Source of the DNA: Anaerosacchariphilus polymeriproducens
GTDB lineage: Bacteria; Bacillota; Clostridia; Lachnospirales; Lachnospiraceae
Reading direction: 5' to 3'
Assembly: GCF_003363435.1 (NCBI RefSeq)
Contig: NZ_QRCT01000048.1
Location: 1 to 64,000 of the forward strand
Length of the DNA: 64,000 nucleotides
Shown here: positions 1 through 64,000 of the stretch, one piece after another
Numbering within the stretch: the first letter of the stretch is position 1
Layout of the letters: every line of letters starts with the position of its first letter
Position numbers and translations under genes: made by a program
Notes under the pieces: model-generated
The model's database searches: none
The model's input: only the letters and a program-made list of their open reading frames with translations
What the model was told of the DNA's origin: nothing

Positions 1-27
1 ACTACTTTATAATACGAGGACCTATTT

Positions 28-477
28 ATGGAAATAGAAAGAAAATTTCTGATTAACCAATTACCTTCGAATTTGAATCAGTACGAAGCTTTAACCATCG
101 AGCAAGGATATCTTTGTACCGATCCTGTCGTCCGTATACGCCAACAAAACAATGATTATTTTCTTACGTATAAATCCAAAGGATTTTTATCCAGAGAAGA
201 AGTTAATTTACCGCTGACCAAAGAAGCTTACCTGCATTTACGTAAAAAAGCAGATGGTCATATGATTTCTAAAACCCGCTATTTGATTCCCATAGAGGCT
301 TCACTAAAAATTGAGTTGGATATCTTTCATGGCATCCATGAACCTCTTATTTTAGCAGAAATAGAATTTGAAACTGAACAGCAAGCGAATTCTTTCAGTC
401 CACCCTCCTGGTTTGGTGAAGATGTCACTTATTCTTCACAATACCATAACAGTACATTAAGTAAAAAAAATAATTAG
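28..477 (+). CDS. CYTH domain protein
   Basis: A 149-residue protein that opens with MEIERKFL, the ExExK signature of the CYTH fold (class IV adenylate cyclase and triphosphatase superfamily). Alternating acidic and basic residues through the middle (RIRQ, TYKSKG, KIELDIF, LAEIEFE) fit the eight-stranded tunnel that binds triphosphate and divalent metal. The length matches stand-alone bacterial CYTH proteins. Known members hydrolyse inorganic triphosphate or thiamine triphosphate; the substrate cannot be told from sequence. ACGAGGACC lies just upstream as a ribosome site. The gene faces the next one and shares a terminator with it. Confidence 0.85.
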   Translation: MEIERKFLINQLPSNLNQYEALTIEQGYLCTDPVVRIRQQNNDYFLTYKSKGFLSREEVNLPLTKEAYLHLRKKADGHMISKTRYLIPIEASLKIELDIFHGIHEPLILAEIEFETEQQANSFSPPSWFGEDVTYSSQYHNSTLSKKNN

Positions 478-489
478 TTCTCTAAAATA

Positions 490-523
490 AAAAGCGAGAA
501 ATGCCAACTGCTTTCTCGCTTTT
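490..523. terminator. Bidirectional rho-independent terminator
   Basis: AAAAGCGAGAAA pairs with TTTCTCGCTTTT around a 10-base loop, with T-runs on both strands. It sits between two convergent genes and can stop both. Confidence 0.85.
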
Positions 524-544
524 ATTGGAACCTTTATAAAACTC

Positions 545-847
545 TTACATTGGAATACTTCCACTAAATTCTTCATTAATTACATAATAAATCATCATCT
601 CTTCAGGTTTCGCATATATATCCAAAGTCTTAATATGACTTATTTTATTTCCTTGCGAGACCCATACTTCTTTTACTTGTTTTACCATATCATCATAATT
701 AATTTCTTTTCCTTCATACTGAATATAAAATGCAATTTTGGCAGTCTTGGATTTTGTTTTAGACTCTTTGCCTGCCGACTTTTTTGCAGGTTTTGCAGCA
801 GTAGTCGCCAATGGTTTCGCAGTTCCTTGTTTCTTTTCTGTACTCAT
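545..847 (-). CDS. DUF6465 family protein
   Basis: A 100-residue protein. The first 38 residues are rich in Lys, Ala, Ser and Thr and look disordered. They are followed by a compact domain of about 60 residues running from IAFYIQYEGKEI to KPEEMMIYYVINEEFSGSIPM. That domain resembles DUF6465, a small family common in Lachnospiraceae that often follows a Lys/Ala-rich tail. No function is known and no catalytic motif is visible. The basic tail could contact nucleic acid or the cell surface, but that is only a guess. Confidence 0.7.
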   Translation of the reverse strand: MSTEKKQGTAKPLATTAAKPAKKSAGKESKTKSKTAKIAFYIQYEGKEINYDDMVKQVKEVWVSQGNKISHIKTLDIYAKPEEMMIYYVINEEFSGSIPM

Positions 848-890
848 AAAATCGCCTCATTTCTTATAATTAACTTATTGTATTCTATAA

Positions 891-1472
891 TTACCTCGAA
901 AACCGATTTCCTTCATATTTTCGAAAAGTTTCCAAACAATTTTTAAACCCAATAAATCGGTCTCTAATTTCGCCTTCGGGTATTACTACATCCAACGATA
1001 TCGCCATTCCATTTAAAAGCTTATCATCCATATCTGCTCTGGCCGCTGTTAGTACTGCCAGCTTTTCTTCATAAGTTTCTGCTTCTAAAAATGCCAGTAA
1101 ATGAGGATTAATTCTTTCATCTTGATTTTCTTCCTGTTTTTCGTATTGAATTTCTTCGGCTATATTCATTTCTAATATTTTGCTTTCCGTTTCTATTTTT
1201 CCCTTTTCTTTATCATCCGTTTCTACTCTCAAGTTTTTTCTCTCAACTAGCTCAAAACGATCTTCTTGTTTACACTTTGGATATTTTTTTCTATCTACTT
1301 TGCTAACAAAAGAAGAAACAGGTCTTACAAACAATTGATACTTTCCATACAATGCTTGATATACTACAACACTTTCACTAGTCTCCGTATCTTTTGCTTT
1401 CCCTATTATCTGATATAGTTTTCCCTTAAAATGTCTACATAATACACCAGGTCTGATTTGTTCACTTTTCAT
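891..1472 (-). CDS. DUF1653 domain protein
   Basis: The N-terminal 70 residues (IRPGVLCRHFKGKLYQIIG to PVSSFVSKVDRKKYP) match the DUF1653 fold, a small SH3-like domain of unknown role. A charged linker follows, then a helical C-terminal part of about 90 residues that I do not recognise. The start is placed at the ATG at 1472, preceded by GGAGCGAGG, rather than a more upstream in-frame start. This leaves an 11-base overlap with the preceding gene, so the two are probably translated together. The extra C-terminal region makes it longer than a plain DUF1653 protein (193 residues). Confidence 0.75.
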   Translation of the reverse strand: MKSEQIRPGVLCRHFKGKLYQIIGKAKDTETSESVVVYQALYGKYQLFVRPVSSFVSKVDRKKYPKCKQEDRFELVERKNLRVETDDKEKGKIETESKILEMNIAEEIQYEKQEENQDERINPHLLAFLEAETYEEKLAVLTAARADMDDKLLNGMAISLDVVIPEGEIRDRFIGFKNCLETFRKYEGNRFSR

Positions 1473-1923
1473 GTACCTCGCTCCTTGTCCCAAGCTCAAA
1501 GTTCTCATAATTTAAATTGGGCATTTCAAAATCAGGTAATGTGTCTGGAACATCCATATAATTTAATCCAGCAAATAAAACGTCGGGAAATTCTATATCC
1601 GTTTCCCATTTTTGCAATTGAATCAAATCCTCATGATTATTTCCTTCTACATTGTTATTAATAGTTAGTTCAGAATAATTATATTCATTTATCTTCTCTT
1701 TGTTATCCTTATATTTATTATTATTCAGAGATTCTTTCTTTTTATAATTATTTGCCGGTTTTTTCTTTTTATAATTATTTTTTGCAGATACTGGTTTCTG
1801 ATTTGTATAGTCTATTTTTGGTCTAGGAATTTTTGCATTTTTTCCTTCATTTTTGCTCTTCTTAATTAAACTATTAATAACTAATAGAATGATAAAAAAT
1901 AATATAATTGAACTACATTCCAT
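1462..1923 (-). CDS. Small membrane-anchored Asn/Lys-rich protein, unknown
   Basis: A 153-residue protein with one N-terminal hydrophobic segment (residues 5-18, IILFFIILLVIN) followed by a strongly basic, low-complexity stretch with two near copies of NNYKKKKPA/NNYKKKES. The C-terminal 50 residues are acidic and contain FPDVLFAGLNYMDVPDTLPD. No family is recognised. It overlaps the DUF1653 gene by 11 bases and probably shares its mRNA. The composition suggests a membrane anchor with a flexible charged tail. Confidence 0.6.
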   Translation of the reverse strand: MECSSIILFFIILLVINSLIKKSKNEGKNAKIPRPKIDYTNQKPVSAKNNYKKKKPANNYKKKESLNNNKYKDNKEKINEYNYSELTINNNVEGNNHEDLIQLQKWETDIEFPDVLFAGLNYMDVPDTLPDFEMPNLNYENFELGTRSEVHEK

Positions 1924-1995
1924 AATAATAAATCCCCTTTACTATTTTATTATTTATTCTAACATACCAAATCTTAAGACACAATCTCATGAACG

Positions 1996-2027
1996 AAAAA
2001 GGTGCAGATTAATTCCGCACCTTTTTT
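1996..2027 (-). terminator. Terminator after ctpA
   Basis: Minus-strand hairpin with arms AAAAAAGGTGC and GCACCTTTTT, placed 8 bases past the ctpA stop and followed by a T-run. Confidence 0.8.
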
Positions 2028-2034
2028 ATCAATT

Positions 2035-3324
2035 TTATTGTGTGACAATCTCAATTGCTTTTTGAAGTTGGTTATCTTCTTCTGGTTTTATCACCTTATC
2101 TTCTTTAGCACTTTCACTCAATTCCACTTCTTCATCCGGTTTAATTCCTACTCCATGAATATTAACTCCACTTGGGGTAAAATAGCTTGCTATCGTCAAT
2201 TTCAAAGCACTGCCATCCTTAAGATCAATCAATTGCTGTACAATACCTTTACCAAATGTTTTGGTTCCTACTAAAGTACCTATTTTATAGTCTTTCACTG
2301 CTCCTGCAAAAATCTCAGAAGCACTTGCACTATTTCCGTTTATTAATACTGCTAAAGGAACTTTCAGTTTATTATTCGCATCTGATTTAAATTCTTCTCT
2401 TTTACCATTTTTATCTTCAATATATACAATAAGACCTTTTCCAAGGATTTCATCTACCATTTTGCAAACGATATCTAAATTTCCTCCCGGATTATTTCTT
2501 AAATCTATAACCAGACCTTTCATTCCATCATCAATTAATTGGTCTAACGCTTTTGTATATTGATCATAGGTCACTTCATCAAACTCACTGACTGCAATAT
2601 AACCAACTTTATCATCCATCATTTTGGAGATTACTGTTGGTACATTGATTTTTCGTCTTTCAACATCAAACTGTAGATAATCAGATTCACCCTCGCGTGC
2701 AATTGTTAAGTGCACTTTTGAAGATTCTTTCCCCTTAATATGTGTAACTGCTTCCGCCAAATCCATACCTGTTACTTCGATATCATCTACCTTATAAATC
2801 ATATCGCCCTCATGCAATCCTGCTTCTTCAGAAGGTGTACCCTCGTAGACTTTTATAATACTTACAATACCAGTCTTTGGATCCTGGCTTAATAATGCGC
2901 CAATACCAGAATAGGTTCCTTTGGTTGATTCCATTAACAAATCAAATTCATCTTTTGTATAATAGGTTGAATAAGGATCTCCCAAACTAGATACTAATCC
3001 GCTATAAATTCCTGATTCCATCTTATCATAATCAATCTTATTTAAGTAGAACCTATTTATTAACTGCTGAATGGTATTTACTTTATTTTCAACTGCCGTG
3101 AAATCGATACTTTCTTTACTTTTTTCAGCTTTTGAACTGGTTGCTGATTTAGAATTTAGTTGAAATTTGTTGGCTACTTGTAAATTAAGTCCAATTACAA
3201 TAAGGATTGCTGTTGCAAATCCGGTCACAAAGCCAAAAATGAATTTACCCCATCGCTTGTTCTTTTCTATTGTTCCCTTCATATTATCCTGCATGTTATT
3301 ATTTAAGTTATTTTCACCAAACAT
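2035..3324 (-). CDS. ctpA: C-terminal processing peptidase, S41 family
   Basis: A membrane-anchored serine protease of the CtpA/CtpB type. After a short cytoplasmic tail there is one transmembrane segment (FIFGFVTGFATAILIVIG), then the S41 N-terminal helical region, a PDZ domain (about residues 135-215, with SIIKVYEGTPSEEAGLHEGD) and the protease core. GNSASASEIFAGA holds the catalytic Ser and TFGKG the catalytic Lys. The C-terminal region contains YFTPSG and the typical GVGIKPDEEV. The ATG at 3324 is preferred because GGAG lies 8 bases upstream; a TTG start nine codons earlier lacks a ribosome site. It follows ftsE-ftsX, a common clostridial order. Confidence 0.92.
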   Translation of the reverse strand: MFGENNLNNNMQDNMKGTIEKNKRWGKFIFGFVTGFATAILIVIGLNLQVANKFQLNSKSATSSKAEKSKESIDFTAVENKVNTIQQLINRFYLNKIDYDKMESGIYSGLVSSLGDPYSTYYTKDEFDLLMESTKGTYSGIGALLSQDPKTGIVSIIKVYEGTPSEEAGLHEGDMIYKVDDIEVTGMDLAEAVTHIKGKESSKVHLTIAREGESDYLQFDVERRKINVPTVISKMMDDKVGYIAVSEFDEVTYDQYTKALDQLIDDGMKGLVIDLRNNPGGNLDIVCKMVDEILGKGLIVYIEDKNGKREEFKSDANNKLKVPLAVLINGNSASASEIFAGAVKDYKIGTLVGTKTFGKGIVQQLIDLKDGSALKLTIASYFTPSGVNIHGVGIKPDEEVELSESAKEDKVIKPEEDNQLQKAIEIVTQ

Positions 3325-3357
3325 TCCTTTACTCCTATCTTTTATAATCAACTTAAC

Positions 3358-3378
3358 GGCGTAAACTGAATTTACGCC
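3358..3378 (-). terminator. Hairpin between ftsX and ctpA
   Basis: GGCGTAAA pairs with TTTACGCC around a 5-base loop 22 bases after the ftsX stop. There is no real T-run on the minus strand, so it may be a weak terminator or an RNA-stabilising stem. Confidence 0.5.
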
Positions 3379-3399
3379 GCCTTTGTCTTAATCTGTTTA

Positions 3400-4308
3400 T
3401 TAAACTTTTAAATGTTTTCTCGTTACAGTAAAACTACTAATAAATCCAATTCCGACCCCTAAAATCAAAGCTGTTGGTATCAATGTTGAAAATACCTTTT
3501 CCGCAGGTAAGAATTGTAAAAGTTTAACCAAAATATTAAATCGTTGCATGATATACTGTATTGCCTCGTTATATATAAAATATAAGATGAACAGTGGAAA
3601 TATAGAGCCTAACAGTCCTATTATTATACCTTCTACAATAAAAGGTGCTCTTACAAAAAAGTCTGTAGAACCTATTAATTTCATAATTCCAATTTCTTCT
3701 TTTCGAACTGATATACCGATTGTTACTGTATTACCAATTAAAAATACAGATACTGCCAACAAAATTAAAATAATTGCTGCAGATATATAACCTATCAATA
3801 CATTAAAATTTGATAAAGTCTCTGCTGTTGACTCTGATTTATTAATTTGTCTAATTCCATCTATAGACTGTAGAAAAGTAACTAAATCCTTCTGCATGGA
3901 AATATCATTTAAATAAATTTCAAGGTTCGCTGAATCTTTCAGCGGATTATCATTTTGAAATCCTTTCACTAATTCTTTCGCATTTTTAAAATAATCCTCT
4001 TGAAACTTTTTCCACGCATCTTCAGCGGATACATAATTTACATGATCAACCTCTGCACGTTTTTTTACCAACTCAATTATTTGATTTATTTTGTCTTCTT
4101 TAATTCCTTCATCAAAAAATGCAGTTACCGCAACTCCTGTCTGTGCTTCTTTCACTATATGTTTAAAATTAACTACAACAGCAAAAAATATTCCAAATAA
4201 AAAAATACACGCTGACATAGTCGCTATGGATGCTAACGAAAACATTTTATTACGAAAAATGTTTTTTATTCCTTGTTTCAGGCAATAATAAATTGTACTA
4301 ATCCTCAT
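3400..4308 (-). CDS. ftsX: Cell division ABC transporter permease FtsX
   Basis: About 300 residues with FtsX topology: a short N-terminal cytoplasmic stretch (IKNIFRNKMFSLASIATMSACIF leading into TM1), a large extracellular domain (about residues 50-170), and three further membrane segments near the C-terminus, ending in the conserved SFTVTRKHLKV. FtsX works with FtsE to switch on peptidoglycan hydrolases at the septum or sidewall. The ATG at 4308 overlaps the ftsE stop by 11 bases and has AGGTGG upstream, so the two are translationally coupled. The downstream NlpC/P60 protein (8656-9822) is a possible partner, by inference only. Confidence 0.9.
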   Translation of the reverse strand: MRISTIYYCLKQGIKNIFRNKMFSLASIATMSACIFLFGIFFAVVVNFKHIVKEAQTGVAVTAFFDEGIKEDKINQIIELVKKRAEVDHVNYVSAEDAWKKFQEDYFKNAKELVKGFQNDNPLKDSANLEIYLNDISMQKDLVTFLQSIDGIRQINKSESTAETLSNFNVLIGYISAAIILILLAVSVFLIGNTVTIGISVRKEEIGIMKLIGSTDFFVRAPFIVEGIIIGLLGSIFPLFILYFIYNEAIQYIMQRFNILVKLLQFLPAEKVFSTLIPTALILGVGIGFISSFTVTRKHLKV

Positions 4309-4984
4309 CGTAATAACCACCTTGTTTCTCGTCACTAACGATGACGCCTTTCCTCATAGTAATAACCCTTTTCTTCATCGCATTTACAATCTCACGATTA
4401 TGTGTAACTACTAAAACGGTCGTCCCCTGTTGATTTATTTCTTCTAATAGCTTCATAATCTCCCATGAGTTCTTCGGGTCTAGATTTCCTGTAGGCTCAT
4501 CCGCTAATAATATCTTAGGTTTATTCACTAATGCTCTTGCCAATGCAACCCTTTGCTGTTCACCCCCTGATAACTGACGCGGAAAAGATTTGTATTTCTC
4601 TGCCAGACCTACCATTGACAACATGGCCGGTACATCTCGTTTAATATACCTTGTCGGTGTTTCAATGACTCTTTGCGCAAAAGCAATATTTTCATACACA
4701 TTTCTATCTTTTAATAAACGGAAATCTTGAAATACTACACCTATATTTCTTCTGAATTTGGGTATCTGTCTATGAGTCAGCCTTTTTAAATGAACATTAT
4801 CTATAATCACTTCACCTTCCGTTGGTTCTAATTCTTTAAGAAGTAATTTAACCAATGTTGATTTTCCAGAACCACTATTTCCAACAACAAATACAAATTC
4901 TCCTTTTCGTACATGTAAGCTTACGTTGTTCAAAGCAGGCATTCCTGTCATATACTCTTTACTTACATTTTCTAGTTTTATCAT
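4298..4984 (-). CDS. ftsE: Cell division ATP-binding protein FtsE
   Basis: A 228-residue ABC ATPase. Walker A is GNSGSGKST (about residues 36-44), the signature is [14 protein letters not shown] (about 138-151) and Walker B is [13 protein letters not shown] (about 158-170). The N-terminus [11 protein letters not shown] and the overall length are typical of FtsE. It sits directly upstream of ftsX and overlaps it. Its ATPase cycle is known to drive FtsX-dependent cell wall hydrolase activation. GGAGGCTGAG upstream is the ribosome site. Confidence 0.93.
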
Positions 4985-5124
4985 CTCAGCCTCCTGTTAT
5001 CATTTCCCTTTTGTTATTACTAAAATAAATATACACTGACTAATTTTGATGGCTAAGTCAAAATCTGTCCTATTTCTTAAATACCCTAATCATTTTATAT
5101 TATGTTCAAACAAACAATTATAGT

Positions 5125-6213
5125 CTAAAAGTCTTGTGATTCCATGTATTTCATGTACTTAACTACCATTAGAGCTATCTTAAATGTAATCGCATCTTCA
5201 AAAACACGTAAATCCAAACCTGTACTTTTTTGCAGTTTATCTAAACGATAAACCAATGTATTTCTATGGATATATAACTGCCTTGATGTTTCAGAAACAT
5301 TTAAGCTATTTTCAAAAAATTTATTTATTGTTGTTAATGTCTCTTCATCAAAATCGTCCGGAGATTTACCGTCAAATATCTCTTTTATAAACATTCTGCA
5401 TAAAGGTATAGGTAATTGATAAATTAGCCTGCCAATTCCCAATGTACTATAAGCTATAATATCTCTTTCTTCAAAGAATATTTTACCTACATCTAAAGCC
5501 ATTCTTGCTTCTTTATATGACCTTGAGACCTCTTTAATTTCATTCACAATGGTACCATAAGCTATATGAACATCACCTTTCTTCTCATTAACCAATGCAC
5601 CTAAAATCATTTCAGCTATTTTATTCATTTCATCATAGCCATCATCATGATTTAATTCCTTAACAACAATAATATTCTTTTCATCTACTGCTGTTATAAA
5701 ATCTTTTGTTTTTCCACCAAAGAGACTTCTTACTTTTTCTAAAGTATTCCCATCTTTCTCCCTATGGGTTTCTAAAATAAAAACCACTCTTCTTACTTCT
5801 GTATCAATGTGTAATTTCTTTGCGCGATTATAAATATCAACCAATAAAAGATTATCTAATAATAGATTTTTCACAAAATTGTCTTTATCAAAACGTTCCT
5901 TATACGCAACAATCAAATTCTGAATCTGGAATGTTGCAATTTTACCAACCATATAAACATCATCACTGCCGCCACTTGCAACTAAAACATACTCTAACTG
6001 CTGTTCTTCAAATACTTTAAAAAATTGATATCCCTGAACTACCTGGGAATCAGCTGGCGAATCTATAAATGTTATAGCCGGTTCAGTAAAATTATCAGCC
6101 TCTGAAAATGTAGTCGCTAACACTTTTCCTTCTACATCAATAATACATAAGTCAATTCTAGTTATTCCTTTTAATCCATCAATGGTATTTTGAAGTATCT
6201 GATTTGAAATCAT
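5125..6213 (-). CDS. PucR/CdaR-type transcriptional regulator
   Basis: About 362 residues. The C-terminal 60 residues (FFENSLNVSETSRQLYIHRNTLVYRLDKL) form the HTH_30 motif of PucR and CdaR regulators. The N-terminal region (ITRIDLCIIDVEGKVLATTF) resembles the diacid-recognition sensor domain, and a GGDEF-like or linker region sits between. The start at 6213 is chosen because GAAGGAGTG precedes it; an upstream extension would encode an unusual basic N-terminus and lacks a ribosome site. The effector is unknown and no catabolic operon is adjacent. It is transcribed alone, about 140 bases downstream of ftsE on the same strand. Confidence 0.8.
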   Translation of the reverse strand: MISNQILQNTIDGLKGITRIDLCIIDVEGKVLATTFSEADNFTEPAITFIDSPADSQVVQGYQFFKVFEEQQLEYVLVASGGSDDVYMVGKIATFQIQNLIVAYKERFDKDNFVKNLLLDNLLLVDIYNRAKKLHIDTEVRRVVFILETHREKDGNTLEKVRSLFGGKTKDFITAVDEKNIIVVKELNHDDGYDEMNKIAEMILGALVNEKKGDVHIAYGTIVNEIKEVSRSYKEARMALDVGKIFFEERDIIAYSTLGIGRLIYQLPIPLCRMFIKEIFDGKSPDDFDEETLTTINKFFENSLNVSETSRQLYIHRNTLVYRLDKLQKSTGLDLRVFEDAITFKIALMVVKYMKYMESQDF

Positions 6214-6437
6214 TACCCACACTCCTTCTATTGTGTTTTCTGCTATACAACTTTCACAAAATAAAGTAACCTTTTTTTTTGCTAAAAAAACCACCCTAAC
6301 TTGTATTTTAATGCAAAACTACAAAAAAGGAAAGAGGAAATGTTATTTTTTTATGCATTTTCTCATTTTTTAGTATTTTTTAATATTTCATGACAAGCAT
6401 TCAGCAGTATACAATATTCACAATATTTTATTTCTAT

Positions 6438-7310
6438 TTACATTTCCAAGAATCCCTCACCCAAAACTTCTCTAACATCACTAACAATTACAAATGCTTT
6501 CCTGTCTGCATTCACAACAATTTCCTTCAATTCAACAATCTCTTTTTTCGATACAACACATATTAACAGATTTTTTTCATTTCCAGAATACACACCTGTA
6601 GCATTTAAACTTGTAAGTCCTCTTGCTATTTTATCCCAAATAGCTTTTGATACTTCTTCTTTTTTCTCTGTAATTATAAAAGCTGCTTTTGAAAATTTAA
6701 CACCTTCTATTATGCCATCCGTTACTTTTGAAACTATGAAAATAACAATTAAAGCATAAAGTGCCTTATTAATTCCAAATACAAAGATACCTACAAAAAC
6801 GATTGCGCCATCTATTAACTGTAAAATCTGAGCAATGGAATAATGTTTCTTATAATGTTGTATTAAAGCTGAAACAAAATCGGTACCACCAGTAGTTGAA
6901 CGACTCATTAATACTAATCCTACTCCAATACCGGTCAACACTCCGCCTAAAACTACTGTCAAAAAATTATCACCTTGACATATTGGAAATGCTGGTAAAA
7001 AAAATAGCCATATTGAAAGTGCAATTGTTGCAAAAAATGTTCTTTTAAGATAATGTGCTCCCTTTATCTTATAGCCTATAAAAAAAGCAGGAATATTGAG
7101 TAAAAGGTTGGTAAACCACAAAGGTACCCCTCCTTTCACAATATTCCCAGTAATATTTTTTATAATAATTGCAATTCCGGTAAAGCCTCCCGTAACAAGA
7201 CCCGCCGAATCAAATATTGATTTTATAGCCAGAGCCATTAGACCTGTTCCTAAAATCATATAAATATAATCTTTATATTTGGAATGACTTTTAAATAGAT
7301 GCATAATCAT
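6438..7310 (-). CDS. YitT family membrane protein
   Basis: A 290-residue protein with five or six membrane segments in the first 200 residues (the YitT/DUF161 region, with GLVTGGFTGIAIIIKN and MSRSTTGGTDFVSALI), followed by a cytoplasmic DUF2179 domain (about residues 210-290) ending in FVIVSDVREVLGEGF. The function of the family is unsettled; roles in small-molecule transport have been suggested. It overlaps the end of the upstream glycosyltransferase gene by 4 bases (ATGA), so it is coupled to it. A second ATG two codons in is also possible. Confidence 0.87.
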   Translation of the reverse strand: MIMHLFKSHSKYKDYIYMILGTGLMALAIKSIFDSAGLVTGGFTGIAIIIKNITGNIVKGGVPLWFTNLLLNIPAFFIGYKIKGAHYLKRTFFATIALSIWLFFLPAFPICQGDNFLTVVLGGVLTGIGVGLVLMSRSTTGGTDFVSALIQHYKKHYSIAQILQLIDGAIVFVGIFVFGINKALYALIVIFIVSKVTDGIIEGVKFSKAAFIITEKKEEVSKAIWDKIARGLTSLNATGVYSGNEKNLLICVVSKKEIVELKEIVVNADRKAFVIVSDVREVLGEGFLEM

Positions 7311-7984
7311 TTTTCCTCATTCTTATATTTTGATACTACTCTATGGAAAATACCTCGATTAATAAAGTCTTTAAACCAAACACTCACTTTCTTAGTCGTT
7401 AGAATTGTCCTTATATTTCTTCCTAATTCAAACCAAAGCCGAGCATTAATTTTACTCTTTTGCTCCAAAATAAACGATTCTCTTGCAGGAGAATCTAATG
7501 CTGCAAAAACAACATCCGGTTCTATGATATTTATTTCATTAACAACCACATCATAATCATTCTTACATTTTTCAATATCATAACTTGCAGCTACAATACA
7601 AGACGGAAACTTCTGTACTAGATATTTTTCAAACAATTGACATTCTTCCTCTGTATTGCACAATATAAATATTGTACATTTTTTATGAGATAACTTTTCC
7701 AAGAAGCGTATAACAAATTCATTTTCAACAGTTTCTCTTACTCTAAATCCCCTTGTGATACCTGCTACAGCTAAAATCTCTTTATCCCCGATTATTTTCA
7801 TATCCAGGTTTTCTATCGATTCTTTCACTTTAACATCCTCACCTGCAAGGATTAACAAGTCCATAAAAACAATTCCTACAACATGCATAATTTTATCATT
7901 CAAATATGCATCGATCATTGATATAGACTCTCTAACTGAATAATTATCTAAATCTAATCCAAGTACATTAATCTTTTTTTTCAT
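7307..7984 (-). CDS. WecG/TagA/CpsF family glycosyltransferase
   Basis: About 225 residues. The order of motifs fits the WecG/TagA fold: INVLGLDLDNYS at the N-terminus, the substrate loop near residues 60-80 (LDMKIIGDKEILAV), and the later segment PDVVFAALDSPARESFI that corresponds to the family's nucleotide-sugar region. TagA members add N-acetylmannosamine to a lipid-linked sugar in wall polymer synthesis. Some usual residues of that last motif differ here, so the substrate could be different. The start is set at the ATG at 7984 after GGTGGGG. It is coupled to yitT by a 4-base overlap. Confidence 0.72.
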   Translation of the reverse strand: MKKKINVLGLDLDNYSVRESISMIDAYLNDKIMHVVGIVFMDLLILAGEDVKVKESIENLDMKIIGDKEILAVAGITRGFRVRETVENEFVIRFLEKLSHKKCTIFILCNTEEECQLFEKYLVQKFPSCIVAASYDIEKCKNDYDVVVNEINIIEPDVVFAALDSPARESFILEQKSKINARLWFELGRNIRTILTTKKVSVWFKDFINRGIFHRVVSKYKNEEK

Positions 7985-8017
7985 TACCCCACCTATGGTC
8001 ATTATGCCCATTAACAC

Positions 8018-8603
8018 TCCATTTATGAGTATTCCCTTTCATATATTCAGATAGTATAACAAATGTATTTTGCTTTTTCAACTACTACTTTCATAAGTGA
8101 GGTATTGATAGTTTCTATAAAAATCTGTCTTTTTTTTACAATTTCTTCATTTTTTTTAATATTTAAATGTCAATAGTATTCCACATTATTTTTGTGGAAA
8201 TGTGGATTTTATTATATCTTCACAAAACATAAGTTCCCATTTTTCTCTATGTAAACCACTATTTTTTGCATTTTTTTTGTGGACAATGTGTATAAGTCGG
8301 TGTATAACTCCATTTTTTCGCAAATTACGCTTTTTTTATTGTGGATAACTTTTTCCTTTATCTAACAAATTTTGTTAAGTTTTTTCTTCATTTTTTTCCA
8401 TTTTGTGCAAAGTGCTATTTTTACAAATTTCAAAAAAACATAAACAAAATTTTTCATGAAAATACAACATAATTCACCTAACATCTCTATAGTATATGTT
8501 CCATTTCTTTTAACATACCATATAGATGATGCATTTTTTCTATTAGGATACATTGTGTATACTCACTTTATTTTCTATTATTTCATTTTGCCTTTAATGA
8601 AAA
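8018..8603. other. Gene-free AT-rich region with DnaA-box-like cluster
   Basis: No convincing gene lies here. Between 8193 and 8348 there are several DnaA-box-like 9-mers, all reading on the minus strand: TTATCCACA (8340-8348, perfect), TTATACACA (8287-8295, matches TTATNCACA), TTGTCCACA (8278-8286), TTATACACC (8299-8307), and weaker AAATCCACA (8201-8209) and ATTTCCACA (8193-8201). Long T-runs separate them. No dnaA, dnaN or divergent gene pair is present, so I do not call this oriC. It may titrate or bind DnaA, or regulate the flanking genes. Confidence 0.5.
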
Positions 8604-8649
8604 AGAGTGTTGCGCCATAGATGAATAATCATCTATGGCGCAACACTCT
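8604..8649 (-). terminator. Long perfect hairpin terminator
   Basis: A 21-bp perfect stem (AGAGTGTTGCGCCATAGATGA and its complement) with a 4-base loop, followed on the minus strand by five Ts. It lies 6 bases past the NlpC/P60 gene. Confidence 0.9.
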
Positions 8650-8655
8650 CTATAT

Positions 8656-9822
8656 TTAAAAAATTCTTCTTACTGCAACAATTTCTCTATATGTAGCACT
8701 TTGAATTCGTATTCCGGTTTCAGAACTGCTTGCATTAACGATTTGTCCTCCACCTATATAAATTCCAACATGTCCGCTATAACAAATGATATCTCCCGGT
8801 TGTGCCTGGTCATAACTAACTCCATAGCCAACTCCAGCCTGAGCACTTGAGGAGTGAGGTAAACCAACACCAAAATTTGCATATACACTCATTACGAATC
8901 CAGAACAATCTGCTCCATTCGTTAGGCTTGTCCCACCGTAAACATAAGGATTCCCAACAAACTGACAAGCAAAATCTGCGACTGCTTGTCCAGATCCACT
9001 TCCAGAACTTTTAGATGTAGAACTTGAACTTTCTTGTGATGAATTCTTTGAAGATGATTTAGAAGTTGATGCTTTCTGTGCTGCTTTCTCAGCTTCTTCT
9101 CTCTCTTTCTTTTCTTTAGCAAGTCTAGCTTCTTCCTCTTCTTTTGATTCTGCTGTTACATAAAAGGTTTTACATTTTACAAATTCTTGAGAGACATAAC
9201 CCTCTCCTTCCTCTATAGAAACTTTGACCCATCCATCTTTCTCTTCCGTAACAGTAAGCTCTTCCTCTTGTGGTACTAATCCTATGATATCAGATGTAGC
9301 ATTCGAATCTTTTCTAACTCTGAGCGTCTCTGTATCAACAACAGCAATTCTGTGACCAACTGACTTTGCTAATTCTTCATTATTACGAACAACAAACTCT
9401 GATTTTACATATCCGGTTACAGAACCAGATTTAATTTTGTACCAATCACCTTTTGTTTCCAATATAGTAGCAGCAGAGTTATTATAAAGTTTTCCAACAA
9501 CTTCTCCTTCCTCGTTTGCCTCAACCCTTACATTGACATAATTATCAACCTGTGCAATTGCTATATCTGCATATTCAGATTTGACTTTTTTGGTTTTTTT
9601 CTTCTCTTCTTTTTTTGTATTTTTAGGTTCTTCTTTTTTTGTTGAATTTTTAATTTCTTTCGTTTTCTGTGGTGCCGTATAGCATTCCGAAAATGCTAAA
9701 GATACACCAGCACTTGGAAGCATTTCTTTTTCACTGGCAGCTTTCGTACTTATCATTGATCCTGTGAATACTACGCCCCCAACCAGGCAACACGCTGCTA
9801 CTTTAACTATATGTTTCTTCAT
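8656..9822 (-). CDS. SH3b-NlpC/P60 cell wall hydrolase
   Basis: About 388 residues, secreted. A Sec signal (MKKHIVKVAACCLVGGVVFTG) is followed by a Lys/Glu-rich linker, two bacterial SH3 domains (about residues 90-160 and 165-220), an acidic/basic coiled region (KEEEEARLAKEKKEREEAE), a Ser-rich linker and a C-terminal NlpC/P60 domain. The catalytic Cys is in DCSGF, the His in GHVGIY, and the third polar residue is in IVNASS. Such enzymes cut the D-Glu to diamino acid bond in peptidoglycan stems. The ATG at 9822 follows TTGGAGG. A strong hairpin ends the transcript. Confidence 0.92.
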   Translation of the reverse strand: MKKHIVKVAACCLVGGVVFTGSMISTKAASEKEMLPSAGVSLAFSECYTAPQKTKEIKNSTKKEEPKNTKKEEKKKTKKVKSEYADIAIAQVDNYVNVRVEANEEGEVVGKLYNNSAATILETKGDWYKIKSGSVTGYVKSEFVVRNNEELAKSVGHRIAVVDTETLRVRKDSNATSDIIGLVPQEEELTVTEEKDGWVKVSIEEGEGYVSQEFVKCKTFYVTAESKEEEEARLAKEKKEREEAEKAAQKASTSKSSSKNSSQESSSSTSKSSGSGSGQAVADFACQFVGNPYVYGGTSLTNGADCSGFVMSVYANFGVGLPHSSSAQAGVGYGVSYDQAQPGDIICYSGHVGIYIGGGQIVNASSSETGIRIQSATYREIVAVRRIF

Positions 9823-10065
9823 TCTTACCTCCAATTAATATTTATATATTTATTGTTTTTTATTTATTACGAATTTATTAATTATATTACAAACTCATTA
9901 TAACAAAGTACTCTATCTATGTCAATTAAAATTCTTTAAAAGTCTTTTACAACGAATTTTGTCTTTTTTCTTTTTTATTTACTGAATTATCTGCATTTTT
10001 ATTTATATTTTTCTTGAAATTTGCAGGAATTTGTTATATATTTTTATTACAAGGAGGAATTGCTT

Positions 10066-10239
10066 ATGGATATTTCATTATTATCATCTTTGGGGCAAAT
10101 CAATGTTCAAAATGATGTAGGAGTTGCTATGCTAAGTAAATCTCTCGATTTAATTGAAACTATGGGAGACGGAATGCAAAAAATTATGGAGCAATCAGTA
10201 ACTCCTCATATCGGTTCAAATATTGATATATCAATATAA
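10066..10239 (+). CDS. YjfB family putative motility protein
   Basis: A 57-residue protein with the YjfB pattern: short N-terminal MDISLLSSL, a central amphipathic helix (GVAMLSKSLDLIETMGDGMQKIMEQS) and a polar end HIGSNIDISI. In Bacillus and Clostridia such genes are usually expressed with flagellar genes, but the molecular role is unknown. The start is set by ACAAGGAGG 8 bases upstream; earlier in-frame codons have no ribosome site. It stands alone, with a terminator just after it. The flagellar genes of this window are far away (52-54 kb). Confidence 0.82.
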   Translation: MDISLLSSLGQINVQNDVGVAMLSKSLDLIETMGDGMQKIMEQSVTPHIGSNIDISI

Positions 10240-10269
10240 ATTTTGAATACGATTTCCAAACAGAATGCA

Positions 10270-10305
10270 AAAAAAGAGCGGCGGCTATTGCCATCGCTCT
10301 TTTTT
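10270..10305. terminator. Bidirectional terminator
   Basis: AAAAAAGAGCG pairs with CGCTCTTTTTT around a 14-base loop, between the convergent YjfB and CPBP protease genes; it touches the stop codon of the latter. Confidence 0.87.
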
Positions 10306-11260
10306 ATATTATAAACTCTCTAAAAAACATAAACAGAATACAAATACAAACTCCAAAAATTAATGGAAATGTTACTATCTTTTCCTTTTTTTCTTCTTTC
10401 CAAATACTTTTAACGTGTTCCCATCTATTACATCGTTTGCATAAAACGATGAACACCACGCCCGCAAGAACGGCTGTCCCTATAGAAATTAAAATCCAAA
10501 CACCAACACTGATCAATATTTGAATCGTTGAAAGTCCATCATGAAATTGTAAGGATTGACCCGATTGTTTTGAAAAAAGATCTGTCGAAAGCCCCAACTC
10601 ATTTGCTTTTTTTATGATTAGATTTATAACAGTCAACAATATGACTGAATTACCGTTTATAATCAAATGTGCTGTCATTGAGCTATAAATACTACCTGTC
10701 GCTTCAATTAATAAAGCAAAGAAAACTCCCATGAACACAGTATAACAGAATTGATTAAAATTTAAATGAACTAATCCAAACATAATAGATGATATTAAAG
10801 CTGCATATTTTATACTAGCTTTTCTCATTGTATGAAACATAATCCCTCTAAATATAAATTCTTCAAATATTGCTGGAGATACAGCAATAAATAAAAAATT
10901 TAATAAAAATGGTCCATCCATTAGACTTCCAATAGCTTTAGAAGCAACATCCTTAACAAAAAATTGAGAGATCATACTAATCGTTGACATAAGCGGAATC
11001 ATCAAATAAGTGATCAGAACCACTAATAATAAATTAGATATCTTTATTTTTCTGTACGGTATCAATCGTATAGGATTACTCTTTGTAACCAGAAGAAAAA
11101 TTAATCCAGGTATCACAATAAATCCTTGCGATACTAATAACAATAGATACGTTGAAAGTTGTATTCCATTCATATTTAATTTAAATATTGTGAAAATTCC
11201 TAATATATAAACAATTGTAATAATTAAAAATAAAATACCGGCATTTTTTGTTGTTCTCAT
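10304..11260 (-). CDS. CPBP family intramembrane metalloprotease
   Basis: A membrane protein of about 318 residues with seven or eight hydrophobic segments. It carries the CPBP (Abi/CAAX) motifs EEFIFRGIMF (metal-binding Glu pair and Arg) and FGLVHLNFNQF (His). Bacterial members include immunity and anti-stress proteases; no bacteriocin gene is adjacent here, so the target is unknown. The ATG at 11260 follows GGGGGTAAG. A hairpin between this gene and the upstream one suggests separate transcripts. Confidence 0.85.
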   Translation of the reverse strand: MRTTKNAGILFLIITIVYILGIFTIFKLNMNGIQLSTYLLLLVSQGFIVIPGLIFLLVTKSNPIRLIPYRKIKISNLLLVVLITYLMIPLMSTISMISQFFVKDVASKAIGSLMDGPFLLNFLFIAVSPAIFEEFIFRGIMFHTMRKASIKYAALISSIMFGLVHLNFNQFCYTVFMGVFFALLIEATGSIYSSMTAHLIINGNSVILLTVINLIIKKANELGLSTDLFSKQSGQSLQFHDGLSTIQILISVGVWILISIGTAVLAGVVFIVLCKRCNRWEHVKSIWKEEKKEKIVTFPLIFGVCICILFMFFREFII

Positions 11261-11281
11261 TCTTACCCCCAATCATGAAAT

Positions 11282-11312
11282 AAGGCCGGCTTTTTGGAAA
11301 AGCCATGCCTTA
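11282..11312 (-). terminator. Hairpin terminator after the 77-residue gene
   Basis: AAGGC and a GGCTTTT arm pair with AAAAGCC and GCCTT across a mismatched bulge, about 7 bases past the stop of the 77-residue gene. ATTTC follows on the minus strand. Confidence 0.65.
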
Positions 11313-11319
11313 TTCTTAG

Positions 11320-11553
11320 TTAGCCATTAATCATAAATGCCACTAATTTGTCAATATCTTCTTTTTCATAAGCAATTATTTCCAACTCGTCTACTTGGCC
11401 ATCTGAAAAAACTTTAGCCATTGAAACATATTGAGAAAGTTTGGACTTTAAATTAAGTCTGTCACCTTCACCTGTTACTAATTCAACTTTTCCTACACAG
11501 CTATCTACCACTTTAAAAAATTTTTCAATATCGGAAATGTTTTGAACTTTCAT
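11320..11553 (-). CDS. Conserved small protein, unknown function
   Basis: A 77-residue soluble protein (IEKFFKVVDSCVGKVELVTGEGDRLNLKSKLSQY and later IIAYEKEDIDKLVAFMING) with a mixed alpha/beta pattern. I recall similar small proteins in Lachnospiraceae, sometimes mislabelled as polyA polymerase, but I cannot assign a function. A GAGGTAATG-like ribosome site is present. It lies between RidA and the CPBP protease on the same strand, with gaps of about 100 and 60 bases. Confidence 0.65.
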   Translation of the reverse strand: MKVQNISDIEKFFKVVDSCVGKVELVTGEGDRLNLKSKLSQYVSMAKVFSDGQVDELEIIAYEKEDIDKLVAFMING

Positions 11554-11656
11554 TTACATTACCTCCTTTCTTCGGGCAACTGTAATCCTCAAACAAAGAT
11601 ACAGCGCTTCTTATATTTTAATACCTGCATAAAATGCAAGTATAAATTATCTTTGG

Positions 11657-12031
11657 TTATTTCTCAGCAATGGCTTCGATTTCAATCATTACATCTTTTG
11701 GAAGCCTTGCAACTTCAACACATGATCTTGCAGGAAAATTTTCTGTAAAATATTTCTGGTATACCTCATTAATTACACTGAAATCATCCATATTCTTTAT
11801 GAATACCGTAGTTTTAATTACTTTATCGGCACTCGTTCCTGCTGCATCTAGCAATGATATCAAATTAGAAATTGCGATATCGGCTTGTTCCTTAACTCCA
11901 CTCGGTATTTCTCCAGTGTCTGGTATTACCGGAATCACACCCGAAGTAAAAATCATTCCATTCACTTCAACCGCTTGTGAATATGGTCCTATCGCTGCCG
12001 GAGCCTTTTTGGTAGTAATAATTTTTTTCAT
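11657..12031 (-). CDS. ridA: RidA family enamine/imine deaminase
   Basis: A 124-residue protein across the full RidA (YjgF/UK114) family length. Motifs are APAAIGPYSQAV near the N-terminus, FTSGVIPV, and the C-terminal FPARSCVEVARLPKDVMIEIEAIA, which includes the conserved Arg that binds the carboxylate of the imine substrate and the terminal Glu. It hydrolyses reactive enamines produced by PLP enzymes. Ribosome site AGGAGGATATATAC. It has its own gap on both sides. Confidence 0.93.
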   Translation of the reverse strand: MKKIITTKKAPAAIGPYSQAVEVNGMIFTSGVIPVIPDTGEIPSGVKEQADIAISNLISLLDAAGTSADKVIKTTVFIKNMDDFSVINEVYQKYFTENFPARSCVEVARLPKDVMIEIEAIAEK

Positions 12032-12074
12032 GTATATATCCTCCTAAGTTAATTATTTGCAAAATTTTAAACTG

Positions 12075-12908
12075 TCATTTCTTCATTATTGTTTTATCTG
12101 AAATATCAATTTTTCCTTCCTTTAACAGCTTTCCAACCGCACGTTTAAATGCGTTTTTACTTAATCCCAACTCACGTTGTATAATCTCAGGCGCTGCTTT
12201 ATCATTAAAAGGAAGTACTCCTGCATATTCTTCGATTGCATTCATAACAGTCTTCGCATCTTCACTCATCTGCAAATATGCTTTTTTGCGAATACTTAAA
12301 TCCAATTTTCCATCTTCCTTTACATTTGTTACTCTAAATTCTGCAATATCACCAACCTGCAACCCCGTATTTCCTTCTTTTTTTGGAATTAGACCGGAAT
12401 ATAATTCTTCTACCGCAACAAAAGTTCCAAATTCCTCGCTAATTTCATATACGATTCCCTGCACTTGATCATCCTTATTGTATGGTGAGTCATTTCTCAA
12501 AAAATCATAGATCTTCATCGTTGCACACAGTCTATTGCTTTTATCAATATAAAGAGATACCAGATATTTCTCACCCTGACGTACTCTTTTTGTTTGTTCT
12601 TTAAAGGGCAATAACAGATCCTTTTCCAAACCCCAGTCTAAAAAAGCCCCTATCTTTCCAACTTCAATAACTTCTAAAACTGCAAGTTCACCCAAAGCTA
12701 TTTTAGGTTCATTGGTAGTTGCTATTATTCTGTCTTTCGAATCTTTATAAATAAAGACTTCAATTTCATCCCCTGTTTTCATTCCCTCGGGAACCTGCTT
12801 TTTGGGCAGTAATACTCTTTCTTCAGAGTCCTGTTTCTCTGCTAGATAAAGTCCAAAATCTACTGATTTTGTACAAATTAATCTTTGTTTCATTCCTAGT
12901 TTTATCAT
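12075..12908 (-). CDS. cvfB: CvfB-like S1 RNA-binding protein
   Basis: A 277-residue protein with three S1-type OB folds and a C-terminal winged helix, the CvfB/YitL arrangement. The segment LGELAVLEVIEVGKIGAFLDWGLEKDLLLPFKEQ is typical of the second S1 domain; EISEEFGTFVAVEELYSGLIPKKE marks the third. The C-terminal helix-turn-helix runs from FNDKAAPEIIQRELGLSKNAFKRAVGKLLKEGKI. CvfB affects virulence gene expression in Staphylococcus through RNA binding; a general RNA role is likely here. It is 11 bases downstream of the thioesterase gene and probably in one operon with it. Confidence 0.87.
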   Translation of the reverse strand: MIKLGMKQRLICTKSVDFGLYLAEKQDSEERVLLPKKQVPEGMKTGDEIEVFIYKDSKDRIIATTNEPKIALGELAVLEVIEVGKIGAFLDWGLEKDLLLPFKEQTKRVRQGEKYLVSLYIDKSNRLCATMKIYDFLRNDSPYNKDDQVQGIVYEISEEFGTFVAVEELYSGLIPKKEGNTGLQVGDIAEFRVTNVKEDGKLDLSIRKKAYLQMSEDAKTVMNAIEEYAGVLPFNDKAAPEIIQRELGLSKNAFKRAVGKLLKEGKIDISDKTIMKK

Positions 12909-12919
12909 AATTACCTCAC

Positions 12920-13633
12920 TTAGTCCTCACATTCAAATGCAACTATCGCGTATGGTTTTCCTTCTACATCACATAGGGAAATCATATATGCATTCTCTTC
13001 CTGATGTAATTTGGGGACTATAATGTCTCCCAAAACTGCTTCTCTACGATATTCTGCCCTCATTTGAGAAATTGTTTTATCATCTGGGATAAATTCTTTT
13101 GCCATTTGAATATATTGTCCATTGTTGACATGATTATTCGTATCTATATGGTATTTACGAACAGGAAATGGTTCCAAACATTCCCATGTTTCAGGAAGTT
13201 TAATTTTTCTCTTTTTGTAATTCATCGGAAATTTCTCTTCTAAACCTCCATATATGGCAGCCATTTCTTTCTTAACTTTAACAGGATGCCTGTTTTCAAG
13301 TCCCATTAAAACCCAAATAGAATTCGCATATGCTAAATTCTTCCCCTTTTCATTTTTGATTACAAAATTTCTGTTTCCGTAAAAACCTTTAAAATCGTAA
13401 GGCCATGTACTGATTTCGATTCTTTCGCTTAATTTAGGATAAGATTCAATCACTATCTGCCAGGAATTCAATATCCAAGCTAGTTTCTTTTTTTTAAAGT
13501 AATCAAGGCCGGCTCCCACATCTTCTGAATGAAATGTACTTACATCCTGAAAATAATTTACTAAAGAGCTTAATGTTAACCTTTCTTTCGCATCAACTTC
13601 GCTGAAACGTACTCTGCTTTTTAAACTATACAT
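12920..13633 (-). CDS. Acyl-ACP thioesterase
   Basis: About 237 residues, two tandem hotdog folds as in the bacterial FatA/FatB-like acyl-ACP thioesterases. The first repeat has VNYFQDVSTFHSEDVGAG and LAWILNSWQI; the second contains the catalytic region YHIDTNNHVNNGQYIQMA with the Asn and His of the N-x-H motif. It releases free fatty acids from acyl carrier protein. The ATG at 13633 follows GCAGGAGC. It is followed closely by cvfB. Confidence 0.88.
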   Translation of the reverse strand: MYSLKSRVRFSEVDAKERLTLSSLVNYFQDVSTFHSEDVGAGLDYFKKKKLAWILNSWQIVIESYPKLSERIEISTWPYDFKGFYGNRNFVIKNEKGKNLAYANSIWVLMGLENRHPVKVKKEMAAIYGGLEEKFPMNYKKRKIKLPETWECLEPFPVRKYHIDTNNHVNNGQYIQMAKEFIPDDKTISQMRAEYRREAVLGDIIVPKLHQEENAYMISLCDVEGKPYAIVAFECED

Positions 13634-13831
13634 GTTTTGCTCCTGCAATACTTATTTCTATATTTGAATGTTATTGTATCACACTTAATAATTGATTACA
13701 ATAAATGGAATTAATCGTATTAAAAATATTTACCCCATTTTTATAGGGATATGCAACTCAATTTTTTTATGGTAAAATAGGTATAAGAATTTTAATACCA
13801 AATTTAGAATTATTATTACGGAGGAACGATA

Positions 13832-14305
13832 ATGGACAAAAAAGAACAAAAGATTCCATCTGAGATCATCGCTGAATATAAAAATGATATTGACCTTTTA
13901 ATTGCATATATCCCATGGCTTGAGACAAAATCGGGAAATGATGTTATGTCTACTTATAAAGGAGACAGCAAAGTTCCTATAAATTTTTCAATTCCAATTT
14001 ACGATGGAACATTAATGAGGTTTATTAAGCTTATACAAACAACCAAATTCATGGATAAAAATTATCCATATTTTTATAGACGCCACAATGTTAAAACTTC
14101 TGAAGATGAAATAAAAGCTATCAAGAAAGCTACTATAAATGATATTGAAGTATTTAGAGGGATTTTTTCCAAATATGTGATCATGGGACGTTCACATGGC
14201 ACCGTATGGCAGCAAGGCGTTGCTAATGGTGTGTTTTTAGCCTTATTGATTCGGCTTAAAGAAATAATAGAATATTATGACAAAACATTGCTTGAAAAAA
14301 AATAA
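13832..14305 (+). CDS. DUF6508-like protein
   Basis: A 157-residue soluble protein. The pattern of an N-terminal helical region (EYKNDIDLLIAYIPWLE), a central variable part, and a C-terminal helix pair (EVFRGIFSKYVIMGRSHGTVWQQGVANGVFLALLIRLKEII) resembles DUF6508, a family of unknown function. The residues GRSHGTVWQQGVANG are the best matching part. The ribosome site is ACGGAGG. A TGGTAAAAT sequence about 55 bases upstream could be an extended -10. It has its own terminator. Confidence 0.6.
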   Translation: MDKKEQKIPSEIIAEYKNDIDLLIAYIPWLETKSGNDVMSTYKGDSKVPINFSIPIYDGTLMRFIKLIQTTKFMDKNYPYFYRRHNVKTSEDEIKAIKKATINDIEVFRGIFSKYVIMGRSHGTVWQQGVANGVFLALLIRLKEIIEYYDKTLLEKK

Positions 14306-14350
14306 TGCTGCTTTCCTGTTTCAAATTGTATGCAAATTAAATTAAAAACC

Positions 14351-14389
14351 AAAAAGATGCTTGCGGTTCATATCCCAAGCATCTTTTTT
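14351..14389. terminator. Bidirectional terminator
   Basis: AAAAAGATGCTTG pairs with CAAGCATCTTTTT around a 12-base loop. It separates the plus-strand DUF6508-like gene from the minus-strand tRNA. Confidence 0.87.
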
Positions 14390-14397
14390 GTCGACAG

Positions 14398-14469
14398 CTG
14401 GCCCACAAGGATTCGAACCTTGAAATGACGGAGTCAGAGTCCGTTGCCTTACCGTTTGGCGATGGGCCA
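14398..14469 (-). tRNA. tRNA-Gln (anticodon CTG)
   Basis: Reads on the minus strand from TGGCCCA to TGGGCCA plus discriminator G. The acceptor arms pair perfectly, the anticodon stem CGGA/TCCG encloses the loop CTCTGAC (anticodon CTG), and the T loop TTCGAAT is canonical. The 3' CCA is not encoded. The 72-base length and D-loop CAAACGGTAAGGC fit tRNA-Gln. Confidence 0.95.
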
Positions 14470-14512
14470 ATATTTTCAACAAGCTGTATTATATACTATT
14501 CAGCTTAGCATT

Positions 14513-15208
14513 TCAAGTACTTTTTTTATTACTTAGCAAATTAATCACTTCGGGCAGCGAATCAAACATCTCAATTTGATTATCCAGAACTGCATACATA
14601 TAAGCATTCTCTAATATAATCTCTGCTTTTCCGTTCGTTACTTCAGTGAGTGTTATTTTTAATTCATCTAACAATTCTAACGGAATCATCGCTTCTACCG
14701 CTACATTTTCGGTATATTCCGTATGAATAATATGAATTGAATGTTGACCTAAAACGTATTGAATCTTGCCTATTCCATTATAATCTGTCCGAATTAAAAT
14801 TTTTACTCCTTCTTTCTGTTCTATGATTTTGCAGTCCTTCAATCCTTCTTTCACTGCTTTTTGATAAGCTCGGACTAATCCTCCTGTCCCCAATAAAGTA
14901 CCACCAAAATATCTGGTCACTACCACGACTGTATTATGAACTTCTTCACCTAATAGTACATCTAACATTGGTCTGCCAGCAGTTCCACTTGGCTCACCAT
15001 CATCACTACATCCTTGAATCTCATTTTGTTTGCCAATTACAAATGCAAAACAGTTGTGATTCGCATCCCAATATTTCTTTTTCAATTGATTTATAAAATG
15101 AATCGCTTCTTCTTTCGTTTCTACTCTTTCTAAGGTAGCAATAAACCTTGATTTTTTTTCAACGATTTCTTCTTGTCCACCCTCATATATTACTTTTATT
15201 ACGTTCAT
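14513..15208 (-). CDS. YigZ/IMPACT family protein
   Basis: About 231 residues. The N-terminal UPF0029 domain shows EKKSRFIATLERVETKEEA, NHNCFAFVIG, CSDDGEPSGTAGRPMLDVL and VVVTRYFGGTLLGTGGLVRAY, all typical of YigZ. The C-terminal DUF1949 domain (about residues 145-210) follows. IMPACT proteins affect translation control in eukaryotes; the bacterial role is unclear. The start at 15208 follows GGAAGAG. It is transcribed away from the alcohol dehydrogenase gene. Confidence 0.92.
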   Translation of the reverse strand: MNVIKVIYEGGQEEIVEKKSRFIATLERVETKEEAIHFINQLKKKYWDANHNCFAFVIGKQNEIQGCSDDGEPSGTAGRPMLDVLLGEEVHNTVVVVTRYFGGTLLGTGGLVRAYQKAVKEGLKDCKIIEQKEGVKILIRTDYNGIGKIQYVLGQHSIHIIHTEYTENVAVEAMIPLELLDELKITLTEVTNGKAEIILENAYMYAVLDNQIEMFDSLPEVINLLSNKKST

Positions 15209-15304
15209 CTTTCTCTTCCTTAATATCATTTATTTGCAATTAATTGTTAATTATTTTAGCATGTTAAGAGATTTTTCGCAAATGTGAAGTTTTTAACATT
15301 GATA

Positions 15305-15333
15305 TTGTATTTACTGCTTTTATCGATTATAAT
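15305..15333 (+). promoter_or_regulatory. Sigma-A type promoter for the alcohol dehydrogenase
   Basis: TTGTAT (15305-15310), a 17-base spacer and a perfect TATAAT (15328-15333), 41 bases before the start codon. Confidence 0.65.
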
Positions 15334-15374
15334 TATTATATTGAAAAAACTACCAACTTAATAAGGAGGATTTT

Positions 15375-16553
15375 ATGAGCAGATTTACATTACCTAGAGA
15401 TATTTATTTTGGAAAAGGAGCACTTGAAACATTAAAAACACTGCAGGGAAAAAGAGCCATTCTTGTTTTAGGCGGCGGTTCTATGAAGAAATTTGGTTTT
15501 GTTGATAAAGTACTAGAATACTTAAAAGAGGCTGGCATTGAAACTACTTTATTTGAAAACGTGGAACCAGACCCTTCTGTAGAAACTGTAATGAAAGGTG
15601 CTCAGGCAATGACTGATTTTCAACCTGATTGGATCATTGCTATGGGGGGCGGTTCACCAATTGATGCTGCCAAAGCAATGTGGGCTTTTTATGAATATCC
15701 GGAAACTACTTTTGAAGAGTTGATCATCCCATTTAATTTCCCGACCTTAAGAAAGAAAGCTAATTTCTTAGCAATTCCTTCTACATCTGGTACAGCTACT
15801 GAAGTTACTGCCTTTTCTGTTATAACAGACTATGAAAAAGGAATCAAATACCCATTAGCTGATTTTAATATTACACCTGATGTTGCTATTGTTGATCCCA
15901 CTCTGGCAGAAAGCATGCCAAAACATCTTACTGCTTATACCGGTATGGATGCATTAACACACGCAATTGAAGCATATGTTTCAACCTTACATAATACTTT
16001 TACAGATCCATTAGCTTTAAAAGCTATTTCAATTGTTAATACAGATTTATTAAAATCCTATGATGGAGATACTAAATCAAGAGAAGAAATGCATTATGGG
16101 CAATGTCTTGCTGGTATGGCATTTTCTAATGCACTATTAGGTATTGTTCATTCAATGGCTCACAAAACAGGGGCTGTATTCTCAACCGGACATATTACAC
16201 ACGGTCTGGCTAATGCTATGTACTTACCATATGTCATTAAATATAATGCTAAATTGCCAGAAGTTGCTGCAAGATATGCTGAAATAGCAAATTCAATCGG
16301 AATTACCGGAACCGTAGATGAATCCGTTCAAAAATTATGTGATAAAATAGTGGAATTAAATAACTATATGGGTATTCCGAATACTTTAAAAGAATTTGGA
16401 ATATTAGAAGATGAATTTAAAGAGAAAATTTCTTCTATTTCTGAAAACGCTGTGGGTGATGCATGTACAGGTTCAAATCCAAGACCAATTGATGCCGCTA
16501 CTATGGAAAAATTATTTACCTGCATTTATTATGGTAATCCTGTTGAATTTTAA
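15375..16553 (+). CDS. Iron-containing alcohol dehydrogenase
   Basis: A 392-residue group III (iron-dependent) alcohol dehydrogenase. The nucleotide loop is AMGGGSPIDAAKAM (about residues 94-107), and the metal ligands are the Asp of TGMDALTHAIEAY, the His in the same motif, and the His residues of HSMAHKTGA and GHITHGLANAM. It resembles butanol or 1,2-propanediol dehydrogenases that reduce aldehydes with NAD(P)H during fermentation. The exact substrate is not readable. AATAAGGAGG precedes the ATG and a clear promoter and terminator flank the single gene. Confidence 0.92.
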   Translation: MSRFTLPRDIYFGKGALETLKTLQGKRAILVLGGGSMKKFGFVDKVLEYLKEAGIETTLFENVEPDPSVETVMKGAQAMTDFQPDWIIAMGGGSPIDAAKAMWAFYEYPETTFEELIIPFNFPTLRKKANFLAIPSTSGTATEVTAFSVITDYEKGIKYPLADFNITPDVAIVDPTLAESMPKHLTAYTGMDALTHAIEAYVSTLHNTFTDPLALKAISIVNTDLLKSYDGDTKSREEMHYGQCLAGMAFSNALLGIVHSMAHKTGAVFSTGHITHGLANAMYLPYVIKYNAKLPEVAARYAEIANSIGITGTVDESVQKLCDKIVELNNYMGIPNTLKEFGILEDEFKEKISSISENAVGDACTGSNPRPIDAATMEKLFTCIYYGNPVEF

Positions 16554-16564
16554 ATATATCATTT

Positions 16565-16592
16565 AAAGGGATAAGCAATTGTTTATCCCTTT
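16565..16592 (+). terminator. Terminator after the alcohol dehydrogenase
   Basis: AAAGGGATAA pairs with TTATCCCTTT around an 8-base loop, followed by TCTTTC, 12 bases after the stop. Confidence 0.82.
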
Positions 16593-16714
16593 TCTTTCAT
16601 TTTATATCTTAATATCTTTCTAAAAATTTCCAATCGATTTTTTCCCTTTATTTAAATTAGACTATTTGTTATAATGAAACTGTTATAATGTCATAATAAG
16701 GAGGCATAACAGAA

Positions 16715-19345
16715 ATGAATTACGGTAAAAAACAGATCCGTGCGAAACAGAAAAAATTGGATTCAAACAATGCCAAATTTCGTAATAAAGCAGGAATAAT
16801 ACTTCTTAAAATAATGTTGGTAACATTTTCTGCATTAATTTTAATAGGAACATTTGCGGGCTATGGTGCTTACAAGGGAATTATTGAATCTGTCCCAGAT
16901 ATCTCTAACGTGAATGTATCTCCTAAAGGATTTTCAACTATAGTTTATGATACTGAAGGGAAAGAAATCACCAAATTGGTATCATCCGGTTCTAATCGTA
17001 TTTATGTAAAAATCGGTGAAATTTCCAAAAATCTGCAAAATGCTTTTGTTGCTATTGAGGACGAACGATTTTGGAAACATAATGGTATTGATTTAAAAGG
17101 CATTGCAAGAGGTGCTATGATAGGCATTACAAGTGGACACTTTTCAGAAGGCGCCAGTACAATTACACAACAGTTATTGAAAAATAATGTGTTTACAAAT
17201 TGGGTACAGGAAGATTCATTTGCTGAAAGTCTGGAAAGAAAGATCCAAGAACAATATCTTGCTATCCAATTAGAAAAAACGATGTCTAAAAAACTTATTT
17301 TAGAGAATTACCTGAATACTATAAATTTAGGCCAGAATACCCTGGGAGTCCAAGCTGCTTCCAAACGTTATTTAAATAAAGATGTTTCAGAATTGACAAT
17401 TTCGGAAAGCGCTGTTATAGCAGCGATTACGCAAAATCCTTCTAGATACAATCCTATCAGTTATCCGGAAAATAACGCTAAGCGCCGGGAAAAGGTACTT
17501 GATAATATGCTGAAACAACATTATATTACTGAAGCTGAATATAAAGAAGCTCTGGCAGATGATGTATATTCTAGAATTCAAACAGTAAATACTCAAAACT
17601 CATCATCATCTATTTATACATATTTTTTAGACGAATTAACGGAACAAGTAATACAAGATTTGCAAGAACAAAAAGGCTATACACAAACTCAGGCCTATAA
17701 TGCATTATATAGTGGTGGTCTTAGTATTTATACAACCCAAGACGCTTCCATACAAAAAATTTGTGACGAAGAGTTTTCTAATCCAGCAAATTATCCAGCT
17801 GGAACAGAAGTATCTCTTACCTACCGCCTGACCGTGAAAAAAGCAGATAATACATTAGAAAATTATAATGAACAAACAATGCTTTCTTATTTTCAAAAAA
17901 CTGATGGTATTGATTATAGTTTGAATTTTCCGAACGAAACAGCTGCAAATCAGGAAATTGATCGTTATAAAGCCGCTATTATCGGACCGGATGACAAAAT
18001 TGTACCAAATGGTGAAGTCATAACACTTACACCTGAGCCACAGGCGTCGATTGTAATTATGGATCAATATACCGGCCAAGTAAAAGCAATCGTTGGCGGA
18101 CGGGGAGAGAAAAAAGCAAGTTTGACCTTGAACCGCGCAACTAATACAACCAGACAGCCTGGTTCGACTTTCAAAGTATTAGCTGCATTTGCACCAGCTA
18201 TTGATAGTGCCGGTATGACATTAGCAACCATTCAAGATGATGCGCCATATAATTACAATAATGGCCGTCCGGTAAATAATTATTATTCTGGTTACTATGG
18301 TCTTTCTACCATAAGAACAGCCATAGCAAAATCCATGAATATTGTTGCTGTTAAAACTCTTACAGAAATCACTCCTCAATTGGGGTATGATTACCTGTTG
18401 AACTTCGGTTTTACAACATTGGATGGTTCCACTAGTACAGATATTACACAGGCTTTGGCCTTAGGTGGAATCCACAATGGTGTTACAAATTTAGAACTGA
18501 CAGCTGCTTATGCAACAGTTGCTAATTATGGTACTTATACGAAACCTAGTTTTTATACCAAAATAATAGATCATTCCGGAGAAGTTTTAATTGACAATAC
18601 TCCAAGTACTAAGAGTGTGTTGAAAGATACAACAGCCTGGCTTCTAACCAATGCAATGGAAGACGTAGTAAAATATGGTACGGGTACAAGTGTTGCTTTA
18701 GATAATATGCCTGTTGCAGGTAAAACTGGTACTACATCTTCATACAATGATGTATGGTTTTCCGGATATACTCCTTATTATACTTGTTCCGTATGGGGAG
18801 GTTACGATAATAATATGAATCTTCCATCTGGTTCCAGAAACTATCACAAAACTTTATGGAGAAATGTTATGTCTCGTATCCATCAAAATCTGGAACATAA
18901 AGAGTTTACGATGCCTGAAGGTATTGTAACTGCAAAAATATGCCGTAAATCAGGCAAATTAGCAGTAGAAGGACTTTGTGATAAAGATCCACGGGGAAGC
19001 ATGGTAAGGGAGGAATATTTTGCTGAGGGTACTGCTCCAACAGAAGTCTGTGACCGCCATATTGGTGTTACAATCTGTAGCAGCTCCGGCATGTTGGCTG
19101 GTGACCTTTGTCCTGATTCTACCCGAGTAAACTCTGTTTATATACTAAGACCGGAAGGAAGTACAGGAGAAACAGATGATACACCATATACAATGCCTGC
19201 CGGTTTATCTGAAAGTACTTGTAATGTTCATACAAAAGAGGCTATAAAAAAAGCTGCTGAGGAAGCAGCCCAAAAGAAAAAAAAGGAAAAAAAGAAAAAG
19301 CCTAAGCCAAAAAAGGAAAATCCGTTGACAGAAAATAATAACTAA
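16715..19345 (+). CDS. Class A penicillin-binding protein (PBP1A type)
   Basis: An 876-residue bifunctional peptidoglycan synthase. A basic tail and one membrane segment (residues 27-53) precede the GT51 glycosyltransferase domain with AIEDERFWKHNGIDLKGI and GASTITQQLLKN. The transpeptidase domain carries QPGSTFKVLAAF (active Ser), SMN (AKSMNIVAV) and KTGTTSS. A C-terminal extension has Cys-containing repeats (ICRKSGKLAVEGLCDKDP and ICSSSGMLAGDLCPDSTR) like those in other Firmicutes class A PBPs, then a Lys-rich tail. AATAAGGAGG is 10 bases upstream. Confidence 0.95.
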   Translation: MNYGKKQIRAKQKKLDSNNAKFRNKAGIILLKIMLVTFSALILIGTFAGYGAYKGIIESVPDISNVNVSPKGFSTIVYDTEGKEITKLVSSGSNRIYVKIGEISKNLQNAFVAIEDERFWKHNGIDLKGIARGAMIGITSGHFSEGASTITQQLLKNNVFTNWVQEDSFAESLERKIQEQYLAIQLEKTMSKKLILENYLNTINLGQNTLGVQAASKRYLNKDVSELTISESAVIAAITQNPSRYNPISYPENNAKRREKVLDNMLKQHYITEAEYKEALADDVYSRIQTVNTQNSSSSIYTYFLDELTEQVIQDLQEQKGYTQTQAYNALYSGGLSIYTTQDASIQKICDEEFSNPANYPAGTEVSLTYRLTVKKADNTLENYNEQTMLSYFQKTDGIDYSLNFPNETAANQEIDRYKAAIIGPDDKIVPNGEVITLTPEPQASIVIMDQYTGQVKAIVGGRGEKKASLTLNRATNTTRQPGSTFKVLAAFAPAIDSAGMTLATIQDDAPYNYNNGRPVNNYYSGYYGLSTIRTAIAKSMNIVAVKTLTEITPQLGYDYLLNFGFTTLDGSTSTDITQALALGGIHNGVTNLELTAAYATVANYGTYTKPSFYTKIIDHSGEVLIDNTPSTKSVLKDTTAWLLTNAMEDVVKYGTGTSVALDNMPVAGKTGTTSSYNDVWFSGYTPYYTCSVWGGYDNNMNLPSGSRNYHKTLWRNVMSRIHQNLEHKEFTMPEGIVTAKICRKSGKLAVEGLCDKDPRGSMVREEYFAEGTAPTEVCDRHIGVTICSSSGMLAGDLCPDSTRVNSVYILRPEGSTGETDDTPYTMPAGLSESTCNVHTKEAIKKAAEEAAQKKKKEKKKKPKPKKENPLTENNN

Positions 19346-19499
19346 AGATTATATCGTTCACATTTTATTCATTTAACATTCAAAGAATTTTTATTTACAT
19401 AACATACATTCTTCATTTCTACTAAATATAATATAATTATCAAATAGTTAATCTCCTAGTAATTTTCATTACTATTTTGAATAAACTTTTTCATAATAA

Positions 19500-19616
19500 A
19501 TGCCAAGCATTATTGCTTGGCATCCTCCCTTTAGGAGGCTTCAAATCCTTTCTTCAAAAAAATGCTTCGCATTTTTTCCTCCCCTCCTCTTTAAAGAGTG
19601 AGCGGAGAGGTTTTTT
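19500..19616. repeat. Cluster of inverted repeats downstream of the PBP gene
   Basis: Several stems in 117 bases: ATGCCAAGCA/TGCTTGGCAT (19500-19523), CCTCC/GGAGG (19524-19538), AAAAAATGC/GCATTTTTT (19557-19577), CTCTTTAAAGAG (19587-19598), and a GGAGAGG arm followed by six Ts (19604-19616). The third stem ends in a T-run on the minus strand and can terminate the SGNH-gene operon. The rest exceed what one terminator needs; a degraded insertion-element end is possible. The remaining bases from 19346 hold nothing recognisable. Confidence 0.55.
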
Positions 19617-19648
19617 ACCTTAATAGTATCACTTACTCTTCTTCATTT

Positions 19649-20677
19649 CTATAAAACAAAAAATTTTTCCAGTTCTTCTCCACATTTAGATTTCAAATAA
19701 ATATCTATTAGGTAATTTGAAAATATTTCTGTCCCTTTTTCATTCATATGTATAAAGTCGCTAAAATACTCTATTAAAAACACATTATCTTTTTTTCTAT
19801 AATTATAGAAATTGTAGTAATCAATCGAATAATGTGATGCTATATCTAGATAATAATTATTCATTTCATCTAAACCACTCAGCTCTGCCTGCAATTTAGG
19901 ATTTACCGGTACGGTAACTAAATTAATTTCAATTCCTTCTCTCAGGCACATTTGAATTATCTTATTTAAAAATTTAACATTCTTTTTCTGTATTCTTTTT
20001 CCTTCCCAAGACTTTTTTTCAATATATTTACTTCCAATCTCGGCTCCTTTATACACAGAACGCCCTGATACATGACCTTTCCCCTTATAACTCTTTGTAT
20101 CCACTCCTTTCAAGCCATCTTCATATCTATTAGATAATTTACTATTTACATTGCTTTTTATAAATTCAAAATCAAATAAACTTTCAATATTTGTTGAATA
20201 TAAAATAGCTTCCTCATATTCACTTACTGGAAAAATATCAAAAAAGCTTATGATTTTAGTTTTCCAATTAAATAATCTATCATAAACACTTAACTTAGCA
20301 GGTGTGTCATTTGCTCTATCTGAATCTTTACATAATGTGGTCGGTGACACTTCCAAAAAAACGACTTCTATTGGGTTTTTTTCTATTATCTCTTTTAAAT
20401 AATAGTAAGTAATACTGATTGGCTGTTGCCCTGTTCCTAAGTTAAAACTATTAGTATTTAATTTCTTATCGAATATTTGCGGATTATAATCCTTCATTGT
20501 TCGAGATGTCCCACAAAATACCATCTCTATTTCCCCTTTATTCTCCTCCAATTCAATTTTTCTATATTGGGAATAGTCTTCGTTAGGTTCATATATAAAC
20601 CTTAATCCAGACTCAAGTATTAATACAAATAGAAAAACAATTATTAATCGTAATAATATTTTTTTAATACTGTGCAT
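19649..20677 (-). CDS. DltD-like membrane-anchored SGNH protein
   Basis: About 342 residues. One N-terminal membrane anchor (residues 7-22) precedes an extracellular SGNH-type domain. The nucleophile region is VFCGTSRTMKDYNP (Ser at about 58) and the C-terminal catalytic pair is in DFIHMNEKGTEIF (Asp and His at about 307 and 310). It is the last gene of the dlt-like operon. DltD works after DltB in D-alanylation; this protein likely does the equivalent step for the unusual acyl group. The start at 20677 is chosen because GGAGG lies 8 bases upstream; it overlaps the MBOAT gene by 14 bases. Confidence 0.8.
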   Translation of the reverse strand: MHSIKKILLRLIIVFLFVLILESGLRFIYEPNEDYSQYRKIELEENKGEIEMVFCGTSRTMKDYNPQIFDKKLNTNSFNLGTGQQPISITYYYLKEIIEKNPIEVVFLEVSPTTLCKDSDRANDTPAKLSVYDRLFNWKTKIISFFDIFPVSEYEEAILYSTNIESLFDFEFIKSNVNSKLSNRYEDGLKGVDTKSYKGKGHVSGRSVYKGAEIGSKYIEKKSWEGKRIQKKNVKFLNKIIQMCLREGIEINLVTVPVNPKLQAELSGLDEMNNYYLDIASHYSIDYYNFYNYRKKDNVFLIEYFSDFIHMNEKGTEIFSNYLIDIYLKSKCGEELEKFFVL

Positions 20678-22172
20678 ATTCAAATCCTCCCACTGCATCT
20701 GTTCCAAAAACTCCAAATAATAAAATGGAAGCAATCATTCCTAAGTACACCATGACACGGACTGGAAAGACCTGCCTTGCGATATACTCTCTTACAGGTT
20801 CTTTTCTTTGATAAAAGCTAACACCGGCAAAAATAACAATGCCAAAAACTAAATAGCATAATTCACTATGACATAATTGGGGAAATATAGATTTATAATT
20901 AATTGAGACGGGAAATTCAGTGATCATACGCTTAATTATTATCAAGCTTTCTTTTGTACTTGACGCTCCCGGAAAAACTTTCAACAAACTTACTATTAAG
21001 AAAGTCCGTACTACTTGAAGTCTATGCCAGCCTTTACAACTATCTTTTATATGAAACAATAATTTAGTCTTCTTAAATAATGGCTCTAACCATATGGAAG
21101 AAATAATAATGATACCATTTGCAACTCCCCATAAAATATATCTCCAGCTTGCATCATGCCACAATCCTGTTGCAAACCATACGATCGACAATGCAAATAT
21201 CGCGGGAAACATTTTACCTATAGAAACAGAAAAATGTTTCTTACCAAATTTTCCGAATTTAACAGCTGCTTTAGAAATAGATAACGGATAAAACAAATAG
21301 TCTCGAAACCAACCGCTTAAAGTTATATGCCATCTTCTCCAATATTCCGCCAGAGAGCTTGAGAAAAACGGAGTTTTAAAGTTTTCTGCCAGCTTTATAC
21401 CAAATATCTCAGCGGCACCGCATACAATATCCATATATCCGGAAAAATCCGCATATATCTGTATCGTCATATAAACACAGCCCAAAAATAAGGTTAGATT
21501 ATCATAAGAACCATAATGTGTAAAAATATTTCTTACAACAGGGCTTAATCTATCTGCTATGATTGTCTTTTTAAAGAGACCCCAAAGTATTCTTTGACAC
21601 CCAAACGAAAAATTTCGATATTCAAACTTATGTGATGCGTATAGTTGGCTTGCCAAATCTTTAAAACGTCCAATTGGGCCTTGCGTCATTTGTGGAAAGA
21701 ATCCTACAAATAAAGCTACTTTAAATATATTTCTTTCAGGCTTGCATTTCGATTTATATACATCAATTGCGTAGCCCATGCTCTGTAATGTATAATATGA
21801 AATTCCAAGCGGTGCAACAAAGGTTAACGAGTCGTCAAGACGAACACTATTTACTATTCCTGCTATTCGATTTATATTGAATAGCATAAAACCATAATAC
21901 TTAAGTACTAATAAAACCCCAAAATTTAGAAGTAACAACCCTGTTAAAATTTTTCTCTTTCTTTTTTTAGTAACACTCTGCATCCAGTTGGTTGCAATAT
22001 ATGTAGTAATAGTAGTAATGAAAATATAAACTAACGTTGATACTCCTGTTAAGATATAAAAAATGTAACTTGCAATACATAAACATATCCATTGATGTTT
22101 TGGTTTTACCGAATAGTAAATTATTACAGTGCATAATAAAAAGACAAAAAAGGTTATTGAATTTACAGTCAC
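20664..22172 (-). CDS. MBOAT family acyltransferase (DltB/AlgI-like)
   Basis: A 502-residue polytopic membrane protein with about ten hydrophobic segments. MBOAT features are FVAPLGISYYTLQSMGYAIDVYK, FFPQMTQGPIGRF, FSSSLAEYWRRWHITLSGWFRDYLFYPL and the catalytic His region WFATGLWHDASWRYILWG. In dlt and alginate systems this protein passes an acyl group from a cytoplasmic donor to an extracellular acceptor. It follows the carrier protein gene by 5 bases and precedes the SGNH gene, so it is the likely export channel and transferase of this operon. Confidence 0.92.
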   Translation of the reverse strand: MTVNSITFFVFLLCTVIIYYSVKPKHQWICLCIASYIFYILTGVSTLVYIFITTITTYIATNWMQSVTKKRKRKILTGLLLLNFGVLLVLKYYGFMLFNINRIAGIVNSVRLDDSLTFVAPLGISYYTLQSMGYAIDVYKSKCKPERNIFKVALFVGFFPQMTQGPIGRFKDLASQLYASHKFEYRNFSFGCQRILWGLFKKTIIADRLSPVVRNIFTHYGSYDNLTLFLGCVYMTIQIYADFSGYMDIVCGAAEIFGIKLAENFKTPFFSSSLAEYWRRWHITLSGWFRDYLFYPLSISKAAVKFGKFGKKHFSVSIGKMFPAIFALSIVWFATGLWHDASWRYILWGVANGIIIISSIWLEPLFKKTKLLFHIKDSCKGWHRLQVVRTFLIVSLLKVFPGASSTKESLIIIKRMITEFPVSINYKSIFPQLCHSELCYLVFGIVIFAGVSFYQRKEPVREYIARQVFPVRVMVYLGMIASILLFGVFGTDAVGGFEYAQY

Positions 22173-22177
22173 ACTAA

Positions 22178-22408
22178 TTAACCCTCACTTTTTAATCTTT
22201 CTATCATACTCCACATAGCTTCAGCACTATTGAAATTATCTGCATCAATATCGTCAAAAGTTAATTCTACTTCAAATGTATCATTGATATCACCAATTAG
22301 AGAAACCATATCAAAAGAATCTAATATCCCTCCATCTAACAAATTTGTCTCTGTTGAAAAATCTACCTCTGGTCTTAACTCATTCAAAATTACCATTAAT
22401 TCTTTCAT
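22178..22408 (-). CDS. Acyl/peptidyl carrier protein (DltC-like)
   Basis: A 76-residue acidic four-helix carrier protein. The phosphopantetheine site is GGILDSFDMVSLI, with the attachment Ser at residue 31 in the LDS context typical of DltC. It lies 12 bases downstream of the formyltransferase gene and 5 bases upstream of the MBOAT gene. By position and sequence it should hold the amino acid loaded by the adenylating enzyme (23309-24826). The ribosome site is AAGGAGAA. Confidence 0.9.
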   Translation of the reverse strand: MKELMVILNELRPEVDFSTETNLLDGGILDSFDMVSLIGDINDTFEVELTFDDIDADNFNSAEAMWSMIERLKSEG

Positions 22409-22420
22409 TTTCTATTCTCC

Positions 22421-23302
22421 TTATCTCTTATTTTTACTGTATTGTAATAATTTAAATTCTAAATTATCCCTATAAATTAAAATCTGTTTTTCCTCCTTTT
22501 TAAGGACTACGTCTACATTTGGTTGTACTAATTTTTCAATTTCATACTTTTTAAAATAATATTCTTGACCATTAATAACAATTTTGGGATACCCTAAAAT
22601 ACATAGTACACCATAATCCATAGCTCTTAAAAAGGCACTTATTTTTTTTGAATCCCATTTTAAATCTAAATACCCATCATTTGGTACTTCCCAAGAGTAG
22701 TGAATTTTTCGTTTCATAATATCTTTCCCTTCTTGGACTCTTTCCCAAACTTGTTGATTTAAAAATTCACTCATTAACTCAATAAATGCCTTATAGGCAA
22801 TATTTATCTGCTTTTTAAAAAGCTGGCATGAAGTTATTTCATCTGTCAATTTTATTTGTTTTTGTATTAATATATTTCCGGCATCTACATCTTCTGTAAC
22901 TTTATGCCATGTTACTCCAGCCACTTTATCTCCTTCAAAAATGGCCCATGCTTCTGCATTTCGTCCGGGATGATTAGGTAAAAGTGATTGATGACAATTG
23001 ATGATTTCTATTTTCTTGTCTTTTACAATATCTTTGGGAAATAAAAAAGGATTAATTGCACTAATTACTAGAGTATATCCATTTGTTTTTCTTATTTTTT
23101 CGAAAATAAAATTTTTATTTCCACATTCATATTTAATTTTTTGAAGCCTTAAACCTTTTTCCATCATTACCGAAATCTTATCCGATGTGTCAAAATATAT
23201 GTATGATGTATTATTTGTTGATTCCGTTTTTTCTTTTATATAAGCAGCACACCATAATGCTAATTGACCGCTGCCAACTATAATGACATTCTGAAATCTC
23301 AT
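22421..23302 (-). CDS. Formyltransferase (Fmt/ArnA fold)
   Basis: A 293-residue protein of the 10-formyltetrahydrofolate-dependent formyltransferase family. The catalytic Asn, His and Asp are retained: INCHQSLLPNHPGRNAEAW (Asn102, His104) and VTWHKVTEDVDAGNIL (Asp140). A C-terminal region of about 100 residues resembles the OB-like tail of Fmt, but the protein is not the housekeeping Fmt, which would sit with def or rsmB. Its place between an adenylating enzyme and a carrier protein suggests it formylates the amino group of the tethered amino acid, as the formylation domain of linear gramicidin synthetase does. An amino-sugar substrate remains possible. Confidence 0.87.
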   Translation of the reverse strand: MRFQNVIIVGSGQLALWCAAYIKEKTESTNNTSYIYFDTSDKISVMMEKGLRLQKIKYECGNKNFIFEKIRKTNGYTLVISAINPFLFPKDIVKDKKIEIINCHQSLLPNHPGRNAEAWAIFEGDKVAGVTWHKVTEDVDAGNILIQKQIKLTDEITSCQLFKKQINIAYKAFIELMSEFLNQQVWERVQEGKDIMKRKIHYSWEVPNDGYLDLKWDSKKISAFLRAMDYGVLCILGYPKIVINGQEYYFKKYEIEKLVQPNVDVVLKKEEKQILIYRDNLEFKLLQYSKNKR

Positions 23303-23308
23303 AATATC

Positions 23309-24826
23309 TTACTCCTTTTCCATATATTGCTTCTTTAACCCTGTACGATCTATTTTGGCATGTTGATTCATTGGCAGCTCCTTAAAGTAAAATAACTGGT
23401 TAGGACACATATATTTAGGAAGAAATTGTTTTAAATCTTTTAATATAGTTCTATCACACGGTTCTTCGGCCTGATAGAACAATACTATTTTTTTTCTAAT
23501 ATCGTCATACATACAACAACATTTCTGCATGTATGAGAATGCATTCAATATCGTTTCTATCTCTCCCAATTCAATCCGATGTCCCATATGTTTAATTTGT
23601 GAATCCTTTCTTGAAATAAACACTAGCTGCCCGTTGTGATTTCGTCTTCCAAAATCACCTGTTCTATATATGATATCAGTATAAAATTGATTGAGAGGAT
23701 TCTGACAAAAGTTCTCGTTCGTTTTTTCCCAATTACCATAGTATCCCATTGCTACACAGGTTCCCCGAACGCATATTTCTCCACTTTCTCCCTCTAGTAC
23801 CCTTTCATTATTATCATCTAATAATAAAATTTCTGTATTAGGAAATGGTTCTCCAATTGGCAGCGGTTCTTCTAAAGAATACTCTTTATCCACAATATAG
23901 TAAGTACAATTGCATGTAATTTCAGTAGGTCCATATAAGTTTACATACATTACATCTGGTAAATGTTTCTGCCAATAACGCAAATCTTTTATTGGAAGCA
24001 CCTCACCGGAAAACATTACTTTTTCTAATCTTTTAGGAAGTTCTTTTGCAAATACATCAAATATTGATACGATACTGATTGCTGAAGCTGCCCAAATTAG
24101 AGTGGTAATCTCTCGTTCATTTAAGTATTTTATCAACCTTTTAGGTTGAGAAAACATCGACTGCGGAATTATTTGTAAAGTAGAACCATTTCTTATACTT
24201 AGAAATATATCTTTTACAGATACATCAAAATCAAACGGAGCCTGATTTCCAAAAACTTCTTCTGTTGAAAACCTAAAAACATCTGTAAATTGTTCTATAA
24301 GATCAATCACAGATCTGTGCGAAACCACAACACCTTTAGGTATACCTGTGGAACCAGACGTAAAGATTGTATATAAGGGATTTGAATCTATATGACTTTT
24401 TCTTATATTTTCTAAAAGATTGCTATCAGTCTTTGTTCTTTGAGCATCTTCTATATATATAACTTTATTTTCCCAATCCATCTCTTCAACAAATTGAATA
24501 TCCATCTTTGTAGCTATAATAAGTTTTGGTTTAATATTTTCTAAAATTAATTTAATTCTTGCCTTCGGCAGTTTCTTATCTACTGGTACATAAAAATTTC
24601 CACTATAAATAATTCCCCAAAAAGCAATGATACTTTCAATATTACGATCCGTTAATACCACGATAGGTTCACATCTTAAATTTTTATAAGCAATATCAGT
24701 TCCAATGGACGTCGCCTTATTTTTTAGTTCCTTAAAGTCAACTGCCTTTTCAATATCTTCAAGTGCTTTTTTATCGGGAAATCTTTGTGAAGTACTTTCT
24801 AAATATTCTAAAACATTTGTTATCAT
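23309..24826 (-). CDS. Amino acid adenylation enzyme (DltA-like)
   Basis: A 505-residue ANL-superfamily enzyme with the full NRPS/DltA motif set: A3 TIFTSGSTGIPKGVVVSH (about 153-170), A4 APFDFDVSVKDI, A5 NLYGPTEITC, A7 YRTGDFGRR, A8 QIKHMGHRIELGEIE and the A10 Lys in HAKIDRTG (about 491). The FDVSV Asp fits binding of an amino acid amine. It should activate an amino acid with ATP and load the carrier protein at 22178-22408. D-alanine specificity cannot be read from sequence. It overlaps the upstream PP-loop gene by 4 bases. Confidence 0.9.
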   Translation of the reverse strand: MITNVLEYLESTSQRFPDKKALEDIEKAVDFKELKNKATSIGTDIAYKNLRCEPIVVLTDRNIESIIAFWGIIYSGNFYVPVDKKLPKARIKLILENIKPKLIIATKMDIQFVEEMDWENKVIYIEDAQRTKTDSNLLENIRKSHIDSNPLYTIFTSGSTGIPKGVVVSHRSVIDLIEQFTDVFRFSTEEVFGNQAPFDFDVSVKDIFLSIRNGSTLQIIPQSMFSQPKRLIKYLNEREITTLIWAASAISIVSIFDVFAKELPKRLEKVMFSGEVLPIKDLRYWQKHLPDVMYVNLYGPTEITCNCTYYIVDKEYSLEEPLPIGEPFPNTEILLLDDNNERVLEGESGEICVRGTCVAMGYYGNWEKTNENFCQNPLNQFYTDIIYRTGDFGRRNHNGQLVFISRKDSQIKHMGHRIELGEIETILNAFSYMQKCCCMYDDIRKKIVLFYQAEEPCDRTILKDLKQFLPKYMCPNQLFYFKELPMNQHAKIDRTGLKKQYMEKE

Positions 24827-25830
24827 ACTTCTTCACACTTTCTATATTTTATACGTTCATAAAAACGTTTTTCAGTTGTAGAATCAATCTCCCTATAACG
24901 ATCCATGTCCTTAGACAAAATCTCTTCCATTTCTTCCTTGGAAATTTTTCCTGCGCGAACTAAAACCGCAAGTTCTCCGGTACGAACAGGATATCCACAT
25001 TTTTCAATATTCAATTTTTCTGCTAACGCATGAGCCCAGCAATCCGGATGGCTGGTTCCCTTATCAGGACGTTTCCAATTAATCCGCTTTTCTAAAAAAT
25101 CCATTGTTTCTTCTTCACTTACATTATGATAAGCAAAATAAGAAAGTGATCTAACCCTAGACTCATTTAAGTATTCAACAAATTTTTGTTGTTCTAATTT
25201 GTCTGTTAGTTTTCCAAACATTTGATATTCGAATTCTTTCAAATTATTTGAAATTTGAAAAGGTTCTATCCCCTTTTCCGAATCCGCCGTCTGAAGTATT
25301 TGTCCTATGGTACGTCCATTTACAATTAACGGAATTTTCTTTTCATAAGCAATTTTGTGGCTATAATAATGCATAAAATGAAAACAGACAGAACAAAAAT
25401 TATGCATAAGTTTCATAAACGCTGTGTAATACCGCCTGAGTTCTGATTCCTTCATAGAAACTGACATATAATCTACATCCAGCTTCTCTAACGCATTTTT
25501 TATATTATTTCGTGCATAATCTGTAGAAAAACCATTATCAAAAGTATAAGCCAATACACGCATACCATAATCATTTTTCAATTTGTATATGATATATGTA
25601 CTATCTTTTCCACCACTAAGTCCTACCAGACAATCATAATCTGAACCATTCTTTTGAGCCTGCTTTTTCGCATTTTCTAATTCCTCTAAAAAATCCTTTT
25701 CTAAATTTTGATAGTTTAAAATCTTCACTTTCTTTTCTTCAAAAAAATTACAATAATTACAAACACCATTTTTGTCTATGTGAATTCCTTTGAAAGTGAC
25801 TGGCAATCCACATTTTTTACACTTTCTCAT
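24823..25830 (-). CDS. PP-loop ATPase, WbpG/PseA (N-acetyl sugar amidotransferase) relative
   Basis: About 335 residues. A zinc-ribbon-like N-terminus (CKKCGLP and VCNYC) precedes the PP-loop VGLSGGKDSTYIIYKL. Later motifs are NFCSVCFHFM and the C-terminal GYPVRTGELAVLVRAGKISKEE, as in the WbpG/PseA group that converts N-acetyl to acetamidino groups using ammonia. It is the first gene of the dlt-like operon. No HisH/HisF-type ammonia partner is present in the window. The start at 25830 follows TTTGGAGG; a longer upstream reading frame lacks a site. Confidence 0.82.
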   Translation of the reverse strand: MRKCKKCGLPVTFKGIHIDKNGVCNYCNFFEEKKVKILNYQNLEKDFLEELENAKKQAQKNGSDYDCLVGLSGGKDSTYIIYKLKNDYGMRVLAYTFDNGFSTDYARNNIKNALEKLDVDYMSVSMKESELRRYYTAFMKLMHNFCSVCFHFMHYYSHKIAYEKKIPLIVNGRTIGQILQTADSEKGIEPFQISNNLKEFEYQMFGKLTDKLEQQKFVEYLNESRVRSLSYFAYHNVSEEETMDFLEKRINWKRPDKGTSHPDCWAHALAEKLNIEKCGYPVRTGELAVLVRAGKISKEEMEEILSKDMDRYREIDSTTEKRFYERIKYRKCEEV

Positions 25831-25843
25831 AAAACCTCCAAAT

Positions 25844-25871
25844 ATTATCATTTTACGCAATTATTTTGCAA
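25844..25871 (-). promoter_or_regulatory. Possible promoter of the dlt-like operon
   Basis: On the minus strand TTGCAA (25866-25871) and GATAAT (25844-25849) are separated by 16 bases, about 15 bases before the start codon. A moderate match, and close to the start. Confidence 0.35.
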
Positions 25872-25949
25872 TATAAATGTGATATAATTATGAGAAACTT
25901 TAAAATTCGACAAAATACAAACAATTCCCAGCATTCAAAACAAAAACAC

Positions 25950-26006
25950 CAATCATATTTTTCCTTTTGTAGAATTTTTTACATTTACAAAAAGAAAATA
26001 TGATTG
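25950..26006 (-). terminator. Terminator after glnN
   Basis: AATCATATTTT and AAAATATGATT form a long AT-rich stem with further pairing of TTTTGTA and TACAAAA inside. TTTTTG follows on the minus strand, about 35 bases past glnN. Confidence 0.65.
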
Positions 26007-26038
26007 ATGTTTCGTTTTATTCGATATGATTTTTTTAA

Positions 26039-28153
26039 TTATACTTCAAAAATCAAATCTCCATAAGAAGGCATTGGCCACATATCTTTATCTACTATCA
26101 TTTCTAATTTATCTACAGGTGCTCTTAATGCATCCATAGCTACTTTCACTTCATCCTTATAGAAAAGAGCCTGAGCTTTTGGTTCTTCCATTTCTGAAGC
26201 TCTTGTAGTTACATCTATCAATTTAGATAATGCTACTTTTGTTTCTGAAAGTAAGTCTGAAGTCTCATTTAATAATTCTACCTGAGTACTCACATCTGCA
26301 TCGCAAGCCGCCTTGATTGAATTGATAGATTGTGCCAGTGAAGTTGTATATTTTATTACTGACGGTACTATTTGTTTACCTGCAATATCAATCATTGCAC
26401 GAGCTTCAATATTTATCGCTTTTGAATACGCTTCATATCTAATCTCTGCACGAGACTCTAATTCTGCTTTTGTAAATACTCCAAAAGTCTCGAATAGTTT
26501 TACTGCTTTATCAGTAATTAATGCCGGAATCGCTTCTACCATAGATGTAATATTTGGCAAACCTCTTCTGGTAGCTTCTTCTACCCATTCCTCAGAATAA
26601 CCATTTCCATTAAATACAATTCTTTGATGTTCAGTCGCATATTTTTTAATTAAATCATGTACTGCAAGATCAAAATCTTCAGCTTTTTCTAAGGCATCAC
26701 AAGCTTCGGCAAAAGTCTCGGCTACAATTGTGTTCAAAACAATATTAGGACTTGCAATGGAATCAGCTGAACCAACCATACGGAATTCAAATTTATTACC
26801 TGTAAATGCAAATGGTGATGTTCTATTTCTATCCGTTGCATCTTTTGCTAAATTAGGTAATGTCTTAACACCGGTTTCTAAAGTTCCGCCTGCTATACTA
26901 TGTGTAGCAGCTCCAGTACTTATTAACTGACTCAAAACATCTTGTAACTGTTCTCCTAAAAATACTGATATAATAGCAGGTGGTGCTTCATTTGCCCCTA
27001 ATCTGTGATCATTTCCTACATCTGCTGCAGATTCACGAAGTAAATCAGCATGTTTATCAACTGCTTTTAAGATACAAGTTAAAACTAACAGGAATTGAAT
27101 ATTTTCATGTGGTGTTTTTCCCGGTTCTAAAAGATTGATTCCGTCATTCGTGGTTAAAGACCAGTTATTATGTTTTCCAGATCCATTAACTCCTGCAAAT
27201 GGTTTTTCATGAAGCAGACATTTTAACCCATGACGATGAGCAACTTTTCTTAACGTGCTCATAATTAATTGATTGTGATCTACCGCTATATTCACTTCTG
27301 CATAAATCGGTGCTATCTCATGTTGTGCAGGTGCAACTTCATTATGTTGTGTTTTAGAAGTAATACCAAGTTTCCATAATTCTTCGTTAACATCTTTCAT
27401 ATAGGCACCAATTCGTTCACGAATACTTCCAAAATAATGATCTTCTAACTCCTGACCTTTTGGAGGCATTGCACCAAATAAGGTTCTTCCTGTAAAAATT
27501 AAATCTTTTCTCTTTGTAAATTTTTCTCTATCCACTAAAAAGTACTCTTGTTCCGGTCCAACAGAAGGAGTAACTCGTTTTGATGTTTTATTTCCAAATA
27601 ATTTCAATAGACGTAAAGACTGTTGGTTTATCGCCTCCATAGAACGGAGTAATGGAGTTTTTTGATCTAATGCTTCTCCTGTATAGGAACAGAATGCAGT
27701 CGGAATACAAAGCGTAGCACCTGCTGCTCCTCTTCTGATAAATGCCGGTGACGTACAATCCCAAGCAGTATAACCTCTGGCTTCAAAAGTAGCTCTCAAA
27801 CCGCCTGAAGGAAAAGAAGATGCGTCCGGTTCCCCTTTAATAAGCTCTTTACCGGAAAATTCCATCATAATCTTTCCTTTTTCATCTGGAGCAGATACAA
27901 AGGAATCATGCTTCTCAGCAGTTACTCCGGTAAGTGGTTGGAACCAGTGAGTAAAGTGTGTCGCTCCTTTTTCAATAGCCCACTCTTTCATAGCCTCAGC
28001 TACAACTTCTGCTACCATAGGATCTAATTCTTTACGTCCTTCAATTGTCTTCCTCAATTCTGCGTAAATCTTCTTTGGCAGGCGCTCTTTCATTACATTG
28101 TCATTAAAAACACTCTCTCCAAAAATCTCTGCTACGTTAATTACATCACTCAT
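26039..28153 (-). CDS. glnN: Glutamine synthetase type III
   Basis: A 704-residue GSIII enzyme, the length of this class and much longer than GSI. It makes glutamine from glutamate, ammonia and ATP. Visible motifs are [34 protein letters not shown] (class-specific), [29 protein letters not shown] and [19 protein letters not shown], which covers the GS nucleotide and metal region. The C-terminal 150 residues are a helical extension typical of GSIII. Ribosome site AGGAAGAAG. AACCTtattAGGTT upstream (28172-28185) is a small dyad that could bind a regulator. It is a single-gene unit. Confidence 0.96.
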
Positions 28154-28279
28154 ATTCTTCTTCCTTTCTATAACCTTATTAGGTTCTTTCTTCTATACTA
28201 TGTATGAACAGAATATAGATTCTGCATTACAAATTCACCAAGCTATATGTACAAAATAGTGTAACCTATTCTGCTTAAA

Positions 28280-28356
28280 ATAATTGCTGCAACTAAAGTT
28301 TGCAGCGCAATTCCCTAAAAAATTAAAAAGGGGTATCCCAAACAATGGAACACCCT
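28280..28356 (-). terminator. Two hairpins ending the sugar-transport cluster
   Basis: GGGTGTTCC/GGGATACCC with a trailing T-run (28322-28356), then GCTGCAAA/TTGCAGC with TATTTT after it (28280-28313). Both read as minus-strand terminators after the gene at 28516. The rest of 28154-28515 holds the glnN leader and nothing else recognised. Confidence 0.6.
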
Positions 28357-28515
28357 CGTCCTAAACATTCAAATCTATTTACTATTCCTTTATAAAATAC
28401 TCTATTATAAGAGAAATTGCAAGAGGTAAATTAAGAAAATCTTATAATTTCTTCGTTTTACCCAATTTTCTTTTGGTTTTTAAGTTGCAAGATGTTAAAT
28501 TGCACAAATAAAATT

Positions 28516-29571
28516 TCACTTTATACTTTTCTTAATTTCTTCTACATTATCTTTTGTAACAATTTCATATGGCAATCTAATATATTTACCATCCAGCAAT
28601 ATAATATCGGATGATAATTTTTCCTTTGTAACCAAAGAATAGGCTAATTCTAACATGCTCTCTGCCTGACCTTTGGAATCATTCAATACAGTTCCTGTCA
28701 TTTCTCCCTGCTCAATTGCTTCTATAGCCTCTTTCGTTCCATCAATTCCTAAAATCATAGGATTTATGATATCTTTCTTTTTATTGATTGCCTCAACAGC
28801 TCCTAAAGCCATTTCATCATTATTGGCAAAAACAACTTCAATATTAGCTCCAAATTTTTGTATCCAGTTATTCATTTTCGTTTCTGCCTGTGCCCGATTC
28901 CAATTTGCTACTTCATCACCCAGACGTTCTACCGAGTACCCTGCCTTTGTTATCGTATCAATTACATATTCTGTACGAAGCAGGGCATCTTGATGACCGG
29001 ATTCTCCCTCTAACATTACATACTGTATTTTTCCGTCTTTATTCTTATCTACCGAATGGAAATCATTTTTACAAATGGCATTCATTATTTTTCCCTGCAT
29101 AATACCAGACTCTAAAGCAACAGCTCCCACGTAATACAATTTATCCCATCGTTCTAGATCTTCTTCTACCAGCTCCCTATTGAAAAAAATAGTTGGAATA
29201 TTTGCATTCTTGACTCTGTCTATTATCATAGAGGGATCTGTCCTGTCTACTAAATTAACACAAATAATATCATAGTTTTGTTCTACAAACTGCTCCACCT
29301 GGTCATTTTGTTTTGACTGGCTGCCATTTGCACTGACCATGTTAACTTGTATTGTAACATTTTTCTCCCTCTCTTTTTCTCTAACAGCTTTATTAAAATA
29401 ATCTGCAATACTATCAATAAAAGTATCATATTGATCGTAGAGACTAATACCTATTTTAATATTTTTAATTTCCTTGTCTTTTGAAAAATCAAGGTCGATA
29501 CCTCTAGAGCATCCACTAAAATTCTGCAGAGATAAAATTACTAATAATACTATGCCAATTTTTTTCTTCAT
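28516..29571 (-). CDS. Sugar-binding lipoprotein, MglB-like (second copy)
   Basis: About 351 residues. A lipoprotein signal (lipobox FSGC, Cys about 20) precedes a periplasmic-binding-protein type I fold. Motifs match the galactose-binding group: YDQYDTFIDSIADYF, NYDIICVNLVDRTDPSMII, FFNREL, YVGAVALESGIMQG, VFANNDEMALGAVEAI and ILGIDGTKEAI. It is close to the MglB-like protein at 36745-37827. It ends a regulatory block (RR, HK, anchored binding protein) and may deliver sugar to the MglA-MglC permease or report to the kinase. The ATG at 29571 follows AAGGGTG. Confidence 0.82.
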   Translation of the reverse strand: MKKKIGIVLLVILSLQNFSGCSRGIDLDFSKDKEIKNIKIGISLYDQYDTFIDSIADYFNKAVREKEREKNVTIQVNMVSANGSQSKQNDQVEQFVEQNYDIICVNLVDRTDPSMIIDRVKNANIPTIFFNRELVEEDLERWDKLYYVGAVALESGIMQGKIMNAICKNDFHSVDKNKDGKIQYVMLEGESGHQDALLRTEYVIDTITKAGYSVERLGDEVANWNRAQAETKMNNWIQKFGANIEVVFANNDEMALGAVEAINKKKDIINPMILGIDGTKEAIEAIEQGEMTGTVLNDSKGQAESMLELAYSLVTKEKLSSDIILLDGKYIRLPYEIVTKDNVEEIKKSIK

Positions 29572-29582
29572 ATTTTCACCCT

Positions 29583-30563
29583 TCACTCCACTATTGGAAA
29601 TAACAGTCTTTGGTTATCTTTATTATATAAATCTTTTCTATTTACGATAGAATATTTTATTTCCTGATTATATAGAGCTGTATTATTCCGTAAATTTTCA
29701 ACAAGAATCTTCATACTAAGATATCCCATATTATATTCATTGACAAATACAAGCGTATCCACAGTACCCTCATCTAAATAGTGTACGATTTTTTCAGTGT
29801 TACCGATTCCATATATTTTAACGCTGTGTCCATCCTTATCTACCGCATCAATGACATTTTCAAGATTATAATCATCTAAAGCCACAACTGCATCAACAGA
29901 ATTCTCTTCTATGCTTTTTTTGATAAAAACACTTGGACTAAAATCTCCAGCCCTCCTTGTCCAGTGGACTACTTTATTTCCCATTTGTGTAAGAATTCTT
30001 TCTAACTCTTTAGAACGTTGACTTATACTTTCTCTTTCCATGTTTTCATATATAATGGCTATTGTACTTCCAGTCCCTAATTCTTTCCCCATTGCTTGAG
30101 CCAGTTCTTCCCCAATTTTTCCATTATCCGGACCTATTTTGGCTGTATTTTCCCCCATATTGGTCGTATCTTCCAAAAGTATGACCGGTACTTTTCTTTT
30201 TGCATCTTCAATCGCTTGTTCCATTCTCTGACTATCTGAAGAAGCTATCGCAATTGCCTGTGTCCCGCTTTCAATTTCACGCTGCAATAATAATTCCTGG
30301 GCCTCTGCTTCGCTATCTTCGTACATAGTAACAAAATTCAAATCGATTGGATAATCTGAGACCGCTTGGTTGATTCCTTCCTTCAAATTATTCCATCGTT
30401 CTTCATTTGTACCATATACAATAACAGAGATCCGATATCTCTGCTCATTTTTTACTTCTAAACAATTGCTCATACCTAGTGCACTAAACGCAATAACTCC
30501 TATACAGATTGTAATCAGAATGATAATTACCTTTCGTTTCCCGAAATTTTTATTTTCTTCCAT
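29583..30563 (-). CDS. Membrane-anchored sugar-binding-type protein
   Basis: A 326-residue protein with an N-terminal hydrophobic segment (VIIILITICIGVIAFSALG) but no clear lipobox, followed by a type I binding-protein fold (NLKEGINQAVSDYP, AIAIASSDSQRMEQAIEDAK, VVALDDYNLENVIDAV, IKIYGIGNTEKIVHYLDEG). It begins exactly where the kinase gene ends (1-base overlap). In similar Lachnospiraceae clusters such a protein is proposed to hand ligand information to the YesM kinase; that role here is inference. Confidence 0.72.
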   Translation of the reverse strand: MEENKNFGKRKVIIILITICIGVIAFSALGMSNCLEVKNEQRYRISVIVYGTNEERWNNLKEGINQAVSDYPIDLNFVTMYEDSEAEAQELLLQREIESGTQAIAIASSDSQRMEQAIEDAKRKVPVILLEDTTNMGENTAKIGPDNGKIGEELAQAMGKELGTGSTIAIIYENMERESISQRSKELERILTQMGNKVVHWTRRAGDFSPSVFIKKSIEENSVDAVVALDDYNLENVIDAVDKDGHSVKIYGIGNTEKIVHYLDEGTVDTLVFVNEYNMGYLSMKILVENLRNNTALYNQEIKYSIVNRKDLYNKDNQRLLFPIVE

Positions 30564-32353
30564 TACTTTCCTCCATCATAGCATACCTGTGGTAAATGAA
30601 TATGGACAATTGTTCCCTCATCCGGTTCGCTTTCTATTAATAATCCATAGTTTTTCCCAAAATATAGTTGGATTCTTTGATGAACATTGATCAATCCAAT
30701 CCCGGAACCTTTCTTGCGCACTCTCCTATCATTTGTCAATAGCAATTCTACTTGTTCTTTCGACATCCCCAAACCGTTATCAATGATATCAATATAAATA
30801 TCATCCTTCATTCGATAGCCTTTAATACAAATTTCTCCTTCTCCATCCATAGATTCCATTGCATAGTAAATGGCATTTTCCAAAATAGGCTGAATTATTA
30901 GTTTAATTGTACTAAATTGATAAATCTCCTCTTCAATCTGAAATTCTACACTAAATTTATTTTTATAGCGTACTTTTTGAATATCTAAATAATATTTCGC
31001 GTGAGCTACTTCGTCTTGAATACTGATAATATTTTTCCCTTTACTTATACTGATTCGAAATAGACTTGCCAAAGATGTTACCATGGAAACTGCCTCTTCA
31101 TATCTTCCACTTTCTACCATCCATACGATAGAATCCAAAGTGTTATATAGAAAATGTGGATTGATCTGTGATTGAAGCGCATCCAGTTCATTTTTTCTTT
31201 TGGCCTCCTGTTCTTTCACCATATCATCCATTAATTTTCTCATCTGTGCAACGGCATAAGATATCGTCCTGCCTAAATGTTGAATTTCATAAGAGCCTCC
31301 AATGTATATATCTAAATCAAGATTCCCATTTTCCAATCCTTTCACAGAACGCTCCAGCTGCATAATCGGATTCGCGATAATAGATGATATTACCAAATTG
31401 ACACATATTAATAACAAGAAAGATATAGCAGCTATCATAATAACAAAATATCTCATTTGTTCATAGTTCATAGAAAATTCGCTCGTCAATGTTACATTCA
31501 CTATCTTCCAGCCAGTGTATCCAACCGTCTTTACAATAACCTCTCTATCTTGATTATGGAATTTTTCTACATAATTTCCATCCTCATATTTTGCAGCTTT
31601 TAAATTATTCTCCTGATAGAGATTGGAATAAATCAGTTCCTGCCTTGGGTGATATATGATTTCGCCATTTCGGTTGATGAGATAGGTGTAGCCGACACCA
31701 GTAGAGTTAATCTTTTCAAAGAGCTGTTGTATACTACTGTAATCCATATCTACCAACAATACTCCTCTACTTGTTTTTCCGGCACTCGTCAGCTCAACGG
31801 CTCGGCTAAGTGAAACAACCCAGTAATATCGGTAATTACTATCCTTAAAAAGATTCTGTACATGAGGCGTTGAAAAGTGGAGGTTTTCTATCGTAGTATT
31901 CGCTGAAACAAACCACTCTTGATTTTTCACATTTAAATCTTCCTTCAATGTACTTACCGGAGTAGCCCCTGCCAAATCCCCCTGTTCCGTAAAACATACA
32001 ATACTGATAACATTATCTTTATTAGCCTCATATATCAAATTCATATCCCTATTCAGATTTTCTTGTGATAAATCTGCATTTTTTATCACCGAATAGTACA
32101 TCGTATCTGAAATGCGCATCATACTTCTAATATACGTTTCCATATTCATACTTGCTTGATTAATCAGTTTCTTGTTATCTTCTATTATGATTGACTCCGT
32201 ACTATCAACATATCTTGTATAAAGAGCAATACTAATAAATCCCATACAAATGGCTGCAATTATGGAAAACGAAATAGAAATATTAAATTGAATACTTTTC
32301 TTCTGATAACTTTTTATAAAATGGATTAAATAATTCTTTATTCTTTGTTTCAT
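30563..32353 (-). CDS. YesM-type sensor histidine kinase
   Basis: A 596-residue kinase. Two membrane segments (about residues 22-46 and 306-328) flank an extracellular dCACHE-like domain with TPVSTLKEDLNVKNQEWFVSA and GKTSRGVLLVDMDY. A HAMP region precedes the HisKA_5 (PF06580) motif QINPHFLYNTLDSIVWMVE, where the His is phosphorylated, and a HATPase domain (ENAIYYAM, DIIDNGLGMS, GSGIGLINVHQRI). It overlaps the response regulator gene by 4 bases. These kinases with AraC-type regulators usually control carbohydrate uptake operons. Confidence 0.92.
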   Translation of the reverse strand: MKQRIKNYLIHFIKSYQKKSIQFNISISFSIIAAICMGFISIALYTRYVDSTESIIIEDNKKLINQASMNMETYIRSMMRISDTMYYSVIKNADLSQENLNRDMNLIYEANKDNVISIVCFTEQGDLAGATPVSTLKEDLNVKNQEWFVSANTTIENLHFSTPHVQNLFKDSNYRYYWVVSLSRAVELTSAGKTSRGVLLVDMDYSSIQQLFEKINSTGVGYTYLINRNGEIIYHPRQELIYSNLYQENNLKAAKYEDGNYVEKFHNQDREVIVKTVGYTGWKIVNVTLTSEFSMNYEQMRYFVIMIAAISFLLLICVNLVISSIIANPIMQLERSVKGLENGNLDLDIYIGGSYEIQHLGRTISYAVAQMRKLMDDMVKEQEAKRKNELDALQSQINPHFLYNTLDSIVWMVESGRYEEAVSMVTSLASLFRISISKGKNIISIQDEVAHAKYYLDIQKVRYKNKFSVEFQIEEEIYQFSTIKLIIQPILENAIYYAMESMDGEGEICIKGYRMKDDIYIDIIDNGLGMSKEQVELLLTNDRRVRKKGSGIGLINVHQRIQLYFGKNYGLLIESEPDEGTIVHIHLPQVCYDGGK

Positions 32354-33960
32354 TGATTAGTTGTCCTATTCGCCCTATATTTTGACGGAGAAACACCATA
32401 TTGTTTTTTAAATACATAACTAAAATAATTCGGTTCTAAATACCCTACTTTGCTTGAAATAATATAAGTTTTTTCTTCTGTTGTATTGAGAAGCAAAAGT
32501 GCGTGTTCCATACGTACTTTCGTCAGATACATAACAAAAGTCATACCCACTTCTTTTTTAAATACAGTTGAAAAATATGCCGCACTCAACCCTAAGTGTT
32601 TACAAATAACATCTACTGACAATTCGGGGTCTGCATAATTCGCTTCTATATAATCTTTTGCCTTTTCTGCAAGGAGCTTTGCACTATCTTTTCGTTCGCG
32701 TCCAATGGAACTGGTTATTTTGATACAAATTTCTTCTAATCTTTCGTTTAAAGTATCAACAGAATCACTCTGATAAATATCTTGATAAATATTAAACTGT
32801 TCACCAAAAATCGTCTCCAATTCCAATTGATATGAACGGCCTAATTTGATAAGCTCTGCTGTGATTTCTGTAAGTAAAATCTGATACCGGTGTAACGATA
32901 TCTGAGATTCTTTTAATTGATTGATAAATAATTCTATCGCCTTTTTTAATTCCTCTTTTTTCCCAAGCTTTATACTTTTTAAAATATTTTCTACATATTG
33001 AGTGTCTATCTCTGTTTCTTTTCCTTTATAAGGCTCAATATCCTCTATATATATAGCCTGGTTGGCCTCTTGCAATACACGGTATTCTAATGCATTCTGA
33101 GCCTCTTTATAAGAAAACCGTGCATTTGAAATCCCTTCATATATTCTGCCAATGCCTGCAGCAGTATTGACTCCCAGCATTCTCTTCGAAAGATTACAGA
33201 TCTGTTCCATACGATTTATGATTTTTATATTATCTTCACCTTCTTTTATGGATGCCAAAACTACTACACTATTTAAATAAATCATAACCTTACAATGACA
33301 TAGATCTTTTAAATTTTCTTCAACAATTTCTTTTAGCGACACACTTTCTAATTGAATCTGCTGTATATCTTTTTCTGCACTAACAGACTCTGTCTTAAGA
33401 ATACCGGCCATAAAATATTGACCCGATAAATCTATCCGATAAAAAGACATAAGCTCACTAATCTTATTCTCCTCAATTCTGCCTTCCAATAAATTAATTA
33501 AAAACTGTTCTCCCATAATAGGTAAGCTGTCTTTATAATATTGACTGAGTTTTTCAACATTTCTTTTTTCTTGAATCTCTTGATCTAAATTCTTTTTTAT
33601 TCGCTGAAAAACACTTTGAAGTTCTACTGCCCGAATAGGCTTTAAAATGTATTCTTCTACTTCAAGTTTGATAGATTCTTTTGCATATTCAAATTCATCA
33701 AATCCTGAGAAAATCACAAATTTTATACCACGATTCCATTCTTTTACCTTTTTACATAAGGTAAGTCCATCCATGAATGGCATTTTAATATCTGACATAA
33801 TAACATCTGGCTGTAAACGTTGTGTCATTTCAAGAGCTTCCTCTCCGTTTTCTGCAAATCCAACAACTTGGAATCCCAGAGTTTCCCAATCAAGTTTATT
33901 AATAATTGCTTGTATCACGTCTTCTTCGTCGTCTACAAGCATTACTCGATATAGCTCCAT
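32350..33960 (-). CDS. YesN-type AraC response regulator
   Basis: A 536-residue regulator. The receiver domain (1-120) has the acidic pocket DDEED and the phospho-acceptor Asp57 in DVIMSDIKMPFMDG, with K at LKPI. The middle region (about 130-420) is the long YesN linker with GGDEF-like relics. The C-terminal 100 residues are two AraC helix-turn-helix motifs (LSVDVICKHLGLSAAYFSTVFKKEVG and SSKVGYLEPNYFSYVFKKQYGVSPSKYR). It is coupled to the YesM gene and probably activates the mgl genes directly upstream. Confidence 0.93.
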   Translation of the reverse strand: MELYRVMLVDDEEDVIQAIINKLDWETLGFQVVGFAENGEEALEMTQRLQPDVIMSDIKMPFMDGLTLCKKVKEWNRGIKFVIFSGFDEFEYAKESIKLEVEEYILKPIRAVELQSVFQRIKKNLDQEIQEKRNVEKLSQYYKDSLPIMGEQFLINLLEGRIEENKISELMSFYRIDLSGQYFMAGILKTESVSAEKDIQQIQLESVSLKEIVEENLKDLCHCKVMIYLNSVVVLASIKEGEDNIKIINRMEQICNLSKRMLGVNTAAGIGRIYEGISNARFSYKEAQNALEYRVLQEANQAIYIEDIEPYKGKETEIDTQYVENILKSIKLGKKEELKKAIELFINQLKESQISLHRYQILLTEITAELIKLGRSYQLELETIFGEQFNIYQDIYQSDSVDTLNERLEEICIKITSSIGRERKDSAKLLAEKAKDYIEANYADPELSVDVICKHLGLSAAYFSTVFKKEVGMTFVMYLTKVRMEHALLLLNTTEEKTYIISSKVGYLEPNYFSYVFKKQYGVSPSKYRANRTTNQ

Positions 33961-34078
33961 ATTATCCCCCTTCTCATACTTTATCTTAGCCGTTCAAAAT
34001 AGAAAAATACACTTTCAAACTTTGTATAATTAAATTATAAATCAGTAATCCATAGTTTGCAAGTAACACAAGTCAATG

Positions 34079-34104
34079 GGGGACTGCCTTTTATAACAGT
34101 CCCC
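34079..34104 (-). terminator. Hairpin between mglC and yesN
   Basis: GGGGACTG pairs with CAGTCCCC around a 10-base loop, 20 bases past the mglC stop. There is no T-run, so it may slow exonucleases rather than end transcription. Confidence 0.5.
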
Positions 34105-34123
34105 AAATTGAAATCATATCTAT

Positions 34124-35110
34124 TTATTTTTTTGCTAAGTATTTTCTTAAATCCAGAGCAACTGCAACTACAATTACAATACCCTGAACTATGTATTGAT
34201 AAGAAGTATCTACTCCCAAGAACTGCATGGAAACTTTCAATAACTCGAATACCAATACACCAACTAAAATTCCTGATACTTTTCCAACACCACCATTTGT
34301 AGATACACCACCAATGGTACAAGCTGCAATAGCTTCTAATTCATAACCATAACCTGCATTAACAGTAGCTCCTCCTGCTTTTGCTGTTAACAAAAATCCG
34401 CCTATTGCATATAAACCTGCTGCTAATGTGTAAATTAAAATTTTGGTAAAATTAACATTGATACCTGACACTTCTGCTGCCACTTCATTTCCACCGATTG
34501 CATACATATACTTTCCATGACGTGTTTTATTATATAAGAACCACATGAACACTCCTGCAATCAATGCAAAGTAGAACAAATAAGGAATTCCAAATAATTT
34601 ACCAGATACTAAACTTGTAAATTCACTTCTAAACCCACCAATTGGACTAGCTCCTGTATAAACTAAACATATTCCATATACGATCGTCTGCATACCTAAT
34701 GTTGCGATAAACGGCGGGACTTTAAAAAACGAAATGACCAAACCATTAATCAAACCAAATATACAACAAAAGGCTACTGCGATTAATAAAGCAACAATCA
34801 AAGGTACATCTCCCAATTTAGGGAAAAACTTATCAGAATAATCTGCTTTTTGAACTAATGTAGCCACAATACATGCACCCAGTCCAACAATTCTACCGGC
34901 AGATAGGTCAGTTCCTTTTGTTATTAAACAACCACTGACACCTAAAGCAATAATAAAACGAATCGCTGTATTAATCGAAACATTAGAAAAATTGTTTTTG
35001 CTTAAAAAGTTAGGCTGTGTAATTCCAACATAACATACCATTAATAATAGTATGAAAATAATAGCATTATCAACTAAAAACTTTTTTATATCAAATTTTT
35101 TTGTATTCAA
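34124..35110 (-). CDS. mglC: Galactose/methylgalactoside ABC permease
   Basis: About 328 residues with eight to ten membrane segments and BPD_transp_2 features: ITKGTDLSAGRIVGLGACI, FFKVPPFIATLGMQTIVYG, YAIGGNEVAAEVSGINV and ILVGVLVFELLKVSMQFLGV. It is the permease of the transporter with MglA and MglB. The start is probably the TTG at 35110, since AAAGGAGGG is 6 bases upstream and the ORF upstream of it would overlap mglA by 50 bases. mglA ends 13 bases before it. Confidence 0.9.
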   Translation of the reverse strand: MNTKKFDIKKFLVDNAIIFILLLMVCYVGITQPNFLSKNNFSNVSINTAIRFIIALGVSGCLITKGTDLSAGRIVGLGACIVATLVQKADYSDKFFPKLGDVPLIVALLIAVAFCCIFGLINGLVISFFKVPPFIATLGMQTIVYGICLVYTGASPIGGFRSEFTSLVSGKLFGIPYLFYFALIAGVFMWFLYNKTRHGKYMYAIGGNEVAAEVSGINVNFTKILIYTLAAGLYAIGGFLLTAKAGGATVNAGYGYELEAIAACTIGGVSTNGGVGKVSGILVGVLVFELLKVSMQFLGVDTSYQYIVQGIVIVVAVALDLRKYLAKK

Positions 35111-35123
35111 AATAATCCCTCCT

Positions 35124-36632
35124 TTAATTAAACTTTGTGGCAAATTGCATAATATTTTCCTGAGTTGCTTCTTTTCCACTAATTTCTCCTGTCAATTTTC
35201 CATCGCACATTACCAGGATTCTGTCTGACATACCAATTAGTTCTGACATTTCTGAAGAAATCATAATGATAGTCTTTCCCTGTTTGGCTAAATCAACCAT
35301 AATTTGATATATTTCATATTTAGCCCCTACATCAATTCCTCTGGTAGGTTCATCCATAATCAAAATATCAGGATCATTTGCCAGCCATCTTGAAATAATA
35401 ACTTTCTGTTGATTTCCACCTGAAAGAGTCTGTATTTGTGTCTTACTACTTGGCGTTTTAATACTGAGTTTAGCTACATTATCTTTTACAATCTGCTCAA
35501 TTTTCTTCCCATTCAGTACGATTCCCATATCCAAATATTTATCTAAGGAAGCAATTGATACATTATCAGCAATTGATAATACTCCAAAAATCCCACTGCC
35601 TCTCCGGTCTTCCGTTATCAGTCCGATACCACCTTTAATGGCGTCTTTAGGATGTTTAATATTTAAAGGTTTACCTTTATAGATAATTTCACCTTCCGCC
35701 AAATGACGCATTCCAAATAACGCTTCCATCAACTCGGTTCTCTGTGCTCCAACCAGTCCTCCCAGTCCTAAAATCTCTCCTTTTCTTAGTTTGAAATCAA
35801 CATTTTTAAAAGATTTAGGATGTATACTAGTTAGATTTTTAGCTTCTAAAATCACTTCTCCTGGAACGTTGTCACGTTGTGGATAAATATTTGTTAACTC
35901 TCTGCCAACCATTTTAGAAATAATAATATCTGTAGTCAGCTCCTTTGCCTCCCAGGTCCCTATATACTGACCATCTCTCATAATAGAGACATCATCCGAA
36001 ATACGTAAAATCTCATCCATTTTATGAGATATATATATAATCGATACACCTTTTTTTCTCAAATCATTAATAATTGTAAATAATGCCTCTACTTCATTGT
36101 CAGTTAAAGAAGAAGTAGGTTCATCCATAATTACTACTTTGGCATCCATTGATACTGCTTTTGCAATCTCAACTGATTGCATCTGTGAAATTGATAATGT
36201 ACTTAATTTTGCTTTTGGATCATATTCCATTCTTACTTCTTTTAATAATTTTTTCGCTTCATCATACATCTTCTTATGATCCACCATCTTTACCGGACCA
36301 ACCTTTTTTAGCGGATACCTCCCACAGAAAATATTTTCTGCAATACTACGCTCTGGTATTGGCTGTAATTCTTGATGTACCATGGCTATCCCTTTATGCA
36401 AAGCATCATTTGAATTAGCAATAGAAACCGGTTTCCCTTGATAAATCACTTCACCTTCATCCATCTTATATATCCCAAACAGACATTTCATTAAAGTTGA
36501 TTTACCTGCTCCGTTTTCTCCCATTAATGCGTGAACCGTTCCTGGTCTGATTTTAATTGATACTTTATCTAATGCTTTTACACCGGGAAAACATTTGCTG
36601 ATGCCGCGCATCTCTAACATGTAATCTGGCAT
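35124..36632 (-). CDS. mglA: Galactose/methylgalactoside ABC ATPase
   Basis: A 502-residue ATPase with two ABC modules, as in MglA/RbsA. Module 1: Walker A GENGAGKST, signature LSISQMQSVEIAKA, Walker B VVIMDEPTSSL. Module 2: degenerate Walker A-like GLGGLVGAQRTELM, signature LSGGNQQKVIISRW and ILIMDEPTRGID. The degenerate second Walker A is normal for the family. It energises sugar uptake with MglC and MglB. ATG follows AAAGGGGG. Confidence 0.93.
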   Translation of the reverse strand: MPDYMLEMRGISKCFPGVKALDKVSIKIRPGTVHALMGENGAGKSTLMKCLFGIYKMDEGEVIYQGKPVSIANSNDALHKGIAMVHQELQPIPERSIAENIFCGRYPLKKVGPVKMVDHKKMYDEAKKLLKEVRMEYDPKAKLSTLSISQMQSVEIAKAVSMDAKVVIMDEPTSSLTDNEVEALFTIINDLRKKGVSIIYISHKMDEILRISDDVSIMRDGQYIGTWEAKELTTDIIISKMVGRELTNIYPQRDNVPGEVILEAKNLTSIHPKSFKNVDFKLRKGEILGLGGLVGAQRTELMEALFGMRHLAEGEIIYKGKPLNIKHPKDAIKGGIGLITEDRRGSGIFGVLSIADNVSIASLDKYLDMGIVLNGKKIEQIVKDNVAKLSIKTPSSKTQIQTLSGGNQQKVIISRWLANDPDILIMDEPTRGIDVGAKYEIYQIMVDLAKQGKTIIMISSEMSELIGMSDRILVMCDGKLTGEISGKEATQENIMQFATKFN

Positions 36633-36684
36633 TTAAGTACCCCCTTTGCACTAGTCTTTTTTCATAATTATTCCCTGTTAGAAA

Positions 36685-36709
36685 CTGGGTATGTACTCGA
36701 CATACCCAG
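36685..36709 (-). promoter_or_regulatory. mRNA-stabilising or attenuating hairpin between mglB and mglA
   Basis: CTGGGTATG pairs perfectly with CATACCCAG around a 7-base loop, 36 bases after mglB, followed by TTTCT. Such stems commonly keep binding-protein mRNA more abundant than the permease genes. Confidence 0.6.
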
Positions 36710-36744
36710 AATTAACACTTTTAGCAATTTACTTTCATATTTAA

Positions 36745-37827
36745 TTATTGAAGCATCTTCATAATATCATCTGCATTATCTTTTGTTACTTTAATGTAAT
36801 CTACCATATAAGTACTTTCTACTTTTTCACCATTTAACATTTGTGCTGCGATATCTGCTGCCTTATGAGATTGACCAATATGATCATTAAATACTGTTCC
36901 TGTCATTTTGTCTTGTTGTATGTTTTGAATCGCTTCTGTAAGTGCATCAACACCTAATAAGTAAATATCTTTTCCTACTACTCTGCCTGCTGATTCAATC
37001 GCCTGTAAAGCACCTAATGCCATAGCATCGTTATTACAGAATACAACTTCTACTTTATCACCATTTGCTGTTAAAGCATTTGCAACAATTTCCTGTCCTT
37101 TTGCCTGATCCCAGTCCCCACGTTGTTCATCTACTTTTTCTACTTTAGTTCCGCCATCTTCAAGAGCTTTAACAGAAAACTCTGTTCTATATTGAGCATC
37201 TACATTTTCCATATCTCCCTGTACCATTACATAACCAACTTTTCCATCACCATTGATGTCTCCGCCATCTTTCAAATCATTAACAATTTCTCCCTGGAAT
37301 GTACCGGATTGTCTTGCATCTGCACCTACATATGTAGCATTGATTCCTTCGGAAGCCCAACGTTCTTCTTCTTTTACATCTGGTTCACGATTGATAAATA
37401 CAACCGGAATTTTTGCATCTGCACATTGATTTGTTACTGTCTCTGCTGCTGATGCTTGAACAAGGTTGATAATTAGTAAATCTACACCTTGTGTTATATA
37501 ATTTGTAATCTGACCACTTTGTTCTGCCTGATCATTCTTTCCGTCCATAAGTGTTACTTTTGCACCTTGCTCTTCAAGGTACTTTTGTAATTCATTTCTG
37601 TACAAAGTCATGAAGTTGTCATCGAACTTATAAATACAAACCCCAATATTTTTTCCTTTTAAACCTTCTCCATTTGTTGCCTTCGCTGCCTGATCAGCAG
37701 TTTCTTCTACTTGAGTTGATACTTTAGTGTCATCTTTTTTTGTATCACTTTCTTTTTTAGAACCACAACCTACTAGCATCGTTCCAATCATAGCTACAGA
37801 CAACGCTAATACCAATAACTTTTTCAT
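36745..37827 (-). CDS. mglB: Galactose-binding lipoprotein
   Basis: A 360-residue substrate-binding protein of the galactose/glucose group. The lipobox is LVGC (Cys about 21), then an acidic/basic linker. Typical segments are IGVCIYKFDDNFMTLYRNEL, LLIINLVQASAAETV, VVFINREP, TYVGADARQSGTFQG, DINGDGKVGYVMVQG (a calcium-loop-like DxNxDGK), VVFCNNDAMALGALQAI and LLGVDALTEAI. It is the first gene of the transporter operon, with a hairpin after it. The ribosome site is AAAGGGAGG. Confidence 0.92.
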   Translation of the reverse strand: MKKLLVLALSVAMIGTMLVGCGSKKESDTKKDDTKVSTQVEETADQAAKATNGEGLKGKNIGVCIYKFDDNFMTLYRNELQKYLEEQGAKVTLMDGKNDQAEQSGQITNYITQGVDLLIINLVQASAAETVTNQCADAKIPVVFINREPDVKEEERWASEGINATYVGADARQSGTFQGEIVNDLKDGGDINGDGKVGYVMVQGDMENVDAQYRTEFSVKALEDGGTKVEKVDEQRGDWDQAKGQEIVANALTANGDKVEVVFCNNDAMALGALQAIESAGRVVGKDIYLLGVDALTEAIQNIQQDKMTGTVFNDHIGQSHKAADIAAQMLNGEKVESTYMVDYIKVTKDNADDIMKMLQ

Positions 37828-37889
37828 AGAAAAATCCTCCCTTTTTCTTTAACTTTGAAGCTTGTTGCTTCTTACCTTTTTACAATTGT

Positions 37890-37898
37890 ATTATATCA
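37890..37898 (-). promoter_or_regulatory. Extended -10 promoter of the mgl operon
   Basis: TGATATAAT on the minus strand is a perfect extended -10 about 63 bases before mglB. No good -35 is seen, which fits a promoter that needs an activator such as the linked YesN protein. Confidence 0.55.
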
Positions 37899-38044
37899 AT
37901 CGTTATTGACAAAATACATATAAAATTCTTCTGTTATGCTCTAAATTAATATGCACTTTTAACATTATATCTAAAATTATGCCTCTTCTTTTGTGCATAT
38001 TCAACTATATTCTCAAATAACTGAATCTTTTATGCAATAAAAAA

Positions 38045-38089
38045 GTGTCTTTGACACATTAACTCCCCTGCCCCACAATCTTGAGGGGA
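38045..38089 (-). terminator. Weak hairpins at the island edge
   Basis: GTGTC/GACAC followed by six Ts on the minus strand (38045-38057), next to TCCCCT/AGGGGA (38064-38089) with a 14-base loop. They may end transcription from the island or mark an insertion-element end. Confidence 0.4.
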
Positions 38090-38158
38090 TTAGGGTTTCT
38101 TTTTGTGTTACTTTGTTATATATCCATTGTCTTATTTCTGAAGGTGTTCTAGGTAACC

Positions 38159-38485
38159 GTGGACTATGGCGAAGCTAAACCAAAAAAATGTAATCCAAAC
38201 ACTGTTATTAAATACATTGGACGTTATCTTGGGAGACCGGTAATTGCCACCTCTCGTATTGACAGTTATGATGGTGAAAATGTTACTTTTCATTACAACC
38301 GTCATGAAGATGAAAAATTTGTTACCGAAACTGTTTCCTCTCTTGATTTCATCGAACAGCTTATCCGTCACATCCCTGAAAAACATTATAAAACGATTCG
38401 ATACTATGGTCTCTATGATGGTAATATAGAATTAAAAACAGAGGACAGTATCTTGAACAAAAACAATCATACAGAGGAACTCTGA
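38159..38485 (+). pseudogene. IS91-family (Y2) transposase fragment
   Basis: The 108 codons contain VIKYIGRYLGRPVIATSRID, YNRHEDEKFVTETV and EKHYKTIRYYGLYDG, which match the C-terminal part of IS91-like transposases common in Lachnospiraceae. The N-terminal half with the catalytic tyrosines is missing, an in-frame stop lies just upstream, and the usual Cys-rich zinc region after YYGLY is absent. This is a remnant. GTG at 38159 is not meant as a true start. Confidence 0.75.
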
Positions 38486-38511
38486 AATAAATTCAAAACC
38501 CTCCTGAAGGC

Positions 38512-38628
38512 ATGACTACAAATGATATCAAAAACATGATTGATGATGACCTTTGGGATATGGATTATTTCCTTCAGGAAGAAGATCTTGACGATAATTT
38601 CGATGAAGAAGGCTTTTATATCTTCTAA
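38512..38628 (+). pseudogene. Acidic ORF, probable displaced C-terminus of the transposase
   Basis: 38 codons from ATG to TAA, very acidic, with DIKNMIDDDLWDMDY, FLQEEDLDDNFDEE and an end in GFYIF. It lies 26 bases after the transposase fragment in another frame, and the PPEGMTT sequence before it reads as a continuation. I take it as the acidic tail of the same decayed transposase, though an independent small protein is possible. Confidence 0.45.
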
Positions 38629-38653
38629 TCTTCAATCGTCTGTTTACTATGAC

Positions 38654-38751
38654 TGCCTCTTTGCAGGCATTTTAATTTTGTATTGCTCCAAAAGGAGCAA
38701 TTTCCTATAAATAAAGGAACAGTACCTAAAATACAGGCACTGTTCCTTTAT
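38654..38751. terminator. Three consecutive hairpins at the island boundary
   Basis: TGCCT/AGGCA followed by TTTTAATTTT on the plus strand (38654-38680), TTGCTCC/GGAGCAA (38683-38700), and a perfect 13-bp stem ATAAAGGAACAGT/ACTGTTCCTTTAT (38711-38751). The last can act on both strands. Confidence 0.65.
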
Positions 38752-38885
38752 CATATTTCTATCCTCAGCATTAATTAACACTTGCATATGACAGATGTGA
38801 TGTCAAAAGAAAAACGAAGCAAGACGATGAGCCTAATACACAAGATAGGTACAAATATATAGATTTTTTAAATAGCATAGTGATT

Positions 38886-39110
38886 TTAATTGCTAATATC
38901 ATATAATCTCATCTCTGGGGCCTCTTCAATAGTTTCGCTGCTTTTATGTACTATCCCTGAATAATTTCCCATCTTTTCCTATTCACTAACATCATCCATC
39001 CCCTGTTCCTCCAAAATATACCTACACTACTTTCAAATTTATTACGAAATCCCTTAATATATATCCCATCATTTTATTAATTTCTTCAGAATTACCACCA
39101 CCAAATCTAT
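38886..39110 (-). pseudogene. Decayed small gene downstream of the MFS gene
   Basis: The 38752-39201 stretch has no intact gene. On the minus strand an open segment with NRFGGGNSEEINKMMGYILRDF stops, then a second frame reads ILEEQGMDDVSE, a stop, and MGNYSGIVHKSSETIEEAP to MRLYDISN (ATG at 38972, stop at 38886). Together they look like one gene of roughly 75 codons broken by a frameshift and a stop. No family is recognised. Confidence 0.35.
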
Positions 39111-39201
39111 TCCTATTTTTATATCAATCATCACCAATGCTTATTTTTATTCCAAATTTCGTCTAACAAGTGGATTCTATCCTACACTGTGGAATCTAGA
39201 A

Positions 39202-40419
39202 TTATGAGCTCATTATAGTGTTACAAAAACGCTTGACTAGGACAGATAAAAGTCCTAAGCAAATTAACAAAATACCTGTAACTATCATAACATTTTTAAG
39301 CACTATACTATTAAGAAGTATACCATAAATGAAAATAAGCCCTGAAGAAAATACATTTCCTATAGCATTTGCTACAGAAAGAATTGTTGATCTAACAGAA
39401 GATTGTTTTATCATTTTATTTATTTCGTTGTTTGAAATTACAGCAAATGCTCCCCATATTAGACGAACAAACATTATTAACCCAATAAAAATTAGTGCAT
39501 TCGTATTAAAACCAATAACAACATACAACACACCTGTAAATAATGAAACATATATAACAATAAAACGTGAAATATTACGTATATTAACTGATAATTTTGA
39601 GCCAAACCCGTAAATGAGTACTGCTGCGGAATATACTATTCCAAAATATGGTTTAGGAATAGTATTTGATATTAATAGCAATGGATAAATAAACAAATAC
39701 ACGGAATAAAAAAATGACCGAATTACACTAGTATATATTATATAAAACCAAAGCTTTTTCGACTGAGTTTTAATTCGATAAAATGCTTTCATTTTCTTAA
39801 GTCGATTTCCACTTGAATCAACTTCATCATAATTTTCTTCATGAATAGTCAATCCAACGATAAAAGAAACTATAAATAGTATTATACTAAGAACAAACGG
39901 ACTCATTTCCCAATAGTTATAAAGTATACCACCAGTAATAAATGATAAAGACAAAATTAAAGATGAGTTGAAATGCATATTACAATTTACTTTATCATAC
40001 ATTATTTGTTTATTGTAATACTTTAAATTATCAAATAAAAAAGCCTTATCAGCACCGCTACTTAAAGTTTCCGAGAGAGCAAAAAGAAATTGAGCAACAC
40101 ATAGCCACCAAAAGTTTTGAAACAGTACTATTATTCCTAAGCTAATAATACTGATGAATACACCTAACAATACCGAAACTTTTCTACTAATATGATCTGC
40201 TACAAACCCGGTGGGAATTTCAAGCAAATTCACTGAGAATGTCTTTATTGAAAGCAATATCGCTACTTGTATTTCTCTGTCCATGATTCCTTGATAATAA
40301 ATCACTAAAATAGGTATATAGAAAAAAGCTTGTTTCAATCCATCAAGTATATAGAATTTAAGAAGCATCCTATTGAAATTTTTCTCACTAATTAATGCAG
40401 TTTGAGTTTCGTTTTCCAT
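39202..40419 (-). CDS. MFS transporter (probable peptide-product exporter)
   Basis: About 405 residues with twelve hydrophobic segments. The MFS motif A between TM2 and TM3 is GFVADHISRKVSVLLG. It resembles the 12-TM drug and metabolite exporters of Firmicutes. It starts right at the end of the second radical SAM gene (ATG at 40419, GGAG 10 bases upstream; an ATG three codons earlier is an alternative), so it belongs to the same operon. Export of the modified peptide or self-protection is the likely job, by context. Confidence 0.83.
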   Translation of the reverse strand: MENETQTALISEKNFNRMLLKFYILDGLKQAFFYIPILVIYYQGIMDREIQVAILLSIKTFSVNLLEIPTGFVADHISRKVSVLLGVFISIISLGIIVLFQNFWWLCVAQFLFALSETLSSGADKAFLFDNLKYYNKQIMYDKVNCNMHFNSSLILSLSFITGGILYNYWEMSPFVLSIILFIVSFIVGLTIHEENYDEVDSSGNRLKKMKAFYRIKTQSKKLWFYIIYTSVIRSFFYSVYLFIYPLLLISNTIPKPYFGIVYSAAVLIYGFGSKLSVNIRNISRFIVIYVSLFTGVLYVVIGFNTNALIFIGLIMFVRLIWGAFAVISNNEINKMIKQSSVRSTILSVANAIGNVFSSGLIFIYGILLNSIVLKNVMIVTGILLICLGLLSVLVKRFCNTIMSS

Positions 40420-40420
40420 T

Positions 40421-42544
40421 TTATACATTCTCCCATAATTCAGTATTCTCATTCAAAAACACTATAACTTCTGAGCAGTTTTCAAATATTAATTCATCAT
40501 CTATATTTTCATAAACACCATTAACAACTTCACGAATAGATTTAATACCGTCGAATACTTTAAATATCTTATATAAATCTTCGTTTATAGTTAAAATATC
40601 TATACTAGCAAAGTGCAGATAATCTCCCTCAGCTTCTCTAAAAGCTAAATATATTGGTGCTTTGTCAGTATCATAGATTTCATTTTTTTCGTCAATCTTA
40701 AAAAAGTTATCCTTAAGCATTTTAATAATGCTAAGAACGTCATAGTTATATGCTTTTACCTTAATTTTTGATTTAATAACACTATGTTCTGATAATTCTT
40801 TCGATTTTAAGGTGTCATTATTAAAATTATTTTCTATATTTATGGAAAAATCAGCAAAATCACATTCGTATTGATGTAGCTCATTCACTATTGAAGACGA
40901 TTCAACTCTATCTCCAAAAAAATTACAGAATAAATCAAAAAGCCTTTGCTCTGCTGGCGAACAAGCGCTTCCTATTTCCACAACAGTCTCTCTCCTAAAT
41001 TTGAACAATTCTGTCTTGCTCCAACCTTTTATATTTGCATAACTTAAGAATTCTTCTATGAAGTCTTTTTTTTGATTACTCAGTATATCAACCACAAAAA
41101 ATAAAGTAATAGGATAGAAAGCCATAATAACACTAAAAAAGGTTGTTACAGCAGTAATTTTTTCAGGATCTAACATTTCATTTTTTATATATCCGTATTG
41201 TGGAAAAAGCGTTGGGTAATTGTCTATTAATTCTTGATCCTCTTGTAATCTCAACGAATAATGATCATTTTCATTTGAGTTTTCTTTTCGCCAATTAATA
41301 TATTGAGCAAAATCTGACGAAATATTTGAATCTAAAGAAAACATTAACAAATCATTTACAATTGCATTTAGAGTTTCCGGAGTTCCTGGTAGAGGCGTAT
41401 GAAAATGGATTTCTTGATCCACCCACTTACCATATGTTTGAAGTAATGATGCCATCTTAACTGTTGACTCTATGTGGCTCATATCTTCAAACGGAAGTCC
41501 AATTACGTAACTCCCCCTCACTACAATACCATTATCAATAAGTATCGCAATCGTTTCTTTGGCACTCGAAAAATCTAAGTTTTTACCAATCTTATTTATT
41601 GCATCCTGAGATGCTGACTCTAATCCTACCAAAACATCAATGCATCCCGACCTTTTTAATAAATGAATAATTTCTAGATCTAAATAATCTAACCTACAAC
41701 GTATCGAGTATTTTATATTAATATCATTATTAATTAATTCATTACAAAAAGTAATTATTTCATTTCGATTAGTTCCAAAATTATCATACGTAAATTCGAT
41801 AAAATCAAATCCGTTATTTATTAAAAATTGAATATCATTAATGGTTCTCTCAACAGAATACGTTCTTACATTTCTTTTCCAGAAATATGTGGAAGAACAA
41901 AAGCTACACCCATATGGGCATCCACGTCCAAATTCTAAATACCCATAATGACCTCCATAAGGAGAAGGTGTAAATTGATCTATTTTGGGATACATACACT
42001 TTAAATCGAGAATCGGTAAATCATCCAAATTCTCAATTAATTGCCGCTCCTCTGTTCGTTGTGCTTGTTCTTTATACCTAAATGTTATTCCATTTACCAT
42101 TTCAACGTTACTGTTAGTATCAATTTTATTTAAAAGGTCAGCCAAAGTCAATTCACCTTCACCACGAATAACATAATCAATAAAATTAAATGAATTAATT
42201 ATTTCAATATCGTTATTAAGTACCCACTGGTTCCCAAAGATTATAGTAATGTCTGGTCTTTCCTGCTTAATATACCGAGCAATTTGGATTGAAGGTATTT
42301 CTCCTGATACTATTGCACTAAAGCAATATACTTTTGAATTGAATTTCTGTAACAAAAATTGTGCACATTTCTCATAAATCTTTTCGTCTATTGTAATTTC
42401 TTCTTCCTTAATATAAGAATTCAAATTTATTACTTTTGCTACATGTTCTGTTCTTGAATTGATATAACTAGCAAGCGTTAAAGGCCCCAATGGAATTCTA
42501 TTAATCAAACTTGCATTTGGCGGATATATTATTGATACCTTCAT
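40421..42544 (-). CDS. B12-binding-type radical SAM enzyme with PqqD-like C-terminus
   Basis: A 707-residue enzyme. Residues 1-145 read as a cobalamin-binding Rossmann domain (MKVSIIYPPNASLINRIPLG, FIDYVIRGEGELTLADLL) without the DxHxxG motif. The radical SAM core has GRGCPYGCSFCSSTYFW (Cys209, 213, 216), followed by GLESASQDAINKIGKN and VIGLPFEDM. A long helical middle region follows. The last 75 residues (INEDLYKIFKVFDGIKSIREVV) look like a PqqD-type peptide-binding (RRE) domain. It overlaps the first radical SAM gene by 4 bases and has AGGAGGAATTT upstream. Methylation or another C-H reaction on a peptide is plausible. Confidence 0.85.
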   Translation of the reverse strand: MKVSIIYPPNASLINRIPLGPLTLASYINSRTEHVAKVINLNSYIKEEEITIDEKIYEKCAQFLLQKFNSKVYCFSAIVSGEIPSIQIARYIKQERPDITIIFGNQWVLNNDIEIINSFNFIDYVIRGEGELTLADLLNKIDTNSNVEMVNGITFRYKEQAQRTEERQLIENLDDLPILDLKCMYPKIDQFTPSPYGGHYGYLEFGRGCPYGCSFCSSTYFWKRNVRTYSVERTINDIQFLINNGFDFIEFTYDNFGTNRNEIITFCNELINNDINIKYSIRCRLDYLDLEIIHLLKRSGCIDVLVGLESASQDAINKIGKNLDFSSAKETIAILIDNGIVVRGSYVIGLPFEDMSHIESTVKMASLLQTYGKWVDQEIHFHTPLPGTPETLNAIVNDLLMFSLDSNISSDFAQYINWRKENSNENDHYSLRLQEDQELIDNYPTLFPQYGYIKNEMLDPEKITAVTTFFSVIMAFYPITLFFVVDILSNQKKDFIEEFLSYANIKGWSKTELFKFRRETVVEIGSACSPAEQRLFDLFCNFFGDRVESSSIVNELHQYECDFADFSINIENNFNNDTLKSKELSEHSVIKSKIKVKAYNYDVLSIIKMLKDNFFKIDEKNEIYDTDKAPIYLAFREAEGDYLHFASIDILTINEDLYKIFKVFDGIKSIREVVNGVYENIDDELIFENCSEVIVFLNENTELWENV

Positions 42545-44982
42545 AAATTCCTCCTGTATTGATCTAAGTATAATATTGCGTTAAGTAGTTCTTCTACATC
42601 TTCATTCTTTAAGTAATTGTCCATATTTATGAATGCAGTTAAAAGACTTTTATTTTCGTGTATCCAATAATGTTTAATTAGTTTTTCCAAAACACTTGGA
42701 ATCTCAAACATCTTAAGTTCACCATTTTTTTCAAATACACAATAGTATTGACAGCTTAATTTTAAAATAAATGCAAAGTTAGCATCATTCTTTTCTGGTG
42801 GCAAATAGATATAATTGTTATCACTCATATATTCATCAAGATTTAATGGATCCATTACTTGTTTATAGGCATCTATGATCATTTCAATTAATTTTTGAGG
42901 TTTATGTTTTGACTTTTGAATCTCGCAGTATTCTCCTACAAATTCATCTGGTATAGATATACATTTAGAACAAGAACCGTTAGCTTCACAATGTTTACAG
43001 CCTCGTTCGTTTTCCATCATAACATATCTTTCATCATATCTATGAGTTATAATATTTACAGGTTCCTCTAAACTACCTAAAATTGTACCTGCGCTACATG
43101 TTTTGATATTATATTCCGAATCAATTACCATCCTACCATTTTTCCTAAAGGGACAATCTGCAGTCCATTTACAAGAATCTTTAATAAAAACATTCATATA
43201 TTGTACTCCTAATATGTTTCTAGGTAGTTTAATTTCTCCTCCATGTTTTATCCGTTCTAAAATTTTAGTATAAAAAGAATAATCATCCCTTGTTTCAGTT
43301 TTCAATATCAGCATCGAATCTGCTAGTTCCGCATACCTTGTATATTCATACGACATATAATTATGAATTAATTCATTGAATAGTTTATAAACATATCTTA
43401 GTTCTATTTCCTTTATATTAGATTTTTCTATTCTTGACTTTGAACATGTAAAATCATTTACAGTTCTAATAATATAATCCGATGACAATATATGATGTTG
43501 ATTTTCTGAATTCTCATGATAAAATAATACATACTTTCCTTTAAAATGTTTATTTTGAACATTCAAATTCTCACTACTTTTTCCTTCAAAAATAATCACC
43601 GAATCATTTCTCTCATTCAATCCCTTAAGCGAAGTTTCCATAAAATTTAAGTACATACGATTAGGAAGCGGTGGTATCCCCTTAACATTATATGGATATT
43701 CTTTAACCTTTGCATTAACCGGATATGCAGAATTTTCATTGTGATTTATATTTGGTGCTTCAATTTTATAACCATAACTCATGTAATCACGTGTTAAAGG
43801 AACTCCTGTATACAGTCGAATAATATTATGAAAATAATACTTTGGCCTTAATTCTCTTACCAACTCCATAGTTTTTATTCCATCTTCAAACGTCTCACCT
43901 GGTAGCCCAAGAATTATATTTATTGTATACTCTAAACCATAAGCCTGTGCACATTCAGCAAACCATCTAAATTTCTCAATATAATCCATTTCAACCTTTA
44001 ATGATTCTTCATCAAAATTATCTAAACGTATTTTTCTTATTTTTTTAAGAATTTTAGGAGATGCTGATTCTAAACCTATGCCCACATGATCTATACCTGC
44101 CTGTTTCATAAGCCTAATTAATTCGGAATCTAATTTATCAATACGAGTCTGAATCCAAAATTTTACACCTAGTTTCATAGAAATTATCTTCTTTAGTATT
44201 CTTTTAGCTCTTTCTTGGTTTAAAGTAAATGCATCATCCCAAATAGGTATCGGTTCTAGACTACCGTATTTTTTTGCAACTCTTGCAACTTTAGTTAGTT
44301 CAGCCAGAAATCTCTCTTCTGAATAAAATCGTACTCTCCACTCTGATGTAGTACTAAAACTGCAATAAATACATTTATGATAGCATCCACGTGATGAAAA
44401 TACCCCTATTTTAGTCATCATTCTTTCAGGCACAACACCCGTTAGAATTGGTGAAGGATACGAATTAATGTCCAATACTTCATTGTTTGGTTCGAAAACT
44501 ATATTATTTTTCTCTTTATCAAATGAAGCAATACCGGGAATTTTCTCATTTAATCGAAATTTATTGTTGCATTTCAAGAAGATCAATAATTTTTTAAGTG
44601 GTTCCTCACCTTCTCCAATTACAACAAAATCACAAATGTCATTTTTCAACAAATAATCTGCTGATTCTTCTTTAGCAATAGCGCCACCTATAATTATGGT
44701 ACATTCAGGCTTATTATTTCGAATCTCATGTATAATAGATATAGTTACTTCTAAGGTATCGTCTGTAACACTAAAAGCGTAATTATTAGTGTTGTATGTT
44801 AAAAGTAGGTCGAAGTATTCATATAATGCCAATGGTTCTTCATGCAGTAAATGTTCTGTATTAAATCCATTGAAGCGCAAATAGCTCTGTAAATATGCAA
44901 TACCCGGATGTGGGCGAGATACGATTTTTGAAAAGCTTACTTCTGGGCTTAAAAATATAATGTCTATATTACATATGTTCAC
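42541..44982 (-). CDS. B12-binding-type radical SAM enzyme with SPASM-like C-terminus
   Basis: An 813-residue enzyme starting at GTG (44982) with AGGAG 8 bases upstream. Residues 1-170 form a B12-binding-type domain (VSRPHPGIAYLQSYLRFNGF, FVVIGEGEEPLKKLL). The radical SAM core has SSRGCYHKCIYCSF (Cys200, 204, 207), GLESASPKILKKIRKI and NIILGLPGETFEDG. A region of about 190 residues follows, then eight Cys at about 604, 610, 629, 662, 665, 671, 674 and 686 (CKWTADC, CSAG, CKHCEANGSCSKC, EYC), enough for two auxiliary iron-sulfur clusters as in SPASM enzymes that modify peptides. The combination of B12 and SPASM-like parts is unusual. Confidence 0.85.
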   Translation of the reverse strand: MNICNIDIIFLSPEVSFSKIVSRPHPGIAYLQSYLRFNGFNTEHLLHEEPLALYEYFDLLLTYNTNNYAFSVTDDTLEVTISIIHEIRNNKPECTIIIGGAIAKEESADYLLKNDICDFVVIGEGEEPLKKLLIFLKCNNKFRLNEKIPGIASFDKEKNNIVFEPNNEVLDINSYPSPILTGVVPERMMTKIGVFSSRGCYHKCIYCSFSTTSEWRVRFYSEERFLAELTKVARVAKKYGSLEPIPIWDDAFTLNQERAKRILKKIISMKLGVKFWIQTRIDKLDSELIRLMKQAGIDHVGIGLESASPKILKKIRKIRLDNFDEESLKVEMDYIEKFRWFAECAQAYGLEYTINIILGLPGETFEDGIKTMELVRELRPKYYFHNIIRLYTGVPLTRDYMSYGYKIEAPNINHNENSAYPVNAKVKEYPYNVKGIPPLPNRMYLNFMETSLKGLNERNDSVIIFEGKSSENLNVQNKHFKGKYVLFYHENSENQHHILSSDYIIRTVNDFTCSKSRIEKSNIKEIELRYVYKLFNELIHNYMSYEYTRYAELADSMLILKTETRDDYSFYTKILERIKHGGEIKLPRNILGVQYMNVFIKDSCKWTADCPFRKNGRMVIDSEYNIKTCSAGTILGSLEEPVNIITHRYDERYVMMENERGCKHCEANGSCSKCISIPDEFVGEYCEIQKSKHKPQKLIEMIIDAYKQVMDPLNLDEYMSDNNYIYLPPEKNDANFAFILKLSCQYYCVFEKNGELKMFEIPSVLEKLIKHYWIHENKSLLTAFINMDNYLKNEDVEELLNAILYLDQYRRNL

Positions 44983-45008
44983 TTATACATCTCCTATCTT
45001 ATTATATT

Positions 45009-45046
45009 AAAAAAACGACAGTACAAATCAAGTAAATAAACTGTCG
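45009..45046 (-). terminator. Terminator-like hairpin between precursor and enzymes
   Basis: CGACAGT pairs with ACTGTCG (with GU/AU extension) around a 17-base loop, and seven Ts follow on the minus strand. It lies 25 bases after the small peptide stop and 26 bases before the first enzyme. Partial read-through would give far more peptide than enzyme mRNA, as in many RiPP loci. Confidence 0.65.
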
Positions 45047-45071
45047 CTTTTCTAATTTAATTGATTACATC

Positions 45072-45143
45072 TTAACAGTCGTTGCTTTTTTTCTTTGACT
45101 GATTCGCAGATGTTGTTTTAACTTCTTTAATAACTAATTTCAT
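45072..45143 (-). CDS. Candidate RiPP precursor peptide, 23 residues
   Basis: A short gene read directly from the sequence. It starts with MKLVIKEVKTT, continues with a polar, Lys-rich stretch (SANQSKKK) and ends with SNDC, so the only Cys is the last residue. TAAGGAGGTGA lies 7 bases before the ATG, a near-perfect complement of the 16S rRNA tail, much better than that of its neighbours. It is 89 bases upstream of two radical SAM genes on the same strand, with a terminator-like stem between. I infer a leader of about 11 residues and a C-terminal core. The size is like PqqA. It could still be a regulatory leader peptide. Confidence 0.6.
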   Translation of the reverse strand: MKLVIKEVKTTSANQSKKKSNDC

Positions 45144-45195
45144 TCTTTCACCTCCTTACTAATATCTATTTTTCAACACTAACACACGCGAATGT

Positions 45196-45456
45196 ACAAG
45201 TGTTAAAAACTACATAAAAGACGCAAACTGAAATATAAGTATTAATAGTATTTAATCGCTAAAATATAAAGCTACTAATTTGTAATCAAATTCATATTGA
45301 TGTTATTTTTTCAAGATAATCACTTCAGACAATTATAAAAGTTTTTTTAAATATAATTCTTTAATACATTATAAGTTATCTTTTTATATGTTAAACAATT
45401 TTTATTGTTTACTTGTTAATTTCACTCAAAGCATAATATATTATGTTAACACTTGT
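45196..45456. repeat. 11-bp inverted repeat upstream of the precursor
   Basis: ACAAGTGTTAA at 45196-45206 recurs as its complement TTAACACTTGT at 45446-45456, 240 bases apart, bracketing the AT-rich leader. The distal copy overlaps a TTGACA (-35-like) on the minus strand. A possible -10 TATAAT lies at 45368-45373. The two copies could be operators. Nothing else is recognised in 45144-45520. Confidence 0.4.
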
Positions 45457-45520
45457 CAATATATTTTTTAGTATTTATTTAATTATTAAACCAAATAATT
45501 CGACACCAATTGGCAAATAA

Positions 45521-45715
45521 TTAAATCAAGAATGTATCTCCGACAGGAAAGAAAGAACTACCTTTCTGGCTAAAACAAAGAAACGTAGCACTAAGATGAT
45601 ACGCTTCACTTGCTGCTGAGGCTATAACTTTTATGCACTCACTATCTATTTCATAAAGTTTTGATGCCTCCTCTATTCTGATATATCGTTTAAAAATATT
45701 ATCTGTACTAATTAA
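45521..45715 (-). pseudogene. DUF6462-like (excisionase-type) fragment
   Basis: 64 codons without any ATG, GTG or TTG start near the 5' end. The reading FKRYIRIEEASKLYEID, then IASAASEAYHLS, resembles DUF6462, a small DNA-binding-like family seen next to integrases in Lachnospiraceae mobile elements. The later part (FFPVGDTFLI) does not match well. It is most likely the remnant of a mobile element flanking the radical SAM locus. Confidence 0.45.
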
Positions 45716-45803
45716 TTAAGAAAAAGCGAACTAACAAAGAGGATTATTTGCTATGTCTAAAAATCTTTTCAATAGATGATAACATTAAAATTCCCTAACA
45801 TCA

Positions 45804-45838
45804 GTTGAGGGGTGTGATTCAAAGAATCACACCCCAAC
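45804..45838. repeat. Strong 12-bp inverted repeat
   Basis: GGGGTGTGATTC pairs perfectly with GAATCACACCCC around AAA, extended by GTT/AAC beyond a 2-base bulge. No T-run follows on either strand, so it may be a mobile-element relic or an mRNA stem rather than a terminator. The surrounding 45716-45853 has no gene. Confidence 0.55.
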
Positions 45839-45853
45839 TATTGACACAGAGCC

Positions 45854-45881
45854 AAAAAAAAACGTACCACAAAGTGATACG
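45854..45881 (-). terminator. Terminator of the lipid kinase gene
   Basis: CGTATCAC/GTGGTACG around TTT, followed by nine Ts on the minus strand. It starts right at the stop codon of the upstream gene. Confidence 0.85.
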
Positions 45882-46796
45882 TCAAATACTAGCTATTTTT
45901 TCTTTATTTCCTACCATTATTTCAAGTGCCTTATTCTCGTTTTCTATTTCTACAACCTCATGGTTACCCCCATATTCTCCATCTAAAGTCCATGATATTG
46001 CAGTCTTTGAAGTTATCTTTATATGACTTGTTTTAAAGGAATATACACTTGCAGTATTGTCTACACGTAAAACTAATGAATTGATAATAGACTGTAATTC
46101 AATAGGGTTCGTTGGATTTTTAATTAGTGTAACTTCAAAAACGCCATCATCTAAATGCACATTTTTTCCTGTCATATTCTTAAATCCACCTACTGAAGTA
46201 GAATTTGTTATCATTCCATAAATAAATTCATCTTCAATAACATTTCCTTCATATTCTACTTTCAATGAATAACTTTTTATAAAAGGAAGTCTTTTCACTC
46301 CTTCAAGTATATAAGCAACATGCCCCAACAAATTTTTGAAATCCTGATTTGTACTATACGAAACATCTGTAAACAAGCCAAACGCTGCAATATATACAAA
46401 ATAATCTTGATTGAACCTTCCAATATCACAATAAAAAGAATTTCCACCCACAGCAACCTGTGCTGCTTTTATCATATTCTTTGGAATTTTTAAACTTGTC
46501 GCAAAATCATTGGTACTTCCTGATGGAATATATCCAATAGGAAACTTATTATTACTCTGCATCATGCCTGTAATAATTTCATCCAAAGTACCATCACCAC
46601 CGCTGCAAACTACTAAATCATAGTCTTTTGAATCATCTCGTGTCTTATTTAATCCGTCTTTAGGAGCCTGCGTTGGATATGTAACGACTTCATATCCTGC
46701 TTTTACAAAAATATCTAACAAATCTACTAGCTTATTTCTTATTAAAGATTTTCCGGCGTGTGGATTAAATATAAAAAGCAGTTTCTTTTTCTTCAT
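45882..46796 (-). CDS. Diacylglycerol kinase family lipid kinase (YegS/DgkB type)
   Basis: A 304-residue soluble lipid kinase. The N-terminal LLFIFNPHAGKSLIRNKL and the nucleotide motif LVVCSGGDGTLDEIITGM (GGDGT) define the DAGK catalytic domain; PIGYIPSGSTNDFATSLKIP follows. The C-terminal beta domain includes TDVSYSTNQDFKNLLGHVAYI and WTLDGEYGG. It phosphorylates diacylglycerol or a similar lipid, which is recycled in wall polymer synthesis. It follows the Crh-like gene by about 20 bases and likely shares its operon. Confidence 0.9.
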   Translation of the reverse strand: MKKKKLLFIFNPHAGKSLIRNKLVDLLDIFVKAGYEVVTYPTQAPKDGLNKTRDDSKDYDLVVCSGGDGTLDEIITGMMQSNNKFPIGYIPSGSTNDFATSLKIPKNMIKAAQVAVGGNSFYCDIGRFNQDYFVYIAAFGLFTDVSYSTNQDFKNLLGHVAYILEGVKRLPFIKSYSLKVEYEGNVIEDEFIYGMITNSTSVGGFKNMTGKNVHLDDGVFEVTLIKNPTNPIELQSIINSLVLRVDNTASVYSFKTSHIKITSKTAISWTLDGEYGGNHEVVEIENENKALEIMVGNKEKIASI

Positions 46797-46815
46797 ATGC
46801 TCACCTATCTGTAAT

Positions 46816-47076
46816 CTATTGCTGTCTACCGCTTAAATAACTCTCAATTTCTTTTACCGCCTTCTCTTCATCAACTCCGTCTGCTTCTACCATAATTTGT
46901 TCTCCCGAAGACAGACCCAGGGTCATCATTCCCATAATACTCTTTGCATTGATTCTTTTTCCTGCCACTTCAAAATAAACACTGCTTTCAAATTGACTGG
47001 CTACTTGAACCAACATCGCTACCGGTCTTGCTTCCAAACCTGATACCAATTGAATCGTTACTGGTTGTTTAATCAT
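46816..47076 (-). CDS. crh: HPr-like protein without His15 (Crh-like)
   Basis: An 86-residue HPr-fold protein. In HPr the phosphorylated residue is His15 in GLHARP; here the motif is GLEARP, with Glu15, so it cannot carry PTS phosphate. Ser46 is kept in NAKSIMGMM, the HPr kinase site used in catabolite repression. Bacillus Crh has Gln at position 15 and sits after whiA in the same order as here. I therefore call it Crh-like and infer a regulatory role. Ribosome site AAGGAGGAG. Confidence 0.85.
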   Translation of the reverse strand: MIKQPVTIQLVSGLEARPVAMLVQVASQFESSVYFEVAGKRINAKSIMGMMTLGLSSGEQIMVEADGVDEEKAVKEIESYLSGRQQ

Positions 47077-47091
47077 AATTTCTCCTCCTTA

Positions 47092-48036
47092 CTATGCTCT
47101 AAATTCTTCTGCCAAATCACTTAGCTTACGCAATCTATGATTTACGCCCGATTTCCCAACTGGGGGATTCAGCATTCCTCCGAGCTCTTTAAGTGTTGCT
47201 TCAGGAAATTCCAATCTAAGTTCTGCAATTGCTTTAAGACCATCTGGAATTCCATCAAACCCAATTTTTTCCTCTAGTAAACGTATATCTTGTATTTGCT
47301 TTACTGCTGCATTGACAGTTTTGTTTATATTCGCTGTCTCACAATTAACTTTCCTATTAACAGTATTTCTCATTTCTTTAAGTATTCGGACATTCTCCAA
47401 TTCCATTAGTGCAATATGTGCTTCCATGACATTTAAAATATCTACAATCTGAGCACCTTCTTTTAAATATACCACATAATATTTTTTTCTCTGAACAATT
47501 TTGGCATCCATTTGAAAAGAATTGATTATTTCTTGTAATTGCTCCGCTTTCTCAATTGTAGCACATACAATCTCAAAATGGTAGAATTTCTCTGGATCAC
47601 TAATAGAACCAGTAGCTAGAAATGCTCCTCTTATAAAAGCTCTTCTACAACAGGATTTCTGTATGACCAAATTATTGACCAATGACATCTCTTCTTTTAT
47701 TTCAGAATTATCTCCTAACAGCTTTACTGCCTGTAGGACCATAATTGCTTCATCGTGATTCTTTACTGTTAAAATATAAGTCCTGCTTTTATTTAAATAA
47801 TTATTTCTTCGAATAGAAATTTCAGTATTTATATTAAATGTTTTTTTCAGCAATGTAAAGTACTTTCTTGCAATTGCAACATTTTCTGTAAACATTTGAA
47901 TGCGATATTCATCCTCAACAGATATTTGAACTTTTCCACACAAACTAATAATTGCTGCGATTTCTGCTATCTGGCAATGCCGTGCCTTACTTATCTGTCT
48001 TGATAACTCATCTTTCACCTGACTTGAAAATGACAT
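47092..48036 (-). CDS. whiA: DNA-binding protein WhiA
   Basis: A 314-residue protein with the WhiA layout: an N-terminal degenerate LAGLIDADG-type region (SFSSQVKDELSRQ, CCRRAFIRGAFLATGSISDPEKFYHFEI) and a C-terminal helix-turn-helix (RLEFPEATLKELGGML, VGKSGVNHRLRKLSDLAEEFR). In actinomycetes it controls sporulation division genes, and in Bacillus it affects division and chromosome segregation. It lies 13 bases downstream of rapZ and just upstream of the crh-like gene. Confidence 0.95.
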   Translation of the reverse strand: MSFSSQVKDELSRQISKARHCQIAEIAAIISLCGKVQISVEDEYRIQMFTENVAIARKYFTLLKKTFNINTEISIRRNNYLNKSRTYILTVKNHDEAIMVLQAVKLLGDNSEIKEEMSLVNNLVIQKSCCRRAFIRGAFLATGSISDPEKFYHFEIVCATIEKAEQLQEIINSFQMDAKIVQRKKYYVVYLKEGAQIVDILNVMEAHIALMELENVRILKEMRNTVNRKVNCETANINKTVNAAVKQIQDIRLLEEKIGFDGIPDGLKAIAELRLEFPEATLKELGGMLNPPVGKSGVNHRLRKLSDLAEEFRA

Positions 48037-48049
48037 GGCTTCACCTCAA

Positions 48050-48928
48050 TTAAATTTTTTTTCTAAGGGCATCTTTTTCTATATCTCTATGTTCTATTTT
48101 TATTCCATACTCTGCGTCTTCTTTAAGCCTTTTAAAAAGCTCATTGGCGAGTGTTACAGAACGGTGCTTGCCTCCTGTGCACCCAATTCCAATAACCAGC
48201 TGATTCTTACCTTCCAGTATATAATTAGGAATTAAAAACTGTACCATGTCTTCAAGTTTCTTTAAAAATTCTTTGGCTGCATCAAATCCCATACAAAAAT
48301 CTTGAACTTCTTTGTCATTCCCTGATTTATTCTTAAGTTCGTCTACATAGAAAGGATTCGGTAAGAATCTGACATCAAATACTAAATCTGCATCACTTGG
48401 AATACCATATTTAAACCCAAAAGATAAAATTGTAATAAACAAGTTCTTGTACTCTTGATCATTCACAAATATTTTATCTAATTCAACTTTCAGTTCTCTG
48501 GTAAGTAATGAACTGGTATCAATGATATAATCTGCCTTCTTTTTCAAAAATTCCAGCCGGGCACGTTCTTCCCTGATTCCTTTATCAACACGTTCGCCTC
48601 CTGCCAGCGGATGACTTCGTCTCGTTTCCTTATACCTTTTGACCAAAACCTCATCTTTCGCATCCAAGAACAATATTTCAAAAGCACAACCCTTAATTGT
48701 CATATTCTCTAATACTTTCTCGACTTCACCTAATGATTGTCCACTTCGTATATCAATACCTAAAGCAACTTTACTAATTTCACCATTTGGCACAAAAGAT
48801 AACTCAGCAAATTTGTCAATAAATGAAATTGGTAGATTATCTACACAGAAATATCCTACATCTTCTAACATTTTCAAGGCGGTACTCTTACCGGCACCTG
48901 ACATTCCAGTTAAAATTACAAACCTCAT
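48050..48928 (-). CDS. rapZ: RNase adapter / nucleotide-binding protein RapZ
   Basis: About 292 residues. Walker A is GMSGAGKSTAL near the N-terminus, ILFLDAKDEVLVKRYKETRRSHPL marks the middle, and the C-terminal domain has LVIGIGCTGGKHRSVTLA. The protein corresponds to YvcJ of Bacillus and RapZ of Escherichia coli. The start at 48928 (AGGTGAGGG upstream) removes an upstream extension that would overlap murB. It is between murB and whiA; yvcK, often found between rapZ and whiA, is missing. Confidence 0.92.
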   Translation of the reverse strand: MRFVILTGMSGAGKSTALKMLEDVGYFCVDNLPISFIDKFAELSFVPNGEISKVALGIDIRSGQSLGEVEKVLENMTIKGCAFEILFLDAKDEVLVKRYKETRRSHPLAGGERVDKGIREERARLEFLKKKADYIIDTSSLLTRELKVELDKIFVNDQEYKNLFITILSFGFKYGIPSDADLVFDVRFLPNPFYVDELKNKSGNDKEVQDFCMGFDAAKEFLKKLEDMVQFLIPNYILEGKNQLVIGIGCTGGKHRSVTLANELFKRLKEDAEYGIKIEHRDIEKDALRKKI

Positions 48929-48941
48929 AACCCTCACCTTC

Positions 48942-49853
48942 CTAAAATTCACCAAGTATTTTTATTTCTGTCTCCAGTTCCACTCCAAATTTAGTTCTTA
49001 CTTCTTTTTTAATGTAATTTATTAATTCCAGCATATCACTGGCTTTTGCTTCTTTTCGATTAATTAAAAAACCACAATGCTTCTGGGCAACTTGAGCATC
49101 ACCTATCTGATATCCTCTTAGCCCTGCATCCATAATAAGCTTTCCGGCATAATGACCTTCCGGTCTTTTAAATGTACTCCCGGCACTGGGAAACTCTAAG
49201 GGCTGTTTCTCAATTCTTTGTATTTTCAAAGCAAGCATTCTTTGCTTTATATCTTCACGTTCACCTTGTTCCAGTTTTATCACACCTTCTAACACAATAT
49301 AATTATGTTTTAAAATACAACTTGAACGATAATCCAGTTCCAATTCAGATTTAGACAATTTTTTTATGATTCCTTCTTGAGATAATACCGTTACACTCTC
49401 AATTATCTGCTTCATTTCACCACCGTAAGCACCTGCATTCATAACGACTGCTCCGCCAAACGTTCCCGGAATCCCTGACGCAAATTCAAATCCTGTTAAC
49501 TGTTCCTCTAATGCCTTATTGGCAATCTGAGAGAGCATCGCTCCTGCTTGAACTGTAATTTTGGGTTTGTCTATCTTTATTACACTCATATTTCGGCCTA
49601 TTTCTATAATTAAGCCACGAAATCCTTTATCACCAACCAATAAGTTGCTTCCATTTCCAATGATATAATAAGGAAAATTTTCTTCCTTACAAAGTGCTAA
49701 CAGTTCTGCAACTTCTTCTGCGTTTTTGGGCTGAACATAAATATCAGCGTTTCCCCCTATTCGAAAAGTAGTATGCAGCTTCATAGGTTCATCCTGTTTA
49801 ACTCCTGCTTTTCCTACAATTTCTTCTATCTGAACCAACATTTCTTCATTCAC
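48942..49853 (-). CDS. murB: UDP-N-acetylenolpyruvoylglucosamine reductase
   Basis: A 303-residue FAD enzyme of peptidoglycan precursor synthesis. The FAD-binding part has TTFRIGGNADIYVQPKN, IIGNGSNLLVGDKGFRG and GIPGTFGGAVVMNAGAYGGEM. The third domain has the catalytic Ser in PSAGSTFKRPEGHYAG and ends with the usual Glu in ELETEIKILGEF. The length and missing Tyr loop fit type II MurB of Firmicutes. It leads the murB-rapZ-whiA-crh-dgk run. Confidence 0.95.
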   Translation of the reverse strand: MNEEMLVQIEEIVGKAGVKQDEPMKLHTTFRIGGNADIYVQPKNAEEVAELLALCKEENFPYYIIGNGSNLLVGDKGFRGLIIEIGRNMSVIKIDKPKITVQAGAMLSQIANKALEEQLTGFEFASGIPGTFGGAVVMNAGAYGGEMKQIIESVTVLSQEGIIKKLSKSELELDYRSSCILKHNYIVLEGVIKLEQGEREDIKQRMLALKIQRIEKQPLEFPSAGSTFKRPEGHYAGKLIMDAGLRGYQIGDAQVAQKHCGFLINRKEAKASDMLELINYIKKEVRTKFGVELETEIKILGEF

Positions 49854-49935
49854 AATTTATTCCTCACCTTTTGGCTATTATATTCATTACATAACAAAAT
49901 ATTCCCTACTATCATACAACAGCCCCCTCATTAAT

Positions 49936-52167
49936 TCAACTGTTTTTAAGCTCTAATATACATTCTTTTAGTCCAGAATACCTTGTTTGTTCACTGGTAT
50001 TTGAAATCATTTTAAAGAAAGTTTCATCATTTCCTACCAGTGTTACGCAAGACTTGGCTCTTGTAACTGCAGTATACAGTAAATTTCGATTCATAAGCAT
50101 TTGTGGTCCATTAAGCAATGGGATGATAACTGCCGGATACTCGCTTCCTTGCGATTTGTGAATCGTTATAGCATAAGCCAATTCCAATTCATCTAATTGT
50201 TTAAAGGAATAATCTACTCTGCGCCCTTCGTCATATTCTACTGTTATCAGTTCTGCATACAAATTAATCTCCTTAATAACACCCATGTCACCATTAAATA
50301 CACCGGTTCCTCTTTCCAATACCAGTCCATAAGAATTGCTGATTTCCCATTCGATCTGATAATTATTTTTAATCTGCATCACCTTATCACCTTCACGGAA
50401 TTTACTTCCCTGTATTTCTTTTTCTTTTTTACTTTTTGAAGGCGGGTTCAAATATTCTTGTAAAATCGAGTTTAACCTTTCTACTCCCAGTAAACCTTTC
50501 CGCATAGGAGTCAATACTTGAATATCATAAGGCTTTGCATTTACATAAGGAGGAAGTTTTTTTTGTATTAATGTAATTAAAATGCTAATAATAACATTAG
50601 CATCATTTCGTTTGAGGAAAAAAAAGTCTTTGCTTTTATTATCCAGTATTACTTCCTGCCCATCATTTATTTTATGAGCATTTACTACGATATCACTTTG
50701 AGATGCCTGTCGAAAAATTTTCTTTAACATTACTACACTGAATTGTTGCGATTGAATTAAATTTTTCAGAATACTTCCAGGGCCCACAGATGGAAGCTGG
50801 TTGATATCACCTACCAAAATCACCCTGGTCCCTATGGTAATTGCTTTCAAAAGCGCATGAATTAAATGAATATCTACCATGGACATTTCATCAATAATAA
50901 TAGCATCCGCCTCAAGAGGATTTTCTTCATTTTTTTCAAAACTTACTCGATTTCCACTTTCTGCAAGCCCTCCACTAAGTTCTAGAAGCCTATGAATTGT
51001 TTTTGCTTCATGACCGGTAGCTTCTGTCATTCTTTTGGCTGCTCTCCCAGTCGGTGCCGCCAAGAAAATATCCAGTTCTTCTGATTCAAAAAATTTTATC
51101 ATTGCATTGATTGTAGTCGTTTTTCCGGTACCAGGGCCTCCTGTTATGATTAAAAGCCCATTTTTAACTGATTCTTTCACTGCAGTCCTTTGCATGTCAT
51201 CTAATTCAATTGTTGATTTTTCTTCAATCTCTTCTAAGCGCTTTTCTATCTCTTCCTCTTCCACTTTATACTTCACATTCAAATCATGAAGCATTTTAGC
51301 AATATTAAGCTCTAAATAATAATACTGTACGGCATATACATTCTTTTGCCCATCCAATTCTTTTATCACTATCCTGCGCTCCATAGCCAGATTCATAATT
51401 TGATTGCCCAAATGTTCTTTAGCAATCTCTAATATTTCACTGGCTCGTCTTTCAAGCTCTTCATAAGGTAAATAGGTATGTCCTTCTGTCGATGCTTGTA
51501 AAAGAGTATACAAAATTCCACTTTTAATACGAAAATCTGAATCCGTATGAATCCCTACTTTTGAAGCAATTTCATCTGCAATTTTAAATCCGATTCCGGG
51601 AATTTCGTCAGCCATACGATAAGGATTTTCTTTCAGCACCTGATATATTTCATTGCCATACGTACTATAAATTTTCACAGCAAGATTTGTTGTTATTCCG
51701 TATTTCTGTAAAAAAATCATAGCCTGACGAAGTTCTTTCTTGTCTTCTATCTGTTCTGCTATTTCTCTTGCTTTTCTCTCACTTATCCCTTTTATTTCTG
51801 CTAAACGTTCCGGCTCATTCTCAATAATGCGAAAAGTATCCGCTTTAAATCTTCTTACAATCCTTGCTGCCAGAGCTGCCCCTATTCCTTTAACAGCTCC
51901 TGACGCTAAATAACGTTCAATTGAAATTTCATCTTCCGGAGCCTTGATTTCATACTTCTCTATCTGAAACTGTTGACCATACATTTGATGTTCTCCAAAA
52001 GATCCTTGTGCTTCTATAAATTCACCTTCACTTATGATCTGAAAAACACCAACGCAGGTAGTCTCCTCTTCGTCTTCATTTATTAAATTTAATACTGTGT
52101 ATCCATTTTCTGAATTACGATATATGATATGTTCTATAAAACCCGCTATTGTTTCCAATTTCTTCAC
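49936..52167 (-). CDS. recD2: ATP-dependent RecD2-type DNA helicase
   Basis: A 743-residue SF1B helicase of the RecD2 (RecD-like without RecBC) family. The N-terminal OB domain and helix-hairpin-helix repeats (AVKGIGAALAARIVRRF, EIKGISERKAREIAEQI) are followed by Walker A ITGGPGTGKTTTINAM, Walker B DAIIIDEMSMVD, the GDINQLPSVGPG motif, and the C-terminal YAITIHKSQGSEYPAVIIPL and YTAVTRAKSCVTLVG. It unwinds DNA 5' to 3' in repair and replication-fork maintenance. Single gene with short gaps. Confidence 0.94.
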   Translation of the reverse strand: MKKLETIAGFIEHIIYRNSENGYTVLNLINEDEEETTCVGVFQIISEGEFIEAQGSFGEHQMYGQQFQIEKYEIKAPEDEISIERYLASGAVKGIGAALAARIVRRFKADTFRIIENEPERLAEIKGISERKAREIAEQIEDKKELRQAMIFLQKYGITTNLAVKIYSTYGNEIYQVLKENPYRMADEIPGIGFKIADEIASKVGIHTDSDFRIKSGILYTLLQASTEGHTYLPYEELERRASEILEIAKEHLGNQIMNLAMERRIVIKELDGQKNVYAVQYYYLELNIAKMLHDLNVKYKVEEEEIEKRLEEIEEKSTIELDDMQRTAVKESVKNGLLIITGGPGTGKTTTINAMIKFFESEELDIFLAAPTGRAAKRMTEATGHEAKTIHRLLELSGGLAESGNRVSFEKNEENPLEADAIIIDEMSMVDIHLIHALLKAITIGTRVILVGDINQLPSVGPGSILKNLIQSQQFSVVMLKKIFRQASQSDIVVNAHKINDGQEVILDNKSKDFFFLKRNDANVIISILITLIQKKLPPYVNAKPYDIQVLTPMRKGLLGVERLNSILQEYLNPPSKSKKEKEIQGSKFREGDKVMQIKNNYQIEWEISNSYGLVLERGTGVFNGDMGVIKEINLYAELITVEYDEGRRVDYSFKQLDELELAYAITIHKSQGSEYPAVIIPLLNGPQMLMNRNLLYTAVTRAKSCVTLVGNDETFFKMISNTSEQTRYSGLKECILELKNS

Positions 52168-52199
52168 CTATTCTATCTTGCTTTGAGGAAAAAACAGAC

Positions 52200-52235
52200 T
52201 GTCCCAAAATAAATTTCACAATTTACTCTGGGACA
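52200..52235 (-). terminator. Terminator of the flagellar rod genes
   Basis: TGTCCC and GGGACA arms with AT-rich inner pairing (AAATT/AATTT) 28 bases past the FlgJ-like gene; TCTGTTTTTTCC follows. Confidence 0.75.
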
Positions 52236-52262
52236 ATTTATATATTATAAGCAATAAATTTT

Positions 52263-52613
52263 TTACAAATTATAATTACGTTTCATTTGTTCATATAAAA
52301 CTTGAGCAAGACCAACTCCCTGTGTTTCTGACGACATCGATGCATACTCTTGCGTTAAGTTATCTTTACAATAACCCATTAAACTTGAAGAACTAGAAGA
52401 ACTTTCCTCAGATTTTGGAATCATTTTTTCCATTTGTTTAAATACTTGTTCTGTAAAATAAGCTTCAAACTCTTTGCAAACTTTCATTAACTCTTCTTCT
52501 GAAGAAGTATCCAGATTACTATTCAACTTACTCTCAAGACTGTTGGTATTATTATTTCCATTAACCGTTTTGTAGTAATCACCAGTTAAATTAAGCCCGT
52601 CTATTGTGCTCAT
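52263..52613 (-). CDS. flgJ: Rod-binding protein, FlgJ N-terminal type
   Basis: A 116-residue protein made only of the rod-binding domain (about residues 40-112: LMKVCKEFEAYFTEQVFKQMEKMIP, then GVGLAQVLYEQMKRNY). It lacks the peptidoglycan hydrolase domain found in proteobacterial FlgJ, which is normal for Clostridia. It helps rod assembly through the wall. It is 20 bases downstream of flgG and in the same run, ending at a terminator. A Ser-rich loop (residues 70-78) is present. Confidence 0.85.
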   Translation of the reverse strand: MSTIDGLNLTGDYYKTVNGNNNTNSLESKLNSNLDTSSEEELMKVCKEFEAYFTEQVFKQMEKMIPKSEESSSSSSSLMGYCKDNLTQEYASMSSETQGVGLAQVLYEQMKRNYNL

Positions 52614-52633
52614 CCTTATCCCTCCCAGTCAAA

Positions 52634-53446
52634 TTATCGTTTTAATTGATTCGCCTGACTTAACATATCATCCGCCGCCTGAATTGCTTTTGAATTCATT
52701 TCATAAGCCCTTTGCGCTACAATTAAATTCACCATTTCATCAACAACTTGTACACTGGAAGATTCCAGATAATTCTGATATATTTCCGACTTGGTAACAT
52801 CAGCACTTGTGCTCTCATTAATAGGCTGACCGGATGCTTCCGTTTCTGCTAATAAACTACCGGATAACTTTTCTAAACCAGCCGGATTACTGAATTGGTA
52901 TACTCCAATATTTTTACCGGAAGAAGTTAATTTCCCATTAACTTCATAAAAAATCTCTCCTGCACTATTAACACTTAATGTATTAACATTAGCATTATTA
53001 GGAAATTCTATCGTATTTCCTTGAGAATCCAAAACAGGATTACCATATGAATCCGTTAACATCATCCCATTTGTGCTGACTGCAATTTGAAAATTTCCAT
53101 TTCTTGTATAATATGTGTTTCCATCACTTCCATGAACTGCAAAAAAACCAGAACCATTAATGGCAAAAGCAGTATTACTAGAGGACTCCGTGAGTGCCCC
53201 CTGCGTAAACTGAGATGTAATGGCCGCAGTCCTTGTTCCTAAACCAACTTGTGCATTAATTGGCTTATTCTCACCATTTGCTGTTGTCGTAGGTGATTGT
53301 ATCGTTTGATAAAGCAATGATTTAAATTCTGCTTTTTCTTGTTTAAAACCAACAGTATTAACATTGGCTAAATTATTTGATATTGTATCTACACTCGTCT
53401 GTTGGGCAACCATTCCCGATGCCGCTGACCAAAGAGCTCTCATCAT
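52634..53446 (-). CDS. flgG: Flagellar basal-body rod protein FlgG
   Basis: A 270-residue rod protein. The N-terminus MMRALWSAASGMVAQQTSVDTISNNLANVNTVGFKQ and the C-terminus EMVNLIVAQRAYEMNSKAIQAADDMLSQANQL are the paired amphipathic helices shared by rod and hook proteins. The NLANVNT and RAYEMNSK sequences favour FlgG over FlgF. AAGGAGG is upstream. It follows flgF by about 30 bases. Confidence 0.9.
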   Translation of the reverse strand: MMRALWSAASGMVAQQTSVDTISNNLANVNTVGFKQEKAEFKSLLYQTIQSPTTTANGENKPINAQVGLGTRTAAITSQFTQGALTESSSNTAFAINGSGFFAVHGSDGNTYYTRNGNFQIAVSTNGMMLTDSYGNPVLDSQGNTIEFPNNANVNTLSVNSAGEIFYEVNGKLTSSGKNIGVYQFSNPAGLEKLSGSLLAETEASGQPINESTSADVTKSEIYQNYLESSSVQVVDEMVNLIVAQRAYEMNSKAIQAADDMLSQANQLKR

Positions 53447-53475
53447 AATTTTAAACCTCCTTACCTAACGGTCTC

Positions 53476-54270
53476 TTAAACTTTACCCAACTGATTAACA
53501 GCTGTATCTAAAGTTCCATCAATTGTTTGAATTAATTTTTGATTGGATTCATATGCTCTGGATATTTCTATCATTTCTACCATTTCAGATACCACATTTA
53601 CATTTGAAGTCTCTAAAATTCCCTGATTTACAAACGCAGTACTTTCTTGTATCGTTCCTCCTTGTGCCAATTGATATAGATTTTCGCCATATTTCTCAAT
53701 ATAATTGTAATCCGGAAAATCTGCTACACCTATTTGAGCCACAAATTGATTATTCTGATATATATTTCCACTGGCATCAATTTTCACTTCTGCATTTGGA
53801 TCTAATTGAATCCTGCTATTAGCATTTGAATTCATCGCACCATTCTGATTCAAAACAAAATCGCCGTCCTTGGTAACCAAGTAACCATCCTTATTCATGG
53901 TAAACGAGCCATCTCTAGTGTATTTCACTGATGTTTCACCATTTTTTCCAGTGAAGGAAATTGCAAAAAATCCATCACCATCTAATGCCAAATCTAAATC
54001 ATTATCCGTTACTCGAAATGCTCCCTGGCCATAGTCTGTATAATTCTCTCCTATTTTAACCCCCATACTCATGGTTCCAAGCGGCCGGGATATGTTGTAT
54101 TCTGATGAATCTTTTATTTTGTAAGCCAAAACATCTTTAAATGTCTGAGATGTAGTTCCTTCTTTTTTATATCCTGTGGTCGCTGAGTTGGCTAAATTAT
54201 TGGTTATAACGTCCAAACGATTTTGTTGGTTTATCATACCTGTATAGGCAGTATACAAACCTTTTACCAT
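53476..54270 (-). CDS. flgF: Flagellar basal-body rod protein FlgF/FlgG-type
   Basis: A 264-residue paralogue of the following flgG gene with the same ends (MVKGLYTAYTGMINQQNRLDVITNNLANSATTGYKKEG and EMVEMIEISRAYESNQKLIQTID). By order and the NLANSATTGY variant it is probably FlgF, but Clostridia often carry two such proteins and naming is soft. It lies 20 bases after mreB, a linkage seen in other Lachnospiraceae, with AGGAGG upstream. Confidence 0.85.
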   Translation of the reverse strand: MVKGLYTAYTGMINQQNRLDVITNNLANSATTGYKKEGTTSQTFKDVLAYKIKDSSEYNISRPLGTMSMGVKIGENYTDYGQGAFRVTDNDLDLALDGDGFFAISFTGKNGETSVKYTRDGSFTMNKDGYLVTKDGDFVLNQNGAMNSNANSRIQLDPNAEVKIDASGNIYQNNQFVAQIGVADFPDYNYIEKYGENLYQLAQGGTIQESTAFVNQGILETSNVNVVSEMVEMIEISRAYESNQKLIQTIDGTLDTAVNQLGKV

Positions 54271-54290
54271 AGAGTAACCTCCTAATATGA

Positions 54291-55283
54291 TTATTCTTCT
54301 CTTTTTCCAGCTAGAAATTCTACGAATTTTCCAGTTCCAATAGCAACTGCTGTCATCGGATCTTCTGCTGTCATTGTATTGATTCCGGTCTTTGATTCAA
54401 TCAGTTCTTCCAAACCTCTGAGTAACGCACCGCCACCGGTCAGAACTATTCCTCTGTCGGCAACATCAGCCGCTAATTCTGGCGGAGTTTTTTCCAGTAC
54501 GCTATGAACAGCTTCTACGATCTGAGAAGTAGTCTCTCTTAATGCATCCTCTGTTTCTTCTGAACTTACAGTAACTGTTTTCGGAAGTCCTGTCACCAAA
54601 TTACGTCCTCTAACATCCATTGTATCAACTTCTGCACGTGGATAGCAAGTGCCAATTTTTATCTTTATATCTTCTGCAGTTCTTTCTCCGATCAATAAAT
54701 TATGTTTCTTTCTCATATATCGGACAATTGCTTCGTCAAAATCATCACCTGCGATTTTAATGGAAGTACTGACAACTGTACCACCAAGTGATATAACGGC
54801 AATATCTGCTGTACCTCCTCCTATATCTACGATCATGTTTCCACACGGTCTTGATATATCAATTCCTGCTCCTATCGCTGCTGCAATAGGTTCTTCTATA
54901 ATAGAAACTTCTCTGGCTCCTGCCTGATAAGTTGCATCCTCTACAGCTTTCTTCTCTACTTCTGTAACACCGCTTGGTACACAAACACTGATTCTAGGCT
55001 TTCGAAACGTCCTCTTTCCCAATGCTTTCTGAATAAAGTATTTTAACATTTTCTCTGTAACTGTATAATCAGAGATAACGCCCTGTCTTAATGGACGGAC
55101 TGCAATAATGTTTCCAGGTGTCCTTCCTAACATTAATCTTGCTTCTTCACCAATCGCTTTAATTTTATTCGTGTCTCTATCAAAGGCTACAACGGATGGT
55201 TCTTTCAATACAACACCCTTCCCTTTTATATATACAAGGATACTCGCAGTTCCTAAATCGATTCCTATATCTGTTGCGACCAT
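54291..55283 (-). CDS. mreB: Rod shape-determining actin homologue MreB/Mbl
   Basis: A 330-residue actin-fold protein. Phosphate 1 is DIGIDLGTASILVYI, phosphate 2 is GNMIVDIGGGTADIAVISLGG and the adenosine loop is IVLTGGGALLRGLEELI. It polymerises at the membrane and guides wall elongation. It lies far from mreC/mreD and next to flagellar rod genes, so it is probably the second MreB/Mbl-type copy of the genome. The ribosome site is AAAGGGG. Confidence 0.93.
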   Translation of the reverse strand: MVATDIGIDLGTASILVYIKGKGVVLKEPSVVAFDRDTNKIKAIGEEARLMLGRTPGNIIAVRPLRQGVISDYTVTEKMLKYFIQKALGKRTFRKPRISVCVPSGVTEVEKKAVEDATYQAGAREVSIIEEPIAAAIGAGIDISRPCGNMIVDIGGGTADIAVISLGGTVVSTSIKIAGDDFDEAIVRYMRKKHNLLIGERTAEDIKIKIGTCYPRAEVDTMDVRGRNLVTGLPKTVTVSSEETEDALRETTSQIVEAVHSVLEKTPPELAADVADRGIVLTGGGALLRGLEELIESKTGINTMTAEDPMTAVAIGTGKFVEFLAGKREE

Positions 55284-55559
55284 ATTAATCCCCTTTCACT
55301 TTCTTATCTATATTTCTATTTTTTGCAATCATTTCAATATTTAAACATATTCACCTATTCATTATATACAATTTTTGTAATTTTTTAAAGGGTTATTTTT
55401 CATTTTCGCAACTTTTTATTTTTTCTTTCGTTCTCGTCAAGAAAACTTTACATAATATTTCGTTTTTTATCAGATTTTGGTCACATTTTCGTCACAATTT
55501 TACCTTACACTAATCAATGTACTAGCTAAACATAGCTAATATAATTTTTCATAACTCAT

Positions 55560-55679
55560 GGGGATGCTTATATTTTATATATCGGCATCCCCACTCCCCT
55601 TTATTAGATGTTTTTTAATTTTTTATGTAAAAATTCATCCTAGAAAAGCTGATACTATTATTTACAGTATCAGCTTTTC
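55560..55679 (-). terminator. Two hairpins after the lipoprotein gene
   Basis: GAAAAGCTGATACT/AGTATCAGCTTTTC with a 9-base loop (55643-55679) is the likely terminator of the gene at 55700. GGGGATGC/GCATCCCC (55560-55591) follows. The rest of 55284-55559 is AT-rich mreB leader with no feature I can name. Confidence 0.7.
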
Positions 55680-55699
55680 CTATTCTTTTTCTCTATTAT

Positions 55700-56104
55700 T
55701 TATTTTTGCTTCTCACAGATCCATACCGGATTTTTATCTGTTACTTGTGGTTCTTCTATAATAGATAAGTTCAATTTTTCTTTTACCAACTCGATATCTA
55801 TTTCTACTTTATCTATATTTTCCAATGTGATTTTATTTCCATTCTGTATCCAACTGCCGGTTTTTGTAGAGCCATCATAATTTAATTTGTATTTTCCTTC
55901 TTTTTCAAATTCAATCGAAATCATCATATCTTCGTCTTCATCGGGATCTAACTTAACCTCATTACCTTCCATCTGTATCGCTGATGAGACCCACTTTCCG
56001 ACTATTGATGTCTTTTCCTCTACTTTCTTTTGACCGGTACACCCTGTCAAACTCATAATACCTACAATAAATATGAAAAATAATATACGAAATCCTTTTT
56101 TCAT
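55700..56104 (-). CDS. Small lipoprotein with lipocalin-like domain
   Basis: A 134-residue lipoprotein (lipobox LTGC, Cys about 22). The mature part (IVGKWVSSAIQMEG, ISIEFEKEGKYKLNYDG, GSWIQNGNKITLENID) has the beta-strand pattern of the lipocalin-like/DUF5640-type extracytoplasmic domains of Clostridia. No ligand or enzyme function can be inferred. It is alone, with a terminator on the downstream side and AAAAGGAG upstream. Confidence 0.72.
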   Translation of the reverse strand: MKKGFRILFFIFIVGIMSLTGCTGQKKVEEKTSIVGKWVSSAIQMEGNEVKLDPDEDEDMMISIEFEKEGKYKLNYDGSTKTGSWIQNGNKITLENIDKVEIDIELVKEKLNLSIIEEPQVTDKNPVWICEKQK

Positions 56105-56177
56105 TTTCGAACTCCTTTTCTAAATTATTCAAGGTTGATTCCTTTATTTTTCATATTTTATCATAGTTGATAATAAT

Positions 56178-58034
56178 TTAGAAGAAAAAATTATCTTCTC
56201 TTTCATTAATAAAATATACTTGATACCAAATCAGAAAAACATAAACTGCCCATATTTTTCTACTATTATCTCTCTTGCCCATTCTATGTTGATTCAATAA
56301 AACTAACAATTGTTCTTTATTGAAAAATAATTCTGCACTATTACCTTCAAACGCTTCTTTTACTTTATTATAATACTCATCTTCTTTAAGCCATACGCGA
56401 ATAGGGGTAGGAAAACCCAGTTTCTTTTTTTCTGCTGTTTGTTTTGGAATATATTTATTTGCAACTTGACGGAATACAAATTTGGTTATATGGTTTTGTA
56501 TTTTATATTTATCTGTTATTTTACGTGCAATATGAAACACTTCTTTATCTAAATAAGGAACTCTGACCTCAATAGAATTAGCCATACTCATTTTATCCGC
56601 TTTCAAAAGTATATCTCCCGGCAGCCAATGTTTTAGATCAATATACTGCATTTTACTCACCGGATCATTTTGACAAATTTTTTTGTATGTATCAGCAACC
56701 AATTGACTGGCATCTGTTATAAGAACAGGTTGTTTTAAAATTTTGTTCCTTTCTTCCATATTAAAAATATTCGCGTTTCCAATAAAACGTTCTTCAAGTT
56801 CTTTACTGCCTCGGATAAGATAATTCTTACCTTTAAATTCAAATGGAATATTCTTAATGATTTTTGCAATTATTTTCCGCAGCGGTTTCGCTAAATATTG
56901 ATAACCCTTTAGAGCTTTTGGCTCCTTATAAATGTTATATCCTGCAAACAGCTCATCAACACCTTCCCCGGATAATGCTACTTTAACATGATTTGATGCT
57001 TCTTTATTCACAAAATACAATCCAACTGCCGAAGGATCAGCTAATGGTTCATCCATATAATACATAACTTCAGGTATCGCATTCCAATAATCTTCAGAAG
57101 AAATGATTTTACTATGATTTTTTTTGTTCAATATATTTGACAAATTATCAGCGTATTTTATTTCGTTATAAGGACTATTTTCATCTATGTAGCCAACAGT
57201 AAAAGTCTTGTCCCCTTTAAAACTGGCCGCAATCAGACTAGAATCTACACCACTTGAAAGATGTGTACCTATCTCTACGTCTCCCATCATATGCTTATCG
57301 ATTGACTCCTTAATTGCAGTGTCCACTTGTAATAACAACTGAGAATAGGAAGTGAGTCCATCTGATTCTATCATTGGATCAAAGTATTGTTTCACATTAA
57401 ATTCTCCATTGCTAAACGTAAGATAATGTCCTGGTTGCAATTTATAAATACCTTTAAAAAATGTTTCTTCAAGAGCTGAATATTGAAAACTTAAATATTG
57501 TTCTAACGCTTCCAAATTGACTTGTTTTTCATAACCCGGAAATTCCAAAATACTTTTAATTTCCGATGCAAATACAAAGCACCCTTGAATCATTGCATAA
57601 TAAAATGGTTTTATTCCAAAAAAATCTCTAGCAGCAAAAAGTGTTTGTTTTTTTTCATCCCATATTGCAAAAGCAAACATACCTCGAATATGATTCAACA
57701 TTTCCGTTCCATAGTCTTCATATTCATGAACCAGACATTCTGTATCTGCTTCATTCGAAAATATATGCCCCTTTTTAGACAATTTATGTTTTAATTCCTT
57801 GAAATTATAGATTTCTCCATTAAAAACAATTGCAATATCCTTATTCTCATTATACATTGGCTGACAACCGTTTTCTAAGTCAACAATGCTTAAGCGCTGA
57901 AAGCCCAATGCCGCCTCAGTACCAAAATATTTACCAGAAGCATCCGGCCCTCTATGCTTAATTTTCTCCATCATATTTTCTAGTATTTTTTCTCTCTCTT
58001 CTATTTCACCTATAAATCCGCATATTCCACACAT
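56178..58034 (-). CDS. asnB: Asparagine synthase (glutamine-hydrolysing)
   Basis: About 618 residues. The start at 58034 puts Cys at position 2 (MCGICGFIG), the glutaminase nucleophile after Met removal; GGGAGAAAA lies upstream. The class II amidotransferase domain has HRGPDASG, FNGEIYNF and EADTECLVHEYEDYG. The synthetase domain has LSSGVDSSLIAA (ATP pyrophosphatase loop), SGEGVDELFAGY and KADKMSMANSIEVRVPYLD. It makes asparagine from aspartate and glutamine. The 230-base upstream gap has no recognised riboswitch. Confidence 0.94.
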   Translation of the reverse strand: MCGICGFIGEIEEREKILENMMEKIKHRGPDASGKYFGTEAALGFQRLSIVDLENGCQPMYNENKDIAIVFNGEIYNFKELKHKLSKKGHIFSNEADTECLVHEYEDYGTEMLNHIRGMFAFAIWDEKKQTLFAARDFFGIKPFYYAMIQGCFVFASEIKSILEFPGYEKQVNLEALEQYLSFQYSALEETFFKGIYKLQPGHYLTFSNGEFNVKQYFDPMIESDGLTSYSQLLLQVDTAIKESIDKHMMGDVEIGTHLSSGVDSSLIAASFKGDKTFTVGYIDENSPYNEIKYADNLSNILNKKNHSKIISSEDYWNAIPEVMYYMDEPLADPSAVGLYFVNKEASNHVKVALSGEGVDELFAGYNIYKEPKALKGYQYLAKPLRKIIAKIIKNIPFEFKGKNYLIRGSKELEERFIGNANIFNMEERNKILKQPVLITDASQLVADTYKKICQNDPVSKMQYIDLKHWLPGDILLKADKMSMANSIEVRVPYLDKEVFHIARKITDKYKIQNHITKFVFRQVANKYIPKQTAEKKKLGFPTPIRVWLKEDEYYNKVKEAFEGNSAELFFNKEQLLVLLNQHRMGKRDNSRKIWAVYVFLIWYQVYFINEREDNFFF

Positions 58035-58278
58035 AATTTTCTCTCCCAAAACTTTCTTCTAATTGTATTTTCTATATTTTTTTCTTTAGAAAAACAGCTT
58101 TTTATGCGGAGGGTGATGATTGCTCAGAATAACCCCATGGAGTTTTGTAGCTATTTTAGATGTTATATATAGTAGATAATTGTAAGGACTCATATTTCAT
58201 CTCTCCTTCATTTTTTGACTATATATAACTTACACCGATATTATTTCTATAGATTCACTAAAATGTAAAATAGTTGTA

Positions 58279-59529
58279 TCAATTAAACATTATCATAACT
58301 AAATTAACGTCATACATAATATTATGCTGATAAAAATAATTCTTTGTTCTAAATTCTGCCAATAATCTTTTCTCTTTTTGGTCAATCGTTAGTTCGAAAA
58401 TCCTACCATTCCCTTTATATAATAATTGACTACTCCCGTTAACTAATGAATGACTGTAAATATTTGTCTTTACTCCGTCATTTCCATTAATGTAATCGAT
58501 ATTTACACCTTTTTGATGTTCAATATAGGATTTGTCTGAACATTCTTCCGCCGTAATAATCGTATCTCCTCCATCACAGATTATGTAGTCAAAGATGCCC
58601 TTAGGTAATTCTGAAGTTATCAAATTCCATTGATCTAAACCAGAATCAAAATCATAAACATAAAGACTTCCCGTAGTTGATAATCCATACATTTTATTAT
58701 TCTTTATGGAATAAGCAACTTCTGTTTCTGATTCAAGCGGAGATAATACTTTAATTTGCTTCTCTTTTGAGAAATCAATTAAAAAGTAAATTTCCGGATT
58801 CATTCCATAAAGCAATACTTTGTTTCCGTCATCCGACACAACTATTTGTTTGTAATTAAAGAACTGAGAGTTTTCAATTTCTGTCTTCTTCATTGTCTGA
58901 ACTGTCTTTTTTTTATTAACATCGAAAACGCTGATAAAGTTGAAATCTTCTGATTGATAACCGGATTCCAGTATATAAATTAATTTTTTACTATCCTTTG
59001 ACCAGATTCCTTTCATATGATAAAAATTATTAGAATATTCCTCTGCATTTAACCTTAATAACTCCATCTCTGTATTATGATATAGATCAATTATGATAAA
59101 CTGCCTTTCTCCTCCAGATTTTATTTCTCCAAAAACAAAAGAACCATTAGGTGAAACTGCAATTTCTTCAAAGGTATCTAAATTTTTATTATAATTAGAG
59201 TACGGTTCATGAAAACCATACCTGATATCTACTTTTTCATACTTTGTCTTTAGATTATCCAAATCATACCCTTTTACAAATACGCTATTTTTATCTTCTT
59301 CATTTAAAAAAGCAGATGCCATTCTAGAATTTTCTTTCTCCATCGTTTGATAATTATATTTATAAATCTTCTGCGATACAAACTCTGAATCTGTTGAGAT
59401 ATCTCCGTTCTCTTTCGCTAACTTATCAGGTAATAATACTGTTTTTGATTTATTCTCATCGGAACATCCACAGAGCATCAATACTATAACAATTATTACA
59501 CACATTGTATTTATTTTACTTGTTTTCAT
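58279..59529 (-). CDS. Lipoprotein with beta-propeller-like repeats
   Basis: About 416 residues. The start at 59529 gives a clean lipoprotein signal (MKTSKINTMCVIIVIVLMLCGC). The mature part has repeated strands with the pattern IAVSPNGSFVFGE, WSKDSKKLIYILESG, VVSDDGNKVLLYG, like WD40/TolB-type propellers. It overlaps the upstream kinase gene by 14 bases and is co-transcribed with it and the regulator. A role in sensing cell-surface state for the kinase is an inference. Confidence 0.75.
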   Translation of the reverse strand: MKTSKINTMCVIIVIVLMLCGCSDENKSKTVLLPDKLAKENGDISTDSEFVSQKIYKYNYQTMEKENSRMASAFLNEEDKNSVFVKGYDLDNLKTKYEKVDIRYGFHEPYSNYNKNLDTFEEIAVSPNGSFVFGEIKSGGERQFIIIDLYHNTEMELLRLNAEEYSNNFYHMKGIWSKDSKKLIYILESGYQSEDFNFISVFDVNKKKTVQTMKKTEIENSQFFNYKQIVVSDDGNKVLLYGMNPEIYFLIDFSKEKQIKVLSPLESETEVAYSIKNNKMYGLSTTGSLYVYDFDSGLDQWNLITSELPKGIFDYIICDGGDTIITAEECSDKSYIEHQKGVNIDYINGNDGVKTNIYSHSLVNGSSQLLYKGNGRIFELTIDQKEKRLLAEFRTKNYFYQHNIMYDVNLVMIMFN

Positions 59530-61036
59530 GACTTTTCCTTTCTTCAAAAACAAATCGTAATGTAAATGTAGTTTCTTGCTTTCCATCACTTGATACTTGA
59601 ATCTCTGCATTATGTTCTTTCATAATCTTCTGACAAATAGACAAACCCAGGCCTGTGCTTCCTTTTTCCCTCGCTTCCTTTTTATCAACACGGTAAAGAG
59701 GTTCAAAAATATGCATTATATGTTCTTTTGCGATTCCTTCTCCTTTATTCGTAATCAAAACCCATACATAGCCTTCTTTACAATAAGCATGAATGACAAT
59801 CTCTTCTCTGGGCATTCCATATTTTATTGCATTATCAATTAAGTTTATGAAAACTTGACGAATTTTCGCTTCCTGTCCTTGTATCCTAAGCCCTTTCTCT
59901 AAATGTAATACAATTTCATTGTTATATCGGTTGGCCTTTATTTTCATAGCTTCTACAACGCTTCTTATCAAGCGTTCCAAGTATATCGTTGTAAGATTCT
60001 GTTTTGTTGTAGAGTCTGACATTTCCAACAATTGTAATACCATTTGATGCAATCGTGTGCTCTCATGCATAATATGGTCAATTCCTTTTTGAAGTAATTC
60101 TTCATCTTCTCTTCCATTTTCCTTAATTAATTGTGCAAATCCCGAAATAGTTGTTAATGGCGTTTTCAATTCATGAGTTACATTATTATAAAATTCTTGT
60201 TTTGTATTCATAAGCTTAAGAATTCTATCCTGATCTTGTTGCATTTTCTGAAACTGCGTAATAACTGTATCCAGCATGATGCTATAGTTTTTAGAAAGCT
60301 CTCCGATCTCATCTCCTCTTTCTGAACCTGTCCAAGTTGTCAGTATATTCTCATTGATTCGATTATTCATAAGATTCTCTGCTACAAGATTTGAAGTCTG
60401 GGTAAGCTGACGTATTGGTTTTATAAATTGAGTAATTACACAATAAATCAAAAGAAAGATAACAGCAAATACGATTATAATGACCTTCAAAATCATCTGC
60501 GCAGTTCTACTTCCCTGTTGCCGCAACTCAGTATAATCCAATTGATAACGAATAATTCCAATTTCCTTTTTCTCAATTTGAATTGGCATTGAAAACACTA
60601 CCGTTAACCCTCCATCTGGTAAATACTTCATGGAGTAAGCACTTTTATTTTTAAGTGCATACTGAAAGTCCTGATCCTTACGTTCATTCTGAAAAAGAGT
60701 TTTCTTAGTAGATAGTACCACTTCTCCTTCTTTTGTATAGGCTGCCAGATCTTGTCTCAAATCTGTATATAATTCCTGCACAATATTATAGATTAGTTTT
60801 TTATAACTATCTTCGTCATTATTTCCTTTATACATGATTAAAGTCTGTCTGACATATACTTCTGTATTTGTTTTTAATTCCTGAAGGTCTTTCGTTATCT
60901 GTGTTTGTATATTACTGTCAATTTGCCTGCTGATAATACAATACAGAAATGTACCACTAGTGATAAACAAAATAACAAGACTTAAAGTTATCTTTAACCG
61001 GATTCCTATTCTAATTTTTCTCATTTTACGGAACAT
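59516..61036 (-). CDS. Two-component sensor histidine kinase
   Basis: A 506-residue kinase. Two membrane segments (about 12-32 and 183-205) flank an extracellular sensor of about 150 residues. HAMP (QFIKPIRQLTQTSNLVAENL) precedes HisKA with the phosphorylated His in NVTHELKTPLTTISGFAQLI. The HATPase part has NLIDNAIKYGM, GEGIAKEHI and GSTGLGLSICQKIM. It overlaps the regulator gene by 11 bases and the lipoprotein gene by 14. The signal is unknown. Confidence 0.93.
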   Translation of the reverse strand: MFRKMRKIRIGIRLKITLSLVILFITSGTFLYCIISRQIDSNIQTQITKDLQELKTNTEVYVRQTLIMYKGNNDEDSYKKLIYNIVQELYTDLRQDLAAYTKEGEVVLSTKKTLFQNERKDQDFQYALKNKSAYSMKYLPDGGLTVVFSMPIQIEKKEIGIIRYQLDYTELRQQGSRTAQMILKVIIIVFAVIFLLIYCVITQFIKPIRQLTQTSNLVAENLMNNRINENILTTWTGSERGDEIGELSKNYSIMLDTVITQFQKMQQDQDRILKLMNTKQEFYNNVTHELKTPLTTISGFAQLIKENGREDEELLQKGIDHIMHESTRLHQMVLQLLEMSDSTTKQNLTTIYLERLIRSVVEAMKIKANRYNNEIVLHLEKGLRIQGQEAKIRQVFINLIDNAIKYGMPREEIVIHAYCKEGYVWVLITNKGEGIAKEHIMHIFEPLYRVDKKEAREKGSTGLGLSICQKIMKEHNAEIQVSSDGKQETTFTLRFVFEERKSHENK

Positions 61037-61703
61037 ATTTATACCCTACCCTAAACACAGTTATTAAGTGACTTTCTAATCCTACTTTTTTTCTCAAACG
61101 TTGAACGTGAATATCAATGGTTCTTGTATCTCCTAAATAATCATATCCCCAAACTTGTTCTAATAATAGTTCTCTGGTAAATACCTGCTTAGGATGCTTC
61201 ACTAAATATAGTAACAAATCAAATTCTTTCGGGGTCAGCTCTATGTATTCGTCCTCTTTATATACAGTACGTTCCGACAATGATATTGTAATATCATCTA
61301 TTACTAAATTATCCTTCTCTGATACACCCTTCTTTCCTTTTTCATATCTTCGTAAAATTATATGAATACGAGCTAATACTTCTCGTATATCAAATGGCTT
61401 AGTTATATAATCATCTGCCCCCACCTCCAAGCCATATAATTTATCTTCCATACTTGATCTTGCAGTTATCATAATAATAGGAATATTATATTGCTCCGTT
61501 AACATCTTACATACATCAGTACCAGACAAATCTGTCAGCATCCAATCTAGTAGAACAAGATCCGGTTTCCACTCCTTCGCAGCTTTTAAGCCATCTGCGC
61601 CTGTATAGGCACTTAGGACTTGATATTCCTTTTTCAATCCATATTCCAATATGTCTGCAATTGGTCTTTCATCTTCAATAATTAAAATTTTATGTTCAAG
61701 CAT
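61026..61703 (-). CDS. OmpR/PhoB-type response regulator
   Basis: About 225 residues. The receiver domain has IEDERP and Asp53 in PDLVLLDWMLTDLSG, with KPFDIREVLARI at the end. The C-terminal winged helix has YIELTPKEFDLLLYLVKHP and the recognition region RTIDIHVQRLRKKVG. The start at 61703 follows GGGGGAAC. A tandem 11-bp repeat upstream (61759-61780) is a likely binding site of this protein. It leads the RR-HK-lipoprotein operon. Confidence 0.93.
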   Translation of the reverse strand: MLEHKILIIEDERPIADILEYGLKKEYQVLSAYTGADGLKAAKEWKPDLVLLDWMLTDLSGTDVCKMLTEQYNIPIIMITARSSMEDKLYGLEVGADDYITKPFDIREVLARIHIILRRYEKGKKGVSEKDNLVIDDITISLSERTVYKEDEYIELTPKEFDLLLYLVKHPKQVFTRELLLEQVWGYDYLGDTRTIDIHVQRLRKKVGLESHLITVFRVGYKYVP

Positions 61704-61758
61704 AATATGTTCCCCCTGACTCATTTCATCATATAGCTATTCTATCTCATACTTATCT

Positions 61759-61780
61759 CTAAGTTGTAACTAAGTTGTAA
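61759..61780. promoter_or_regulatory. Tandem 11-bp repeat, probable OmpR-type operator
   Basis: CTAAGTTGTAA occurs twice in direct contact (61759-61769 and 61770-61780), about 56 bases before the response regulator start. An 11-bp period is the usual spacing of OmpR/PhoB-family half-sites, so autoregulation is likely. Confidence 0.65.
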
Positions 61781-61892
61781 CTGTATTTCATAAACTTCTT
61801 CTATTTTAATTTTACCATAAAAAATAGTACTCATCATAACTAATGTTATTTTGAGTACCACTTATCACTTTTATATCCAATATTATTTAATT

Positions 61893-62513
61893 TCATTTCA
61901 AAAAAGCATCTAAGTAACCTTTTACAATTTCAACCAGTTTTGGATAGCTCATTGAAGATGTATTCAAACAAAAATCATAGTTCCTTGCATCATTCCAAGC
62001 TTTTCCTGTGTAATAAGCATAATATTCTGCCCGATTTTTATCAATCTTCTGTATCTTCTTCTTCGCTTCTTTTTCAGAAAGTGAAGATAGACTTTGTACT
62101 CTCTTCACACAATCTTCGATCGGAGCATAAAAATATAATCTTATTACATTTTCATAATCCTTTAAAATAAAATCAGCACAACGCCCGACAATAACACAAG
62201 ATTCATTTTCTGCCAATCCTTTTATTACCTTAGCCTGATAATTAAATAAGTTATTATTTGATGTAAAGTCATCACTCTCAGGTGGGATAATTTCCCCATG
62301 ATACACTTTCTTAGCAATACGGAAAAGTGAAGTATTCTTTAATTCTTCATCTACTTTTCCAAATAGTGCTTCATTAATTCCACTTTCATCGGAAGCCAAA
62401 CGTAATATTTCACGATCATAAAAATTGATTCCTAATTCCTTGGCTAACAACGTACCTAATGTTTTTCCTCCACTTCCAAAACCTCTTGCAATCGTAATGG
62501 CGTATTTTCCCAT
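61893..62513 (-). CDS. Cytidylate kinase-like protein
   Basis: A 206-residue P-loop kinase. The N-terminal ITIARGFGSGGKTLGTLLAKELGINFYDREIL holds a Walker A variant (GSGGKT); the C-terminal part has SCVIVGRCADFILKD and IQKIDKNRAEYYAYYTGKAWNDARNYDFCLN. This matches the cytidylate-kinase-like family common in Clostridia, which is distinct from the housekeeping Cmk. The substrate is unproven. It follows livF by 8 bases, perhaps on the same mRNA. Confidence 0.83.
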   Translation of the reverse strand: MGKYAITIARGFGSGGKTLGTLLAKELGINFYDREILRLASDESGINEALFGKVDEELKNTSLFRIAKKVYHGEIIPPESDDFTSNNNLFNYQAKVIKGLAENESCVIVGRCADFILKDYENVIRLYFYAPIEDCVKRVQSLSSLSEKEAKKKIQKIDKNRAEYYAYYTGKAWNDARNYDFCLNTSSMSYPKLVEIVKGYLDAFLK

Positions 62514-62521
62514 ACTTTCAC

Positions 62522-63232
62522 CTACTCTCCTAAATATGCTTTTTTAACAGATTCATCATTCATCAACACATTGGCATCGCCTTCCAGTACAATTTTCCCT
62601 GTTTCTAAAACATAAGCGCGGTTGGCAATTGATAACGCTTTTTTCGCATTTTGTTCTACTAATAGAACTGTGGTACCACTTGCTGCTACATCTTGTATGA
62701 TTTTAAAAATTTCTTCTACAAATATTGGAGATAGACCCATCGAGGGTTCATCCATAAGAATAATTTTAGGCTGTGACATCAACGCCCGGCCCATAGCTAA
62801 CATTTGCTGTTCTCCCCCGCTTAAAGTCCCTGCCATCTGATTCTTTCTTTCTTCTAATCGTGGGAATCTTTGATAAATCATTTTCAAAGTATCTTCAATT
62901 TCTTTTTTGTCATTTCTAGTATAAGCCCCAAGTTTTAAATTCTCATAAACTGATAAATTGGCAAACACTCTTCTTCCTTCTGGTACATGTGCCATCCCAT
63001 AAGTTACAATCTTATGTCCCGGTGCTTTTGTAATATCTTTTCCCTGGAATTCGATTTTTCCTTCTTTGGATGGAATTAAACCGGTAACAGTATGAAGAAT
63101 TGTAGTTTTCCCTGCTCCATTGGCACCAATCAATGCAACTACTTCTCCTTCGTTTACTTCAAAAGAAAGCCCTTTAATTGCCTGAATCATTCCATAATAT
63201 ACTTGTAAATCTTTTACTGATAACATTGCCAT
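62522..63232 (-). CDS. livF: Branched-chain amino acid ABC ATPase LivF
   Basis: A 236-residue ABC ATPase. Walker A GANGAGKTTIL, signature LSGGEQQMLAMGRAL, Walker B IILMDEPSMGLSP and the LivF-type VYENLKLGAYTRND and VEQNAKKALSIANRAYVLETG. It powers uptake of Leu/Ile/Val-type substrates together with LivG, LivH, LivM and a binding protein, which would lie past the window end. It starts 13 bases after livG. ATG follows AGGAGGAAA. Confidence 0.93.
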   Translation of the reverse strand: MAMLSVKDLQVYYGMIQAIKGLSFEVNEGEVVALIGANGAGKTTILHTVTGLIPSKEGKIEFQGKDITKAPGHKIVTYGMAHVPEGRRVFANLSVYENLKLGAYTRNDKKEIEDTLKMIYQRFPRLEERKNQMAGTLSGGEQQMLAMGRALMSQPKIILMDEPSMGLSPIFVEEIFKIIQDVAASGTTVLLVEQNAKKALSIANRAYVLETGKIVLEGDANVLMNDESVKKAYLGE

Positions 63233-63245
63233 TTGGGGTTTCCTC

Positions 63246-64000
63246 CTATTCTCCTAAATATGCTGTAATTACGACCGGATTATTCAATACTACATTTGGA
63301 GTTCCACTAGCTAATTCTGTTCCAAAATTTAGTACTGTTAAATATTCACAAATACCTGAAACTAATTTCATATCATGTTCTATCAGTAAAACAGTAATAT
63401 CAAATTGGTCTCTTATTAGTTTTATTGTGTCCATTAACTCCGCTGTCTCATTGGGATTCATACCTGCAGCAGGTTCATCTAATAATAGTAGTTTAGGATT
63501 CGTTGCTAATGCTCTGGCTATTTCTAATTTTCTCTGCTTTCCATAAGGAAGATTTGCCGCCAAATGATCTGCATGGGAATCCAAATCAAATACTTTTAAA
63601 ATTTCTACTGCCTTCCGGTTCATCTCATCTTCTTTCTTACGATATTTCGGTAGTCTGAAAAAAGTATCTGCTAACGAGTAAGTCATTTGATTATGAAGAG
63701 CTGCTTTCACATTATCAAGAACAGTCATTTCATGAAATAAACGAATATTTTGAAATGTTCTTGAAATACCACTTTGACAAATTTGTGCAGGCGATTTTCC
63801 GTTCAATACTTCGCCATCCAATGCAATCGTTCCATCCGTAGGTTGATAAACTCCGGTCAATAGATTAAAAATAGTAGTTTTTCCTGCTCCATTCGGACCA
63901 ATCAATCCATATAGCTGTCCCTTTTCTATTTTTATATTAAAATTATCAACTGCTCTTAATCCTCCAAAGGAGATACCTAAGTTTGTTACTTCTAATAAAG
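63246..64000 (-). CDS. livG: Branched-chain amino acid ABC ATPase LivG (5' end outside)
   Basis: The frame stays open to the window edge, so the start is not in view. Visible text begins LLEVTNLGISFGGLRAVDNF, then GLIGPNGAGKTTIFNLLTGVY (Walker A), the LivG-specific GISRTFQNIRLFHEMTVLDNV, NLPYGKQRKLEIARALA (signature) and LLLDEPAAGMNPNE (Walker B). About 251 residues are visible, close to the usual LivG length, so only a few are missing. It pairs with livF. Confidence 0.92.
   Translation of the reverse strand, partial: LLEVTNLGISFGGLRAVDNFNIKIEKGQLYGLIGPNGAGKTTIFNLLTGVYQPTDGTIALDGEVLNGKSPAQICQSGISRTFQNIRLFHEMTVLDNVKAALHNQMTYSLADTFFRLPKYRKKEDEMNRKAVEILKVFDLDSHADHLAANLPYGKQRKLEIARALATNPKLLLLDEPAAGMNPNETAELMDTIKLIRDQFDITVLLIEHDMKLVSGICEYLTVLNFGTELASGTPNVVLNNPVVITAYLGE

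Follow-up and report, generated by a model that had tools for sequence, protein, structure and literature searches.

Our analysis indicates that a compact operon in the window, the 64,000-nucleotide stretch of Anaerosacchariphilus polymeriproducens DNA considered here, is probably a small RiPP operon whose product is a small modified peptide of a kind not yet characterised. The operon runs along the minus strand in the order peptide gene, 813-aa enzyme, 707-aa enzyme and MFS exporter. We take the RiPP reading to be the best one because the ribosome site of the peptide gene exceeds chance expectation, the 707-aa enzyme has its nearest likenesses in ApyD and in enzymes from RiPP-like loci, and one of several tests likens its C-terminus to an RRE. 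An earlier sequence-only reading had proposed a RiPP locus at this position, and this evidence supports the proposal as the best interpretation while falling short of proof.

The layout given in that reading, with a 23-codon gene, two B12-type radical SAM genes and an MFS exporter gene on one strand, is real, and its description of genes that overlap by 4 bases or touch agrees with our coordinates. As judged from the ORF coordinates, the two enzyme genes share 4 bases. The exporter gene (39202..40419, minus strand) has its first ATG at 40452 and a second at 40419, one base past the stop of the 707-aa gene; the start at 40419 appears to fit better and suits touching genes. A Pfam MFS_1 match (1.9e-11) sustains the description of this protein as an exporter, and the 12 transmembrane segments once ascribed to it are plausible, with hydropathy giving 13 partly overlapping peaks. 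The start formerly proposed for the locus, 38775, lies 427 bases beyond the end of the exporter gene; the list of open reading frames holds none of at least 60 aa between 38486 and 39201. Close to 38775 is the one shorter ORF considered, of 43 aa (38902-38771, minus strand), which includes a hydrophobic segment and lacks a good ribosome site.

On one side the operon is flanked by sugar transport genes that are Mgl-like, with scores under the curated Mgl cut-offs, and on the other by a lipid kinase/HPr/WhiA/RapZ/MurB block. On its downstream side, on the opposite strand, is a fragment of a Y2 (IS91-type) transposase (38159-38482, plus strand; PF04986, 6.6e-21), and upstream of the peptide gene, at about 45709-45521 on the minus strand, lies a DUF6462-like remnant (E 0.0016, under the cut-off) that is possibly left over from a mobile element. 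The presence of these remnants, one on either side, tentatively suggests an insertion. The operon itself contains no synthase or other substrate-making gene, and neither a protease gene nor a separate RRE gene.

The putative precursor is a peptide of 23 aa, MKLVIKEVKTTSANQSKKKSNDC, encoded at 45072..45143 on the minus strand and recognised by its open reading frame and its ribosome site; no second copy was found in its own genome. Its only cysteine is the C-terminal residue, it has no aromatic residues, and among its six lysine codons is a run of three. The ribosome-binding site, AGGAGG (45151..45156, minus strand), is placed 7 bases before the ATG. When the 898 bases that separate the flanking genes were shuffled with their dinucleotides preserved, an ORF of 15-60 codons preceded by AGGAGG at 5 to 9 bases from its ATG arose in 7 of 5000 shuffles. 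The ribosome site is thus above chance expectation, and the short gene with a near-perfect ribosome site that had been reported there stands.

Between the peptide gene and the enzyme genes, beginning 15 bases past the peptide stop codon, is a terminator-like hairpin with a T-run (45006..45056, minus strand). RNA folding of 45071-44983 gave -21 kcal/mol with a z-score of -4.04, and none of 200 shuffles was equally stable; the hairpin does not figure in the pattern-based terminator list, in which the loop limit is 8 bases. The sequence-only reading was silent on this hairpin, as it was on the SPASM-like region described below. Control of the leader by a riboswitch or T-box was considered and rejected, all Rfam matches being sub-threshold. 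Promoter-like sites numbered 47 in the region compared with a shuffle mean of 49.4; since they are not commoner than in shuffled sequence, no promoter is claimed.

Both enzymes are radical SAM proteins with CxxxCxxC motifs and Pfam Radical_SAM matches above cut-off, as had been read from the sequence. In the 707-aa protein (40421..42544, minus strand), which is assigned from its ORF and from Pfam, NCBIfam and hhalign comparisons, the motif is CPYGCSFC at residue 209. Its Pfam B12-binding match (2.7e-4, 21.2 bits) is below cut-off, and we count the domain as present because the best whole-protein models belong to B12 radical SAM families; with the 813-aa protein, whose match is above cut-off, this bears out the B12-type N-termini claimed for the pair. 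The best NCBIfam model for the 707-aa protein is ApyD (3.7e-47, 161 bits), followed by BchE with 133 bits. The 161 bits lie far under the curated cut-off of 750 for ApyD equivalogs (NF050148).

Searching 397 genomes of the family with the 707-aa protein recovered relatives at E 1e-30 in four genomes besides its own, all of them 22-28% identical to it and none orthologous. Three of the four sit in RiPP-like loci. One locus (L010; genome G126, 5956-10899) contains a YydG-like epimerase, an 82-aa peptide that looks nif11-like by eye and gave no nif11 match in model searches, a SpoIIE-type gene and the B12 enzyme, which scores 284 bits to ApyD; after it comes what appears by eye to be an ABC-type exporter. 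Another (L011) has an ABC-type exporter, again by eye, a 36-aa peptide gene whose start was assigned by inspection, and the B12 enzyme (252 bits to ApyD), with no further maturase. The third (L012; genome G301, 7676-11087) encodes a 41-aa peptide with two cysteines, WgkB-like and WgkC-like proteins and the B12 enzyme (196 bits to ApyD), and is in its own right a separate RiPP-like locus in which SPASM and B12 radical SAM enzymes are combined. Around the weakest of the four relatives (L013), the stretch read holds no peptide-maturation gene, which speaks against the RiPP reading; by eye, its neighbours resemble the two halves of a transketolase, radical SAM proteins of the plain type, a methyltransferase and sugar-type genes. 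A scan of genome contigs with the 707-aa protein added one Bacteroidales match of 19% identity.

The 707-aa enzyme carries a C-terminal extension that is missing from all four relatives. Aligned by hhalign with nine PqqD/RRE-like proteins, its last 112 residues scored 24.1 (probability 26%, 48 columns), compared with at most 17.9 for 100 shuffles and at most 14.4 for 28 other fragments. A genome-wide search with the Pfam PqqD model, allowing E values up to 1, returned a single weak match, located on a different contig, and nothing in the 707-aa protein; Pfam and NCBIfam RRE models matched the C-terminus of neither enzyme; and a single-sequence structure model of the extension had no usable fold (pLDDT 42). 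Because the PqqD, Pfam/NCBIfam and fold tests gave no support, we regard this C-terminus as RRE-like in a suggestive sense, on a likeness seen in one of several tests.

The 813-aa protein (42541..44982, minus strand; GTG start) is placed among B12-binding radical SAM proteins by Pfam and NCBIfam. It has a CYHKCIYC motif at residue 200 and a B12-binding match of 1e-9 (38.7 bits against a cut-off of 32.1). Past the core comes a SPASM-like region with eight cysteines (residues 604, 610, 629, 662, 665, 671, 674 and 686) and then an additional tail roughly 120 residues long. All eight are shared with a 702-aa protein from genome G165 that is 27% identical to the 813-aa enzyme. Residues 662-686 read Cx2Cx5Cx2Cx11C, and the published five-cysteine SPASM motif, as given in the part of PMC5682303 consulted, is Cx2-4Cx5Cx2-3C with a last spacing of 14-18; the spacings therefore agree except for the last, which is 11 here. 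Pfam SPASM had no match on the protein. There was a weak match (0.0028) to the C-terminal part of TIGR04148, a radical SAM peptide maturase model, and one to a KamA-type model (0.012). From SPASM radical SAM peptide maturases the enzyme differs by its N-terminal B12 domain, and, seen from the other direction, the SPASM-like C-terminal region is, as far as sequence can tell, an unusual addition to a B12 enzyme. No SPASM-like motif was present in any of the 72 distinct B12-type ORFs in 80 viral loci, a measure of rarity that is limited because this viral set was found by pattern and chosen by likeness to the 707-aa protein. A radical SAM enzyme uniting SPASM and cobalamin-binding domains is not described in the part consulted of the review PMC5682303.

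Relatives of the 813-aa protein at E 1e-20 were present in five other genomes of the family (G165, G174, G363, G024 and G277), and their surroundings were read in the first three. The best full-length relative, that of G165, lies directly downstream of a 1716-aa gene that is PKS/NRPS-type by eye, so the 813-aa branch would not be tied to peptides; this relative's own best model is ApyD (136 bits). The locus (L021, 8584-15884) is of note in itself for pairing an eight-cysteine B12 radical SAM enzyme with a PKS/NRPS-type gene. In G174, weaker relatives share a locus with genes for a radical SAM protein and for a PqqD-like protein, the latter above its cut-off. Among NCBIfam models, the one scoring highest on the 813-aa protein itself is that of the PhpK P-methyltransferase family (94.9 bits against a cut-off of 600), with ApyD at 67.1. 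For a possible RRE in the tail, the hhalign score of 12.2 was below the best of 100 shuffles (19.0). A single-sequence model of the tail (pLDDT 58) has strands followed by helices, the order expected of an RRE, and Foldseek returned nothing for it at E 0.001. A recent duplication giving rise to the two enzymes has no support, their cores being 28-29% identical.

Orthologues of the enzyme pair were not found in overlapping draws of genomes from the family, phylum, order and class, which yielded distant relatives only. Searches with the 813-aa protein covered 397 genomes of the family, 398 of the phylum and 378 of the order; those with a two-row alignment (A1) covered 391 genomes of the class and 21 around G165. 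One further relative emerged from the class (G895, 7e-49), which covers the core only and lies on a 4.4 kb contig, and the search around G165 returned G165 itself only. Viral contigs had no matches to the 813-aa protein, the 707-aa protein or alignment A1, and 80 generic loci with a second alignment (A2); plasmids held distant enzymes only, and the peptide was not found on them. The lack of an orthologous pair and of a second peptide copy counts against the RiPP reading. In the genome itself, which is 96% complete, no MNIO (PF05114) was found at E 0.001, with the control positive in 2 of 14 genomes, and there were no Lant_dehydr_N (PEARL-type) matches, a result made uninformative by a control of 0 of 14.

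If the operon works as we propose, the 23-residue peptide would be the precursor, its N-terminus, KLVIKEVK, which is strand-prone by eye, would dock on the RRE-like tail of the 707-aa enzyme, and its polar C-terminal part, about SANQSKKKSNDC, would be the portion modified. The 707-aa enzyme, like ApyD, most likely methylates an unactivated carbon. The 813-aa enzyme could then carry out another step that depends on B12 and a radical, plausibly at or next to the C-terminal cysteine, and its SPASM-like iron-sulphur region may take part by binding or oxidising the substrate. A protease encoded elsewhere in the genome would trim the product, and the MFS protein would export the short peptide that results. 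The hairpin that follows the peptide gene may allow the precursor to be made in excess over the enzymes.

It is also conceivable, and in our judgement unlikely, that the enzymes act on a small molecule, a polyketide or a lipid and that the short ORF is unrelated or accidental. The PhpK model as best match for the 813-aa protein and the PKS/NRPS-type context in G165 count against the RiPP reading as far as such comparisons go; the G165 context and the locus of the weakest 707-aa relative, with its lack of peptide-maturation genes, would suit a small-molecule substrate, and MFS exporters typically carry small molecules. Against this reading, the operon has no gene to make such a substrate and its neighbours are a sugar transporter and the lipid kinase/HPr/WhiA/RapZ/MurB block; the RRE-like C-terminus, the RiPP-like loci of three of the four 707-aa relatives and the strong ribosome site also tell against it. 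The 23-codon ORF could instead be a regulatory leader, in which ribosome movement governs the downstream hairpin and hence the enzyme genes. Attenuation of this kind, for which the strong hairpin 15 bases past the stop and the cluster of lysine codons could be cited, seems to us distinctly improbable: a Lys/Cys leader has no obvious link to two B12 radical SAM enzymes, the single cysteine codon is the last of the ORF, and neither a T-box nor another Rfam leader is present. Terminators after precursor genes are, moreover, common in RiPP operons.

A further alternative, to which we also give little credence, is that the peptide is a pearlin-like scaffold, a carrier whose encoded C-terminal cysteine is elaborated by the two B12 enzymes and released as a single modified amino acid or tiny peptide. 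The position of the sole cysteine and the MFS exporter agree with it, and there is precedent in TmoD, a B12 radical SAM enzyme that makes three successive methyl transfers to a methylthioether derived from the C-terminal cysteine of a carrier peptide, in a cluster that includes a transporter (PMC9303977, in the part consulted). That cluster has a protease as well (PMC9303977), which the present operon lacks, and the absence of MNIO matches from the genome argues in the same direction. A more speculative form of the idea, improbable in our estimation, is a pearlin-like assembly that dispenses with PEARL and MNIO, in which two B12 enzymes would work on an encoded C-terminal cysteine borne by a disposable 23-residue carrier. 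At similarly long odds, one enzyme of such an assembly would be a B12 and SPASM-type hybrid, and a tiny thiol or thioether product would be exported by the MFS protein.

If the peptide is the substrate, the operon would amount to a very small RiPP system of the B12 radical SAM kind, with two enzymes only, and would for that reason be easy to reconstitute. The 813-aa enzyme would also offer an opening to ask what role an auxiliary iron-sulphur region plays in enzymes of this class.

B12 radical SAM methyltransferases occur in the RiPP clusters for thiostrepton, polytheonamide and bottromycin, where the precursors are larger and the enzymes more numerous. The likeness to aminopyruvatide (apy) lies in ApyD, the RRE-containing B12 radical SAM enzyme whose family provides the best NCBIfam model for the 707-aa protein and which forms beta-methyltyrosine in a RiPP (PMC10635010, in the part consulted); apy differs in having an MNIO, an RRE protein, a P450 and a methyltransferase, none of them in the present operon, and its modified stretch, Gly-Tyr-Leu-Tyr-Asp, is absent here. 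Pearlins, as represented by 3-thiahomoleucine (tmo), share the C-terminal cysteine on a carrier, the B12 radical SAM enzyme and the transporter. In tmo, according to the sections of PMC9303977 consulted, a PEARL adds the cysteine, an MNIO/RRE pair excises its beta-carbon and a protease is present, whereas the cysteine of the present peptide is genetically encoded. In the biphenomycin-like pbs clusters a short precursor goes together with a B12 radical SAM enzyme and with an MFS transporter, and some biphenomycin-type clusters whose precursors bear another motif encode a second B12 radical SAM enzyme (PMC12257519, in part). An MNIO, a partner protein presumed to contain an RRE, and aromatic motifs are further features of these clusters (PMC12257519), while here the genome gives no MNIO match and the peptide is without aromatic residues.

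RiPP clusters with two B12 radical SAM enzymes, and one with an MFS exporter, are already in the literature (PMC12257519, in the part consulted), and the earlier statement that no described family has this pairing holds in part, those clusters having an MNIO, for which this genome gave no match. The combination seen here is not described in the portions consulted of PMC10635010, PMC9303977, PMC5682303, PMC12257519, PMC8326336 and PMC13331322, which represent mainly open-access literature. What is distinct here is a minimal operon in which a very small, single-cysteine peptide of 23 residues is accompanied by a B12 enzyme with a SPASM-like region, and by neither an MNIO nor a local protease.
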